A DNA stretch of 55,599 nt, from positions 1-55,599 of the forward strand of contig JAISMY010000042.1 of NCBI GenBank assembly GCA_031276485.1, read 5' to 3'. The notes below the pieces were generated by a model that was not told where the DNA came from, did not search any database, and was given only the letters and a program-made list of their open reading frames with translations. Of this stretch, positions 1 through 55,599 are shown piece after piece. How positions within the stretch are numbered: position 1 is the stretch's first letter; the number at the start of each line of letters is the position of its first letter. The stretch is from Desulfovibrio sp. Its GTDB lineage: Bacteria > Desulfobacterota > Desulfovibrionia > Desulfovibrionales > Desulfovibrionaceae. A program made the position numbers and the translations under genes.

Positions 1-2258
1 AAGCTGTTGTAGGTATCGTAATTGCCCCAGCCGCCTTCAAAGAATCCGCCTCCGGTTATGCGGCCTATGGGGGTATCGCCGCCGATTGCCATGCCTGCCA
101 GCAGGGACACGCCGGAAACATCCACATGGGAGCCGGTGTTGTAGCGGGACCAGCCGCCTGAAGTGACGGCGAAGGAACTGAGGCCGAGTGTGGCGGATGC
201 CGCGGCTTTGGCCGCGCCTATGCCCTGGTAGGCGAGCAGGTCGCCGCCCTGATTCAGGAAGGCCGCACCCGCAACGCGTCCTTCGGACAGCGCCTTGGTC
301 TGTGGGTTGACACGCAGACTCATTACTTCAGCCGTGCCGTTATCTTGCAGTTCGAAGTCATACAGCAGGGCAATGCCTTTGCGGCCGGGAATGATCCGGG
401 CCTTCAGCCCGGTCAGCCCGGTCAGTTGATCATAATTCGCTGCAGGGCTATCAAACAGTTGTACTTTCTCACCCGGCTGCAAAGGCGTTCCGCCACCTTT
501 GAAGCTGATATTTGTGACTTTGCTCGGTGCTCCTTGTCCATTTCCAAAAGTAATGTTAGATTGCAACGCAACATAACCGTCATGCGTGTTTGCCGGTAGG
601 ACGAATTCGTAATTTTCCACATTTGATACACTTTGAGGCGTTGCAGTATTATCTGTTGCGACAATAAGTCTATTGCCGCTGAATACCTCTGCGGAGGTAT
701 TATTCTCACTATAACCACCACTAATCGCAGCTTTAGTCAGATCTGGTGTTCCGGCCAGTATAACTGTATTACGTATAGCTTCACTGCCATACTTAGTGTA
801 ACCACCATAAATGTCTTCGTCGATCGTACCGCCATTGATGATGAGAGTGTTGTCGTTTGCGGTGCCGTTTTCGCTGTAACCGCCTGTAGGATCATTAAAT
901 ATGCCGCCGTTGATAGTCACTGTATTACCATCCGCATTGCCCTCTACACTGTAACCGCCATATATTTTGTCGCCGAATTCCCCACCTGAGATAGTTACAG
1001 TATTACCGCTTGCATTGTCGTTCTCCGCATAACCGCCATATATTTTGCCGCCGAATTCTCCACCTGAGATGGTTACAGTATTACCGCTTGCATTGCCCTT
1101 CACCGCATAGCCGCCGTAAACGTCACCCGTAATCTCCCCGCGATAGACGGTCACGCTGTTGCCCGTGGCTGTGGCCGAACCGCTTGTGTTTTCGGCACGC
1201 CCGCCGAAAACACTGCCGTCTATTTTACCGCCGCTGACGGTCACGCTGTTGCCCGTGGCTGTGGCCGAACCGGAATTGCTTTTGACGTACCCTCCGTAGA
1301 CATTAGCATTGCTGACAGTGCCGCCGCTGATAGTTACAGTGTTGTCAGTGGCTGTGGCCGAACCGGAACCGGAATCAGTTACGGCATGCCCGCCGTACAC
1401 ACCGTATCTGGGGTCGCCGGCACCGTCAACGGTGCCGCCGCTGATGGTTACAGTGTTGCCCGTGGCTGTGGCCGAACCGGAACCGGTTTGAGCCTTGCCG
1501 CCGTTGACGAACCCTTTCACTTGGCCGCTGCTGATAGTGACGACGTTGGCAACGGCCTCAGTCGAACCGGAAGTGCTTTCGGCATACCCGCCGAAGATTC
1601 CAGTACTTCCAGGAACCGTCCCCACCTTCACGCTGGCGCCGCTGACGACCACTTCGTTGCCTGTGGCTGTGGCCGAACCGGAATCAGTTTCGGCATGCCC
1701 GCCGTATGCAATGGCTTCTATCGTGCCCCCGCCGGCGCTGACTCTATTCTCTGTGGCTGCGGCCGCGGAAGTGCCAACGGCCTCCCCACCGTAGACTGCT
1801 GCGGCTGTACCGCCGCTGACGATCACTTCGTTGCCTGTTGCGGTGGCTGCGGAAGTGCCAACGGCCTCACCACCGTAGACTTGTGTGGATTGACCGCCGC
1901 TGACCATAACTTTGTTGCTTGTAACGGTGGCCGAACCGGAATTGTTTTTGACCATTCCACCAAAGACATCGTTGGATATCGTACCTCGTATTACATGTAC
2001 TGTATTTGAAGACACATTACCTTGCGTCGCATAGCCGCCTGTGATACTCCCAACAACATTGCCGGCTATATTCACTTTATTGCCTGAGCTTGTCAGTGAA
2101 GGCGCATATTTCGTATTTCCGTCCGGCTCTTGGTATTCTTTGAATTGATTTTCATTGTCCGGCCAATTGTATGTTGCAGCCTTTCCAGGTGCGGGATAAA
2201 CTGCCGCAGCAGCCGTCAACAGCAAAGAACACAGCATTGCCGATATTGCGCGTTCCAT
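1..2258 (-). CDS. Autotransporter adhesin, repeat-rich passenger, C-terminus beyond the window
   Basis: Type V secreted surface protein, cut by the window edge inside its translocator domain. The frame is open from the ATG at 2258 to base 1. Residues 1 to about 28 (MERAISAMLCSLLLTAAAA, then ending GKAA) form a Sec signal peptide. About 16 degenerate repeats of 25-38 residues follow, each built as N-x-V-T-I-S-G-G, a variable stretch, V-Y-G-G, then S-G-S-A-T-A-T-G. This is a typical beta-helix passenger. The last part visible contains GGWSRYNTGSHVDVSG and GGGFFEGGWGNYDTYNS, which read as the start of an autotransporter beta-barrel. Roughly 200 residues of barrel are probably missing. Ligand is unknown; adhesion or aggregation is inference. 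The frame continues upstream without a stop to a second ATG at 2531 with a much better ribosome site, so the start is uncertain. I prefer 2258 because the signal peptide begins there. Confidence 0.82.
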   Translation of the reverse strand, partial: MERAISAMLCSLLLTAAAAVYPAPGKAATYNWPDNENQFKEYQEPDGNTKYAPSLTSSGNKVNIAGNVVGSITGGYATQGNVSSNTVHVIRGTISNDVFGGMVKNNSGSATVTSNKVMVSGGQSTQVYGGEAVGTSAATATGNEVIVSGGTAAAVYGGEAVGTSAAAATENRVSAGGGTIEAIAYGGHAETDSGSATATGNEVVVSGASVKVGTVPGSTGIFGGYAESTSGSTEAVANVVTISSGQVKGFVNGGKAQTGSGSATATGNTVTISGGTVDGAGDPRYGVYGGHAVTDSGSGSATATDNTVTISGGTVSNANVYGGYVKSNSGSATATGNSVTVSGGKIDGSVFGGRAENTSGSATATGNSVTVYRGEITGDVYGGYAVKGNASGNTVTISGGEFGGKIYGGYAENDNASGNTVTISGGEFGDKIYGGYSVEGNADGNTVTINGGIFNDPTGGYSENGTANDNTLIINGGTIDEDIYGGYTKYGSEAIRNTVILAGTPDLTKAAISGGYSENNTSAEVFSGNRLIVATDNTATPQSVSNVENYEFVLPANTHDGYVALQSNITFGNGQGAPSKVTNISFKGGGTPLQPGEKVQLFDSPAANYDQLTGLTGLKARIIPGRKGIALLYDFELQDNGTAEVMSLRVNPQTKALSEGRVAGAAFLNQGGDLLAYQGIGAAKAAASATLGLSSFAVTSGGWSRYNTGSHVDVSGVSLLAGMAIGGDTPIGRITGGGFFEGGWGNYDTYNS

Positions 2259-2360
2259 GGTTTTCACCCTGTATAATGCGGATATGCACGTTGATATTTT
2301 TGTGCCCCTCGGCGCAACACCCCTATGCGTTGCTCCGTGCCTCCCCGGCAGACACGCCGA

Positions 2361-2396
2361 AAACGGCCCATTTTCCCGCAGGAAACAGGGCCGTTT
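2361..2396 (-). other. Hairpin in autotransporter leader
   Basis: A 9-bp perfect stem (AAACGGCCC at 2361-2369 with GGGCCGTTT at 2388-2396) continues after a 2x2 internal loop into a 5-bp stem (TTTCC/GGAAA) with a CGCA loop. On the minus strand four T follow. It could be a second terminator, an attenuator arm or an mRNA-stabilising structure in the 5' leader. Confidence 0.55.
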
Positions 2397-2402
2397 GAAA
2401 AC

Positions 2403-2438
2403 GCAAAAAACGCGCCGCTCCTGTTCGGAGGGCGCGTT
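2403..2438 (-). terminator. Rho-independent terminator or attenuator ahead of the autotransporter gene
   Basis: An 8-bp stem (GGCGCGTT with AACGCGCC, 2409-2416 and 2431-2438) with a 14-base loop is followed on the minus strand by a run of six T. It lies downstream of manC and upstream of the 2258 start, so it can end read-through from manC. It also lies inside the open frame from 2531, where it could act as an attenuator. Confidence 0.65.
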
Positions 2439-2736
2439 ACCGGAAGGTGTGTGTGCAAACATCATGCCGAAAGCGTTACTTTCAGTCTCTTCGCCTGAAT
2501 TTTTCTTGAAAATGCTTCTGTGCGCCGACATACTACACCTCCCGGTGTAATTGCGGTACCGCATCCATCAAGCTCTTTGCGCCGAGGCCGCCGTTCTTTC
2601 GACTGCCGCTGCCTGCCTTTTCGGCAGACCGAATTTTTTATTAAGATGTGGCGGTAGCAGACAGGAAAAAAATTCGCAAGGCTTTTTTACAAGTAAGAAA
2701 GACAGGCTACGAGACAACGCTCCGGCCTTGCAGCAT

Positions 2737-4251
2737 TCAGGACACGGACGCCTCCCTGCCGTACACATCGTCAAAACGCACGATATCGTCTTCGCCAAGG
2801 TAGGAACCCGTCTGGATTTCAATGATTTCCAGGGGAATGCGCCCGGGATTCTCCAGCCTGTGCGCTGTCCCCAAAGGGATATACGTGGATTCGTCCTCTT
2901 TGAGGATACGTTCCCGGCCGTCCACGGTTACTCCGGCCGTGCCGCGCACCAGCACCCAGTGCTCGGCCCGGTGGTGGTGCATCTGCAAAGAAAGCACACC
3001 GCCGGGATTGACGACGATGCGCTTCACCTGGAAGCGGTCGCCGAGTACCAGCGTCTCAAAGTGCCCCCAGGGGCGGAACACGCGCAGGTGCGTGTCCGTT
3101 TCCGGACGCCCGCGTTTCTTCAACTCATCAAGCAGGAGTTTGACGTCCTGACTGCGGTTGCGCGGCAACACCAGCACGGCATCCGCCGTTTCCACCACGC
3201 CGATGCCCTCCAGGCCCAAAGCGGCGACAAGCCTGTGGCTGCCGTGCAGATAGCAGTTCCTGCTCTGAAGCTGCACCACGTCGCCGACTGCGGCATTGCC
3301 GTCTTCATCTCTCGGCGCCGCCTCGTAAAACGATTCCCACGACCCCATGTCGCTCCAGCGGGCCGCAAGCCCGACCATGCAGGCCCTGTCCGTGCGTTCC
3401 ATGACTGCGTAATCCACGGAAATGCGCGGGCAGGCGGCGAATGCGCTCTCCTGAAAACGGATAAAGTCCGGATCCCTGCGCCTGTTCCGCCATGCGGACA
3501 GACAGACCTCTCGGACGGCAGGGGCATGAACGGCCAGTTCCTCAAGATACAGCGACGCCCTGAACATGAACATGCCGCTGTTCCAGAAGCAGCCGCCTTC
3601 CGCCAGCAGCGCGGCGGCCCCGGCCCGGTCCGGCTTTTCCACAAAACGCGCGACGGCAAAAACGCCGGGCGCAAGCTCCCCGCCCCGCAGGATATACCCG
3701 AAACCCGTCTCCGGCCCGGCCGGCTCCACGCCGAAAACCACCGCCCCCCCCGCCTCGGCGCCCGCGCGCGCCCGGAACACGGCGTCCGCGAAAGCTTCGT
3801 GCGGCGTGATGATATGGTCGGAACTCAGAACCAGCAGCAACGGATCATCCCCCTCCTCCAGCGCGGCCAGGGCCCCGAGGGCGATGGCCGGGGCGGTGTT
3901 GCGGCCGACGGGTTCCAGCAGTATGGAGGCGCGGGCGGCCGCTTCCAGGCCGGGCTTCCTGGCCTGCTCCTGCAATACGGCGGCAACCGGAAAACGATGC
4001 TTTTCATTGCATATCACAATGGGCGGCGCGCAATCCGGCAGAGCCAGCGCGCGCGCCGTCGTCTGCGCAAACAGGCACTCCCCGCCCATGTCCATAAACT
4101 GCTTGGGATACAAGCCCCGCGAAAGAGGCCAGAGGCGCGTGCCGCTGCCGCCGCTCAGAATCAGCGGCCTGACGGGTTCCACAGTCCCCGGCGCCGCTGT
4201 TGAACATACCGCGCGCCCTGCCGCCGCGCTCAGGCCGTCTTCAGTACCCAT
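2737..4251 (-). CDS. manC: Mannose-1-phosphate guanylyltransferase / mannose-6-phosphate isomerase
   Basis: Bifunctional type II PMI/GMP family (ManC, AlgA, CpsB). It makes GDP-mannose for surface polysaccharide from mannose-1-phosphate and GTP, and may also interconvert fructose-6-P and mannose-6-P. The N-terminal nucleotidyltransferase carries LILSGGSGTRLWPLSR and YPKQF, with FVEKPD further on. The C-terminal cupin-type isomerase domain begins at FRPWGHFETLVLGDRFQVKR and has QMHHHRAEHW. The start is unclear. ATG 4251 has GGAG upstream and overlaps the end of mtaD. ATG 4278 is the longest frame. GTG 4182 would give 481 residues, the usual family length. The gene is last in a minus-strand run with mtaD, and the terminator at 2403-2438 lies beyond it. 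Confidence 0.9.
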   Translation of the reverse strand: MGTEDGLSAAAGRAVCSTAAPGTVEPVRPLILSGGSGTRLWPLSRGLYPKQFMDMGGECLFAQTTARALALPDCAPPIVICNEKHRFPVAAVLQEQARKPGLEAAARASILLEPVGRNTAPAIALGALAALEEGDDPLLLVLSSDHIITPHEAFADAVFRARAGAEAGGAVVFGVEPAGPETGFGYILRGGELAPGVFAVARFVEKPDRAGAAALLAEGGCFWNSGMFMFRASLYLEELAVHAPAVREVCLSAWRNRRRDPDFIRFQESAFAACPRISVDYAVMERTDRACMVGLAARWSDMGSWESFYEAAPRDEDGNAAVGDVVQLQSRNCYLHGSHRLVAALGLEGIGVVETADAVLVLPRNRSQDVKLLLDELKKRGRPETDTHLRVFRPWGHFETLVLGDRFQVKRIVVNPGGVLSLQMHHHRAEHWVLVRGTAGVTVDGRERILKEDESTYIPLGTAHRLENPGRIPLEIIEIQTGSYLGEDDIVRFDDVYGREASVS

Positions 4252-5573
4252 TGCTTCAGTTTCTCCGCTTCCTTGCACAGTTGAGGGAGATCCAGCGTCG
4301 TGAATGCCCCGTCCTCGTAAAGTATGCGCCCGTCCACCATGCTCAGGCGCACCTCGAATCCGCCGGCCGCATACACAAGATGCGAAAAGGGATTGTAAAG
4401 CGGCAGCAGGTTGGGCGAACGCAGGTCAAGAGCGACAATATCCGCCGGCCCGCCGGGAAAAATACGCCCCAATTCCGGCCGGCCCAGCGCGGCCGCGCTG
4501 CCCGTGGTCGCCATGTCCAGCACCGCGGCCGCGGGACAAAGCGTGGGATCCCGGTTGTATCCCTTGTGCATCAGGGCGCACGCGTTCATTTCCGCAAACA
4601 TGTTCAACGCATTGTTGCTCGCCGCGCCGTCCGTGCCCAAACCGGGCAGAATGCCGCGCCGGAGCATGGCCGGAAGCGGCGCGATCCCCGACGCCAACTT
4701 CAGGTTGCTGCGGGGGTTGTGCGCGACCCGCGCCCCGGACGCGGCAATCATGTCCAGTTCCTCGTCATCCGGAACCACACAGTGGATAAGCGTCGTCGAC
4801 GGCCGCAACAAACCTAGGTCGCGACAGTACGCCACAGGACCTTTACCGTGCTCCCGGCGGCAGTTTTCCGCCTCGCCGGCGGTTTCCGCGACATGCAGAT
4901 GCAACGGCAGGCTGAGTTCCTCCGCCAGACGCAGACTTGAACGCAGAATCACATCGTCCGTCGTGTACACGCTGTGCGGCATGACCGCAACCCGCAGGCG
5001 GTCGTGCCCCCGAAAACGCTCGGCTTGTCCGCGCACCCTCTCCATGGCCTGCTCCGCCGAACCCGAGGCCGGCGTCGCAAAAGCGAAAATCGCCTCGCCC
5101 AAAAGACAGCGCAAGCCCGCCCTGTCTACAGCCGCCGCCACCGCATCCTCAAACAGGTACATGTCGGCAAAAGCCGTGCAGCCCGTGCGGATCAGCTCCG
5201 CGCAGCCGATCAATGCCCCCAGCTCCACAATTTCCGCAGTGAGCCGCCGTTCCTTGACGAAAACGTACTCCGTCAGCCACTCCGCCAACGGCAAATCATC
5301 CGCCCAGCCGCGCAGAAAGGTCATCGCTATGTGCGTGTGCGCGTTGACCAGGCCCGGCAGAACCAACGACCGCCCAAGCTCCAGGCGCCGCTTCGCCCGC
5401 AACCGCTCAAGATCACTGCGCCTTCCAACAGCGGCAATCTTCCCTCCACGCACCGCCAACCCCGCATCCTCAACAACACGATGCCCGGAACCCCCGGCCT
5501 CCGGAGGCGCGGACGCAATCAGCATATCGGCGCTGATCAACACGTCGCAGTCGTATTCAGCGGTATCCGTCAC
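4230..5573 (-). CDS. mtaD: 5-methylthioadenosine / S-adenosylhomocysteine deaminase (amidohydrolase family)
   Basis: Zinc-dependent cytosolic deaminase of the MtaD/TrzN branch of the amidohydrolase superfamily, 447 residues. It probably deaminates methylthioadenosine and/or S-adenosylhomocysteine in methionine and SAM salvage. Metal ligands are visible: HTH in VNAHTHIAMTFLRGWADDLP, HLHVAET, IHCV, and the terminal Asp in GLGTDGAASNNALNMF. Translation starts at GTG 5573 with AGGAG five bases upstream. The 3' end overlaps the start of manC. Sequence alone cannot separate MTA/SAH deaminase from related deaminases in this family, so substrate is inferred from the closest motif pattern. Confidence 0.85.
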   Translation of the reverse strand: MTDTAEYDCDVLISADMLIASAPPEAGGSGHRVVEDAGLAVRGGKIAAVGRRSDLERLRAKRRLELGRSLVLPGLVNAHTHIAMTFLRGWADDLPLAEWLTEYVFVKERRLTAEIVELGALIGCAELIRTGCTAFADMYLFEDAVAAAVDRAGLRCLLGEAIFAFATPASGSAEQAMERVRGQAERFRGHDRLRVAVMPHSVYTTDDVILRSSLRLAEELSLPLHLHVAETAGEAENCRREHGKGPVAYCRDLGLLRPSTTLIHCVVPDDEELDMIAASGARVAHNPRSNLKLASGIAPLPAMLRRGILPGLGTDGAASNNALNMFAEMNACALMHKGYNRDPTLCPAAAVLDMATTGSAAALGRPELGRIFPGGPADIVALDLRSPNLLPLYNPFSHLVYAAGGFEVRLSMVDGRILYEDGAFTTLDLPQLCKEAEKLKQWVLKTA

Positions 5574-5745
5574 AACGCTCCTGCCTTATGTCCCGCCGGG
5601 GTTGAAGTCGTTTCCCCTGCGAAACGGCGGAATGTTCGGCCTTGCGCCTGCGCAGGCCGCCTGTCCGGGGTCGGGACGCAGGCTCTTCAGAGCAGCGCCC
5701 CGGCCGACCGGGCATAAGAATAAAACGTTACGCGGCAGCAGTTTT

Positions 5746-7014
5746 TCAGGACCGTCTGTGTACGGGCAGGGACAGGGCGCCGTCGGGCATGTAGACCCAG
5801 GACGCGCCGGGGCCGTGTCCGGCCAGGGCGGCGTCCACGCCTTCCTGCACACTGCCGATTTTGCGCGCCCAGATCAGGGCGCTCTCGTCGGCGTTCAGTG
5901 AGGAGTACAGCAGCACTTTTTTTTCCGCGGCGACCTTGGCGTAGGCGTAAGCTTTGTGTGCGCCGAGTACGAAGCTGCTTTTGATTTCGCGCATGACGCG
6001 GTCCGGTTCCCAGCGCCGGCGTATCCATTCTTCGAACACGCTTTCGCCCCATTTGCCAGCGCATTCGGCCGCCAGGATAATTGTTCCGCCGGGGCGGGTG
6101 ATGTGGTCGGCGTGGTCCAGGGCCTTCTGGGCCTGGTAGGCGTTGATGTCGCGCGGGTGTCCGCAGGCGCAGGTGACGCAGACGTCGGCCTGTTCGGAGA
6201 ACGGCACTTCGAACATGGAGGAGGACACGTCCACGGCTTTGCGCCAGGCTTCGAACACGTCGCCGGCGACGACGCAGACCACTTCGCCCGCATCGTTGCT
6301 CACCACGTTGAGGATGAAGTCCACGCCCACCATGCGGGCGGCTTCGATCATTTCGTTGCTGACCGGGTTGTCGTCGATGGGCGGCAGCTCGTCCATGAGT
6401 TCCACCATGCGGGCGTGGTTGGATTGCACGGTTTCTTTGGAGACCAGCCCCGGCAGTATGGATTTGCGGCCGCCGGAGTACCCCGCGAAATAGTGCGGCA
6501 TGACCACGCCGAAGGTGATCAGAAAATCGGCCTCCAGGGCTGTGGCGTTGAAGACGAAATCATAGCCGGACCTGAAGCGGCCGAGAGAGGTGAGGTTGGA
6601 GGCGTCGGTTCCGTCGTGGTTGACTATTTTGAAGCGTTTGACGATCTCTTCGCCGTACACGGCCTTGTTCATGTCTTCCGTATGCGGGTCGTGGATCCCG
6701 GTGGCGATGATCAGGGTCACCTGTTCGTCGCGTATGCCGGCTTGCGCGAAGACGTCCAGCAGAGGAGGGAACAGGACGTTGTAGGGAGTGGGTCTGGTGA
6801 TGTCGTTGACGACGACGACGATTTTTTCGATTTTTTTTCCCCGCAACATGTCGAGCAGGGGCGGGGTTCCTATGGGATTTTGCAGCATGTGCGCCGTTTC
6901 GCCCATGGGATCGGGCAAACCGGCCTTGTGACCGGGCCGGACGACGCGGAGTTTGACGTCGTCGGGCAGGGTAAAGTGCAGCGTATCGCGCCCGTAGGCG
7001 AGTTGGTATTGCAC
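5746..7014 (-). CDS. larA: Nickel-dependent lactate racemase family protein
   Basis: LarA family 2-hydroxyacid racemase/epimerase using a nickel-pincer nucleotide cofactor covalently held on a lysine. The protein has 422 residues. Catalytic residues fall at the same numbers as in Lactobacillus plantarum LarA: His108 (IATGIH), His174 (PHYFAGYSGGRK), Lys184 and His200 (SNHARM). The nucleotide-binding NDITRP motif is at about 70-75. It starts at GTG 7014 with AAAGGAG upstream. No larB, larC or larE (cofactor synthesis) lies in the window, so cofactor supply must come from elsewhere. In lactate-using Desulfovibrio a D/L-lactate racemase is sensible, but LarA homologues act on several hydroxyacids and the substrate is inference. 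Confidence 0.88.
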   Translation of the reverse strand: MQYQLAYGRDTLHFTLPDDVKLRVVRPGHKAGLPDPMGETAHMLQNPIGTPPLLDMLRGKKIEKIVVVVNDITRPTPYNVLFPPLLDVFAQAGIRDEQVTLIIATGIHDPHTEDMNKAVYGEEIVKRFKIVNHDGTDASNLTSLGRFRSGYDFVFNATALEADFLITFGVVMPHYFAGYSGGRKSILPGLVSKETVQSNHARMVELMDELPPIDDNPVSNEMIEAARMVGVDFILNVVSNDAGEVVCVVAGDVFEAWRKAVDVSSSMFEVPFSEQADVCVTCACGHPRDINAYQAQKALDHADHITRPGGTIILAAECAGKWGESVFEEWIRRRWEPDRVMREIKSSFVLGAHKAYAYAKVAAEKKVLLYSSLNADESALIWARKIGSVQEGVDAALAGHGPGASWVYMPDGALSLPVHRRS

Positions 7015-7390
7015 GGTGGTCTCCTTTAGAGCATTGCAACTTTGCGATTACTATCCATCAAGTTCTCTTTAGAGTACGCCGGCTTCAGCCTTTCAAAAGA
7101 ATACCTGATTCCGTACTGTGTTCTGCCGATTTCGGGCCGGCGCACAGGGAAGGGTCATTCCGGGCGAAGCGAAGAAGCCGGCTTTATGCCTTGCGAAGCC
7201 GGGAAGACAGATTCTTCGCTTCGCTCAGAATGACGGAGAGGGGTATAGGCTCACTCATCTCTCCCTGAACTTGAACAGGGTTTTGGAGTGTTCAGAACTC
7301 TTTGGTTTCAAAAAGAATATCTGTTTTTTCAGAGTGCGGAAGAGCGGCTGAACATGGTCCGTAATCAGGAAAGAATAAAGCAGCGTTTCC
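7015..7390. other. Intergenic region between larA and clpA, mostly repeat
   Basis: No gene is visible. The first 90 bases upstream of larA hold its ribosome site and no convincing promoter. Bases 7104-7369 are a family B element. The sequence on both sides of it resembles the end of a family C element (CTTTCAAAAGAATA on the left, AAAGAATAAAGCAGCG on the right). Confidence 0.6.
7104..7369 (-). repeat. Family B palindromic MITE-like element, copy 1
   Basis: 266-bp element in reverse orientation relative to the copy at 14955. Its ends form terminal inverted repeats: CCTGATTCCGTACTGTGTTC at the left and the complement of CCTGATTACGGACCATGTTC at the right. The interior is palindromic around the GAAGCGAAGAAGCCGG segment. 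AAAGAATA occurs directly on both sides and may be an 8-bp target duplication. It codes for nothing recognisable. Confidence 0.7.
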
Positions 7391-9661
7391 CTAATGTTCC
7401 GATGTGCCGGAAGTGTCTTTGCGCGCGTAGTCGAAACGCAGGCCGGGGGGGTCTGCTGCGGCGTCTATCAGGACGCTGCCGCCTTTTTTCAGTTTGCCGA
7501 AAAGGATTTCGGCGGCCAGGACGTCTTCAATCTGTTCGCGCATGACGCCTGCCAGCGGTCTGGCGCCGAAGACCGGGTCATAACCGGCGGCGGCGAGGTG
7601 TTTTTCGGCCGCGCGGGTCATGCGCAGGGTAATTTTGCGCTCGGCCAGATCCCCGATCAGCCCTTTGCGGAATTTTTCCACTATTCTGTTCATGACTTGG
7701 GGCGAGAGGGCGTTGAAGGGCACCATGGCGTCCAGGCGGTTGCGGAATTCCGGGGTAAAGATGCGTTCCAGGGCTTTTTTGCCTTTGTCGGCGGCAAGCC
7801 CCCGGCCGCTTTGCGCGGCGAAGCCTATGTCGCGGGCGGACATTTCAAAGGCTCCGGCGTTGGTAGTCATGATGAGCAGCATATTGCGGAAGTCGGCTTT
7901 GCGGCCGCCGGCGTCCGTCAGGGTGGAGTAATCCATGACCTGGAGCAGGACGTTGAACACATCCGGGTGCGCCTTTTCCATTTCGTCCAGAAGGAGGACG
8001 GCGTGGGGATTTTTGCGTGCCTCTTCTATGAGCATGCCGCCGCGGTCGAAGCCGATGTAGCCGGGGGGAGCGCCGATGAAACGGGATACGGCGTGTTTTT
8101 CCATATATTCCGACATGTCGTGGCGCAGGAAGGGCACATTGAGGGTCGCGGCGAGTTGTTTGGCCAGTTCGGTCTTGCCGACGCCGGTGGGGCCGTAGAA
8201 CAGGAACGCGCCCATGGGCCTGCCTTCGCGCCTGAAGCCGGCGCGGGCGCGCAGCACGGCGCGGGTCACCCGGGATACAGCCTGGTCCTGGCCGAAGACG
8301 GCGGCCCTGAGATTTTTTTCCAGGCGGCGCAGGGAGAGTTTTTCGCTTGCGGCGGCTTTGACCGGGGGGATGCGGGCCGCTTCGCGCAGCACGTATTCAA
8401 TGTCGGCGTCGCTTACGGCGGGGCAGTCCGCGCCGGCGCCGTCTTCCGCCGCGCGGAGCAGCCGGCGCCGCGCGCCGGCTTCGTCCATGAGGTCTATGGC
8501 CTTGTCGGGCAGACGGGCATCGGGCAGGTAGCGGGCGGAAAGGGTGACGGCCGCCTTGAGGGCCGCCGCCGCGTAGCGCACGCCGTGGTGTTTTTCGTAG
8601 CGACTTTTGAGACCCTGCAGGATTGCCAGGCACTGGTCATGGTCGGGTTCCTGCACGTCGATGGTCTGGAAACGCCTGGCCAGGGCCTTGTCTTTTTCAA
8701 AGTGCAGGCGCAGGTCTTCGTAGGTGGTAGAGCCGATGCAGCGCAGGTTGCCGGAGGCCAGCGCCGGCTTGAGGATGTTGGAGGCGTCGAGGGAACTGCC
8801 GCTGACCGCGCCGGCTCCTACAAGATTATGTATTTCGTCGATGAACAGCAGGGAGTTGGGGATACGTTCCAGGGCTGCCAGCACGGATTTCAGCCGGCCT
8901 TCAAAATCGCCCCGGTATTTTGCCCCGGCCATCATGCCGCCGAGATCCAGGGAAAATAATTTCGCGCCCTTGAATTCTTCCGGCACCCGGCCGGAGACGA
9001 TGCGCAGGGCGAGACCTTCGGCCAGGGCGGTTTTGCCCACGCCGGGTTCGCCTGTGAACAGGGGATTATTTTTGCGTCTGCGGGCCAGGATGCGTATGGC
9101 GCGTTCGATTTCGGCGTCGCGTCCGATGAGGGGGTCCAGTTTTCCGGCGGCGGCCGGTTCCGTAAGTTCTGTCGCATACTTGCGCAACGCCTTGCTGTCC
9201 GGGGCTGACTGCCGTTTTCCTTCGTCTTCGGTTCCGCCCACATCCGAGGAAATATGTTCAAGGATGTCCGGCCGGCTCACGCCCTGGTCCAGGATGAAAA
9301 AGGCGGCGTAGGAGTCTTCTTCTTCGAGTATGCCTGCCAGGACGTCGCCGATGCCCGCGGTATTTCTGCCTGCGGAGTGCATGCGGCGCATGGTGCGCTG
9401 CATGACGCGTTCCAGGGCCATGGTCTGGACGATCTCCGAGACGTTTTCATCGTTTACGGGGGTGACGTGTTCGACGAAGAAGAGATCCAGACGGCGGCGC
9501 AGGTTGTCAACGTCCACGCCGACCGAACTCAGGAGGTTCCGGCCGTTTTCTTCGGACAGGATACCGTAGAGCAGGTGTTCGAGGGTGAAGTATTCATGCC
9601 GGCGCGCGCGGACTTCCCTGACCGCAAGGGCGAAGGCTCTTTCCAGGTGGAAGTCGAGCAT
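7391..9661 (-). CDS. clpA: ATP-dependent Clp protease ATP-binding subunit ClpA
   Basis: AAA+ unfoldase that feeds substrates, including N-end-rule proteins delivered by ClpS, into ClpP. It has 756 residues, the usual ClpA length. The N-domain (about 1-140) begins LERAFALAVREVRARRHEYF. D1 has Walker A GEPGVGKT at 204-211 and Walker B LLFIDEIHN near 271-279. D2 has Walker A GPTGVGKT at 490-497 and LLLDEMEKAHPDV around 556. The ClpP-docking IGF loop is visible in ARDIGFAAQSG near 618. It starts directly after the clpS stop codon, so the two are translationally coupled. clpP is not in the window. Confidence 0.97.
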   Translation of the reverse strand: MLDFHLERAFALAVREVRARRHEYFTLEHLLYGILSEENGRNLLSSVGVDVDNLRRRLDLFFVEHVTPVNDENVSEIVQTMALERVMQRTMRRMHSAGRNTAGIGDVLAGILEEEDSYAAFFILDQGVSRPDILEHISSDVGGTEDEGKRQSAPDSKALRKYATELTEPAAAGKLDPLIGRDAEIERAIRILARRRKNNPLFTGEPGVGKTALAEGLALRIVSGRVPEEFKGAKLFSLDLGGMMAGAKYRGDFEGRLKSVLAALERIPNSLLFIDEIHNLVGAGAVSGSSLDASNILKPALASGNLRCIGSTTYEDLRLHFEKDKALARRFQTIDVQEPDHDQCLAILQGLKSRYEKHHGVRYAAAALKAAVTLSARYLPDARLPDKAIDLMDEAGARRRLLRAAEDGAGADCPAVSDADIEYVLREAARIPPVKAAASEKLSLRRLEKNLRAAVFGQDQAVSRVTRAVLRARAGFRREGRPMGAFLFYGPTGVGKTELAKQLAATLNVPFLRHDMSEYMEKHAVSRFIGAPPGYIGFDRGGMLIEEARKNPHAVLLLDEMEKAHPDVFNVLLQVMDYSTLTDAGGRKADFRNMLLIMTTNAGAFEMSARDIGFAAQSGRGLAADKGKKALERIFTPEFRNRLDAMVPFNALSPQVMNRIVEKFRKGLIGDLAERKITLRMTRAAEKHLAAAGYDPVFGARPLAGVMREQIEDVLAAEILFGKLKKGGSVLIDAAADPPGLRFDYARKDTSGTSEH

Positions 9662-9970
9662 TCAGGCTTCCTCCATACTGCAGCGCAGGGGGAACCCGGC
9701 TTTTCCGGCCTTGTGCCGCACCTGGGCAACTTTGGTTTCGGCCATTTCTTCCGTATACACGCCGCAGGAACATCTGCCCTTTTCGTGTACGGCAAGCATG
9801 ACGGCCGCCGCTTCTTTCGCGTTTTTGCGGAATATGGAAACGAGTACTTCGATGACGAATTCCATGGTAGTATAGTCGTCGTTATGCAGTATGACATGAA
9901 AACGCCGCGGCTCGCGCGTTATCGTGCCTGTTGCGGCGCCTGACTGCCGCTCTTCGGAAAGATCGCCCAT
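9662..9970 (-). CDS. clpS: ATP-dependent Clp protease adaptor ClpS
   Basis: Small adaptor that binds the ClpA N-domain and presents N-degron substrates. The core is clear: FHVILHNDDYTTMEFVIEVL, then VHEKGRCSCGVYTEEMAE and a C-terminal strand. The HNDDYT segment forms the N-degron pocket. I use ATG 9970, giving 102 residues, which is the family norm. The frame opens earlier at 10039, but the added 23 residues are unlike the family. Neither start has a strong Shine-Dalgarno. The gene lies immediately upstream of clpA with no gap. Confidence 0.93.
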   Translation of the reverse strand: MGDLSEERQSGAATGTITREPRRFHVILHNDDYTTMEFVIEVLVSIFRKNAKEAAAVMLAVHEKGRCSCGVYTEEMAETKVAQVRHKAGKAGFPLRCSMEEA

Positions 9971-10235
9971 AGCTGATCGCGCCCCGTCTGCTCCGGAGTT
10001 TCGGGACCGCCTTGCCGCCCGTGCGGAAAGAAACGGCATAAGAACATGATATAGAGGAATACGGCAAGGTCAAGAAGAAAATGCGCCGAAAACCGCAGTA
10101 CCGGCGACAAAGGAACAGGCTCCGGCCAGGGCGGCGGCATCGCGCCGGCTTGTGCGCGCCGCCGAGCGGTCCCGCGCGCGGGCGCCGGGCTCGTTCACGC
10201 CGGAAAGGGCGCGCGCGGGAGCAGTCCGGAACGCT

Positions 10236-10997
10236 TCACGCAAGAAAGTTCATAAGCCTGCCCTGGTCGGAGAGCAGGGCATTGAGCAGTCTGTCCGACG
10301 GATCGGCGCGGGCGCCGAGGATGGAGCGCGCGGCCGTCAGGTCGTAAATCTTCGCCTGGCGTTCCAGGGTTTCGGCAGCGGTTTTAAAGCCGGCGCCTGA
10401 GGCCTGCCAGTAGGAATCCTTGAGTTTCAGGTCGTCCAGTCTTGTTTTCAGGGTACTCAGCGCAACAGCCGGGGTTCCCACCGCGGAGGCCGTATCGGGT
10501 ACGGCGCCCGTGGTAAACAGGCCGGCAGCATTGTACAGATCAATCTCCTTGTTCGTTTTGCCGATGTAAATATCCATTTTCGAAACTGAGCCGTCCAGCA
10601 GTCTGGTGCCGTTGTACGCGGTTCGCTTCGCGATATTTTCCATGTCTTTCCGCGCGTCGGTATATGTGTTCTGTAAGGTCTGGTTTGCGCCGAACGATGG
10701 ATCATTTAAAGCCGCAATCATGGTGGACAGCGACTGTCGCATGCCTTCGGTCGCGGTATGCAGGATGTCGGTGATGCTTTTGCCTTCCAGGGCGTTGAGG
10801 GCGGCCCGCCGGTACATGCCGGCATCGGCGCGCATGGAGCCGGTCAGGGCCTCGGCCATGATCTGCCGCCCGCTTTTGCGTTTGCGCTCGAACATGTGTT
10901 CGACGAGGGACGCGCCGCCGCCCTGTTCGAGCAGTTGCCCGATCAGCGCGTTCTGCACGGCAAGGACTGTTTGCAGGGTAGAGGACAATCCGCTCAC
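10236..10997 (-). CDS. Flagellin-like protein under a sigma-28 promoter
   Basis: 253-residue protein without a signal peptide. The middle segment, with ARKDMENIAKRTAYNGTRLL followed by DGS, matches the conserved flagellin N-domain pattern (E-x6-IA-x-T-x-Y/F-NG-x-LL-DG). The C-terminal part is helical, with ETLERQAKIYDLTAARSILG. The usual flagellin start (MxLxINTN) and the canonical C-terminal D0 helix are absent, so it is not an ordinary filament flagellin. It may be a divergent filament, cap or junction protein, or a secreted flagellar accessory. It starts at GTG 10997 with GGGAG eight bases upstream. Control by FliA is supported by the promoter at 11046-11072. Exact function is unknown. Confidence 0.7.
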   Translation of the reverse strand: MSGLSSTLQTVLAVQNALIGQLLEQGGGASLVEHMFERKRKSGRQIMAEALTGSMRADAGMYRRAALNALEGKSITDILHTATEGMRQSLSTMIAALNDPSFGANQTLQNTYTDARKDMENIAKRTAYNGTRLLDGSVSKMDIYIGKTNKEIDLYNAAGLFTTGAVPDTASAVGTPAVALSTLKTRLDDLKLKDSYWQASGAGFKTAAETLERQAKIYDLTAARSILGARADPSDRLLNALLSDQGRLMNFLA

Positions 10998-11045
10998 GTC
11001 GACAACTCCCGGACGGTCGTCTGCGCGTATGACCGCCCATTGCGC

Positions 11046-11072
11046 TTCTCGGCGTTTGCGGGAAAAACTTTA
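11046..11072 (-). promoter_or_regulatory. Sigma-28 (FliA) promoter of the flagellin-like gene
   Basis: On the minus strand TAAAGTTT (11072-11065), an 11-base spacer, then GCCGAGAA (11053-11046). The consensus is TAAAGTTT-N11-GCCGATAA, so 15 of 16 positions match with exact spacing. The predicted start near 11038 gives a leader of about 40 bases to GTG 10997. fliA itself is at 19782-20603. Confidence 0.88.
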
Positions 11073-11079
11073 GCCTGTT

Positions 11080-11239
11080 TTAAGAAAACGCTGATTTATT
11101 CTTTTGAAAGGCATGGGGATGGATTCTTCGCTACGCTCAGAATGACAAAAACGCTGTCATTCTGAGCCGCCGCGAAGCGAAGGCGGAGAATCCGTCTTGA
11201 TGTCTTTTGCCTTTCCTGTACTAATCAGCGTTTCCTTAA
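11080..11239. repeat. Family C palindromic element, complete copy
   Basis: 160-bp element bounded by 17-bp inverted repeats: TTAAGAAAACGCTGATT on the left and the complement of TTAAGGAAACGCTGATT on the right, 16 of 17 matching. The centre is a long stem, GGATTCTTCGC...CTCAGAATGAC against GTCATTCTGAGC...GCGAAG...AGAATCC. It is non-coding. A second copy runs off the right window edge at 55599, and a half copy carries a family A insertion at 41743. Confidence 0.75.
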
Positions 11240-11375
11240 CAAACTCCTGCAAGAAAGAGCGCGAAACCGACTTTTTTCAAGAGTGCGCATCAATGTTGAG
11301 AAGTTCATATCGTTTCTCTCATTTTCGGCAAGGTTTATTTGGGGTGTCAATATCAAGCTGTTTCACACCTGCGCA

Positions 11376-14945
<3,570 letters not shown>

Positions 14946-14954
14946 TTATTTTTC

Positions 14955-15371
14955 CTGCTTACGGACCGTGTTCAGCCGCTCTTCCACGATCTGAAAAACA
15001 GATCTTCTTTTTGAAACCAAAGAGTTCTGAACACCTCGAAAACCTGTTCAATTTCAGGGAGAGAGGAGTGAGCCTACACCCCTCTCCGTCATTCTGAGCG
15101 CAGCGAAGAAGCTATTGCTCCGCCGAATAAACATTGCCAAACCAGGGGGACATATCTTTTATGCGGAGTGTGCTGTTTACGCTGACCGCGGCAAGCTTTA
15201 ATCGGGGGATCAATATCTTCCCGGCTTCGAAAGGCATAAAACCGGCTTCTTCGCTTCGCTCGGAATGACCTTATCCCTGTGCGCCGGCTCGAAAGCAGCC
15301 GAACATAGTACGGCTCGAAAGCAGCCGAACATAGTACGTAATAAAGCAGCCGAACATAGTACGTAATCAGG
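14955..15371 (+). repeat. Family B palindromic MITE-like element, copy 2, interrupted by family A
   Basis: The element begins CCTGCTTACGGACCGTGTTC and ends with the complement of CCTGATTACGTACTATGTTC, a terminal inverted repeat of about 27 bp. It includes a GATCTG-AAAAA-CAGATC hairpin at about 14983-15003 and a long GAAGCGAAGAAGC palindrome. A 99-bp family A element sits inside it at 15115-15213. Near its right end the segment GGCTCGAAAGCAGCCGAACA is repeated in tandem (15284-15350), a local duplication. Confidence 0.75.
15115..15213 (+). mobile_element. Family A 99-bp MITE, inserted in a family B element
   Basis: It starts TTGCTCCGCCGAATAAACAT and ends TTTAATCGGGGGATCAA. The two ends are imperfect inverted repeats of about 28 bp. 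TA flanks it on both sides (15113-15114 and 15214-15215). The family B copy at 48091-48112 lacks the insertion and reads GAAGAAGCTGTCTTCCCGG where this copy reads GAAGAAGC-TA-element-TA-TCTTCCCGG. It is non-coding. Confidence 0.88.
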
Positions 15372-15624
15372 TTTGGTTATACCCCCGCAACAGCCCCGCA
15401 ACAGGTCGCAAATCCGTACGCCCATGTGCCGCTGAAGTCAACCCCCGCATTTCCGGCAAAAACGGCGCAGGTCAAATTTTTATTAAACGGATTCGCAATG
15501 TTGCCGATGTCAACGGCTTTATCGGGGGTGCGGAAAATTTGAGGACCGTTGCGCTGCCGGAGGCGTCGGCGAGGAAGGTTCGGCCTTGCGCCGGCTATGG
15601 CCCTGGAGGGATATTTTTCGGATA

Positions 15625-15653
15625 TTGACAGAAACATTTTGCCGGGGTAAAGG
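15625..15653 (+). promoter_or_regulatory. Sigma-70 type promoter of the tRNA pair
   Basis: Perfect -35 TTGACA (15625-15630), a 17-base spacer, then TAAAGG (15648-15653). The predicted start near 15660 lies just ahead of tRNA-Gly at 15668. Confidence 0.65.
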
Positions 15654-15667
15654 GAAGCGGTTGTTGC

Positions 15668-15742
<75 letters not shown>

Positions 15743-15762
15743 CCATCCTTCCCTCCGAGGGC

Positions 15763-15836
<74 letters not shown>

Positions 15837-15964
15837 GCCGCTCTTCCTTGTTCGCGCGGGATGCAGGCCGGCGCATGCTGCGGACCCGTAGGGGAGAATC
15901 CGTAAATCGCGCCGCCTGCAGCCGTCACAATTGACAATTCCGTTGATTGCCGCGCCCGCCGCGT

Positions 15965-16930
15965 TCAGTCCGGGCGCAATTCACCTGACCGCAACAGCCC
16001 TTCAAAATACGCCGCCGTCCTGCTCAAGCCTTCTTTAAGCACGATGCGCGGTTTCCAGTCCAACCGCTTTTCCGCCAGGCTTATGTCCGGCCTGCGCCGC
16101 ACAGGATCGTCGCCGGGCAACGGCCGCATGACGATCCTGGACGACGAGCCGGTGATATCCGTAATCAGCCGCGCCAGATCCAGGACTGTGTATTCTTCGG
16201 GATTGCCCAGATTCAACGGGCCGGTGAAATCATCCGGCGTTTCCATGAAGCGCAGCATGCCTTCCACAAGATCGTCCACATAGCAGAAGGAACGGGTTTG
16301 CAAGCCGTCGCCGTAGATGGTGATGTCCCTGCCCAGCAGGGCCTGCACCAAAAAGTTGGATACCACCCTGCCGTCGTTGGGGTGCATGCGCGGGCCGTAG
16401 GTGTTGAAAATCCTGGCCACCTTGATTGTCGTGCCGTGCATGCGGCGGTAGGCAAAAAAAATGGCCTCGGCGCAGCGTTTGCCTTCATCGTAGCAGGACC
16501 GCTCGCCGATGGGGTTGACGTGCCCCACATAGGATTCCGTCTGCGGATGCTCTTCAGGATCGCCGTACACCTCTGAGGTCGAGGACTGAAAAATGCGCGC
16601 TCCCACGCGTTTGGCAAGGCCGAGCATGTTGATGGCCCCGTGTACGCAGGTTTTGATGGTCTGCACCGGGTCACGCCGGTAATGCGCCGGGGAGGCGGGG
16701 CAGGCCAGATTGAAGATGCGGTCGGTTTCCAGATACAGGGGAAAGGTGATGTCGCGGCGCAGCAGCTCAAAGCGCCGGTTGTCCAGCAAATGTTCAACAT
16801 TGGCGCGGGGGCCGGTGAAAAAATTATCCGCGCACACGACCTCGTCGCCGGCGTCGAGCAGGCGGGCGCACAGGTGCGATCCTAAAAAACCCGAACCTCC
16901 GGTAACCAGAACCCGTCCGCGCAGATGCAT
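15965..16930 (-). CDS. UDP-glucuronic acid decarboxylase-type NAD-dependent epimerase/dehydratase
   Basis: Extended short-chain dehydrogenase, 321 residues. It is closest in motif to UDP-xylose synthase (UXS), which converts UDP-glucuronate to UDP-xylose. The Rossmann motif is [12 protein letters not shown] at about residues 9-20. Catalytic residues appear as [17 protein letters not shown] and the YxxxK motif in [20 protein letters not shown] is characteristic of UXS. The start has AGGAGGAACGAC directly before ATG 16930. The gene sits downstream of the flagellar-tail genes on the same strand, which suggests a role in surface or flagellin glycan precursor supply. That link is inference. Confidence 0.88.
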
Positions 16931-16950
16931 GTCGTTCCTCCTGTATATTT

Positions 16951-17586
16951 TCAGGGCGCAGCCCGTCGGGATGCTTCGGGGTCGGCCGTTGCGGCGGCGC
17001 GGCGGGCTTCCGTTCCGGCTTCGGCGCGTTTCAGGCTGGCGGTTTCAAAGTCCCGGCGCGCCGCCCTGACGGCAGCCTTCGCGCTTTCCAGGGCGGCCTC
17101 GGCTTGCGCGGGTTCCGCTCCTCCCGTCCTGCCGCGCGCGGCGCCGGCCACGGCGCGCCGGTATGCGATTGCCGCCGCGGCCTCCCGGGAGGTCGCCTCC
17201 TGCAGGCGGAGTTCCGCCTCTTCCTCGGCAAGCCTTAGTATGCGCTCCCGCTCACCCGCGTTTTCCGCACCCCGCTCCGCGGCCTCCGCGCCGTGAGCAG
17301 GCGCGGAGGCCGGGGCCGGAGTGCCGCTCCCCCGGACCTCGACAGGCGGGGGGACGACGGCGTTGCCGTCCCCGGCGGATCCCGGCTCGGGCGCCGCATC
17401 GGGCGCCGCAGGGCAGGAGAGGGAAGGACGCGCGGCCTCGGGGGGCGGCCCATCGGCGCTGAAGCGGCGCAGGGCGGCACCCGCGGCAAGCGCAACGCAC
17501 ACCGCCGCAAGCAACAGCAGCACCAGCCGCAGCCGCCTGCCTTTGTCCGCGCCTCGCGCAGGCGCTTCGGGCATGCTCAACCGCAT
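16951..17586 (-). CDS. Unknown membrane-anchored, alanine-rich coiled-coil protein
   Basis: I do not recognise a family. The 211-residue protein has a basic N-terminus (KGRRLR), one membrane segment (about 20-40, [19 protein letters not shown]), a Pro/Ala-rich linker, then a helical Glu/Ala/Arg-rich stretch (about 110-200) likely to form a coiled coil. It is last in the flagellar-direction gene string, just before the epimerase gene, with 20 bases between. A family A element ends five bases before its ATG. The element end GGGGGATCAATA supplies the only Shine-Dalgarno-like sequence, so the insertion may have altered expression. A second ATG at 17574 is possible. Confidence 0.6.
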
Positions 17587-17592
17587 ACGTTA

Positions 17593-17691
17593 TTGATCCC
17601 CCGACTGAACTTTGCCGCAATCAGCGTAAACAGCGCACTCCGCATAAAAGACATGGTCTCCCGGTTCGACACTGTTTATTCGGTACAGCAA
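17593..17691 (-). mobile_element. Family A 99-bp MITE, reverse orientation
   Basis: Same length as the other three copies but in opposite orientation, reading TTGATCCCCCGACTGAACTT at its left end. TA precedes it (17591-17592). The expected TA on the right is missing. Instead the last 19 or so bases (GTTTATTCGGTACAGCAAG) are repeated in tandem at 17693-17711. It is the most diverged full-length copy. Confidence 0.82.
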
Positions 17692-17755
17692 GGTTTATTC
17701 GGTACAGCAAGGCCTCTTTCATGCCGCGTTGCTTTCCGCTGAAAGCGAAGCGGCT

Positions 17756-18193
17756 TCAGTTCCCGTCCTGCGCAAGGATAAGCTGCACTTCGTCCACAGA
17801 CAGCCCGGCGGCCTTTGCCAGTTGCGCAGGCGAACGCCCCTGCCTGCTGCCCGACTTGATGAGTCCGCGCAGAAACTGCGGGGAACGGCTGACGCGTTCC
17901 GTCTGTTCCAGCAGCGCGCGAAGTTCCGCAGCGCGTTTTTCGAGGTCCTCGTCCAGCTTGCGCAATTCGGCCTGGCGCACGGCGAAGCTCTGCACGATGT
18001 CGCGTTCCAGCGCGGCGTTGGCGTGCAGCTTATCCATGAGCGAACGCTGATCCTCGGCCAACTGCAGATAAATTTTTTCGGACTTGCGCAGGCGGCTGAA
18101 AAAAAGCAGCAGCAAAATAAAGAGCAGCAGTTCCGTGACGCTTATGAGCGCAAAAATGCCGAGTTGCATGGTACGATCCGGAATGCTGTTCAC
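17756..18193 (-). CDS. Unknown flagellar-cluster membrane protein with coiled coil
   Basis: 145 residues. One membrane segment (about 11-33, LGIFALISVTELLLFILLLL) is followed by a charged coiled coil (about 35-95, RKSEKIYLQLAEDQRSLMDK onward). The C-terminus is small and helix-turn-helix-like (RSPAQLAKAAGLSVDEVQLI). The frame opens at GTG 18193; ATG 18169 (MQLGIF) is the more likely start. Neither has a strong ribosome site. It is on the same strand as, and downstream of, fliL and the 18215-18556 gene, so a role around the flagellar base or chemotaxis is suggested by context only. Confidence 0.65.
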   Translation of the reverse strand: MNSIPDRTMQLGIFALISVTELLLFILLLLFFSRLRKSEKIYLQLAEDQRSLMDKLHANAALERDIVQSFAVRQAELRKLDEDLEKRAAELRALLEQTERVSRSPQFLRGLIKSGSRQGRSPAQLAKAAGLSVDEVQLILAQDGN

Positions 18194-18214
18194 AATGCCG
18201 GCCGGGGAGCGGCG

Positions 18215-18556
18215 TCAGATGGTGATATCAAGCAAACGGCCGGACCACGGGCGACCGGACTTGGCTCCGCCCCCGTCTTCGTCCGCTTCGCCGCCGCCGC
18301 GTTCCCTTTCCGGGGCCGGCTGACTGCCGCCGCCGGCGTTGCGCCCGCCCCGTCCGCCGGCCCGTTCCCTGACCTTTGCGGCAAGCTCCGCTTCAGCGCC
18401 GGCTTCTATTTTTTCCCGCTCCCGCTCCAGAGCGCGCACTGCCGCATCACCCAGCGCAGCCTGCTGGGCGTAGGGCAAATTCTGCTGCATCTCGACAATT
18501 TTTTCCACGTGTCCCATCTGGACAACTGGCGCGGGCAAAGTATTGACAATATTCAT
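18215..18556 (-). CDS. Unknown small flagellar-cluster protein
   Basis: 113 residues, no signal peptide or membrane segment. The N-terminal half (MNIVNTLPAPVVQMGHVEKI, then EMQQNLPYAQQAA) looks conserved in style. The C-terminal half is low-complexity, rich in Gly, Glu and Arg. It lies between fliL and the 17756-18193 gene, 76 bases after fliL, on the same strand. No function is assigned. Confidence 0.6.
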   Translation of the reverse strand: MNIVNTLPAPVVQMGHVEKIVEMQQNLPYAQQAALGDAAVRALEREREKIEAGAEAELAAKVRERAGGRGGRNAGGGSQPAPERERGGGEADEDGGGAKSGRPWSGRLLDITI

Positions 18557-18632
18557 ATTGCACCGCTTTTATCCGGCGCCGGACCGCAAAACGGCAGCCG
18601 GGGGCTTTCACATTTTCGCAGCCGTAGCCGCG

Positions 18633-19379
18633 CTATCTGACGGTCACGACATAATTTTCCACATAGAGCTGCTCTATTTTTTCCGTGGAGACATTTTCGT
18701 TGACGATGCTTATGATATCGCGCTTCAATTCTTCGCTTGAAGCGGCATCGACGAGCAAGGTCAAGGGTTTGTGGTCCAGATAATAATACACCGCATCACG
18801 CAGGGCAATGTTTTTCGCGGCGAATTCGGCCATAAGCGCTTCATTGTCCGTGGGCACGCTGAAGCTGCAGCGCAGAAAACGCAGTTCCCCTTCCGAACCT
18901 GCTTTTTCCACCATAAAATTGTCAAAGCGGTACGTGAACCTGGCGGCCGTGGGGGCATCTTCGCGCGCAGGCGCGGAGTGGACGACCACTGTAGTCACAT
19001 TTGCCGGGAGTTTTGCCGGATCGGGCGGGGGGGGCGGACTTTCGGAGAAGACGACGAAATACAAAACCGCGCCGATGCCCGCAAGGGCGGCGAACCCTGC
19101 GCCGCCGAAGATAAGGTAGCGTTTTTTTCCGGCCGGAAGTTTCCGGAACAGGGCGGAAGGCGTGAAGCGGGCGAAAAAAGCTTTGATCCGCGCCGACAGG
19201 CCGGTTTTTTTCGGCCGTTCAGTCACCGGCGGCAAAGGAGGCAAAGGCGCGCCGTCTTTTTGCGGAGGAGGATCGCTTTTTTGCTCCGTCACCTCCAGAA
19301 AAGGCGCATCGTCGACGTCCAGCGCGACCTTGACGGCTCCGGCCTTCGGCGGCGCTGCATCGGGGGCTTCGGGAGACAT
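18633..19379 (-). CDS. fliL: Flagellar basal-body-associated protein FliL
   Basis: 248 residues. A long acidic, proline-rich cytoplasmic N-region (1-85) contains EVTEQKSDPPPQ. One membrane helix follows (about 87-110, YLIFGGAGFAALAGIGAVLY), then the periplasmic FliL domain ending ENVSTEKIEQLYVENYVVTV. FliL surrounds the stator at the motor and supports torque. The N-terminal extension is longer than in classical FliL proteins of about 150-180 residues. The start lies seven bases after the cheY stop with no Shine-Dalgarno, so translational coupling is likely. Confidence 0.9.
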   Translation of the reverse strand: MSPEAPDAAPPKAGAVKVALDVDDAPFLEVTEQKSDPPPQKDGAPLPPLPPVTERPKKTGLSARIKAFFARFTPSALFRKLPAGKKRYLIFGGAGFAALAGIGAVLYFVVFSESPPPPPDPAKLPANVTTVVVHSAPAREDAPTAARFTYRFDNFMVEKAGSEGELRFLRCSFSVPTDNEALMAEFAAKNIALRDAVYYYLDHKPLTLLVDAASSEELKRDIISIVNENVSTEKIEQLYVENYVVTVR

Positions 19380-19386
19380 AGGTCAA

Positions 19387-19767
19387 TCAGGGGAAAATTT
19401 TATCTATTTTCTGCTTCATCACTTCAGCCGTAAAGGGTTTCACAATATAGTTCGACACCTTGGCCTGCACCGCTTCGATGATGTTTTCCTGCTGGGCCTC
19501 TGCCGTAACCATAAGGAAAGGCAAATCGGCGAACTCCTCGCTGGCGCGCACCTTGCGCAACAGGTCGATGCCGGTCATCTGCGGCATGTTCCAGTCGGAG
19601 ATGACAAACTCAATCTTGTCCTTGTTCAGCACCTCCCAAGCCGTTGTGCCGTCGTCGGCTTCAACGACGTTGTTGAGGCCGATCTGGCGCAGGATGTTCT
19701 TGATAATGCGACGCATGGTGGAAAAATCATCCACAACCAGGACGCGCATATTCGGATTATAGGGCAT
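19387..19767 (-). CDS. cheY: Chemotaxis response regulator CheY
   Basis: Single-domain receiver, 126 residues. The acidic pocket is Asp13-Asp14 (VVDDFSTMRR), the phosphoacceptor is Asp58 (VISDWNMPQMTG), and the switch residues are Thr88 (MVTAEA), Tyr107 and Lys110 (IVKPF). Phospho-CheY binds the motor switch to change rotation. AAAGGAG stands nine bases before ATG 19767. It sits between fliA and fliL, a frequent arrangement in deltaproteobacteria. Confidence 0.96.
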   Translation of the reverse strand: MPYNPNMRVLVVDDFSTMRRIIKNILRQIGLNNVVEADDGTTAWEVLNKDKIEFVISDWNMPQMTGIDLLRKVRASEEFADLPFLMVTAEAQQENIIEAVQAKVSNYIVKPFTAEVMKQKIDKIFP

Positions 19768-19781
19768 GCGCTGTATCTCCT

Positions 19782-20603
19782 TTACGGCAAACTTGTTTTC
19801 CCGTGGCGGAATGTAAACTCCCGACGTAAACGCGTCAACGCCTGCGAATGCAGTTGGGAAACCCTTCCCTCGGTGATGCCCATCACCTCCGCTGTTTCAC
19901 GCATATTAAGCTCATCCGCGTAGTACAGGGATAATACCAGTTTTTCGCGCGCTGTCAATTGTTCAATCAATTCGGCCACTCTGTCGATAAGCTCGCGCTC
20001 GGAAACGGAGGAAAAGGCCTCGTCCGCGCCGGCGCCTTCCATCCCGGCGAAGGATTCCAGAATCAGGTCCAGGGAGATGGTGAAGCGGCTGTTCATGGCT
20101 TCGAGGCCTTCGCGCACTTCCTTGACGTCCAGTCCGGTCTCGGCGGCCAGGGCTTCTTCGTTGGGGCTTTCCCCGCCCTCGTGTTCCAGTTTTTGTACGG
20201 CTTCGTCCAGCATGCGGACTTTTTTGCGCAGGGAGCGCGGGAACCAGTCCAGCTGGCGCAGTTCGTCCAGCATGGCCCCCCGGATGCGGTTTTCGGCGTA
20301 GGTGTCGAACTTGATGCCCATATCCGGTCGGAACTTGCCGAAGGATTCCATGAGTCCCAGCGTGCCGGCGCCGATCAGGTCGGCAAGTTCCACGTTGCGC
20401 GGCAGGCGGGATTTCAGGCGCAGGGCCAGATACTTTACTTTGGGGGCGAAGTGCCTGACGATGTCTTCCTGCTGCCCGCCGGTGCAGTCCGGCCAGGCCA
20501 GAAGACCCGCGCAGAAACGTTCCCAGGCCGCCCCGGAGCTACCGGCTGAAGAGCAGGCGCTTCCAGAAAAACTTGATGTTGCCGTCGAGGGCATGGGGAA
20601 CAT
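19782..20603 (-). CDS. fliA: RNA polymerase sigma factor for flagellar operon (sigma-28)
   Basis: Sigma-70 family FliA, directing late flagellar genes. Region 2 includes ELADLIGAGTLGLMESFGKF and YAENRIRGAMLDELRQLDW. Region 3 has SPNEEALAAETGLDVKEVRE. Region 4 is the helix-turn-helix LNMRETAEVMGITEGRVSQL. The frame opens at ATG 20603, inside the end of flhG (65-base overlap). The first 40 residues are low in conservation and the true start could be later, but no good alternative codon is visible. Two promoters matching its consensus are in this window, at 11046-11072 and 49136-49162. Confidence 0.94.
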   Translation of the reverse strand: MFPMPSTATSSFSGSACSSAGSSGAAWERFCAGLLAWPDCTGGQQEDIVRHFAPKVKYLALRLKSRLPRNVELADLIGAGTLGLMESFGKFRPDMGIKFDTYAENRIRGAMLDELRQLDWFPRSLRKKVRMLDEAVQKLEHEGGESPNEEALAAETGLDVKEVREGLEAMNSRFTISLDLILESFAGMEGAGADEAFSSVSERELIDRVAELIEQLTAREKLVLSLYYADELNMRETAEVMGITEGRVSQLHSQALTRLRREFTFRHGKTSLP

Positions 20604-21357
20604 TCCAGGTCTGTATGGTTTTGGCCGTGTTAGCCACGGCGCGGCTTGCCGGTCCGTCCGGATCCGCCACGCAGAAAGGCTTCTGGTTGATGACCGCCTT
20701 GCGTACGCCGGGATCGCGCGGAATCATGCCCGCATAGTCCAGACCGACCCCGGAGAGAAAATGGTCGCAGGCCCGGTACAGGCGGCGGAAAGCGTCCTGC
20801 GCGGACTTTTCGTCCGCGGCCATGTTCACCAGCACCCGGAAGTCGTTGACGTCGTGATTCTGCTGCATGACTTTGATCAGGGCATAGGCGTCCGTCAGCG
20901 ACGTCGGCTCGGGCGTCAGGATGACCAGTCGCTCCTGGGCCGCCATGTTGAAATACATGACGTTGTCGTTGATGCCCGCGCCGGTGTCCACTATCAGGTA
21001 GTCCACGGCCTCCTCGAGTTCGTCCAGGGCCTCCAGCAGGGTGAGTTTCTGACCGGGGGAAAGAGCGAGCATTTCGCTGACCCCGGACGATGCGGGCAGA
21101 ATTTTGAAGCCGTAAGGCGTATCCATGAGGACGTCGGAAAGCTCGACGCCTTCGTGAAACAGGTGAAACAGGTTGTTGGCCGGAGTAAGTCCGAGAAGCA
21201 CGTCCACATTGGCCAGTCCGAGATCGGCGTCGAGCAGGACCGTCCGCCTGCCGTCCGCCGCCAGACGGCAGGCCAGGTTGACCGAAATGTTCGTTTTGCC
21301 GACGCCTCCTTTGCCGGAGGTGACGGATATAACCAAAGGCAGGTCGGCGTTATTCAT
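20539..21357 (-). CDS. flhG: Flagellar number regulator FlhG (MinD/ParA-type ATPase)
   Basis: FlhG/FleN/YlxH ATPase that partners FlhF to set flagellar number and position. The deviant Walker A is SGKGGVGKTNISVNLA. The switch region includes VLLDADLGLANVDVLLG and LIVDTGAGINDNV. I use ATG 21357, which has GGAG seven bases upstream. A TTG 12 bases earlier would only add four residues. Its 3' end overlaps the start of fliA. The order flhA-flhF-flhG-fliA is the common operon order. Confidence 0.94.
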   Translation of the reverse strand: MNNADLPLVISVTSGKGGVGKTNISVNLACRLAADGRRTVLLDADLGLANVDVLLGLTPANNLFHLFHEGVELSDVLMDTPYGFKILPASSGVSEMLALSPGQKLTLLEALDELEEAVDYLIVDTGAGINDNVMYFNMAAQERLVILTPEPTSLTDAYALIKVMQQNHDVNDFRVLVNMAADEKSAQDAFRRLYRACDHFLSGVGLDYAGMIPRDPGVRKAVINQKPFCVADPDGPASRAVANTAKTIQTWNVPHALDGNIKFFWKRLLFSR

Positions 21358-21415
21358 GTGCGGCTCCAAAGTCCGGCAAAGAGTTTACGGAGTGTACGCA
21401 TTTTATAAACAACCT

Positions 21416-22780
21416 TCAAGCGCCGAGCGGCATTTCCCGTTTGAAGATCAGTCTCCAGAGCATATTTTCCTTGACGGGCGCAAGGGAATTGCCGAGGCCG
21501 GGACCGAAGGACAGGGCCGACACGGGCAGACCGGCGGCCGCGCCCACATTGACCATCTGGCCGAAGCGCTCGACTTCGTCCAGCTTGGTCCAGACTATGC
21601 CGGAGCGGTGCGCCGTGCGGTACCGTTCCATCATGCCGCGCATTTCCCTGTAGTGCGGCGACAGGGTCAGATGCACGGCCAGATTCTCCGGCCCGTCGCC
21701 GGTCAGATCTCCCAGCCCGGCATCGTCGAGCAGGGTGTGCAGGCAGCGCCCGCGCGAAAGCCCCGGCAAATCCACGATGATGCGGTCGAATCCCTCGCGC
21801 AGCCCCTGCGTCAGGGCGGTGACCAGTTCCGGCGTGGTGGAGGCTTCCTTGTACGCCATGTCCGAAAGTTCGCAATAATGGCGCAGCAGCAGGCGTCCGT
21901 TGCCGCGCGCGGCATCCGCGTTCAGCAGACAGATGCGGAGGCCCGGCCGGCTTTTGCGCAGGGCCAGGGCCAGGCGCACAGCCACGGTGGTCTTGCCCGC
22001 GCCGAAGGGGCCGGCGATCACCTGCATACGCTGCGGCCAGTTGTCGCTGTTCCAGGGGCATATCGGCACCAGTCCGCCCAGGGGAACGAGAATCGAGGCC
22101 GAGGGATCCCCGCGCAGCCCGGCGCAGATGTGCTGCAGCGCCGCTTCCTCCACGCCCTCGCGGCGCAGGAATTCCACGGCCAGCCGCTGCCTCGGGGGCA
22201 GGGCGTCCATGGACGCCGCGGGTTTCATGATGGACATCAACTGCTGTCTGATGTCGCTCCATCCCCATTCTTCCTGCCGCTGCCGCCTGTCCGCAGACGC
22301 CGGAGCGCGGGTCCCGGCGCGGGCATAGTCCTCAGCCTGAGCGCGGTTGCGCGGAGAAGGCGCAACGCCCGGACGCCGCGCATAGTCCGGCGGAGACGGC
22401 GCGGCGGCCGGCCTCGGAACGCAGTCCCGGCCGGCGGAGCGGGAGAGCTGGGAAAACGCGGCGGCGGGCGCGGAGGCCGCAGCGGGCGGGGCGCTCTGCG
22501 GCCGCGCCGTGCGGGCGTGTTCAGTATGTTCCCCAAGGACTCCGGCCCGCGTCCGGCCGCGCTGCGCCGGCCGCGCCGGTTCCGCGAAAGGCGCCGTCCC
22601 GCGGCCGTTGCCGGCGCCGGACGGAGCCCCGCGCGCCGGCGCCCTTTCCAGAGCGGCCGTCATGGTGATCAGCCCGTCTTCCTCCTGCGTGTCCAGAATG
22701 ACGGCATCCGGGCCGAGTTCCGCCTTGATCATCGAGAGCACTTCTTTGGTGCTGCGCGCCGTGAAGCCCTTGATCTGCAT
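21416..22780 (-). CDS. flhF: Flagellar biosynthesis GTPase FlhF
   Basis: SRP-type GTPase placing the flagellum at the pole, 454 residues. The N-terminal B-domain begins MQIKGFTARSTKEVLSMIKA. A long Ala/Pro/Arg-rich linker (about 60-180) follows, then the N and G domains. G1 is GPFGAGKTT and G4 is WTKLDEVERFG. The G3 motif, DTAGR in typical FlhF, reads DLPGLSRG here, and the G2 region (LLNADAARGNGRLL) is also unlike the usual TxDTYRIGA. The GTPase switch may therefore be altered. It starts at ATG 22780, and flhA ends 15 bases upstream. Confidence 0.9.
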   Translation of the reverse strand: MQIKGFTARSTKEVLSMIKAELGPDAVILDTQEEDGLITMTAALERAPARGAPSGAGNGRGTAPFAEPARPAQRGRTRAGVLGEHTEHARTARPQSAPPAAASAPAAAFSQLSRSAGRDCVPRPAAAPSPPDYARRPGVAPSPRNRAQAEDYARAGTRAPASADRRQRQEEWGWSDIRQQLMSIMKPAASMDALPPRQRLAVEFLRREGVEEAALQHICAGLRGDPSASILVPLGGLVPICPWNSDNWPQRMQVIAGPFGAGKTTVAVRLALALRKSRPGLRICLLNADAARGNGRLLLRHYCELSDMAYKEASTTPELVTALTQGLREGFDRIIVDLPGLSRGRCLHTLLDDAGLGDLTGDGPENLAVHLTLSPHYREMRGMMERYRTAHRSGIVWTKLDEVERFGQMVNVGAAAGLPVSALSFGPGLGNSLAPVKENMLWRLIFKREMPLGA

Positions 22781-22795
22781 CGGTCATGCTCCGGA

Positions 22796-24946
22796 TCAGC
22801 CGAGTCCGGCCGTGCCCACGGAGGTCAGGCGGATGTCCGTCGGTATTTCGGCCTGGGAAATAACGGGGACGGAGGGCAGGAAACGCATGAGCAACTGGGC
22901 GAGGTGCGGGCGGGTCACCGGAGCGGTCAGCACCACGGGCTGCCCGTCCGTGTTCACGGCGTTTTCCACGGCGCGGTTGATATTCTGCATCAGTTTCTGG
23001 GCCAGTCCCGGCGCCAGGGCCAGGTATGCGCCGCTGTCCGTCTGGCGCAGGGCTTCCTGTACGGTCTGCTCGGCCTGGGCGTCCAGGGTGATGATGGGCA
23101 GCGCGCCTTTGCCGTCCATGTACGGCTTGACGATGGTGCGGGCCAGACGCTCACGCACGTATTCGGTGAGCGTTTCCGAATTCTTGACCACATGGCCGTG
23201 GTCGGAGAGAGTTTCGACTATGGTGAGCAGGTCGCGTATGGAAACATTTTCGCGCACCAGGTTTTGCAGCACTTTCTGCACCACGCCCAGGGGCAGGGTG
23301 CCGGGCGTGAGTTCCTCCACGGCCTTGGGCGCGGTCTTGGCCAGATTGTCGAGCAGGCTTTGCGTCTCCTGCCTGCCGATAAAGTCCGCCAGATGTCGCC
23401 GGAAGATTTCCGTAAGATGCGTGGCGATCACCGTGGAAGGGTCCACGACCGTGTAGCCGGCCAGCATGGCTTCTTCTTTCCTGCTTTCCGGTATCCACAG
23501 CGCGGGCAGGTTGAACGCCGGCTCGCGGGTTTCCGTGCCCTGGATGCGGTGGCGGGCGTTGCCGGGGTCCATGGCCAGGAAATGGTCCACCAGAATTTCC
23601 GCCGATGCCGTTTCGTTGCCCTTGATCAGCAGGCTGTACTGTCCCGGTTTCAGTTGCAGGTTGTCGCGCAGGTGCAGGGAGGGGATGATGACGCCCATGT
23701 CCAGGGCGAACTGCCTGCGTATGGATTTGATGCGCGAGAGCAGGTTGCCGCTCTTTCCCTCATCGACCAGAGGCACAAGGCCGTAGCCCATTTCCAGTTC
23801 CAGGGTATCCAGGGCAAGCAGAGCCTGCACTTCCTCCGGCGTGTCGGCCGAGCGTTCCGCGCCTCCCGCCGCTCCCGTTCCTCCGGATCCGGCGGGCAGC
23901 GCCTTGGCGCCGCTTCTGCCCTGCGCGCCGGCCGGAACGCCGGCGGCCGTCCCCGTCCTGCTTCTTTCAGCGGCGCGCGCCAGCAGGAAAAGGGTCAGGG
24001 AAATCCCGAGGAAGGGGATGACCGGCATGCCCGGCGCCAGGGCGAAAAGCAGCAGCACCCCGGAAACCATGTTCATCGAGCGGGAGTTATAGGTCAACTG
24101 ACCGATAAATTCCTCGCCCATCTTGGCCTCGGCCGCCGCGCGCGAGACGATGAGGCCCGCCGCCGTGGAGGTGATGATCGACGGTATGGTGGACACCAGC
24201 CCGTCCCCTATGGTCAGCAGGCTGTATGTCTGCAGGGCCTGCTGCCAGGGCATGTCCTTCTGCAGGATGCCGAGCAGCACTCCGCCGATGATGTTGATCA
24301 TGGTGATGAGCAGGCCGGCGTTCACATCGCCCTGCACGAATTTGCCCGCGCCGTCCATGGCGCCGTAAAAATCCGCCTCCTTGCGTATGGCCTTGCGCTG
24401 AAGCGTGGCCTGTTCTTCGTTGATCAGCCCGGCGTTGAGGTCGGCCTCGATGGCCATCTGTTTGCCGGGCATGGCGTCCAGGGTGAAACGCGCCGCGACT
24501 TCCGCGATGCGCGTCGTGCCGGTGGTTATGACCACCTTGTTGAGGATGAACAGAATCATGAAAATAACCGCGCCGATGATGTAGCTGCCGCCGACCACGA
24601 ACTCCCCGAACGCCTGGATGACCGTGCCCGCCGCGTCCGTGCCCCGGTCCCCGTGCAGCAGGATCAGGCGGGTGGAGGCCACGTTCAGGGCCAGGCGCAG
24701 CAAGGTTGTGACCAGCAGCAGGGAGGGGAAGATGGAAAACTCCAAAGGCGAGAGCATGAACATGGAAGTCACCAGAATGACCAGGGACAGGGAGATGGAG
24801 ATGCAGAGCATGAAGTCCAGCACCAGGGTGGGCATGGGGATCAGCATGACCATGAGAATCACGACCACGCCGCCCGCAAGCAGCAGGTCGCCCTGGCGGG
24901 CGAATTTCTGATAATCTATCTCGGGCAGGGATACGTTGCTTGCCAT
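22796..24946 (-). CDS. flhA: Flagellar export gate protein FlhA
   Basis: 716 residues, the usual FlhA length. The N-terminal half has about eight membrane helices (first: LLLAGGVVVILMVMLIPMPT). The conserved cytoplasmic FHIPEP-type loop is present as ATRIAEVAARFTLDAMPGKQ and EADLNAGLINEEQA. The C-terminal half is the soluble export-substrate docking domain. Between them is a Gly/Ala-rich linker (about 330-370). It forms the proton-driven gate with FlhB, FliP, FliQ and FliR. It starts at ATG 24946, 55 bases after flhB. Confidence 0.97.
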   Translation of the reverse strand: MASNVSLPEIDYQKFARQGDLLLAGGVVVILMVMLIPMPTLVLDFMLCISISLSLVILVTSMFMLSPLEFSIFPSLLLVTTLLRLALNVASTRLILLHGDRGTDAAGTVIQAFGEFVVGGSYIIGAVIFMILFILNKVVITTGTTRIAEVAARFTLDAMPGKQMAIEADLNAGLINEEQATLQRKAIRKEADFYGAMDGAGKFVQGDVNAGLLITMINIIGGVLLGILQKDMPWQQALQTYSLLTIGDGLVSTIPSIITSTAAGLIVSRAAAEAKMGEEFIGQLTYNSRSMNMVSGVLLLFALAPGMPVIPFLGISLTLFLLARAAERSRTGTAAGVPAGAQGRSGAKALPAGSGGTGAAGGAERSADTPEEVQALLALDTLELEMGYGLVPLVDEGKSGNLLSRIKSIRRQFALDMGVIIPSLHLRDNLQLKPGQYSLLIKGNETASAEILVDHFLAMDPGNARHRIQGTETREPAFNLPALWIPESRKEEAMLAGYTVVDPSTVIATHLTEIFRRHLADFIGRQETQSLLDNLAKTAPKAVEELTPGTLPLGVVQKVLQNLVRENVSIRDLLTIVETLSDHGHVVKNSETLTEYVRERLARTIVKPYMDGKGALPIITLDAQAEQTVQEALRQTDSGAYLALAPGLAQKLMQNINRAVENAVNTDGQPVVLTAPVTRPHLAQLLMRFLPSVPVISQAEIPTDIRLTSVGTAGLG

Positions 24947-25001
24947 AATGCCGACGCCTTTTTTCCTCTTCCGTCAAGAGAACGACGCTGCGCAGGAAAG
25001 T

Positions 25002-26081
25002 TCAGGGTTTGGGAATTTTCCCCGGATTCCTTGTCTTCCAGATTTGCGCCAGGATTACGGCCACGGCCTGGAAGAGTTCCGGCGGGATGATGTCGCCTAT
25101 CTCGGTCTGCTTATACAAAGCGCGTGCCAGTTCTTTGTTTTCCCGGATCGGGACCCCGTGTTCTCGCGCAACCTCCTTGATTTTCTCGGCAACTTTGTCG
25201 ACGCCCATGGCGACTACGACCGGGGCGGGGGCTTCGGCGGCGTTGTAGCGCAGGGCCACCGCGATATGCGTCGGGTTGGTGATGACCACGTCCGCCTTGG
25301 GCACTTCCTTGAGCATCCGCCGCCGGGTCATCTGCAGCATCTTGCTCTTCATGGCGGCCTTAATTTTTTCGTCGCCCTCGGCCTGTTTGCGTTCGTCTTT
25401 GACCTCGTCTTTGCTCATCTTGAGGTTTTCCGCGTACTGCCGGCGGGTGTAAACGAGGTCGGCGGCCGCGATAATCAGCATGGGAACCAGGGCGTAGGTG
25501 ACCATTTTCGCGCCGATATCCAGCAGGTAGGCGGCCGTGCCCGCGGCGTCCGTATAGTACAGGACGGGGAATTTATCCATTTCGCTCCGAACGGCCAGCA
25601 CCGGCGCGAGACCGATGAACATGGCCTCAAGCAGGCTCTTCAGCAGGCGGACCAGGGTGTCCGGCGAAATGAACATGCGCTTTAAGCCGGCAAAGAGGTT
25701 GAAGCGTCCGAGTTTGAAAGAGAACACTTTGGTTGTCCAGAGCCTGCCCACCTGGACGCGCAGGGAAATATAGACCAGCAGCCCTATGAAAAGCACGGCG
25801 GGCAAAGTCGTCCTGGCCAGCACCAGCGTGAGATACAGGCCCAGTTCATAGAGCGAGGCCTCGCCCATGTCGACATACAAAGGGGAGGAACCCAGAAAAT
25901 GCCGGAACAGGCGCACAAATTCCCCGGCCATGTAGTTGACGCAGGCGCTCAACGCTATCAGCCCGGCCAGGATGGACACCGCCTTGGTGACTTCCTGGGA
26001 TTTGGCGACGTTGCCTTCACTGCGCGCCTTGTTGATGCGTCTGGGTGTTGCCGGTTCGGTTTTTGACGGGTCGTGCGCCAT
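25002..26081 (-). CDS. flhB: Flagellar export switch protein FlhB
   Basis: 359 residues. A basic N-terminus (KTEPATPRRINKARSEGNVA) is followed by four membrane helices and the cytoplasmic autoprotease domain. The self-cleavage motif NPTH is at 269-272 (VVITNPTHIAVALRYN). Cleavage switches export from rod/hook to filament substrates. It starts at ATG 26081, 12 bases downstream of fliR. Confidence 0.97.
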   Translation of the reverse strand: MAHDPSKTEPATPRRINKARSEGNVAKSQEVTKAVSILAGLIALSACVNYMAGEFVRLFRHFLGSSPLYVDMGEASLYELGLYLTLVLARTTLPAVLFIGLLVYISLRVQVGRLWTTKVFSFKLGRFNLFAGLKRMFISPDTLVRLLKSLLEAMFIGLAPVLAVRSEMDKFPVLYYTDAAGTAAYLLDIGAKMVTYALVPMLIIAAADLVYTRRQYAENLKMSKDEVKDERKQAEGDEKIKAAMKSKMLQMTRRRMLKEVPKADVVITNPTHIAVALRYNAAEAPAPVVVAMGVDKVAEKIKEVAREHGVPIRENKELARALYKQTEIGDIIPPELFQAVAVILAQIWKTRNPGKIPKP

Positions 26082-26093
26082 CTCTCCCCCCGG

Positions 26094-26873
26094 TCAGCGC
26101 GCCGTGTTCATCAGGCGGTCGAACATGGGGCCGAGGTCCAGGATCAGGTCTTCCATGCGCTGCGCCATAATCGTAAACAGGATGCCCATGAAAAAAAAAC
26201 CTACGGCGATCTTGATCGGAAAGCCCATGGTGAGCAGGTTCATCTGCGGCGCGGCCCGCCCCATGATCGCCAGGGCCAGCTCCGCCGTGAACAGGGCGAC
26301 GATGGCGGGCGCGGCGATCTTCACCGCCAGGGAAAACATCCCGCCGGAAAGCGCGAGAATATCCACGGTCAGGGCCGGGCGCGGCGTCATGCCGCCGGGA
26401 GGGATGAGCAGGAAAGAGTCGGCCAGAGCGCGCAGCAGGTACAAATGCCCGTCCAGGGCCAGAAAAATGATCAGGGACACGGTATACAGCAGGTGTGAAC
26501 TGATGCTCACCTGGGCGCCGGACGAGGGGTCGGCCAGCGTGACCATCGTGAAACCCATCTGAAAGCCTATGATTTCCCCTCCTGTCTGGATGGCCGCGAA
26601 AATAAAATACACGCACAGGCCGAGGGTGAGCCCGAGCAGCCCCTCGCCCAGAAGCATGAGGATCAGCCCGGCCGGGTGCGCCGGAAAAAGTTCGCCGGGA
26701 AACGCGAGGTGCGGCCACAGGGCCGCGCTCAACACCAGACACAGGGCCGCCTTGACCTGCATCGGGATGTATTCGCCGCCGTAAAAGGGCAGCATGAACA
26801 ACACCAGGCTCACCCGCATCAGGGTCAACAGAAAGCTTGCCGCGCTCGCCGCGTTGAAAGAGAAGAGGTCCAT
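26094..26873 (-). CDS. fliR: Flagellar biosynthetic protein FliR
   Basis: Export-gate membrane protein with about six helices (first: FLLTLMRVSLVLFMLPFYGG). I use ATG 26873 (MDLFSFN), giving 259 residues, which is close to the family. AAGGAGG lies only two bases before it. The frame extends to 26936, but the extra residues are not family-like. It is first of the visible export operon; fliP and fliQ are not in the window. Confidence 0.92.
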   Translation of the reverse strand: MDLFSFNAASAASFLLTLMRVSLVLFMLPFYGGEYIPMQVKAALCLVLSAALWPHLAFPGELFPAHPAGLILMLLGEGLLGLTLGLCVYFIFAAIQTGGEIIGFQMGFTMVTLADPSSGAQVSISSHLLYTVSLIIFLALDGHLYLLRALADSFLLIPPGGMTPRPALTVDILALSGGMFSLAVKIAAPAIVALFTAELALAIMGRAAPQMNLLTMGFPIKIAVGFFFMGILFTIMAQRMEDLILDLGPMFDRLMNTAR

Positions 26874-26957
26874 GTCCTCCTTATGCAAAATCCGCGCCTG
26901 CGCAAGCCTCAAGGATAGAAGGAGCGCCTTCGGCATATGTGCCGCACTACGGCAATT

Positions 26958-27010
26958 AACCCTTGATGCCGATTTGCTTTAAGCAGAAAGCAAATTGGTC
27001 TGGCGGCGGC
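26958..27010 (+). repeat. Family E repeat, copy 1
   Basis: Hairpin-forming sequence: AAATTTGC-type arms, TTTGCTTT with AAAGCAAA around AGCAG, followed by TGGCGGCGGCGG. A related copy is at 47262-47312. It is non-coding. Confidence 0.55.
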
Positions 27011-27171
27011 GGGCAAAGACCGCCTGCTCCTGTTTCGCGGCACGGCTTTGCAGGCAAATCCGTGCGGAGCAGTCCACGCGTGAACCGCTCTAAATCAAGG
27101 CAGCCGGACGCAGCGCCCGCATTCGGAAAATAATACATATATTACGCGGCAATACCATAGAGGACAGGAGA

Positions 27172-27201
27172 TTGGACTTTCCCCGGTTTTTCTCTTATGG
27201 T
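27172..27201 (+). promoter_or_regulatory. Probable lepA promoter
   Basis: TTGGAC (27172-27177), an 18-base spacer, TATGGT (27196-27201). The -35 matches five of six positions and the -10 four of six. A leader of about 60 bases to GTG 27268 would result. Confidence 0.5.
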
Positions 27202-27267
27202 GTCGCCCCTCAGCCCTCCCGCCGCAAACGCGCAACAGCATAACCATCTTCCCGCCGAGGATTTTCC

Positions 27268-29073
<1,806 letters not shown>

Positions 29074-29167
29074 CGCCCGCCGGCGCGTGTGAAACTCAAC
29101 TGCGCGCCGTACCGGGCCATACAGGAATTTTCCTTACGACCATCTGCATAACGGCAGGAGACGACTA

Positions 29168-29779
29168 ATGCCCGACGCCATGTATGAAACCCCGCTGCAC
29201 ACCATCCTGGGCTATGTGAGAATCTTCCTCGCGGCCCTTTGCATAGCGGTGCTGATCCGTACCTTTATTATCCAGCCTTTCGTCATCCCCTCGGAATCCA
29301 TGCTGAACACCCTGCAGACGGGGGACCGTATCTTCGTGCTCAAGTTCAGCTACGGCATCCACCTGCCCTTCATAGAAAAAGAGCTTATTTCCACGGGAGA
29401 ACCGCGGGTCGGCGACATCATCGTGTTTCCTTTCCCGCAGAAAAAAGAGGACGACTACATAAAGCGCGTGGTCGGCGTGCCCGGAGATACCCTGGAAATG
29501 CGCAACAAGCGCCTTTACCGCAACGGCATACCCGCGGAAGAGCCGTATGTCGTGCTGAAAGATGCGGCCGCCAATCCCCATCGCGACAATTTCCGCCCCC
29601 TCACCGTGCCGCCCGGCAAAGTTTTCGTACTCGGCGACAACAGGGACAACTCCCTGGATTCACGCTACTGGGGCTTTGTGGACAAGGATACCGTCCAGGG
29701 CAGGGCCGTGATCATTTACTGGTCGAGTACCGATTTCATCAACATCGCCTGGTCGCGCATAGGCACGCTGCTGCGCTGA
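29168..29779 (+). CDS. lepB: Signal peptidase I
   Basis: Inner-membrane serine protease removing Sec/Tat signal peptides, 203 residues with one N-terminal helix (about 13-33). The catalytic Ser is in PSESM (Ser44) and the catalytic Lys in DYIKRVVGVPGD (Lys99). The conserved LGDNRDNSLDSRYWGFV box follows. AGGAG stands eight bases before ATG 29168. The 13-base sequence GCAGGAGACGACT that carries this ribosome site also occurs at the lepA stop codon. Confidence 0.96.
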   Translation: MPDAMYETPLHTILGYVRIFLAALCIAVLIRTFIIQPFVIPSESMLNTLQTGDRIFVLKFSYGIHLPFIEKELISTGEPRVGDIIVFPFPQKKEDDYIKRVVGVPGDTLEMRNKRLYRNGIPAEEPYVVLKDAAANPHRDNFRPLTVPPGKVFVLGDNRDNSLDSRYWGFVDKDTVQGRAVIIYWSSTDFINIAWSRIGTLLR

Positions 29780-29815
29780 GACGTTCCGCCGGCGGCCGCT
29801 CCGGACACACCCCTG

Positions 29816-31525
29816 ATGCACGCTCTCTGCCGCGATATGCTGTTCCGGCTTTACGGGGCGCTGTGGCGCGTCGCCGCGCCTCTGCTGGCGCGCCGCAGCC
29901 GCCTGCGCGGGGATTTCGCTCTGCGCATGCACCCGGAACAGGGATCTTTCGCCGCCTTGCGGGATATTCCGGTCGCGCCAGGACGGGCCAGACCCCTGCG
30001 CCTCTGGGTACAGGCGGCATCGGCAGGCGAGGCGCGGCTTACGCGCGCCCTGCTCCCCGCCCTGGAACGCGCCGCGTCCGGGCATCCGCATTTCGCCGCC
30101 CGCCCCCTGCATGTCCTGGTCTGCACCTGCACCCGCCAGGGGCTTGAGATGCTCGACGACATCAAAAATACATACGCGCCCTGCCCCGGACGGCCCGAGG
30201 GACTCCGTCTCCTGAGTTCGCTGATGCCCCCGGACCGCCCGGACATCATGCGCGAAGCCGTGCGGCTGGCCGCGCCCGACGCCGTTATTCTACTGGAAAC
30301 CGAACTCTGGCCCGGCCTGCTCCGGGCCGCCGGGGACGCCGCCCTCCCCGTCCTGTTGCTCAACGGGCGCATGTCGAAAAAAAGCGCATCGGCTTACGGC
30401 CTCATGCGTTCTTTCTGGCACAGCCTTGCCCCGGAGCGCATCGCGGCCGTATCCGCCGAAGATGCCCGCCGCTTCGCCGACCTTTTCGGCAACCCGGAGC
30501 GCGTTGCCGTGCTGCCCAACATCAAGTTCGATCTGGCCTGCCCCGGGGAGGAACCTTCCCTGCCTCCGGAAACGCAGGCCGGGGAACCTGCCCGCGGCGC
30601 GTTATGCGCGATGTTCTCAGACGGCGCCGCATCGCCGCGCAAAGCGCAAGCTGAAGGACATGCCGGCGGCGGTCCCTCCCGGCCCGCGCCGCCGGACAAC
30701 GCCGCGACAAGACCCTATTCCGCGCCTCTTCCGACGGAGAACGTCCCTGCCCTGCTTTTTGCCTCGGTGCGGGAAGAAGAGGAAGGCATACTCCTGCCTC
30801 TGGTCCGTTCCCTGTACGACGAGGAAATACACAGGCGGCGCGCGGCGCTCATCATCGCCCCCAGGCACATGCACCGCGTTGCGGCCTGGGAGGAGGGGCT
30901 GCGCGCTGCCGGCCTGCCCGTGCAGCGCGTTTCCCGCCTTACGGGGCGCGCCGCCGGAGGGCAAACCCCGCCGGGGGAACAGCCGCCGGACGCCCATGAT
31001 GCCCGCGCAGCGTTCCGGCCGGCGGCATCCCGCGCCGACCGGCGGGCGGATGCCGGAGGGGCGGACGTCCGCCCTGTCCTGCTTCTTGATGTTTTCGGGA
31101 AACTGCAGGCCGCGTACAGGGCCGTGGACGCGGCCTTCGTCGGCGGCAGTCTGGCGCCTCTGGGCGGACAGAATTTTCTGGAAGCCGCGGGAGCGGGTGT
31201 TCCGACCCTGGTCGGCCCCCATCTGGACAATTTTCTCTGGGTAGGCGAAGATGTGTTCGACGCCGGTCTGGTCCGGCGCGTCAAGGATGCGGGAGAACTG
31301 CGCGAGGCCTTGCTCGCGCTTCTTGCCGAACAGGCGGCGAAGCTGTGCGGACCCGGCCGGACGGTTTCCGTTGCGGAGGCAAGGGCCGCGGCTGCGGCCG
31401 AAAGGCGCGCGCGCTTCCGCGCCGTGATCGGTCCCAAGCTTGGGGGCGCGTTGCGCTCCGCGCGCTTTGTTCTGGAATATCTGCAGACATACGACGGGGC
31501 GGAGCCCGGAAAGGCCTTCCCATGA
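29816..31525 (+). CDS. waaA: 3-deoxy-D-manno-octulosonic acid (Kdo) transferase
   Basis: Inner-membrane-associated GT30 glycosyltransferase adding Kdo to lipid A precursor. The N-terminal domain has WVQAASAGEARLTRALLPAL and the membrane-facing helix. The C-terminal GT-B half has AAFVGGSLAPLGGQNFLEAA, the donor-binding signature. At 569 residues it is much longer than the usual 420-430. The excess is two hydrophilic Ala/Pro/Gly-rich inserts, about residues 245-305 (before FASVREEEEGILLPLVRSLY) and about 380-425. Its stop codon overlaps the next gene start (ATGA). Confidence 0.92.
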   Translation: MHALCRDMLFRLYGALWRVAAPLLARRSRLRGDFALRMHPEQGSFAALRDIPVAPGRARPLRLWVQAASAGEARLTRALLPALERAASGHPHFAARPLHVLVCTCTRQGLEMLDDIKNTYAPCPGRPEGLRLLSSLMPPDRPDIMREAVRLAAPDAVILLETELWPGLLRAAGDAALPVLLLNGRMSKKSASAYGLMRSFWHSLAPERIAAVSAEDARRFADLFGNPERVAVLPNIKFDLACPGEEPSLPPETQAGEPARGALCAMFSDGAASPRKAQAEGHAGGGPSRPAPPDNAATRPYSAPLPTENVPALLFASVREEEEGILLPLVRSLYDEEIHRRRAALIIAPRHMHRVAAWEEGLRAAGLPVQRVSRLTGRAAGGQTPPGEQPPDAHDARAAFRPAASRADRRADAGGADVRPVLLLDVFGKLQAAYRAVDAAFVGGSLAPLGGQNFLEAAGAGVPTLVGPHLDNFLWVGEDVFDAGLVRRVKDAGELREALLALLAEQAAKLCGPGRTVSVAEARAAAAAERRARFRAVIGPKLGGALRSARFVLEYLQTYDGAEPGKAFP

Positions 31526-32835
31526 TGCATACGGCAGTCCGTTTTCTTGTCCTGATCGGCGCGGTTCTGTCCTGCCCGGCGTCCTGGGCGGCGGAGGTTT
31601 ATACTCTGGAGAAAGCCGTTACCACCGCTCTGGATCGCAACTTTACCATTCAGGCCGCGACCGAGGCCCGCGCGGCCGCCGGCTCCGGAGTATCGTCGGC
31701 GCGCAGTTCCTTCGGCCCGGTGCTCGGCTCCGGCTATGCCTACGATCGCCGCCAACATAACCGGGAAAGCAGCGGGCGCGCTGTGGACAGGGAACTCTAT
31801 ACCTGGCGCGCGTACCTGAACCAGAACCTCTTTGCCGGCTTCGACACGCTGTCGGACTACCGGAAAGCTGCGCTGCGCGAAGATGTCGCCGAGGAGGGGG
31901 TGCGGCGGGCCCGCCTGGAACTCATCCGGTTGGTGCAGATTCATTTTTTCACCTATCTCAAAGCGCGCGAAGACGCGCGCAGCGCCTCCGACGCCCTCGA
32001 CCGCCTGCGTTCCCAGATGACGTCCAGCCGGGCCTTTTACGATGTCGGCGTTTCACCGCGTATTGATGTGCTTCAGGCAGAGGTTGACGTGTCCTCGGCG
32101 GAAAGCGCCCTGCTGATTGCCGAAAACGCCGTGCAAACGCAAAAAGCCAGGCTGAACACCCTGCTTCGTCTACCCATCGACGCCGATGCGGAATACGCGG
32201 GCGCGCCGGTATTCGTCCCCTTTACGAAAACGCTGGATGAATGTCTGCAGACGGCCTACAAAAAACGCCCCGACCTGATTATGGCGGAAAAATCCGTGCG
32301 CATTGCGGAACAGGACGTCGCCAAGGCGCAAAGCGGCTGGTATCCGCGCCTGGACGCCTACGGAGCCTGGGGCAGCAGAGGAAACAGCGGTTCCGTGTCC
32401 GGCAGTCCCAACATCACCAACAGGTTCAACGAATGGACCGTCGGCGTGAGCGCCGAGTGGCGGCTCTTTGAATGGGGCAAAACCCTTTTCGACACCAGAC
32501 AGGCGCGGCATGAAAGTTCAAGGCTCAGATTTGAGGCTGAAAATCTGAAGCAGGAAGTCGGCTTCATGATTAAGGAACGCATCCTGGCCATGAGCGAAGC
32601 CGCCAAGCGCATCAAGGTCGCCCAGGCGGCCCTGGAGCAGGCGCGGGAAGCTTACCGCATGGCCGATGCCCGCTACCGCAGACAGGTCGGGACCATGACC
32701 GACGTGCTGGATGCCCAGGCCAAGCTGTCCCAGGCCGAGGCGTCGCTGACCGGGGCGCGCGCCGACTATTCCATAGCCCTGGCTGCCGTCTACGCGGACA
32801 TCGGCGAGGAAAATCTCTCCCTGCGCCCCCGCTGA
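31522..32835 (+). CDS. TolC-family outer-membrane efflux/secretion channel
   Basis: 437 residues. The signal peptide MMHTAVRFLVLIGAVLSCPA ends near SWA|AEV. The mature part has two OEP repeats with long alpha-helical hairpins, for example RVAQAALEQAREAYRMADAR written here as RIKVAQAALEQAREAY. The second repeat ends with GTMTDVLDAQAKLSQAEASL, the classic TolC motif. It forms the outer-membrane tunnel for type I secretion or RND efflux. No membrane-fusion or pump gene is adjacent, so the partner is unknown. It is translationally coupled to waaA by a 4-base overlap. Confidence 0.9.
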   Translation: MMHTAVRFLVLIGAVLSCPASWAAEVYTLEKAVTTALDRNFTIQAATEARAAAGSGVSSARSSFGPVLGSGYAYDRRQHNRESSGRAVDRELYTWRAYLNQNLFAGFDTLSDYRKAALREDVAEEGVRRARLELIRLVQIHFFTYLKAREDARSASDALDRLRSQMTSSRAFYDVGVSPRIDVLQAEVDVSSAESALLIAENAVQTQKARLNTLLRLPIDADAEYAGAPVFVPFTKTLDECLQTAYKKRPDLIMAEKSVRIAEQDVAKAQSGWYPRLDAYGAWGSRGNSGSVSGSPNITNRFNEWTVGVSAEWRLFEWGKTLFDTRQARHESSRLRFEAENLKQEVGFMIKERILAMSEAAKRIKVAQAALEQAREAYRMADARYRRQVGTMTDVLDAQAKLSQAEASLTGARADYSIALAAVYADIGEENLSLRPR

Positions 32836-32847
32836 AGGGATATTTAC

Positions 32848-32922
32848 AATTTCCTTTATGGTCTGAAAGCTCCCCTTTCAGGGAGATTCCCGCTTGACGC
32901 CCGGCGAAGCCGGGCCTACCTT
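32848..32922 (+). repeat. Family D REP-like element, copy 1
   Basis: 75-bp sequence starting AATTTCCTTTATGGTCTGAA, with two hairpins: CTCCC...GGGAG and GCCCGGC-GAA-GCCGGGC. It is nearly identical to 38933-39007. It lies after the tolC-like gene and may double as a weak terminator. Confidence 0.7.
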
Positions 32923-33009
32923 GAGGGATAAGCCGGGCTGCTTCCCTCTGCCGGCGCGGTATCCGCCGGCGGGCGGAAACCGGATGCGGACGGCAGCGAG
33001 GTATTACGA

Positions 33010-33738
33010 ATGGCGGAGATGCGTTCCTTCTACTTGGCCCCCGAGGCTTGGGAGCCGCCTTGTATCCTGGACGCGCGTGAATCGTTCCACCTGGCGCGGG
33101 TGCTGCGCCTGCGGGCCGGAGCCGAAGTGCGCCTGTTCGACGGCTGCGGCCGTTTCGGCATGTTCCGCGTGGAAAGCGTGCGCAGGGACGCCGTACAGCT
33201 TACCCTGCTCTCGGAAGGGCGCGAAGAGCCGCCCGCAACGCGCTGTACCTTGGCGGCGGCCTTTTCCAAGGCTTTACGCCGGACCTGGTTCATGGAAAAA
33301 AGCGTGGAACTCGGGGCCGCGGCCCTCTGGTTCTGGCAGGGCGACTACAGTCAGGCGGCTCTGCCCGAGGCGCAGAAGCAAAGTTGGCAGGCCGCCCTGC
33401 TCGCGGGCGCCAAACAGTGCGGCTGCGCAACCGTCCCCGCTCTGACCCTGATGAGGGGGGGCGCGGAGGCCGTCGCTTCCCGGCGCGGAGACTTCGACAG
33501 GGCCTTTCTTCTCTATGAAGGAGACACGGGCGGCAGGTTTCTTGATCCGGCGGACCTCGCGCCGCCCGGAAACGTCCTGCTGGTCCTTGGTCCGGAGGGC
33601 GGCTTTTCCCCGCGCGAAGCGAAACTGCTCGCCGCCGCCGGCCTCACGCCGGTCAGCCTGGGCGCGCGCGTCCTGCGCTGGGAAACGGCCGCTGTGCTTA
33701 CTCTGGGACTGGCCTTTCTTGCGGGGCAAAAACGATGA
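33010..33738 (+). CDS. rsmE: 16S rRNA (uracil-1498-N3)-methyltransferase
   Basis: SPOUT methyltransferase modifying 16S rRNA U1498 with SAM, 242 residues. An N-terminal PUA-like domain (FYLAPEAWEPPCILDARESF) is followed by the knotted domain. The knot motifs are NVLLVLGPEGGFSPREAKLL and SLGARVLRWETAAV. GAGG lies eight bases before ATG 33010. Its last 12 codons are part of a 38-bp tandem duplication shared with the start region of rarA. Confidence 0.94.
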   Translation: MAEMRSFYLAPEAWEPPCILDARESFHLARVLRLRAGAEVRLFDGCGRFGMFRVESVRRDAVQLTLLSEGREEPPATRCTLAAAFSKALRRTWFMEKSVELGAAALWFWQGDYSQAALPEAQKQSWQAALLAGAKQCGCATVPALTLMRGGAEAVASRRGDFDRAFLLYEGDTGGRFLDPADLAPPGNVLLVLGPEGGFSPREAKLLAAAGLTPVSLGARVLRWETAAVLTLGLAFLAGQKR

Positions 33739-33775
33739 CTCTGGGACCGGCCTTTCTTGCGGGGCAAAAACGATG
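33699..33775 (+). repeat. 38-bp tandem duplication at the rsmE/rarA junction
   Basis: The unit ACTCTGGGACTGGCCTTTCT through CAAAAACGATG occurs twice back to back, with one base difference (ACTGG/ACCGG). The first copy ends in the rsmE stop (ATGA). The second ends in the rarA start (ATGA again). The duplication separates two genes that were probably overlapping by ATGA before. Confidence 0.8.
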
Positions 33776-35026
33776 ACGGTCGCCGTCCCTTTGGCGGAGC
33801 AGTTGCGGCCGCGGGACACGGACCTGTTTTTCGGGCAGGAGCACTTGCGATCCAAGCTGGAAAACCTGTTGCGCGCCGCGCGGCTGCCCAGCCTGCTCTT
33901 TTTCGGACCGCCGGGGAGCGGCAAATCCACCCTTGCCCTGCTCCTGGCCGGGGCGCGGGGCGGCAAGGTTACGCGCATCAGCGCCCCCGAGGCCGGCATA
34001 CAACAGCTTCGCCGCCTGCTCGCCGGAACCGATATTCTGGTACTCGACGAACTGCACCGCTTCTCCAAAGCCCAGCAGGACTTTTTTCTGCCTCTGCTGG
34101 AAAGCGGCGAAATGATTCTTCTGGCGACTACCACGGAAAATCCCTCGTTCAGCGTGACCGCCCAGCTTCTTTCCCGCCTGCACGTTCTGCGTCTGCATCC
34201 GCTGAAACACGCGGACCTTGCCCGGATAGCCGAACGCGGCGAGGAACGCATGCAGTGCGCGCTTGATGTCGACGTCCGCGACCTGCTCTGCGGCCTGAGC
34301 GGCGGCGATGCCCGCACTCTCCTCAATCTCGTGGAATACGCGGCCGCGCTGCCGGAAGACGCCCGCGCCCTCGGAGACATCAAGAAAGTCCTGCCCGAAC
34401 TTGTCGCCCGCCACGACAAACAGGGGGACAAGCATTATGATCTGGCCTCGGCCCTCATCAAATCCATACGCGGCAGCGATCCCGATGCCGCCGTCTATTA
34501 CCTGGCCTGTCTGCTGGAAGGAGGCGAAGACCCGCGCTTCGTGTGCCGCCGCCTCATCCTCTCCGCCGCCGAGGACGTGGGGCTTGCCGACCCCGCCGCT
34601 CTGCCGCTGGCCGCGGCCTGCCGACATGCCGTGGAACTGATCGGTATGCCTGAAGGCTACCTGCCCATGGCGGAAACGGCAATTTATCTGGCCCTTGCCC
34701 CCAAAAGCAATTCCGCGTATGCCGCCTATGTCAATGCCGCGCGCGAAGTCAAGGCAAACGGCGCATGCCCTGTCCCCCTGCACCTGCGCAACCCCGCCGG
34801 CCGCCTGCAGAAAGCATGGGGATACGGCAAAGACTACCTGTATCCCCACAATTACCCCGACGCCTGGGTGGAACAGGAATATCTGCCTGAAGAACTTGCG
34901 GGCAGGCGCTTTTATTTCCCTAAAAGTCACGGGGAGGAAGGTCGGTTCACCCGCCGCCGCCCGCAGGCCGCCGGGGCGGCGGACAGGCGGGGGAACAGTC
35001 AAGCCGGCGAAAATCCGGCGCAATAA
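33773..35026 (+). CDS. rarA: Replication-associated recombination protein A
   Basis: AAA+ ATPase of the RarA/MgsA/WRNIP1 family acting at stalled forks, 417 residues. Walker A is FFGPPGSGKSTLALLL. Walker B is VLDELHRFSKAQQD, and sensor 1 is LLATTTENPSF. The C-terminal half has the family signature SDPDAAVYYLACLLEGGEDP, RRLILSAAEDVGLADP and YGKDYLYPHNYPDAWVEQEY. I start at ATG 33773, the first ATG after the duplication that leads into VAVPLAEQLRPRDTDLFFGQ. A short Arg/Gly-rich tail ends the protein. Confidence 0.94.
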   Translation: MTVAVPLAEQLRPRDTDLFFGQEHLRSKLENLLRAARLPSLLFFGPPGSGKSTLALLLAGARGGKVTRISAPEAGIQQLRRLLAGTDILVLDELHRFSKAQQDFFLPLLESGEMILLATTTENPSFSVTAQLLSRLHVLRLHPLKHADLARIAERGEERMQCALDVDVRDLLCGLSGGDARTLLNLVEYAAALPEDARALGDIKKVLPELVARHDKQGDKHYDLASALIKSIRGSDPDAAVYYLACLLEGGEDPRFVCRRLILSAAEDVGLADPAALPLAAACRHAVELIGMPEGYLPMAETAIYLALAPKSNSAYAAYVNAAREVKANGACPVPLHLRNPAGRLQKAWGYGKDYLYPHNYPDAWVEQEYLPEELAGRRFYFPKSHGEEGRFTRRRPQAAGAADRRGNSQAGENPAQ

Positions 35027-35059
35027 CCGACTGCCGGCAACGCCCGGCGCGGACTGAAG

Positions 35060-35869
35060 ATGAGCGACGACGGCGGTGCCGCGATTCCCGTACCCTTTCC
35101 GGGTGACGCCTATGTCACCCCGGAAGGTGCGGCGGCCTTTGAACGGTGGTGGCCGTCCTTTTTTTTCACCTGGTATGTGCTGGGCATAATCCGGCACGAT
35201 GCCGGGCTGGCTTCGGCCGGGATGTACCGCGGCCCGGAGTGGGTCGAGGGCAGCCGGCGCACGGTGCGGCTCCTTGAGCGTTGCGGCGTTCGTTTTTATA
35301 TCGACGGCATGGACAACATTGACCGGGCGGGCGGCGCGTGCGTCTTTGTAGGCAACCACATGAGCACGCTGGAAACTTTTGTGCTGCCTTCGCTCATCCA
35401 GCCGCGCAGGCCCGTGACCTTTGTGGTCAAGGCGAGTTTGCTGCGCTATCCCTGGTTCAGCGCGGTGCTGGGCAGCCGCGATCCGGTGGTGGTGCGGCGG
35501 CTGAACCCGCGCGAAGATTTCAACGCAGTCATGGAAGGCGGCTCGGAGCGCCTTGCGGCCGGCCGTTCCGTTATCGTCTTCCCGCAGAGTACGCGCACGC
35601 CGGCCTTCGACCCGGCCGCCTTCAACAGCATGGGCATCAAGCTGGCCAGGCGCGCCGGGGTGCCGGTCATACCTGTGGCCCTGCGCAGCGATGCCTGGAC
35701 CGGCGGCAGATTCATCAAGGATTACGGCGGACTGGACATATCGAAGAGGGTGTGCATCCGCTTCGGGGAACCCATGCGCGTTGCGGGCGCGGGCAGGGCC
35801 GAACACGCGGCTGTATGCGGATTTATCGGCCGGAATCTGGCGGAGTGGGGTATACCTGCAATTCCATGA
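35060..35869 (+). CDS. 1-acyl-sn-glycerol-3-phosphate acyltransferase-like protein (PlsC family)
   Basis: Lysophospholipid acyltransferase family, 269 residues, peripheral or inner-membrane. Motif I is GNHMSTLETFVLP, HX4E rather than the usual HX4D. Motif III is VIVFPQSTRTP where FPEGTRS is typical. Motif II/IV elements (DPVVVRRLNPR, IPVALRSDAW) are present. The family fold is clear, but the substituted acidic residue and glycine suggest a subfamily with changed substrate. It may act on phosphatidate or on another acyl acceptor. It follows rarA on the same strand by 33 bases. Confidence 0.85.
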   Translation: MSDDGGAAIPVPFPGDAYVTPEGAAAFERWWPSFFFTWYVLGIIRHDAGLASAGMYRGPEWVEGSRRTVRLLERCGVRFYIDGMDNIDRAGGACVFVGNHMSTLETFVLPSLIQPRRPVTFVVKASLLRYPWFSAVLGSRDPVVVRRLNPREDFNAVMEGGSERLAAGRSVIVFPQSTRTPAFDPAAFNSMGIKLARRAGVPVIPVALRSDAWTGGRFIKDYGGLDISKRVCIRFGEPMRVAGAGRAEHAAVCGFIGRNLAEWGIPAIP

Positions 35870-35906
35870 TTGATGCCGGGTTGCAGGCAAAAATCCGTAA
35901 TCGGAA

Positions 35907-37511
35907 TCACTCCATAAAATTCAGAGTATAAAGTTCAACGGGCGCGAAATCGTCGTCCAGGGGAGGCGCTCCGGGGTCGGGGTCGGCGAACGGCAGTACG
36001 GCGCGGTGGCGCAAGGCCAGCGCCGCGGCCGGGGCAACGCGCTCCGTTGCCGGGTCGGGGAGTTTTCTTTTGTGCGGCAGAGCCATGAGCATGACGTTCT
36101 GCACCACTCCGCTGTTGTGCGGGTATTGCACGGGGAAAATTTCCACCTGTTCGAAGGACTCGGCGAAGGCGCCGCGCACGGCGCGCAGGAGCCGCCCCTT
36201 GTCGCCGCTGACGGCCGTTATGATGTTCATCATGCAGACGCCGTCGTCGGCGAGCAGACGGCGGATGCCCGCGGCGGCCTGCCGTGTGCCCACATGGAAG
36301 GGTACGGTGTACCAGGAATTAAAAACATCGGCGAAAATGAGGTCGTAGGGACCGGAGCTGTCCGCGGGCAGAGCGGTGGACGTGCGGTTTATGAAGGCGC
36401 GGGCGTCTTCGTGCAGGACGCGCATGCGCGCATCGTCGACGGGAGCGCGGAAGTACTTGCGGGCCGTTGCGGTCATGCCGGGATCAAGCTCCGCGACATC
36501 CAGGCTGATGTCCCCGGACGCCGCCCAGGTGTTGTCCGACAGCAGATATCTGGGCACCGAATATCCGCCTCCGCCGAGCATGAGGATACGCTTCGCGTCG
36601 GGTTTCAGGGCGAACGGCAGGGCGTAGAAGCGGGTATAGGCGAAGACGAGGGCGTCGGGGTCGTCGACGTACATGGCGGACTGGGCGCTGCCGGGGTCGC
36701 TCGCCAGCAGAAGGACCGCGCGTCCGCGTTCCGTACCTTTGCCTACACGCAAGGAGGCGTACGGCGTTTCGATGCTGATGGGCCGGTTGTCCCGGGCAAA
36801 GCCGGTATGTTCGATCCACTGCGCGTGTAAGGCGTTGCCCGCCAGTCCGGCGCCGGCAAGCAGGGCAACGGCGGCTTTGGGCGCAAGCGGACGCAGCGCG
36901 GCCAGGGCGGCGGTCGCCGCCAGGCACAGGGCGACCCCGAGGAGGATGCTCACCGTGCCGAAAAAGGAAAGCAGCACAAAACCGCCGAGAAAGGTGCCGG
37001 CTATGCTGCCCAGGGTCGCCATGGCGTTCATGCGGCCTATTATCCGGCCGATGTTGCGTTCCTGTCCCGAGCGCGCGTTTTCCCGGTAAATGCGCAGGCG
37101 CGTCGCGTACGGCGTGATCATGCCGCAGAGCAGTCCGGGCGGGGTGAACAGACAGAGGGAACTCAGCAGGGCGCCGACGTAGACGGAAGCGCCGCTGCGC
37201 GCGAAGAATCCCGGCAGGACCAGGCCGAGCGCCGCGGTGAGCAGCGCCCCGAAAGCGGCGCAGACAAGCAGGCCGGAAAGCGCGGCATCGCCTTTTTTGC
37301 GCGCGGCGTTTTCGCCGGCCGAGGCGCGCAGCAGGGTATCGGCCAACCTGCCGCCCAGGGCGCTGCCCAGGCTCAGTCCGGCCATAATCACCCCTATGAT
37401 GCAGGTCCAGACGACTACGGAACTGCCGAAGTGCGGGGCCAGCAGGCGGGCGCCGGTCATTTCCAGCACCATCACTGCCGTTCCGTTCAAAAAAACGACG
37501 GCGGCAAGCAT
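35907..37511 (-). CDS. Spermidine synthase-like protein fused to a membrane transporter-like domain
   Basis: 534 residues. The N-terminal half has eight or so membrane helices (first: VVFLNGTAVMVLEMTGARLL; also CIIGVIMAGLSLGSALGGRL). The C-terminal half (about 290-500) is a Rossmann aminopropyltransferase/methyltransferase fold: RILMLGGGGYSVPRYLL, VAELDPGMTATARKYF, RVLHEDARAFINR and YDLIFADVFNSWYTVPFH. Such fused SpeE homologues are widespread but mostly uncharacterised; polyamine synthesis is not assured. AAAGGAG precedes ATG 37511 by five bases. It is convergent with the acyltransferase gene, 37 bases apart. Confidence 0.85.
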   Translation of the reverse strand: MLAAVVFLNGTAVMVLEMTGARLLAPHFGSSVVVWTCIIGVIMAGLSLGSALGGRLADTLLRASAGENAARKKGDAALSGLLVCAAFGALLTAALGLVLPGFFARSGASVYVGALLSSLCLFTPPGLLCGMITPYATRLRIYRENARSGQERNIGRIIGRMNAMATLGSIAGTFLGGFVLLSFFGTVSILLGVALCLAATAALAALRPLAPKAAVALLAGAGLAGNALHAQWIEHTGFARDNRPISIETPYASLRVGKGTERGRAVLLLASDPGSAQSAMYVDDPDALVFAYTRFYALPFALKPDAKRILMLGGGGYSVPRYLLSDNTWAASGDISLDVAELDPGMTATARKYFRAPVDDARMRVLHEDARAFINRTSTALPADSSGPYDLIFADVFNSWYTVPFHVGTRQAAAGIRRLLADDGVCMMNIITAVSGDKGRLLRAVRGAFAESFEQVEIFPVQYPHNSGVVQNVMLMALPHKRKLPDPATERVAPAAALALRHRAVLPFADPDPGAPPLDDDFAPVELYTLNFME

Positions 37512-37662
37512 AATGCTCCTTTCGCGCGCCGCGCATTACATGCCCAAACACGGGGCCGTGTCAAGGGCGCGCAGGCGGATGCAGCAACGCGCAGAGAAGT
37601 ATGGTATAAATCTATCTAAAAGTAAATACTCGCGTGAAAAAATACGTCCGCGGCAGGGCCTC

Positions 37663-38880
37663 TCAAGATGAAGTTTTCGCTTCGCTCTTGCTGAAGAGTA
37701 TGCCCTTATGCCCGGCTACGGCGCTTTTGCCGCCGGGAAAGCGATGCGTCGCAGGGCCGCGCCCGGCCTGCAGGGGGGCATCCAGCGCGGCCAGGGAAAA
37801 AAAACGCGCCTGTCCCGGTCCGAGCGCGTCCAGAATACGCTTGTACAGGCGCAGGCGCACGGCCTTGGGCAGAGCCTCAAGACGCCGGCGTTCGATAAAA
37901 ATACCCTCACTGCCCGCTGCCGGCCGGACCGATGCGGCGGACGGCTCCGGCGGTCCCGCCGGGCCCGCCGCGTCCGGTGAACTTTGCCGTCCAGGCGAAC
38001 GCCGCGAACCCGCCGGGGCAGACGGGAGGACGTCTGCCGCGGCGGCGGCCGTCAGGGCCGCGAAATACTCCCTGTCCACCTCTCCCTGCATGTGCAGCGC
38101 CGTGATCGCGCGCAAAAACGCAGGGTTTTCGGCTGTCGGCAAAGGCAGGATGTCCATGCGCACACGGTTGCGGAAAAAGCGCCTGTCCGTGTTGCTTTCG
38201 TCGTGCAATGCCCTAATTCCCAACGTCTTCAGAAAATTCTCGATATCCGCGCGCGGCGTGTACAGCAAAGGCCGCACCAGCGAACGCTCCGCGTCGGAGG
38301 CCCGCATGCCCGCAAGCCCCGGCCAGCCTGCCCCGCGAATAAGACGCATAAGGACATCTTCCGCCAGATCATTGTTGTTGTGCCCCAGGGCTATGATATC
38401 CGCGCCGCTTTCCGCGGCCGCTCCGGCCAAAAAGGCATAGCGGGCCGCCCTGGCCTTTTCTTCCAGCCCGCGGGCCGCCCCGGCCTTTTTTCCCAGTCCG
38501 CCGGAGCCCCCGTCGCCTGCCTCTCCACCGCCCACGTCCTGTCTGCCGACATGACAGGCAATCCCGGCATGCGCGCAGAAGCGCCGGCAATACTCCGCCT
38601 CGGCGGCGGAAGACGGGCGCAGCATGTGGTCCAGGTGGGCAGCGAGCAGCGTAAAGCCGGCCTTGCGGCGGAGCAGGCTCAGGACAAGCAGCAGGGCCGT
38701 GGAATCCGCGCCCCCCGAAAAGGCGACCAGCAGCCGCTTCGCGCCCAGGCGCAAGCCCGGAATGTTCTCCATAAAACGCAGAATATTGAGACAGAAATGC
38801 GCTTCCCGCGCGGGCAGGTCCCGCAGGTCCGCGGGCAGGTCGGGAAGGTCGCCGGGCAGGTCGGGAAGGTCGCCGGGCAT
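37663..38880 (-). CDS. tilS: tRNA(Ile)-lysidine synthetase
   Basis: N-type ATP pyrophosphatase converting C34 of tRNA-Ile(CAU) to lysidine. The PP-loop is VAFSGGADSTALL, followed by AAHLDHMLRPSSAAEAEYCR and ALGHNNNDLAEDVLMRLIRG. The frame opens at 38880 with a proline/aspartate repeat (PGDLPDLPGDLPDLPADLRD) encoded by three 21-bp DNA repeats (38814-38876). No ribosome site precedes it. The family fold begins near MENIPGLRLGAKRLLVAFSG (ATG 38772), so the first 36 residues may not be translated. Two extra Gly/Ala-rich stretches (about 105-130 and 290-330) lengthen the protein to 405. Confidence 0.9.
   Translation of the reverse strand: MPGDLPDLPGDLPDLPADLRDLPAREAHFCLNILRFMENIPGLRLGAKRLLVAFSGGADSTALLLVLSLLRRKAGFTLLAAHLDHMLRPSSAAEAEYCRRFCAHAGIACHVGRQDVGGGEAGDGGSGGLGKKAGAARGLEEKARAARYAFLAGAAAESGADIIALGHNNNDLAEDVLMRLIRGAGWPGLAGMRASDAERSLVRPLLYTPRADIENFLKTLGIRALHDESNTDRRFFRNRVRMDILPLPTAENPAFLRAITALHMQGEVDREYFAALTAAAAADVLPSAPAGSRRSPGRQSSPDAAGPAGPPEPSAASVRPAAGSEGIFIERRRLEALPKAVRLRLYKRILDALGPGQARFFSLAALDAPLQAGRGPATHRFPGGKSAVAGHKGILFSKSEAKTSS
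38814..38876 (+). repeat. 21-bp tandem repeat at the tilS 5' end
   Basis: Three units. The second and third (38835-38855 and 38856-38876) are identical, GCAGGTCGGGAAGGTCGCCG plus G. The first differs at a few bases. On the minus strand they encode the LPDLPGD repeat. Confidence 0.8.
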
Positions 38881-38932
38881 GCAAGGAGAAAAGCTAAAGG
38901 GATGGTTTGAAAGTTGCGGGTACTTTCATCAA

Positions 38933-39007
38933 AATTTCCTTTATGGTCTGAAGCCTCTCCCTTCAGGGAGCTTCCCGCTTGACGCCCGGCGAAGCCGGGC
39001 CGACCTT
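38933..39007 (+). repeat. Family D REP-like element, copy 2
   Basis: Starts AATTTCCTTTATGGTCTGAA and has CTCCCT-TC-AGGGAG and GCCCGGC-GAA-GCCGGGC hairpins. It differs from copy 1 (32848-32922) at only a few positions over 75 bp. It lies in the gap between the unknown gene at 39119 and tilS. The rest of that gap (39008-39118) holds only a further AGGGAG hairpin and no gene. Confidence 0.7.
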
Positions 39008-39118
39008 CCCGGTAACCCCTTCCTTCAGGGAGGGGGCAATCCACCCGTCTCCTCTCCGCCGGGACGGAGTCGGTCGGCGGATGGAGTCGGCCGTGGATTG
39101 AAACATATTTGAAACGCT

Positions 39119-39454
39119 TTAAAAGGTGATGCCGAGGTCCGTAAGCATCTCCTCAAGGTATTTGATCATATAGTTGCGCAGGGGTTCCGGGGCAAAGGCC
39201 ACGCATTCGCAGGTTATACGCCCGAGACCGCGCACCAGCAGTTCCATGTGGATGCTGCCGCCTCCCACTTCCAAAGCAAGGCAGTACGGTCCGCATTCCT
39301 GCAGATGGTCTGTCTGCACGCGGGAGAGCATGCGTTCGGGAACCGGCAGGCGGTAGATGCCCTCCAACCCGGCCTGCAGCTTTAAATCAAGCAACCTGGC
39401 GTTGACGGCGGCGATGTCCTTTTCGTCCAGTTGGTCTATGCTGTAAGTTCTCAT
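39119..39454 (-). CDS. Unknown small protein downstream of hemA
   Basis: I do not recognise a family. From ATG 39454 it has 111 residues (MRTYSIDQLDEKDIAAVNAR), soluble, no signal peptide, with four Cys (at ECGPYC and TCEC). The fold looks alpha/beta, with VGGGSIHMELLVRGLGRITC as strands. A TTG at 39475 would overlap the hemA stop. It is on the same strand as hemA, 17 bases downstream, so it is probably co-transcribed with the haem/cytochrome genes. Confidence 0.75.
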   Translation of the reverse strand: MRTYSIDQLDEKDIAAVNARLLDLKLQAGLEGIYRLPVPERMLSRVQTDHLQECGPYCLALEVGGGSIHMELLVRGLGRITCECVAFAPEPLRNYMIKYLEEMLTDLGITF

Positions 39455-39471
39455 GGCGTCTCGTGTTTCTT

Positions 39472-40869
39472 TCAATCCGCGCCCGGCTCCGCATGCGGGC
39501 CGGCGCCCTCCCGGCGGCTTGGAGTCGGAGGAAAGCGTTCCGCGGGCGCAGAGGCTGACGACCTCCGGCCGGCGACGCGCAATGTATCAGGCGTACATTC
39601 CTTGTCAAGGTTGAAGACGTCGCGCACCGCGGCGATGTGCGCATCACCCGCGGCGCCTCTGCCGGGGTAGCGGTCCCTGAGATACATAAGCGGCTCATGG
39701 TTGAGTTTTCCCGCCAGCGAGAGAAAAGCCGCCTTCAGGATGTCGGCGCTGCCGGCGGGCAGGGGACCCAGGCGCTTCAGCGCGCGTTCCAGTTCCCGCG
39801 CGGCGATTCGTTCGCCCCGGTCCACGATGTCCACGATGGTGGGCTGAAGGTCCAGGGAACACATCCAGGCGCGGAAAATGTCTGTTTCCTCCTCTACTAT
39901 GGCCTGCCCGCGCGCGGCTTCCGCGCGCCGCCTGCCCATGTTGGCGTCGACTACTTCCCTGAGGTCGTCGATGTCGTAGAGATAGACGTTGTCGAGGCTG
40001 TTGAGCGCGGGGTCCACATCTCTGGGCACGGCGATATCGATGATAAATACCGGCCTGTTGCGGCGCCTGCGCATGATCTCGCGCATGTCCGCGGCCCTGA
40101 GTATGTGTTCCTGCGCTCCTGTGGAACTGATGACGATGTCGGTTTCCGTAAGGCGTTCGAAAAAGTCTTCAAAGGGAGCGGATTGCCCGCCGAAGGACGC
40201 AGCGAGCTGTTCGGCGCGTTCGCGCGTGCGGTTGACCACCAGCACCGAGGGCACGCCCGCGCCGACCAGGTGCGCGGCCGCAAGTTCGGCGGTTTCCCCG
40301 GCCCCTACGAGCATGGCCCGAATACCGCTCATGTCCTCGAAAATGCGCTTGGCCAGTTCCACGGCCGCGTAACTGACGGATACGGCGCCGGCGGCGGAGC
40401 CCGTTTCCGTCCTGACCCGTTTGGCTACGGAAAAGGACTTGTGCAGCAGACGGTTGAGAATACGCCCGCAGCCGCCGCGTTTCAGGGCCGTCCGGTAGGC
40501 GGCCTTGATCTGCCCGAGGATCTGCGGTTCCCCGAGGACCATGGAATCCAGACCGGCAGCCACGGCAAAGAGGTGTCCGGCGGCCGCGCGGCCGGAATGC
40601 GTGTACAGGTAGGGGCGCAGGCGTTCGGCGTCTTCACCTGCGGCCTCGGCCCAGGCCGGGACAAGATTTTGCGCAGCCGCGTCCGGGCCGCCCACGCCGA
40701 GCAGTTCCACCCGGTTGCAGGTCGACAGGGAGAAATATTCGCTGAGGGCGCCGCTCACGGCGGCGAAAAACCGCTCCTCGCGCAGGGGGTCGCTGAGCGC
40801 AAAACGCTCCCGCACCTCCACCGGAGCGGTTCTGTGATTCAAACCTACAAGATGCAGTTCGCAGTTCAT
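39472..40869 (-). CDS. hemA: Glutamyl-tRNA reductase
   Basis: First enzyme of C5 tetrapyrrole synthesis, reducing glutamyl-tRNA to glutamate-1-semialdehyde with NADPH. It has 465 residues. It begins MNCELHLVGLNHRTAPVEVR. The catalytic Cys51 is in the SLSTCNRVELL motif. NADPH binding uses MLVGAGETAELAAAHL. The C-terminal dimerisation helices follow. Its ATG overlaps the ccsA stop (ATGA), so the pair is translationally coupled. A low-complexity tail after about residue 425 is not part of the family core. Confidence 0.96.
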   Translation of the reverse strand: MNCELHLVGLNHRTAPVEVRERFALSDPLREERFFAAVSGALSEYFSLSTCNRVELLGVGGPDAAAQNLVPAWAEAAGEDAERLRPYLYTHSGRAAAGHLFAVAAGLDSMVLGEPQILGQIKAAYRTALKRGGCGRILNRLLHKSFSVAKRVRTETGSAAGAVSVSYAAVELAKRIFEDMSGIRAMLVGAGETAELAAAHLVGAGVPSVLVVNRTRERAEQLAASFGGQSAPFEDFFERLTETDIVISSTGAQEHILRAADMREIMRRRRNRPVFIIDIAVPRDVDPALNSLDNVYLYDIDDLREVVDANMGRRRAEAARGQAIVEEETDIFRAWMCSLDLQPTIVDIVDRGERIAARELERALKRLGPLPAGSADILKAAFLSLAGKLNHEPLMYLRDRYPGRGAAGDAHIAAVRDVFNLDKECTPDTLRVAGRRSSASAPAERFPPTPSRREGAGPHAEPGAD

Positions 40870-41717
40870 GTCGGAACAACACGCAGGGCGTTCAAAGAAA
40901 TTTTGATGAGTCCGGTGCTGTGGTGGGAAAGCAGGTGATCCGCAAGCAGCGAAAGCGCCGAAACGACGAAAATGACAATAGCCATGACCGCCGTTTTCCT
41001 CCCCCTGTATCCCAGGGCCGCGCGCTGGTAAAAGAGCAGCGCGTACAAAAACCAGATGAACAGGGAAAGCAGTACCTTGGGGTTTTCGGCAGCGGTGCGC
41101 AAAACGGGCGCCCACACAAAACCCGCCGTAATTCCAAGGGTGAACAGGGGGAAACCCACGGTCACGGCCGCCCGGTTGATGCGGTCGCAGCCGGTCAGCG
41201 ACGGCATGTCCAGGGTAAAGGGGGACGGCGCCATTTTCTTTTTTATCCTGCTTTCGGCGTAAATGAACAGCACCCCCGCCCCGAAGGCCATGGCCAGCAG
41301 GCCGAAGCTCAGGTACAGGGACCAGATATGCAATCCGAAAAAGAGGCCGGACAGGTGGTCCGGCAGAATGTTTTTGACCCCGGCCAGGCGCATGGAGAGC
41401 ATGTACAGCAACAGGGCCACAGGCGCGGCGGTCATGCCCAGAAAGGGCCGGCGCAGCTTGCAGCGGGCCGCGAGATACAGGACGATGACGCACCAGGCCA
41501 GGAACTGCACGTTCAGTCCCGCCGAAAGGTCCTCGCGCCCCACGCTTATGAAAGCGCACAGCAACGACACGCTGTGCAGGACGAATCCTGCCAGGGTCAG
41601 GCGTTCGGCGACCTTGCGCAGGGAGGGGCGCACGGACAGCGCGCCCATGAGAATCCCGAAGGCGCCCAAAGTATAGAGCAGAATTACGCCGACGGACAAC
41701 AGCCGTTCATAATCCAT
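40866..41717 (-). CDS. ccsA: Cytochrome c assembly protein, CcsA/HemX-like
   Basis: 283-residue polytopic membrane protein with about eight helices. The WWD-like region is weak, but the CcsA/CcmC-type pattern is seen in FGLHIWSLYLSFGLLAMAFG and the conserved His residues. Members handle haem for cytochrome c maturation or support HemA (HemX). The coupling to hemA fits the HemX role. AGGAAG precedes ATG 41717. Which role applies cannot be settled from sequence. Confidence 0.85.
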   Translation of the reverse strand: MDYERLLSVGVILLYTLGAFGILMGALSVRPSLRKVAERLTLAGFVLHSVSLLCAFISVGREDLSAGLNVQFLAWCVIVLYLAARCKLRRPFLGMTAAPVALLLYMLSMRLAGVKNILPDHLSGLFFGLHIWSLYLSFGLLAMAFGAGVLFIYAESRIKKKMAPSPFTLDMPSLTGCDRINRAAVTVGFPLFTLGITAGFVWAPVLRTAAENPKVLLSLFIWFLYALLFYQRAALGYRGRKTAVMAIVIFVVSALSLLADHLLSHHSTGLIKISLNALRVVPT

Positions 41718-41742
41718 CAGAACTTCCTGTTATTCGGATTTC

Positions 41743-41912
41743 AGGGAAACGCTGATTATTGCTCCGCCGAATAAACATTGCCGAACCCGGGGGACATATC
41801 TTTTATGCGGAGTGCGCTGTTTACGCTAATCGCGGCAAGCTTTAATCGGGGGATCAATAAATGCGGAAAAGGCAGAAGACATCAAGACGGATTCTTCGCT
41901 GCGCCCGGAATG
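41743..41912 (+). repeat. Family C element, half copy, interrupted by family A
   Basis: CAGGGAAACGCTGAT, then TA, the family A element, TA, then AATGCGGAAAAGGCAGAAGA and GACGGATTCTTCGCTGCG. The second arm of the palindrome is absent. The uninterrupted version is at 55466-55520. Confidence 0.75.
41759..41857 (+). mobile_element. Family A 99-bp MITE, inserted in a family C element
   Basis: TTGCTCCGCCGAATAAACAT to TTTAATCGGGGGATCAA, flanked by TA at 41757-41758 and 41858-41859. The unoccupied site at 55475-55490 reads GCCGAT-TA-AATGCGGAAA, where this copy reads GCTGAT-TA-element-TA-AATGCGGAAA. It is the closest copy to the apparent consensus. Confidence 0.9.
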
Positions 41913-42117
41913 ACAAAAAAAGTATGGAGCAAAAAACAGGAAAAAGCAAGGTGACTTTTCAGCCATAATCCCATACGCATAACTGCGTTGCGCCCGCAAT
42001 CCGGCGCGGCAGTGTTTTTCGGCCCCACGGCCGGCGCCGCCGGAAGGCGGAACTGCGCAGCCTCCCGCAAACCCGGCGCAGAGGGCGACGGTCCGGCAAA
42101 GACTCGGAGACGGGGCA

Positions 42118-43149
42118 ATGGCCAGAATTTTTTACGGTGTTCAGGGTGACGCCAACGGGCACATCAACCGTTCCCTGTCCGTTGCGGAACTGCTTTCCGG
42201 CCACGAAGTGCTGTTCGCGGGCGGCGGGGCGGCCGCGCGGGCGCGGGACGCCGGCTTCGCCTTTGAGGAACTGCCGCTTGTCGGTATGCAGGTGCGCGAC
42301 AACTCCGTGCAATGGGCGCCGACCATCGCCGATTTCATCGTCAAACGCGCTGCCGCAAGACACTGGGTTAGGCGACTCAAACAAATCATCACGGCCTTTG
42401 ATCCCGACCTGATTCTCACGGACAACGAATATTTTACCCCGCGCGCGGCAAAGGCTCTGGGCAGACCCTGCTACAGCCTCGACCACCAGCACGTGCTGAG
42501 TAGAACCCGCTGCACGCCGCCGCCGGGGCAGACAATCCCCAGACTCACGGCTACAGGCATCATGCGTTTTTTTCTGCCGGGGCTGCAGGGATGCCTGATA
42601 GTTTCCTTTCACCGCCCCCCGCTTGTCAACCCGCGCAACGATGCGATTTTCGGCACAATTCCGCGCCCCGACGCCTTGGCCGCGCGGCCGGAAAACGGAG
42701 AACACGCCCTCATGTATGTGCCCGGATGCGATACGGACAAAATCAGAAAACTGTTCGGCCGGCGCAAGCGTGAATACCGCATTTACGGCCTGGGAGAACA
42801 GCCGGGGCAGGGAAATCTCATCTTTCGCAAGCCCGGCAGGAGACGCTTTCTTGAAGATTTTGCCGCGGCGGCGTATGTAGTCTCCTGCGGAGGCCACGGT
42901 CTGCTGACTGAAGCCCTGCTTTTCGGCAAGCCCTGCCTCCTGTTTCCGGGCCGCTTTTTGTACGAGCAGTTCTGGAACTGCCATTTCGTTCAGGAAAAAG
43001 GCTTCGGGCGGTATTATACCGGTTTCGGCATTGATCCGAAAGAAGTGGACGCTTTTGAAGCTTCGCTGGATGCCTGCCGAACGCGCATCGCGGCTGAGGA
43101 CTGCGACGGCCGGACACAGTTGAAAGCGCATCTGGAGAGTTTGTTATGA
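42118..43149 (+). CDS. MJ1255/VC2487-type glycosyltransferase
   Basis: GT-B fold protein of 343 residues, related to UDP-glycosyltransferases. It begins MARIFYGVQGDANGHINRSL, where the GxGHxxR pattern binds acceptor or donor. The C-terminal donor site is VVSCGGHGLLTEALLFGKPC, then FEQ-like FLYEQFWNCHFVQEKGFG. The substrate is unknown. GGAG lies eight bases before ATG 42118. It is first of four same-strand genes that look like a surface-glycan set. Confidence 0.8.
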   Translation: MARIFYGVQGDANGHINRSLSVAELLSGHEVLFAGGGAAARARDAGFAFEELPLVGMQVRDNSVQWAPTIADFIVKRAAARHWVRRLKQIITAFDPDLILTDNEYFTPRAAKALGRPCYSLDHQHVLSRTRCTPPPGQTIPRLTATGIMRFFLPGLQGCLIVSFHRPPLVNPRNDAIFGTIPRPDALAARPENGEHALMYVPGCDTDKIRKLFGRRKREYRIYGLGEQPGQGNLIFRKPGRRRFLEDFAAAAYVVSCGGHGLLTEALLFGKPCLLFPGRFLYEQFWNCHFVQEKGFGRYYTGFGIDPKEVDAFEASLDACRTRIAAEDCDGRTQLKAHLESLL

Positions 43150-43307
43150 TTGAACAAACGGGCCGGCGTGAGGGCGGTGAAAGGAGTGGGGTCGGGAGAA
43201 ATCATTTTTCCCGGCCGGAATCGGCCTGAGCAGGCGCAAGGCCGCTCCGGCCGATTCCCGGCGGGATTCGGGACGGAATCCCGGCTCCGGAGGCGTATAA
43301 AATCAAC
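43150..43307. other. Gap within the glycan cluster
   Basis: 158 bases. It contains short G/C-rich palindromic stretches (GGCCGGAATC...GATTCCCGGC) and no gene or clear promoter. Confidence 0.4.
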
Positions 43308-43328
43308 ATGTTTCCCCAAGGAACAGGG

Positions 43329-44543
43329 ATGACCGGAAAAGCCGTCGTCGCACCCGGCGTTGTTTTGAAAAATGCCCTTAAAATCCTGACCCGTCCGTGG
43401 ATGCTTACGCGCCTGGCACGTCTGGAAGCCGACAAACTCTTCTTTGACCTGTTGCACCGCAACCCCGGCGACGGCCGGGCCGCGGGTATCCGCCAGCTTT
43501 CCGTCCGCATCACGGACCGCTGCAACCTGCGCTGCCACACCTGCGGGCAATGGGGCGACAAAGGATTTCTGCGCGGCGCGGCGTTGCGGGAACTGACCGC
43601 CCGCGAGCTTCCGCCCGAACGCTATCTCGCGCTTCTGGACGATCTGGCCGCGCACGGACACCGCCCCACGGTCTATCTTTGGGGCGGCGAACCCATGCTC
43701 TACAGGGGTAGCCTGGACATTCTGGAACACGCGACCCGCCTGCGCATGCCCGCGATGATCGCCACCAACGGCACAGGACTGGAAGGGGCGGCCGAACGGA
43801 TCACGGCCATGCCCATGCTTCTGCTTCAGGTCTCCGTTGACGGGCACGATGCGGCAACGCACAACGCGGCCAGACCGGCGGCGGGCAAAGGCGACAATTT
43901 CCGCGCCGTCCGTGAAGGTCTTGCCGCCGTCAACGCGGAAAAGGCCCGCCGAAAAAGCAAACTCCCGCTCACGGCCGCGCTCACCACCGTTTCCACCGCC
44001 AACGCGCAGCACCTGCTGGACATTTACGAAGCTTTCAGGGATTCCGTCGATCTCTTTGTATTTTATCTTTCCTGGTGGATAGACGAAGCCTCGGCCGAAG
44101 CCCACGACGCCGATTTCACGCGGCGCTTCGGTTTTACTCCCAAACTGCACAGGGGCTGGATCGGCGACTGGGTGAACAAAGATGCAAAGTCCCTCGCGGA
44201 GCAGCTTCAGGAGTTGGAACGCCGTTCGGCGGGGCCGGCCGCGCCCGCCGTCAACATCCTTCCCCGTCTCACAGCGGCCGGCGACCTGCGCGAATACTAC
44301 GGCAACCACGCGGCAACCTTCGGGTTTGACCGCTGCATATCCATCTTTCGCGCCGTGGAGCTTGATTCCGACGGCGGCATGTCGCCCTGCCGGGACTACC
44401 ACGACTATGTTGTCGGCAACGTGCGCGGGGCGACCGTCACTGAACTCTGGAACAACGCGAGATACCGGGCCTTTCGCGCAAGTTTGTGCAAAGACGGCCT
44501 GATGCCGGTGTGTACCCGCTGTTGCGGGCTGATGGGGTACTGA
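43329..44543 (+). CDS. Radical SAM protein with C-terminal SPASM-like cysteines
   Basis: 404 residues from ATG 43329 (AAGGA seven bases upstream; ATG 43308 would add seven). The SAM-cleaving cluster is in RITDRCNLRCHTCGQWG. The SAM pocket shows YLWGGEPMLYRGSLDIL and MIATNGTGL. C-terminal cysteines occur in FDRCISIF, MSPCRDYHDYVVGNV and CTRCCG, the pattern of an auxiliary cluster (SPASM) domain. The linker LTELWNNARYRAF-like VTELWNNARYRAFRASLC is typical. Substrate is unknown; neighbours suggest a sugar or a glycan-linked peptide. It is not HpnH-like in its Cys context. Confidence 0.85.
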   Translation: MTGKAVVAPGVVLKNALKILTRPWMLTRLARLEADKLFFDLLHRNPGDGRAAGIRQLSVRITDRCNLRCHTCGQWGDKGFLRGAALRELTARELPPERYLALLDDLAAHGHRPTVYLWGGEPMLYRGSLDILEHATRLRMPAMIATNGTGLEGAAERITAMPMLLLQVSVDGHDAATHNAARPAAGKGDNFRAVREGLAAVNAEKARRKSKLPLTAALTTVSTANAQHLLDIYEAFRDSVDLFVFYLSWWIDEASAEAHDADFTRRFGFTPKLHRGWIGDWVNKDAKSLAEQLQELERRSAGPAAPAVNILPRLTAAGDLREYYGNHAATFGFDRCISIFRAVELDSDGGMSPCRDYHDYVVGNVRGATVTELWNNARYRAFRASLCKDGLMPVCTRCCGLMGY

Positions 44544-44653
44544 GCCGCATGCGGGGCGCTTCAGTCCACAGCCGGCCGCCGGCCGACCCCGACCCGGCGG
44601 ACGGGCGCCGGGGGGACTGCGCCCCCCCTGAAGTAAACGGCTGCCGGAAAGGT

Positions 44654-46072
44654 ATGCCCGGCCGGGCGGGGCGCGGGGCGGGAAGCCCCCTGAAGGGAGA
44701 AGCTTCAGACCATAAAGAGAGTTCAGGCGAACCGGCGCACGTCCGGACGGCTTATGTCTCCCTCTGGCTGCCCCTGGCCTCGGAAACCTTTATCTATTAC
44801 GAGGCGGAAGCGCTGCGCGACCGCGGTTTTCCCGTCCGCGGGTTCAGCCTGTACGGTCCCTGCGGCAAGGGGCTCGGGCCTCGGTTGCGGCACGGCAGGC
44901 TGCCCGTGGAACATTTCGGCGCGGCGTCCCTGTTGCGCGTCTGCGCCGCCGTGATCCGGGGCATGGTCGCCCGGCCCCGCGCGGGAATCGGGATATTCCG
45001 GGATATACTTTTCCGCCGCAGGCGGGACGCTGAACAACAACTGGAAAACACCTGGGCGGTTCTCTGCGGTTTTTATCTGGCCGAACGCTGCAAGGCTCTG
45101 AACATCGGACATCTCCACGCGGCATGGGCCTGCGGTCCGGCCTCGGCCGTTTGGACGGCGTCCCGTCTCACCGGGATTCCCTTTTCCATGAACTGCCTTG
45201 CCGGAGATATCCGCCCGCCGGACGGGGCGTTGGCCGAAAAACTGGAAGCCGCCGTCTTTGCGCGCGTCGACGCCTCGCACAATCTCCCCTATCTTGCTGA
45301 ATTCAACCCGCGAGGCGCCGCGGCCGGAAAACATCATCTGGTCTACAATGTAAGTACCCTGCCTTCGGAACGCACGGCTGACGCGCCCCTGCGTCCGCCC
45401 CTGCGTCTGCTGGCCGTCGGCCGTCTGGTGGAAACCAAGGGCTTTCAGTATGCCGTAGATGCGCTCAAGATCGCGCGCGACGGAGGTCTGGAGGCTGAAC
45501 TCACCGTGGCCGGCTCCGGCCCGTGGGAGAAAAAGCTCAAACAGCGGGCAAAGAAGGCGGGACTGGAAACCGTGACGCATTTTCCCGGCTTTGTCGCCCA
45601 TGAGGACTTGCCGGAACTGCTGCTTGCCGCGGACATCTTTCTCATGCCCTGCTGCCTGGCCGGGGGCAGCGGCAAAGGCGACGGTCTGCCTACGGTGATC
45701 ATGGAAGCCCTGAGTCACGGCCTGCCTGTGATAAGTACGCCGGTCTCCGGCGTGGGCGATGTGATCCGCCACGGCGAAACAGGGCTGCTTGTGCCTGAAC
45801 GCGATGCCGCCGCCCTGGCCGATGCCGTGCGCGCGCTGGCTTCCGACCGCCCCGGCGCGCTGCGCATGGCCGCACGGGGGCGTGCGCTGGTCAGGGAAAT
45901 GTTTGATACGGATGCCAACCTCAAGCGGCTTGCGGCGCTCTTTGACGCAAGCGCCGGGCATAAGGGAAACGCCGAACAGGCGGCGTTCCGTCCCAAACGC
46001 GGTCTGGACTCCGCCCCTGACCCCGCCGGGGCCGGCGCGGGCCGGCGCCCCTCCTCCCGGACAGCGCCGTGA
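44654..46072 (+). CDS. Glycosyltransferase family 4 protein
   Basis: GT-B retaining glycosyltransferase. The acceptor half begins RTAYVSLWLPLASETFIYYE (a WcaC/AmsK-type start) and has HLHAAWACGPASAVWTASRL. The donor half has RLLAVGRLVETKGFQYAVDA and the E-x7-E region DGLPTVIMEALSHGLPVIST. The start is uncertain. ATG 44654 (GGAAAGG just upstream) places a family D repeat inside the first 25 codons (SPLKGEASDHKESSGE), and the conserved fold begins only at about residue 33. Earlier ATGs overlap or abut the radical SAM gene. The end overlaps the next gene by GTGA. Confidence 0.85.
   Translation: MPGRAGRGAGSPLKGEASDHKESSGEPAHVRTAYVSLWLPLASETFIYYEAEALRDRGFPVRGFSLYGPCGKGLGPRLRHGRLPVEHFGAASLLRVCAAVIRGMVARPRAGIGIFRDILFRRRRDAEQQLENTWAVLCGFYLAERCKALNIGHLHAAWACGPASAVWTASRLTGIPFSMNCLAGDIRPPDGALAEKLEAAVFARVDASHNLPYLAEFNPRGAAAGKHHLVYNVSTLPSERTADAPLRPPLRLLAVGRLVETKGFQYAVDALKIARDGGLEAELTVAGSGPWEKKLKQRAKKAGLETVTHFPGFVAHEDLPELLLAADIFLMPCCLAGGSGKGDGLPTVIMEALSHGLPVISTPVSGVGDVIRHGETGLLVPERDAAALADAVRALASDRPGALRMAARGRALVREMFDTDANLKRLAALFDASAGHKGNAEQAAFRPKRGLDSAPDPAGAGAGRRPSSRTAP
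44679..44721 (-). repeat. Family D element, copy 3, inside the GT4 reading frame
   Basis: On the minus strand TTTATGGTCTGAAGCTTCTC, then CCTTCAGGGGGCTTCCCG. It is translated in the GT4 frame as SPLKGEASDHKES. Confidence 0.6.
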
Positions 46073-47265
46073 CCTTAACGCTGTGTCTGCTGATCGCCGC
46101 CTGGATGCTGACGGCGCTGTTGTACTGCGGTCTGGGCCTGGATACGGAGCGCCTGCACAAGGCGTTCCGGCTTGCCGGCCTGCCCGCGCCCGGGCCTTTG
46201 CCTCCGGCGGCCGTGATGATCCCCGTGACCGGGCGGGACAACGCTACGGAAACAGCCCTGCGCAGCCTGCTTGAGCAGGATTATCCGAACCTGACGGTCT
46301 ATCTCGCCGTCTACGGCACAGCCGACCCCGCGCACGCGTTAATCTCGGCGCTGAGTTCCCGCTACGCGCATGCGCGCCTTGTGCATGCGCCGGAAGCCGT
46401 CCGTTCGGGACAGAAAAATCAAAACCTGCTGTCCTGTCTTGAAACCGTCGCGCCGGACACCGCCGTCTATGTGTTCTGCGACGCCAACCATCGCGCGAAG
46501 CCGGACTTCGTGCGCAGGCTTGTTCACCCCATCCTGCTCGGTCAGGCCGATTTTTGCACGGGATATCGGCGTTCGCGCCTGTGTACGACGGAACCGGCCG
46601 CAACGGCGTTTCACGCCGTCAATCGTTTCATGCTGTTTCTTCAATCGCTGCCGTTTTTCACGCAACCGTGGGGCGGCGCCACGGCGGCGCGGGCGACGGC
46701 CTTCAAGCGTCTCGACGTCGCCGGACTATGGCGGCGGACGGTGGTGGATGATTCTTCCCTGGCAGGTCTGCTGGGCAAAAAAGGCATCCCTGTTTTGTTT
46801 TGCCCGGACGCCCTGTTGGAGAGCAGCGCCCGTTCGGTGACGCGGGAAGCTCTGGACGAGTGGCTGTACCGCCAGCTTTTTTATCCAAGGGTTTACACCT
46901 TCGGAGCCTGGCTGCTTATCGGCTTTTGTCTTGTCTGGTTTGCCGCAGCCTGCGCCGCCTGTCCGTATATCCTGTTCCAGGCCGCGCGGGGCGGCGGCGT
47001 GCCGTTCCTGATGCAGGCGGCCGCCTTGCTTGTCCTCTGCGGGCAGATACTGTTGCAGGAACTTCTGCGCCGGCGCATTGCGGCGGATTGCCCCAGGAGC
47101 GCATGGCTCAAAGGTCTTGCGCTTGCGGCAACGGCGCTTTTCCGCAACTATGCGCGCACTGTCGCGGGCAGGAGCATAGTCTGGCGCGGCATACGCTATG
47201 TCCTGGGAGCGGATGGACGTGTGCTCGGCGTGGAAAGAAAAGGCGACGCCGTTATACCCTCTTGA
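46069..47265 (+). CDS. Membrane glycosyltransferase family 2, HpnI/ceramide-glucosyltransferase-like
   Basis: 398 residues. An N-terminal helix (LCLLIAAWMLTALLYCGLGL) is followed by a GT-A domain: VMIPVTGRDNATETALRSLL, the DXD-like FCDANHRAKPDFVR, GGATAARATAFKRL and VVDDSSLAGLLGKKG. Two or three C-terminal helices anchor it. It probably adds a sugar to a lipid or to undecaprenyl-linked glycan; the exact acceptor is unknown. It starts at GTG 46069, coupled to the GT4 gene. A terminator follows at 47301-47332. Confidence 0.85.
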   Translation: MTLTLCLLIAAWMLTALLYCGLGLDTERLHKAFRLAGLPAPGPLPPAAVMIPVTGRDNATETALRSLLEQDYPNLTVYLAVYGTADPAHALISALSSRYAHARLVHAPEAVRSGQKNQNLLSCLETVAPDTAVYVFCDANHRAKPDFVRRLVHPILLGQADFCTGYRRSRLCTTEPAATAFHAVNRFMLFLQSLPFFTQPWGGATAARATAFKRLDVAGLWRRTVVDDSSLAGLLGKKGIPVLFCPDALLESSARSVTREALDEWLYRQLFYPRVYTFGAWLLIGFCLVWFAAACAACPYILFQAARGGGVPFLMQAAALLVLCGQILLQELLRRRIAADCPRSAWLKGLALAATALFRNYARTVAGRSIVWRGIRYVLGADGRVLGVERKGDAVIPS

Positions 47266-47312
47266 TACCAAACTGCTTTCAGCAGAAAGCAAACCGGTAT
47301 GGCGGCGGCGAA
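47262..47312 (+). repeat. Family E repeat, copy 2
   Basis: CTTGATACCAAACTGCTTTC, AGCAGAAAGCAAAC, then GGCGGCGGCG. It resembles 26958-27010 and leads directly into the terminator stem. Confidence 0.5.
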
Positions 47313-47332
47313 GCCGCCGCCCGCAGTTTTTT
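47301..47332 (+). terminator. Rho-independent terminator after the glycan cluster
   Basis: A 9-bp stem GGCGGCGGC-GAA-GCCGCCGCC (47301-47321), then CGCAG and six T (47327-47332). A second A/T-rich hairpin (CAGGC-TTC-GCCTG inside TTTGAAAA/TTTTCAAA) follows at 47330-47362. Confidence 0.7.
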
Positions 47333-47405
47333 GAAAATTCAGGCTTCGCCTGTTTTTCAAAAACTTCGGCGGCTTGCATTCAAACTCGTTTGGCGCAAGC
47401 TGTTA

Positions 47406-47504
47406 TTGCTCCACCGAATAAACATTGCCGAACAGGAGGGACATGTCTTTTATGCGGAGAGCGCTGTTTACGCTAATCACGGCAAGCTTTAAGCGGGGGA
47501 TCAA
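47406..47504 (+). mobile_element. Family A 99-bp MITE, overlapping the thioesterase stop codon
   Basis: TTGCTCCACCGAATAAACAT to TTTAAGCGGGGGATCAA, with TA at 47404-47405 and 47505-47506. Its right end reads TTGATC on the minus strand, and the TGA there is the stop codon of the thioesterase gene. Confidence 0.88.
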
Positions 47505-47920
47505 TATAAAAGATAAAAAGTCGCGCCGGCCGAAGCGAGCAGGCGATCTTTCTCGTCGTACACTTCCGATGCGGCCGTGCATAAGGTTTTCCCGAGCTTG
47601 AGCAGCCGGCCCACGGCGTAGAGGTCAGCCTCCCGGCAGGGGCCGGCGCTGCGCAGGTAGCGCATGTTCATTTCTACGGTGACCGTTGCCCGGTCCGCTC
47701 CTGCGGCGGCCATCACGGCATGGGCCATGACTTCGTCGGCCATGGTGGCGAGTATGCCTCCGGCAACAGCGCCGCCCCCCTGGATAAGCCCCGGACCCAC
47801 AGGCAGGGTCAGACGCGCCGTGCCGTCGGGTTCAAGGCGCAGCCGCGCATGCAGAAAGTTGAACAGGGGATTTACGCTTTGCCGTTCCCCGCAGACGTCG
47901 TCAAGGTATGTGCGAGTCAT
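47501..47920 (-). CDS. PaaI-type hot-dog thioesterase
   Basis: 139 residues. It resembles the PaaI/YdiI acyl-CoA thioesterase family: NFLHARLRLEPDGTARLTLP, GGAVAGGILATMADEVMAHA and TVEMNMRYLRSAG. The usual HGG motif reads QGGGAVAGG. The acyl-CoA substrate is unknown. The last residues, YLLY, run to the edge of a family A element whose terminal TGA ends the frame, so the original C-terminus may have been changed by insertion. No strong ribosome site is visible. Confidence 0.8.
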   Translation of the reverse strand: MTRTYLDDVCGERQSVNPLFNFLHARLRLEPDGTARLTLPVGPGLIQGGGAVAGGILATMADEVMAHAVMAAAGADRATVTVEMNMRYLRSAGPCREADLYAVGRLLKLGKTLCTAASEVYDEKDRLLASAGATFYLLY

Positions 47921-48008
47921 TCACCGCCTCTCAATCCGGATTGCGGTACTGGCGAAGATTTTACCGGTTGCCGCGGAAATCGGTAAACAGCAGCCGTAAG
48001 GCCGAGGC

Positions 48009-48203
48009 GTTCTGAACACCTCGAAAACCTGTTCAATTTCAGGGAGAGATGCGTGAGCCTACACCCCTCTCCGTAATTCTGAGCGAAGCGAAGAAGCTGT
48101 CTTCCCGGCTTCGAAAGGCATAAAGCCGGCTTCTTCGCTTCGCTCAGAATGACCTTTTCCTGTGCGCCGGCTCGAAAGTAGCTGAACATAGTACGTAATC
48201 AGG
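48009..48203 (+). repeat. Family B element, copy 3, truncated at its left end, no family A insertion
   Basis: GTTCTGAACACCTCGAAAAC through GTACGTAATCAGG. It contains GAAGAAGCTGTCTTCCCGG at 48091-48109, the unoccupied form of the family A site at 15113. AAAGAATAAACCGGCGGTTC follows, similar to a family C end. Confidence 0.75.
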
Positions 48204-48251
48204 AAAGAATAAACCGGCGGTTCCATAGTCAGGTTCAGGATTGAAATTATT

Positions 48252-48282
48252 ATGCCGGCGCAAATATGCGCCGGCATTTTTT
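48252..48282 (+). terminator. Rho-independent terminator
   Basis: A perfect 11-bp stem, ATGCCGGCGCA-AATA-TGCGCCGGCAT (48252-48277), followed by a run of six T. The orientation is plus, so it blocks transcription entering the barrel gene antisense. On the minus strand only AATAATTT follows, so it may also work weakly for the barrel gene. Confidence 0.85.
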
Positions 48283-48366
48283 CGGCGTATCCGTCACAGT
48301 CCCGTCACAGTACGAGCCGATGAAGCGGCAATTTTTGACCACACGGATATTGTTCTCAGGCATCGG

Positions 48367-49098
48367 TCAAAAAGTCAACCTGACGCCTGTGGAAAACTGG
48401 TGCTGGTACAGGCCGTCGGTTTTGCCGTTTTCAGTATCTTCTTCAGTAAACGTCTTCGTCTTCGCTGCGCCGAGGCCCACAAAGCGGTAGCCGACATCCA
48501 GCGTTATGTTGTCGGTGAAGTCAAAACCGACACCGGTACCGACATTCCAGGCAAAGTTGGTTTTTGTTTTCGCACCAGTAACATGCCATTCGTTATCCTC
48601 GACATCCTTGCCTTTGAGTTTTGATGTGACGAATGCCGTTCCGAGGCCGGCGCCGACATAAGGCGTAACCAGTGTTGCCGTGTCAATGTCAAAGTACGCA
48701 TTTGCAAACACTGTGTGAATGTTGTATGTTTGTTTTGCCGTGACGCGGTCTCCATTCCAGTCGCCGGTTTTCTTTGCCTCTACCTGTGAAAATCCCGCAT
48801 ATTCAATTTCCGCGCGAACCGGCACAGCGAATTGCTTTTCAAAATCGTAGCCGACGGCTATCGAGCCTCCAAAAGCGCTGTCGTTGTGGTTTCCCGTATG
48901 GAAATCAGGGCCGTCACGGTCCTCGACTTTAGAGCCGCTGATGTGCGTCAGGCCGTAGACGAACTTCGGCGCGACGTAGATCCCGATCTGGTCGGCGGCG
49001 ACCGCACCCGCGGCGTCCCCGTCGGCGGCAAAAGCAAGGGGATGCGGGGCGACCGCCAATACCCCGAACATCGCCAGCAACCCGATAAATTTTCTCAT
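48367..49098 (-). CDS. Outer-membrane beta-barrel protein under a sigma-28 promoter
   Basis: 243 residues. The signal peptide MRKFIGLLAMFGVLAVAPHP ends near FAA|DGDA. The mature protein has alternating strands typical of an eight-stranded opacity/OmpA-like barrel: IGIYVAPKFVYGL, SIAVGYDFEKQF, VRAEIEYAGFSQV, VFANAYFDIDT, TPYVGAGLGTAFV, AWNVGTGVGFDFT, ITLDVGYRFVGLG. It ends HQFSTGVRLTF with a C-terminal Phe, the BAM recognition signal. AAAGGAGG stands seven bases before ATG 49098. Its promoter at 49136-49162 matches the FliA consensus exactly, so it should be expressed with late flagellar genes. Function is unknown. Confidence 0.85.
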   Translation of the reverse strand: MRKFIGLLAMFGVLAVAPHPLAFAADGDAAGAVAADQIGIYVAPKFVYGLTHISGSKVEDRDGPDFHTGNHNDSAFGGSIAVGYDFEKQFAVPVRAEIEYAGFSQVEAKKTGDWNGDRVTAKQTYNIHTVFANAYFDIDTATLVTPYVGAGLGTAFVTSKLKGKDVEDNEWHVTGAKTKTNFAWNVGTGVGFDFTDNITLDVGYRFVGLGAAKTKTFTEEDTENGKTDGLYQHQFSTGVRLTF

Positions 49099-49135
49099 TT
49101 CTCTTCCTCCTTTCACTATAAAAGTTGTTCTCCCC

Positions 49136-49162
49136 TTATCGGCGGCGCCGGAAAAAACTTTA
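49136..49162 (-). promoter_or_regulatory. Sigma-28 (FliA) promoter of the outer-membrane barrel gene
   Basis: On the minus strand TAAAGTTT (49162-49155), 11 bases, GCCGATAA (49143-49136). All 16 consensus positions match, with exact spacing. The predicted start near 49129 gives a leader of about 30 bases that contains the AAAGGAGG ribosome site. Confidence 0.92.
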
Positions 49163-49310
49163 CTCTAATCTAGAAAAAATCCAGAAAAAATTACGCTCAA
49201 CACTGCGTTTACCCGGCGTGTCCATGCGCGGCGGCAGACCGCGCGCCTTCTCTTGCCTTAGTCCTCCGTTTCGGGCACAGTGCCGTCACGGCGGATGCAA
49301 CGGAGGCCGG

Positions 49311-50300
49311 ATGTCTTTTTTCAACGCGCTGTGGCAATTCGATATGCGGCCGGACAAAGTGTTTGTTTTGCCCGTCCTGCTCGGAACAGGCTTTTTTTTC
49401 CTTCTGGCCTTTCTCTGCGGCGGATTGCCCGTCCTGCGGGCGGAGTCCGCATACCTGCGGCGGCGCAAGGCCTTTTACGACAAATACGCCCTGCAGTTCA
49501 GCGGCACCGTACTCTTCGCCTGGTGCGCGGCGCTTGCCGTCATCCTCCCGACAGCGGCGTATTTTCTGCCGTTGCCGCCCGTCCCGACCCTGCGCGGGCT
49601 TGGCGATCCGCGCAACGCCGCCTGTACCGCGCCCGCCCTTCTCGCTCTCCTCTCGCCGCTGCTCTGGCTTGCGTACGTCCGCTCCCGGACCGCTCTGCAC
49701 CGGCACAGGGCGGCGCGCCTGTTCATCGGCCTGTCCGCGCTGTCGAGCGGACTCCTGCTGTTCTGCCTGCTGACCCTGCTGCTTTTTTTCGTTCAGCACC
49801 CGTATATTTCCCTGCTCCTTGACGAAAACCCCGGAGCGGCCCTGACTGCCGCGCTGCGGGAATTCGCGGGCAATACCTCCCTGTGGCCGCCCGCTGCCTA
49901 CTTTTTCTTCAACGGGCCGGCGGCGGCCGCCGCTCTGACCCGCGTGCGCCTGATCCTGCTCCGCAACAAGGACGATTACGGACGCGATTATTACGTCTTT
50001 GCCGCGCGCGCCGCGGCCCGCTCGGCCCTGTTCTTCACAGCGGCGGCGACGGTCGCGGCCGCCCTGCTTTTCCTGTCCCTGTCGTCTTCCACCGCGCCCG
50101 AATTCAGCCAAAAACCCGAAACAGTCCTGCTCCTCGCGGCAGGCGGCCTGCCGGCAGCGTGCATGTTGCTGCATCTGGCCTGCGTTCTCGACGCGAACCC
50201 GCTGCGCCGCAAGACGGGCGCCTTCGGCGCCTGCTTTCTGCAGTTGACGGCCTTTTGCCTCCAACTGACGCTGCTCATCAACACTTACCCGGCGGCATAG
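49311..50300 (+). CDS. Unknown polytopic membrane protein
   Basis: 329 residues with about eight hydrophobic helices (VFVLPVLLGTGFFFLLAFLC, FAWCAALAVILPTAAYFLPL and others). I recognise no family. Its layout recalls small respiratory or cytochrome-type membrane subunits, but I see no conserved haem ligand pattern. GGAGG lies five bases before ATG 49311. It precedes the phosphofructokinase gene by 59 bases on the same strand. Confidence 0.75.
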   Translation: MSFFNALWQFDMRPDKVFVLPVLLGTGFFFLLAFLCGGLPVLRAESAYLRRRKAFYDKYALQFSGTVLFAWCAALAVILPTAAYFLPLPPVPTLRGLGDPRNAACTAPALLALLSPLLWLAYVRSRTALHRHRAARLFIGLSALSSGLLLFCLLTLLLFFVQHPYISLLLDENPGAALTAALREFAGNTSLWPPAAYFFFNGPAAAAALTRVRLILLRNKDDYGRDYYVFAARAAARSALFFTAAATVAAALLFLSLSSSTAPEFSQKPETVLLLAAGGLPAACMLLHLACVLDANPLRRKTGAFGACFLQLTAFCLQLTLLINTYPAA

Positions 50301-50359
50301 CCCCGCTGCATGTCCGGCCGGCGCAACCCGGCGCACAGACGGCCGGACGGGAGAACTTA

Positions 50360-51706
50360 ATGAAACCTGAACATAAAATAAACGTCGGCGACTACAGCAT
50401 CACAACAAAAATCCGTTCGCTGGGCATGTGCAAAATTCCGTCGCCGCTGCCGGAAGCAAGCTTCGTCACCAGGGAGAGCATTCCTGTTTATCTGGACGGG
50501 GAACAGCTTGACGAACTGAACGACCTGCCCCCGGTCGCGGCGGAATTTGAAACGGCCGGCCCGCGCGCTACCCTCTTTTTCGATCCTCCCAAAACCAAAT
50601 GCGCCGTCGTCACCTGCGGCGGACTGTGCCCCGGCACCAACGACGTCATACGCGCCGTCGTGATGGAAGCTTTTTACAAGTACCACGTTTCCTCCTTCCT
50701 CGGCATCAAGTACGGGCTGGAGGGTTTCATAGCGAAATTCAAACACGACGTCGAAGAACTGACCCCGCAAAAGGTGACGCACATTCACCAGTTCGGCGGC
50801 ACCGTGCTGGGATCGTCCCGCGGTCCGCAAAACCCGGAAGAAATCGTCGATGCTCTGGACCGCATGAACGTAAGCTGCCTCTTCATGATCGGCGGCGACG
50901 GCACCATGCGGGCCATGCAGGGCATAGTGCGGGAAATAGAACTCCGCAGCCTGCGCATAGCGGTTATCGGCATCCCCAAAACCATCGACAACGACATCAA
51001 CTTCGTCGGCGAGAGTTTCGGTTTTGAAACCGCCGTTTTCAAAGCCACAGAAGCCATTCAATGCGCGCATACCGAAGCGACGGGCTACAAAAACGGCATC
51101 GGCATCGTCAAGCTCATGGGCCGCGAATCCGGCTTCATCGCCGCGCAGGCGACCCTGGCCATGAAAGACGTCAATTTTGTACTCATCCCCGAGATTCCCT
51201 TTGCCCTGCACGGCCGCCGCGGTCTGCTGCCCGAGCTTGCCGAGCGCCTGAAAAAACGCAGCCACGCGGTCGTCGTCATAGCCGAAGGCGCGGGCCAACA
51301 CCTGACGGCAAGCAGGAACGAAACAGACCCTTCCGGCAACATCGCCCTCGCCGACGTCTCCGATGTCCTGCGCCATGAAATAAAAAAATACCTGGACGCC
51401 GAAGGTCTGCCCTTTTCCCTGAAATACATCGACCCAAGCTACATAATCCGCTCCGTGCCCGCCAACGCCAACGACAAGGTCTATTGCGGCTTCCTCGGCC
51501 AGAACGCCGTGCATGCGGCCATGGCCGGCAAAACCAATACGGTCGTGGCGAAACTCAAGGGCCGCTATGTGCATCTGCCGCTGGAACTGGTCATCCGCAA
51601 GCGCCGCAAGCTGAACATCCGCTCCGCATACTGGCAGACGGTGCTGGACTCCACCGGGCAACCCGACCTTGCGACCGTCGGCGAAGCGGCCTCCGAAACG
51701 CCGTGA
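50360..51706 (+). CDS. pfkA: 6-phosphofructokinase, long PfkA-family type
   Basis: 448 residues, longer than E. coli PfkA (320), with about 80 N-terminal residues before the catalytic core. The core has VVTCGGLCPGTNDVIRAVV, MIGGDGTMRAMQGI, GIPKTIDNDINF, LMGRESGFIAAQATLA and PEIPFALHG. The GGDGT motif (Gly at the position that is Asp in PPi enzymes) predicts ATP as donor. The Lys in PKTIDND is the residue found in PPi-dependent and plant-like enzymes. Donor specificity therefore needs testing. GGGAG precedes ATG 50360. The stop overlaps the start of the helicase gene (GTGA). Confidence 0.9.
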   Translation: MKPEHKINVGDYSITTKIRSLGMCKIPSPLPEASFVTRESIPVYLDGEQLDELNDLPPVAAEFETAGPRATLFFDPPKTKCAVVTCGGLCPGTNDVIRAVVMEAFYKYHVSSFLGIKYGLEGFIAKFKHDVEELTPQKVTHIHQFGGTVLGSSRGPQNPEEIVDALDRMNVSCLFMIGGDGTMRAMQGIVREIELRSLRIAVIGIPKTIDNDINFVGESFGFETAVFKATEAIQCAHTEATGYKNGIGIVKLMGRESGFIAAQATLAMKDVNFVLIPEIPFALHGRRGLLPELAERLKKRSHAVVVIAEGAGQHLTASRNETDPSGNIALADVSDVLRHEIKKYLDAEGLPFSLKYIDPSYIIRSVPANANDKVYCGFLGQNAVHAAMAGKTNTVVAKLKGRYVHLPLELVIRKRRKLNIRSAYWQTVLDSTGQPDLATVGEAASETP

Positions 51707-54700
51707 TCACGCGCGTCAAAGCTTCGGCCGGTTCAGGAAAAACCTATACGCTGACGCAAAAGTTTCTTGAACTGCTCTACAGGGCGGACCCCGACGCCCC
51801 GGCATCGGCCTGCGCCCTGCACGGACGCGCGGACGGCTACGCCCTGCAGGAAATACTCGCGGCCACGTTCACCAACAAAGCCGCGGCGGAAATGAAGGAC
51901 CGCGTTCTTTCCGCGCTGAAACATGAGGCCCTGCGCAACCTTGCCGAACCCGCCGAAGCGCGGCGCGGGCCGTCGCCGGCGGAACTGTGGATCGAGCGCA
52001 TCCTGCGCCGCTACGGCGCCCTGAACATACGCACCATAGACAGCCTGCTGACCACTCTGGCCCGTCTGTCCGCCCTGGAACTCAACCTGCATCCCGATTT
52101 TGAGCCGTCTTTCGACGCCGACGAGTTTTTCACGCCCTATTATGACGCCCTGACGGCAGACCTGGCCGCGGACGACACGGAGCGGACGAACCGGGAAGGC
52201 GGCCCCGGCCTTCAGGCCGGGGTTTCAAACCATAAAGGAAGCTTTGACGACAAGCGGGTTTTTCATACCGCCGATGCGGGCGCCCTGCGCGCCGCGCTGC
52301 GCTCGGCCTGTAAAAGCCTGTTGTCTTACAGTTCCATGCGCGGGTTCACCCTGGGCGACAGGCTGCATGGTCCGCTCCTGGAACTCGTCGCTTTCGCCCT
52401 GCCCGGCATGCCGCCGGCGGCCGGGGAGGACGGCGGTTCGGCGTTCGCGGAGTCTTCATCCGGTCCGGGGACGCCCCCCGCGGGGGAGCAGGACGTCCGC
52501 GCCGGCCGGCAGAGGCCGCTTTGCCGGGAGGAACGGCTGCTCCCGGCCGCGGAGGAAAGCGGGATATTCGCCCGCATAAACGGCCTGCACTCGCCGTGCA
52601 AAGCGGCTTGCGCGGACCTTCTCGAACTTATAGGGCGGGAAAAACTCAACGCCAAAGCGCATTACCTTACGTTTTTGCGGAACTGCTCCCTGTCCGATCC
52701 GGGCCGAAGCCTGTATTCCGAAACCTGGACGGGCAAGACGGACTTCGACGACTGCCTGAACAGGTCCTCCAAAGGGGCGGCCCCGCAAAACGCCCTGCAG
52801 GCCTTTGCGCGCGCGCATGACGCGCTCCGGCGCTATGCCGTAAACCTGCCCGTCCTGCTCCACGCCCTGCGCCTGGCGCCCCTGTGCCGTCTGGCCGGGG
52901 AACTCTGCGCGCGCATGAAGGCCGACAAAACGTCGAAGCTGCTTCCCGCCCTGCTCCTGCCGCATCTGACGGCCGGCCTGATGAACGGCGCAACGGGGGT
53001 GTCCGATGCCCTGTGTCGCCTGGGCACACGCATCTCCCGCATCCTTTTGGACGAATTTCAGGATACCAGCCGTGAACAGTGGAACGCCGTCCTGCCCCTC
53101 GCGCTTGAAGCCCTGGCCACCGGAGGCAGCCTCACCCTGGTGGGCGACGCCAAGCAGGCCGTTTACGGCTGGCGCGGCGGCGACACGGCGCTTTTCGACG
53201 AAGTCGATCTCTCGCCGGCGCTCCGCAGGGTCGGCGGCGAGCCGAAAACGCTGTTCCTCACCGTCAACCGGCGCAGCCGCCCGCGCATCGTCGAACACAA
53301 CAACGCCTTTTTTTCCCTCCTGGAACAACCCCAAACGGCCGCGGCCGTCATGAACGCGCTGCTCCCCGAGGATACGCCGGACTCCTACAGGCGGGCGGCG
53401 GCAGAAGAAGTGACGAAGATTTTCCGCGGGGTACGTCAACAGCTTCCGCCGGACGACGATCCGGATGCCCTCCTCAGTGACGGTCAAGCCGAGGTCGTGC
53501 TGTACACCGTGGAAGAATCCGGGGCGGCAGCCGTGCAAGAGGTCGTAAGCCGGAGGCTGCGCCGGCTTTTTACGGAGGAACTGCCCAAGCGCAGGCCCTA
53601 CGGCGACATTGCCGTTCTTGTCCGCACCGGGGACGAGGCGGAGTACATTGCCGACCTGCTGACGCAACTGCATATTCCCGTGGTGACGGAAAACAGCTTC
53701 AGGCTTTTCGCCCACCCTCTTGTCGGCAAACTTGTTTCTTTCCTGACCTTTCTGGATTACCCGCCTGATGATGCGGCGTTCATGGAGTGCATTTCCGGGC
53801 CGGAGCTTGCCGGCGGTTACGCGGGCCACGATGCGCAGGAGCTGCTCGCCTGGGCGGCGGAAAGCGCATTCAGCCGCGCGCCTTCCCGTCCCCCGCTGTA
53901 TACCCTTTTCCGCGCGCGCTGCCCGGCGCTGTGGGCGAGCCTGTTCGAGCCGTTTTATGTCGAAGCCGGACTTATGAGCGCCTATGACCTGCTTGCCGAA
54001 ATCGTCCGCCGCTTCGAGCTTGAGTTGCGCAGACCCCGTGATATCCCCTTTATCCGCCGGCTTCTGGAGCTTGCGCACAGCGCGGAACAGCAAGGTTGCG
54101 TCTCCCCGGCGGCTTTTCTCGCGTTTTGCCGCAAGCGCAATGCGGATGAAAAGCTGCCCATGCCGGAGAACACGGGAGCCGTGCGCGTGATGACCATCCA
54201 CAAGGCCAAGGGTCTGGAGTTTCCTGTCGTTGTCCTGCCTTTTCAGCATAAACAGACGCCGTTCAGCCCGAAAATCGTGCGGCGCGCTTTGCTCGGACTG
54301 GACCTGGCGACCCGCGAAACGCGCGAACTGCCCGACCTGTATTATCCGGCCCGCGTGCGCGAGGAGCTTGAGCGGCTGAACCTGCTGTATGTGGCCTGGA
54401 CGCGCCCGGTTTACGAGCTGCATGCCTTTTTGACCAATCCGGGGACGCGGGCGGCCGGGGCCTTGAAACTGCTGGCCGGCATCTACCGTGAACAATGCGG
54501 GGACCGCTTCTGCCGCTGGGAACGACCGGGCGCGGAGGATCGCGCAGAGTCGGGCGACGCGAGGCCGGAATCAGGGGATGCGCCCGGCGCGAGGCCGGAA
54601 TCAGGGGATGCGCCCGGCGCGAGGCCGGAATCAGGGGATGCGCCCGACGCGAGGCCGGAATCAGGGGATGCGCCCGACGCGAGGCCGGAATCAGGGGATG

Positions 54701-55356
54701 CGCCCGGCGCGAGGCCGCAGTCCCGTCCTCTGCCTCCCCTGCCGTGGCGTCCCATGCAAACCTGGCCCCGTCTGAAAATATTCCGCTCGCATCCGGAAAC
54801 GGCCCCGGCCGGAGAGAGGCCGGGCTATGCGGAAACAGGCGTTCCCGGTTCGTCCTTGACGGCGCGGGAACGCGGCGTCCTGCTGCACCTGTGCCTTGAG
54901 CATCTGCATCTGCCGCGCGTCGGCGGGCGGGAGGCCGTGGAAGAAGCGGTCGCGCGGGCGGCAGCCTGCGCCCTGCGTCTTTTCCCGCCGCCGCTTGAAC
55001 AAACGGAAAGCGTCGCCGGCGAACTGCGCGCGGCCCTGCTGCGCTTCGCCGCCCTTCCCGACGCCGCGGCCTGGCTGGCCTGCGGTCTGCGTGAACAGAG
55101 CGTCATGGATGAGCAGGGCAAGGTCTACAGAACGGATTTGCTCGTGGATATGCGCGCCCTCGGACGCCCGGACGACGCTGCGGACGGCGGACTGCTCGTG
55201 CTGGATTACAAAAGCGGGACATACAGAGAAAGCCACATACAGCAGATGCGCCGTTACATGCGGCTGCTGGCCGGGGCAAGCGGGCGGCCGACGCGCGGTC
55301 TCCTCGTGTATCTCGACGGCACGCTTCTGCCCGTTGACGGGACATGCGCGGCATGA
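51703..55356 (+). CDS. AddA/RecB-type UvrD helicase with C-terminal nuclease
   Basis: 1217 residues. Superfamily 1 helicase motifs in order: I VKASAGSGKTYTLTQKF, Ia ATFTNKAAAEMKDRV, II LLDEFQDTSREQW, III LVGDAKQAVYGWRGGD, IV FLTVNRRSRPRIVEHNN, V VMTIHKAKGLEFPVVVLPF, VI LLYVAWTRPVYEL. The C-terminal PD-(D/E)XK nuclease shows YRTDLLVDM and LLVLDYKSGTY. It should process DNA double-strand ends with an AddB-like partner, not in this window. It starts at GTG 51703. Two features are repeat-derived: a family D hairpin at about residues 167-180, and a 30-bp minisatellite between helicase and nuclease. Motif VI has Pro where Ala is usual (TRP for TRA). Confidence 0.92.
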   Translation: MITRVKASAGSGKTYTLTQKFLELLYRADPDAPASACALHGRADGYALQEILAATFTNKAAAEMKDRVLSALKHEALRNLAEPAEARRGPSPAELWIERILRRYGALNIRTIDSLLTTLARLSALELNLHPDFEPSFDADEFFTPYYDALTADLAADDTERTNREGGPGLQAGVSNHKGSFDDKRVFHTADAGALRAALRSACKSLLSYSSMRGFTLGDRLHGPLLELVAFALPGMPPAAGEDGGSAFAESSSGPGTPPAGEQDVRAGRQRPLCREERLLPAAEESGIFARINGLHSPCKAACADLLELIGREKLNAKAHYLTFLRNCSLSDPGRSLYSETWTGKTDFDDCLNRSSKGAAPQNALQAFARAHDALRRYAVNLPVLLHALRLAPLCRLAGELCARMKADKTSKLLPALLLPHLTAGLMNGATGVSDALCRLGTRISRILLDEFQDTSREQWNAVLPLALEALATGGSLTLVGDAKQAVYGWRGGDTALFDEVDLSPALRRVGGEPKTLFLTVNRRSRPRIVEHNNAFFSLLEQPQTAAAVMNALLPEDTPDSYRRAAAEEVTKIFRGVRQQLPPDDDPDALLSDGQAEVVLYTVEESGAAAVQEVVSRRLRRLFTEELPKRRPYGDIAVLVRTGDEAEYIADLLTQLHIPVVTENSFRLFAHPLVGKLVSFLTFLDYPPDDAAFMECISGPELAGGYAGHDAQELLAWAAESAFSRAPSRPPLYTLFRARCPALWASLFEPFYVEAGLMSAYDLLAEIVRRFELELRRPRDIPFIRRLLELAHSAEQQGCVSPAAFLAFCRKRNADEKLPMPENTGAVRVMTIHKAKGLEFPVVVLPFQHKQTPFSPKIVRRALLGLDLATRETRELPDLYYPARVREELERLNLLYVAWTRPVYELHAFLTNPGTRAAGALKLLAGIYREQCGDRFCRWERPGAEDRAESGDARPESGDAPGARPESGDAPGARPESGDAPDARPESGDAPDARPESGDAPGARPQSRPLPPLPWRPMQTWPRLKIFRSHPETAPAGERPGYAETGVPGSSLTARERGVLLHLCLEHLHLPRVGGREAVEEAVARAAACALRLFPPPLEQTESVAGELRAALLRFAALPDAAAWLACGLREQSVMDEQGKVYRTDLLVDMRALGRPDDAADGGLLVLDYKSGTYRESHIQQMRRYMRLLAGASGRPTRGLLVYLDGTLLPVDGTCAA
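52203..52240 (-). repeat. Family D element, copy 4, inside the helicase-nuclease gene
   Basis: On the minus strand TTCCTTTATGGTTTGAAA, then an 8-bp hairpin CCCCGGCC-TGAA-GGCCGGGG. The helicase frame reads through it as PGLQAGVSNHKGS. Confidence 0.65.
54557..54717 (+). repeat. 30-bp minisatellite in the helicase-nuclease gene
   Basis: Five complete 30-bp units (54557-54706) and a partial sixth, nearly identical at DNA level (GGC/GAC variation at the end). They encode ARPESGDAPG repeats between helicase motif VI and the nuclease. Multiples of three keep the frame, so copy number can change without breaking the gene. Confidence 0.92.
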
Positions 55357-55465
55357 GTTTTACCCTGCCCGCAATCAGCGACGCTCAAAACAAAACGAGA
55401 GTGTGCGTCAATATATAGCGTTCCGGCACATAAAAGCAATTAACTCAATGAGTTATAAGCAAAGA

Positions 55466-55599
55466 GCTAAGGAAACGCCGATTAAATGCGGAAAAGGCGA
55501 AAGCCGTCAAGATGGATTCTTCGCTTCGCTGCGGCTCAGAATGACCACGCTTTTGTCATTCTGAACGCAACGAAGAATCCATCCTCATGCCTTTCAAAG
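55466..55599 (+). repeat. Family C element, cut by the window end
   Basis: Starts AAGGAAACGCCGATTAAATG and reaches the second palindrome arm GAATCCATCCTCATGCCTTT. It lacks a family A insertion at the TA (55480-55481) that is occupied in the 41743 copy. The 110 bases before it, after the helicase stop, hold nothing recognisable. Confidence 0.75.

Follow-up and report, generated by a model that had tools for sequence, protein, structure and literature searches.

A family of 99-bp repeats with TA flanks and IS630-type ends in a Desulfovibrio genome, probably a miniature transposon formed by internal deletion

In the window (the whole stretch of DNA that was analysed, 55,599 nucleotides of Desulfovibrio sp. 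contig JAISMY010000042.1), a 99-bp repeat occurs four times, at the positions where a preliminary description had placed the copies of a miniature inverted-repeat transposable element (MITE) family. The copies, the repeat that one of them splits and the interior segments discussed below are:

15024..15307, + strand: family-B repeat split by copy 1 (halves 15024-15113 and 15216-15307)
15113..15215, + strand: MITE copy 1 (15115-15213) with TA on both sides, inserted in family B
15115-15138 and 15190-15213, + strand: left and right terminal repeats of copy 1
15154..15189, + strand: interior of copy 1 matching transposase C-terminal codons, by homology with the scored copies 3 and 4
17591..17711, - strand: MITE copy 2 (17593-17691), TA at 17591-17592, other end altered
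41757..41859, + strand: MITE copy 3 (41759-41857), TA on each side
41798..41833, + strand: putative C-terminal codon remnant of copy 3, IFYAECAVYANR (score reached by 3/1000 shuffles)
47404..47506, + strand: MITE copy 4 (47406-47504), TA on each side
47445..47480, + strand: putative C-terminal codon remnant of copy 4, VFYAESAVYANH (3/1000 shuffles)
48005..48190, + strand: uninterrupted family-B copy, TG at the insertion site

With TA flanks included, copies 3 and 4 are 95% and 88% identical to copy 1. The earlier four-copy account held as to position and needs correcting for copy 2, which is inverted and rearranged: it is 84% identical to copy 3, and its outer end has changed to TTGCTGTACCG, with tandem repetition over ~20 bp reaching ~17711. 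This altered, tandemly repeated outer end accounts for the right-hand TA that had been reported missing at 17691. The imperfect inverted ends read as previously written, and upon direct reading their pairing extends to 24 bp, with 19/24 positions matching. Two open reading frames on the minus strand end inside or begin close to a copy: ORF 47501-47920 has its stop codon in copy 4 (47501-47503), and the ATG of ORF 16951-17586 has copy 2 beginning 7 bp upstream of it (window 17586-17593). Elsewhere in the window there are 30-bp repeats in tandem and 49-90-bp repeats at irregular spacing (54525-54752 and 912-1967).

Searching the draft genome that contains the window (2.23 Mb in 116 contigs, 86.9% complete) with the 99-bp query, we obtained 33 matches, 21 of which were uninterrupted copies with both ends, while the others were truncated, interrupted or one-ended. 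The two-ended copies measured 98-101 bp, with one exception of 107 bp, so that the repeat is short, present in many copies and devoid of a transposase gene, as a MITE should be. Divergence among 20 of these copies was lowest at the ends (3.1% vs 7.1-19.4% inside), which fits the expectation if transposase binding selects the ends, and their median pairwise identity of 90% indicates that most insertions are not very recent. Two 99-bp copies themselves contain an insert, of 141 bp in L021 and of 132 bp in L027. The 141-bp repeat has inverted ends TACCAAGTTGC/GCAACTTGGTA (L021:1587-1727), occurs further in L028, L029 and L207 and, as pieces, in the window at 26962-27011 and 47261-47404, and sits inside 99-bp copies and family B with a duplication of TA or TTA. 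The 132-bp insert (L027:1533-1664), flanked by a TTAG duplication, is a third kind of small element.

A TA dinucleotide abuts 38 of the 42 ends of the two-ended copies and stands on both sides in 17/21 of them, at a background frequency of 0.027 (2.7%) in those loci. The preliminary description had read the TA duplication from a filled/empty pair in family B, in which the interruption at 15113 and the uninterrupted sequence at 48091-48109 are both present, while the empty copy reads TG, not TA, at the site; a TA duplication thus follows not from this copy by itself but from the family-B copies with TA. Family B gave 51 matches in the genome, 30 loci of which are given, and the insertion site was read within L190-L214; L212 was left out as a reverse reading of the L205 place, and six others, two of them halves of the interrupted copy, had no readable site. 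The 18 readable uninterrupted copies, the empty copy of the original pair included, have TA in 8 cases and TG in 10. A second comparison came from copy L013, which sits in another repeat and reads TTATTA-element-TAATTTG, where all four empty paralogous places (C10:5589, C10:6858, C86:20605 and C86:21013) read CTATTAATTTG with a single TA. Together, copy number, flanks and these two filled/empty comparisons uphold the reading as a MITE with TA duplication. Three further loci were compared. At L007, the sister genome G013, with identities of 91% and 89% to either side of the locus, lacks both the element and neighbouring sequence, so that this comparison shows absence only; at copy 3, synteny with the sister genomes breaks at the element and no empty site was found; and the flanks of the L014 copy lie in another repeat, with a junction that is not clean. 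The repeat hosting L014 is up to ~158 bp long and abundant in the genus (many places in G008, G009, G003 and G012). Family B itself measures ~186 bp and has CATTCTGAGCGAAGCGAAGAA as inverted arms (window 7119-7298, 15024-15307 and 48005-48190), and G013 carries a 247-bp composite in which MITE-type ends surround a family-B-like repeat (L048:1501-1747; L053; L145) and which recurs one-ended elsewhere.

As DDE transposons, IS630 elements take TA as their insertion site. The IS630/Tc1-mariner class, proposed earlier from the TA duplication and the inverted ends, is supported by the C-terminal transposase codons of the interior, described below, and by L173, an intact IS630 element with ends of this type in a Ruminiclostridium MAG (Bacillota). 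This element spans 1,130 bp including its TA flanks and encodes a 347-aa ORF that matches NCBIfam IS630 (E 2e-71) and Pfam DDE_3 (1.7e-41) together with HTH domains. Its ends, TTGATACACCAAATAAACCTTGCC and, read inward, TTGTTCCCCCAATTAAACCTTGCC, match the left and right repeats of the Desulfovibrio element at 20/24 and 21/24 bases, and the same MAG holds a 121-bp MITE with such ends (L088). Transposases or fragments also adjoin such ends in L154, L172, L083, L076, L115 and L176, and were absent beside the ends of L189 and L178, which were checked likewise. The 99-bp element shares its ends with L173 and other IS630-family elements, in other phyla. The two ends share a polarity with those of the insertion sequences, position 13 being A in our left end and in 2/2 IS 5' ends and T in our right end and in 4/6 IS 3' ends; the 3' ends of L083 and L176 have A there, which counts against the polarity argument. 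L154 (623-1629) encodes its IS630 transposase in two overlapping frames, either by a frameshift or as a two-frame gene. In L103 (206-430), from Desulfovibrio Ncb351_bin103, an N-terminal HTH fragment of an IS630 transposase (Pfam HTH_23) runs straight into the end motif, with no DDE domain left; this is another deletion derivative, unlike the 99-bp element, and the only trace of an L173-type transposase seen in a Desulfovibrio.

The interior of the element is best read as the final ~12 codons of an IS630-type transposase, as judged from sequence comparison. Toward its right end the G003 element reads IFYAEYTIYAA*, compared to FFNAPFTKYAA* in L173. A profile built from six IS C-termini was run against nine elements in all six reading frames, and each element was compared with 1,000 dinucleotide shuffles of itself. 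Two profile members, L154 and L115, come from a different frame than the coding stretch upstream of them, and their genes therefore look frameshifted. Within the own genome, the score was reached by 3, 3, 4 and 201 shuffles for L001, L008, L017 and L020, and elsewhere by 10 for G008, 0 for G003, 1 for G062, 6 for G064 and 350 for G067. The signal thus appeared at ≤1% in 7/9 elements, from five genomes, and was absent from L020 and from the one-ended G067 stretch (L139). By eye, a stop codon lies 4 nt ahead of the right-repeat GGCAA (or a variant of it) in G003, in G062 and in 5/6 IS ends, L083 being the exception, while the stop-codon triplet region is gone from the copies of the own genome.

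These data bear on what else the interior might be. It is unlikely that the repeat is an IS630-driven MITE whose interior is unrelated filler, the codon match being due to chance or to a shared subterminal binding site: such a reading would suit the two elements without a codon signal, the shortness of the match and the different, longer interiors of Bacillota MITEs with the same ends, but it sits poorly with a signal in seven elements of five genomes that in G003 exceeded every shuffle, and with a stop codon at the same spacing in both stop-keeping elements and in all but one of the IS ends. Far less probable is that the element is retained for an action on neighbouring transcripts, as a structured RNA or a REP-like repeat, with mobility secondary or past. 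The inverted ends could pair, and folding of the G008 copy is somewhat better than that of its shuffles (z -1.79 and -2.16), but for the own copy neither strand outdid its shuffles (z -0.85 and -1.26, with 37 and 24 of 200 shuffles folding as well). Moreover, mismatches within the repeats, such as position 8 (A/G on the left vs C on the right), are conserved or vary uncompensated, and the Rfam gathering score was reached in the window solely by two tRNAs and not by the 99-bp element.

Least credible of all is a translation-start cassette in which an internal ribosome-binding site and ATG would drive downstream genes. Copies such as 47406 do carry AGGAGG-GAC-ATG, but ATA replaces that ATG in others, e.g., 15115 and 41759, no systematic long frame continues from the ATG (by eye), and a transposase remnant explains the same bases. 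On the evidence of folding, Rfam and the ATA-for-ATG replacement, we rejected the structured RNA, the REP-like repeat and the start-codon cassette alike.

Neither the own genome nor the genus nor the family matches checked yielded a transposase with such ends, so that a parent in this lineage remains unseen. The end pattern has 52 matches in the own genome, only one of which (C110:4187) was recognised as lying outside any copy, and no pair of them bounds a transposase. Four IS630-like DDE_3 hits (on C20, C27, C60 and C112) were rejected as partners, since the flanks examined lack the end motif at ≤5 mismatches. Hence, no matching transposase accompanies the element in this 86.9% complete assembly, although the class does not strictly require one; because the draft is not complete and repeats are hard to assemble, such a transposase could be unassembled. 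P0001 has matches in 4/15 genus genomes, where neither the G010 transposases (36% identity to P0001) nor those at L166-L168 and L170 have these ends, and at E ≤1e-30 in 5/288 genomes of the family (32-38% identity), where the flanks checked (L183-L186) likewise lack them. Viral contigs contained neither a transposase relative nor the end motif, plasmid and phage records did not match the 99-bp element, and plasmids did not match the R. flavefaciens element.

As the ends resemble those of L173 and the interior resembles C-terminal transposase codons, an internal-deletion derivative mobilised in trans is the most likely explanation: we estimate a probability of roughly 0.8, from sequence, that the 99-bp repeat is a non-autonomous miniature transposon of the IS630 family whose left end was joined to its right end and which uses a transposase supplied in trans. 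Its left part would be an IS630-family 24-bp inverted repeat plus ~14 bp, and its right part the ~12 final codons of the transposase, followed by a short spacer and a second 24-bp inverted repeat, the internal deletion having presumably fused the left end of the insertion sequence straight to the right one. An IS630 transposase would then bind both ends and excise the element by cut-and-paste chemistry, and the element would insert at a TA that becomes duplicated. A deletion origin of the family is probable; both this origin, given that no Desulfovibrio parent was found for the ~100-bp group, and the transposase that amplified the element in its own genome are things that we infer.

The element is of an ordinary kind and forms a well-resolved new family, the closest known system, compared by description, being RUP. 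RUP is described as a 107-bp repeat with IS630-like inverted ends, a TA target and ~100 copies per genome (PMC2229807, PMC3049150), the TA target being common to RUP and IS630-Spn1 (PMC2229807). The 99-bp element resembles this pair in its length of ~100 bp, in inverted ends like those of an IS630 element and in its TA target, but it has a host of another phylum, C-terminal codons inside and no parent IS seen in its own genome. Judged by description it appears to work like RUP, and we do not claim membership in RUP. Correia/NEMIS and ERIC are likewise small repeats with TA at their ends, Correia being listed with a 24-bp TIR and a target duplication (PMC2229807); they occur in other hosts, and the likeness is again one of description. 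MITEs of Ruminococcus, other Bacillota and Alistipes (e.g., L157 of R. flavefaciens FD-1) share the same 26-bp end motif with TA, but are mostly longer, with interiors that, beyond the ends, fail to align to those of the Desulfobacterota group. L173 shares the ends, the position-13 polarity and the C-terminal codons, but is autonomous and much longer. The preliminary description knew of no account of this element, and in the literature searched no paper contains any of six end sequences and no keyword match appears to be such an account.

When 59 genomes (the own and 58 relatives) were searched with DNA, matches appeared in three members of a single genus, namely the own genome, G003 and G008, with four copies in G008 that are 97-100% alike, and at ≤2 mismatches the end pattern occurs in 5/15 genus genomes, the own included. 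Scanning the GTDB species genomes with TATTGMTYCNCCRAWTAAASNTTGCC yielded at least 108 stretches, several from one genome, where by our own estimate <1 chance match is expected in 257 billion bases of even composition. By name, the matches listed (at least 108) belong to Bacillota (97), Desulfovibrio (7), Deltaproteobacteria (1), Alistipes (2) and Accumulibacter (1), with the caveat that the MAG labels Accumulibacter and Alistipes may be binning errors. In an alignment of twelve examples, the ~100-bp Desulfobacterota elements aligned end to end (67-80%) and the 125-163-bp Bacillota and Alistipes elements mostly aligned over most of their length (61-98%), while matches from one group to the other mostly covered 28-42 bp at an end, with two longer ones of 58 and 67 bp. 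MITEs in two Alistipes contigs (L109:3462-3619 and L129:2685-2842) are 74-79% identical to Ruminococcus MITEs (L075 and L137), which reflects either cross-phylum spread or a binning error. The end motif lies within ~100 bp of a contig end in 26 of 108 stretches among the matches listed (by eye), and thus also marks assembly breaks.

The wide sharing of one end signal in gut bacteria is the most interesting part of these findings. It is conceivable, at somewhat below even odds, that a single IS630 clade whose 26-bp end signal is nearly fixed has given rise, in gut bacteria of at least three phyla, to several independent MITE families, whose non-autonomous elements persist without a transposase and perhaps cross phyla. 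If true, these families would be a ~100-bp Desulfobacterota group that retains the final codons of the transposase and a Bacillota and Alistipes group of mostly 112-164 bp. It is rare for a bacterial MITE family to be linked to a parent element, and a 2007 review names RUP as the then exception in being tied to its parent (PMC2229807). Here, the parent class, the target site and the probable deletion can all be read from the sequence, and the shared end motif offers a handle for following mobile DNA as it moves between phyla in gut communities.
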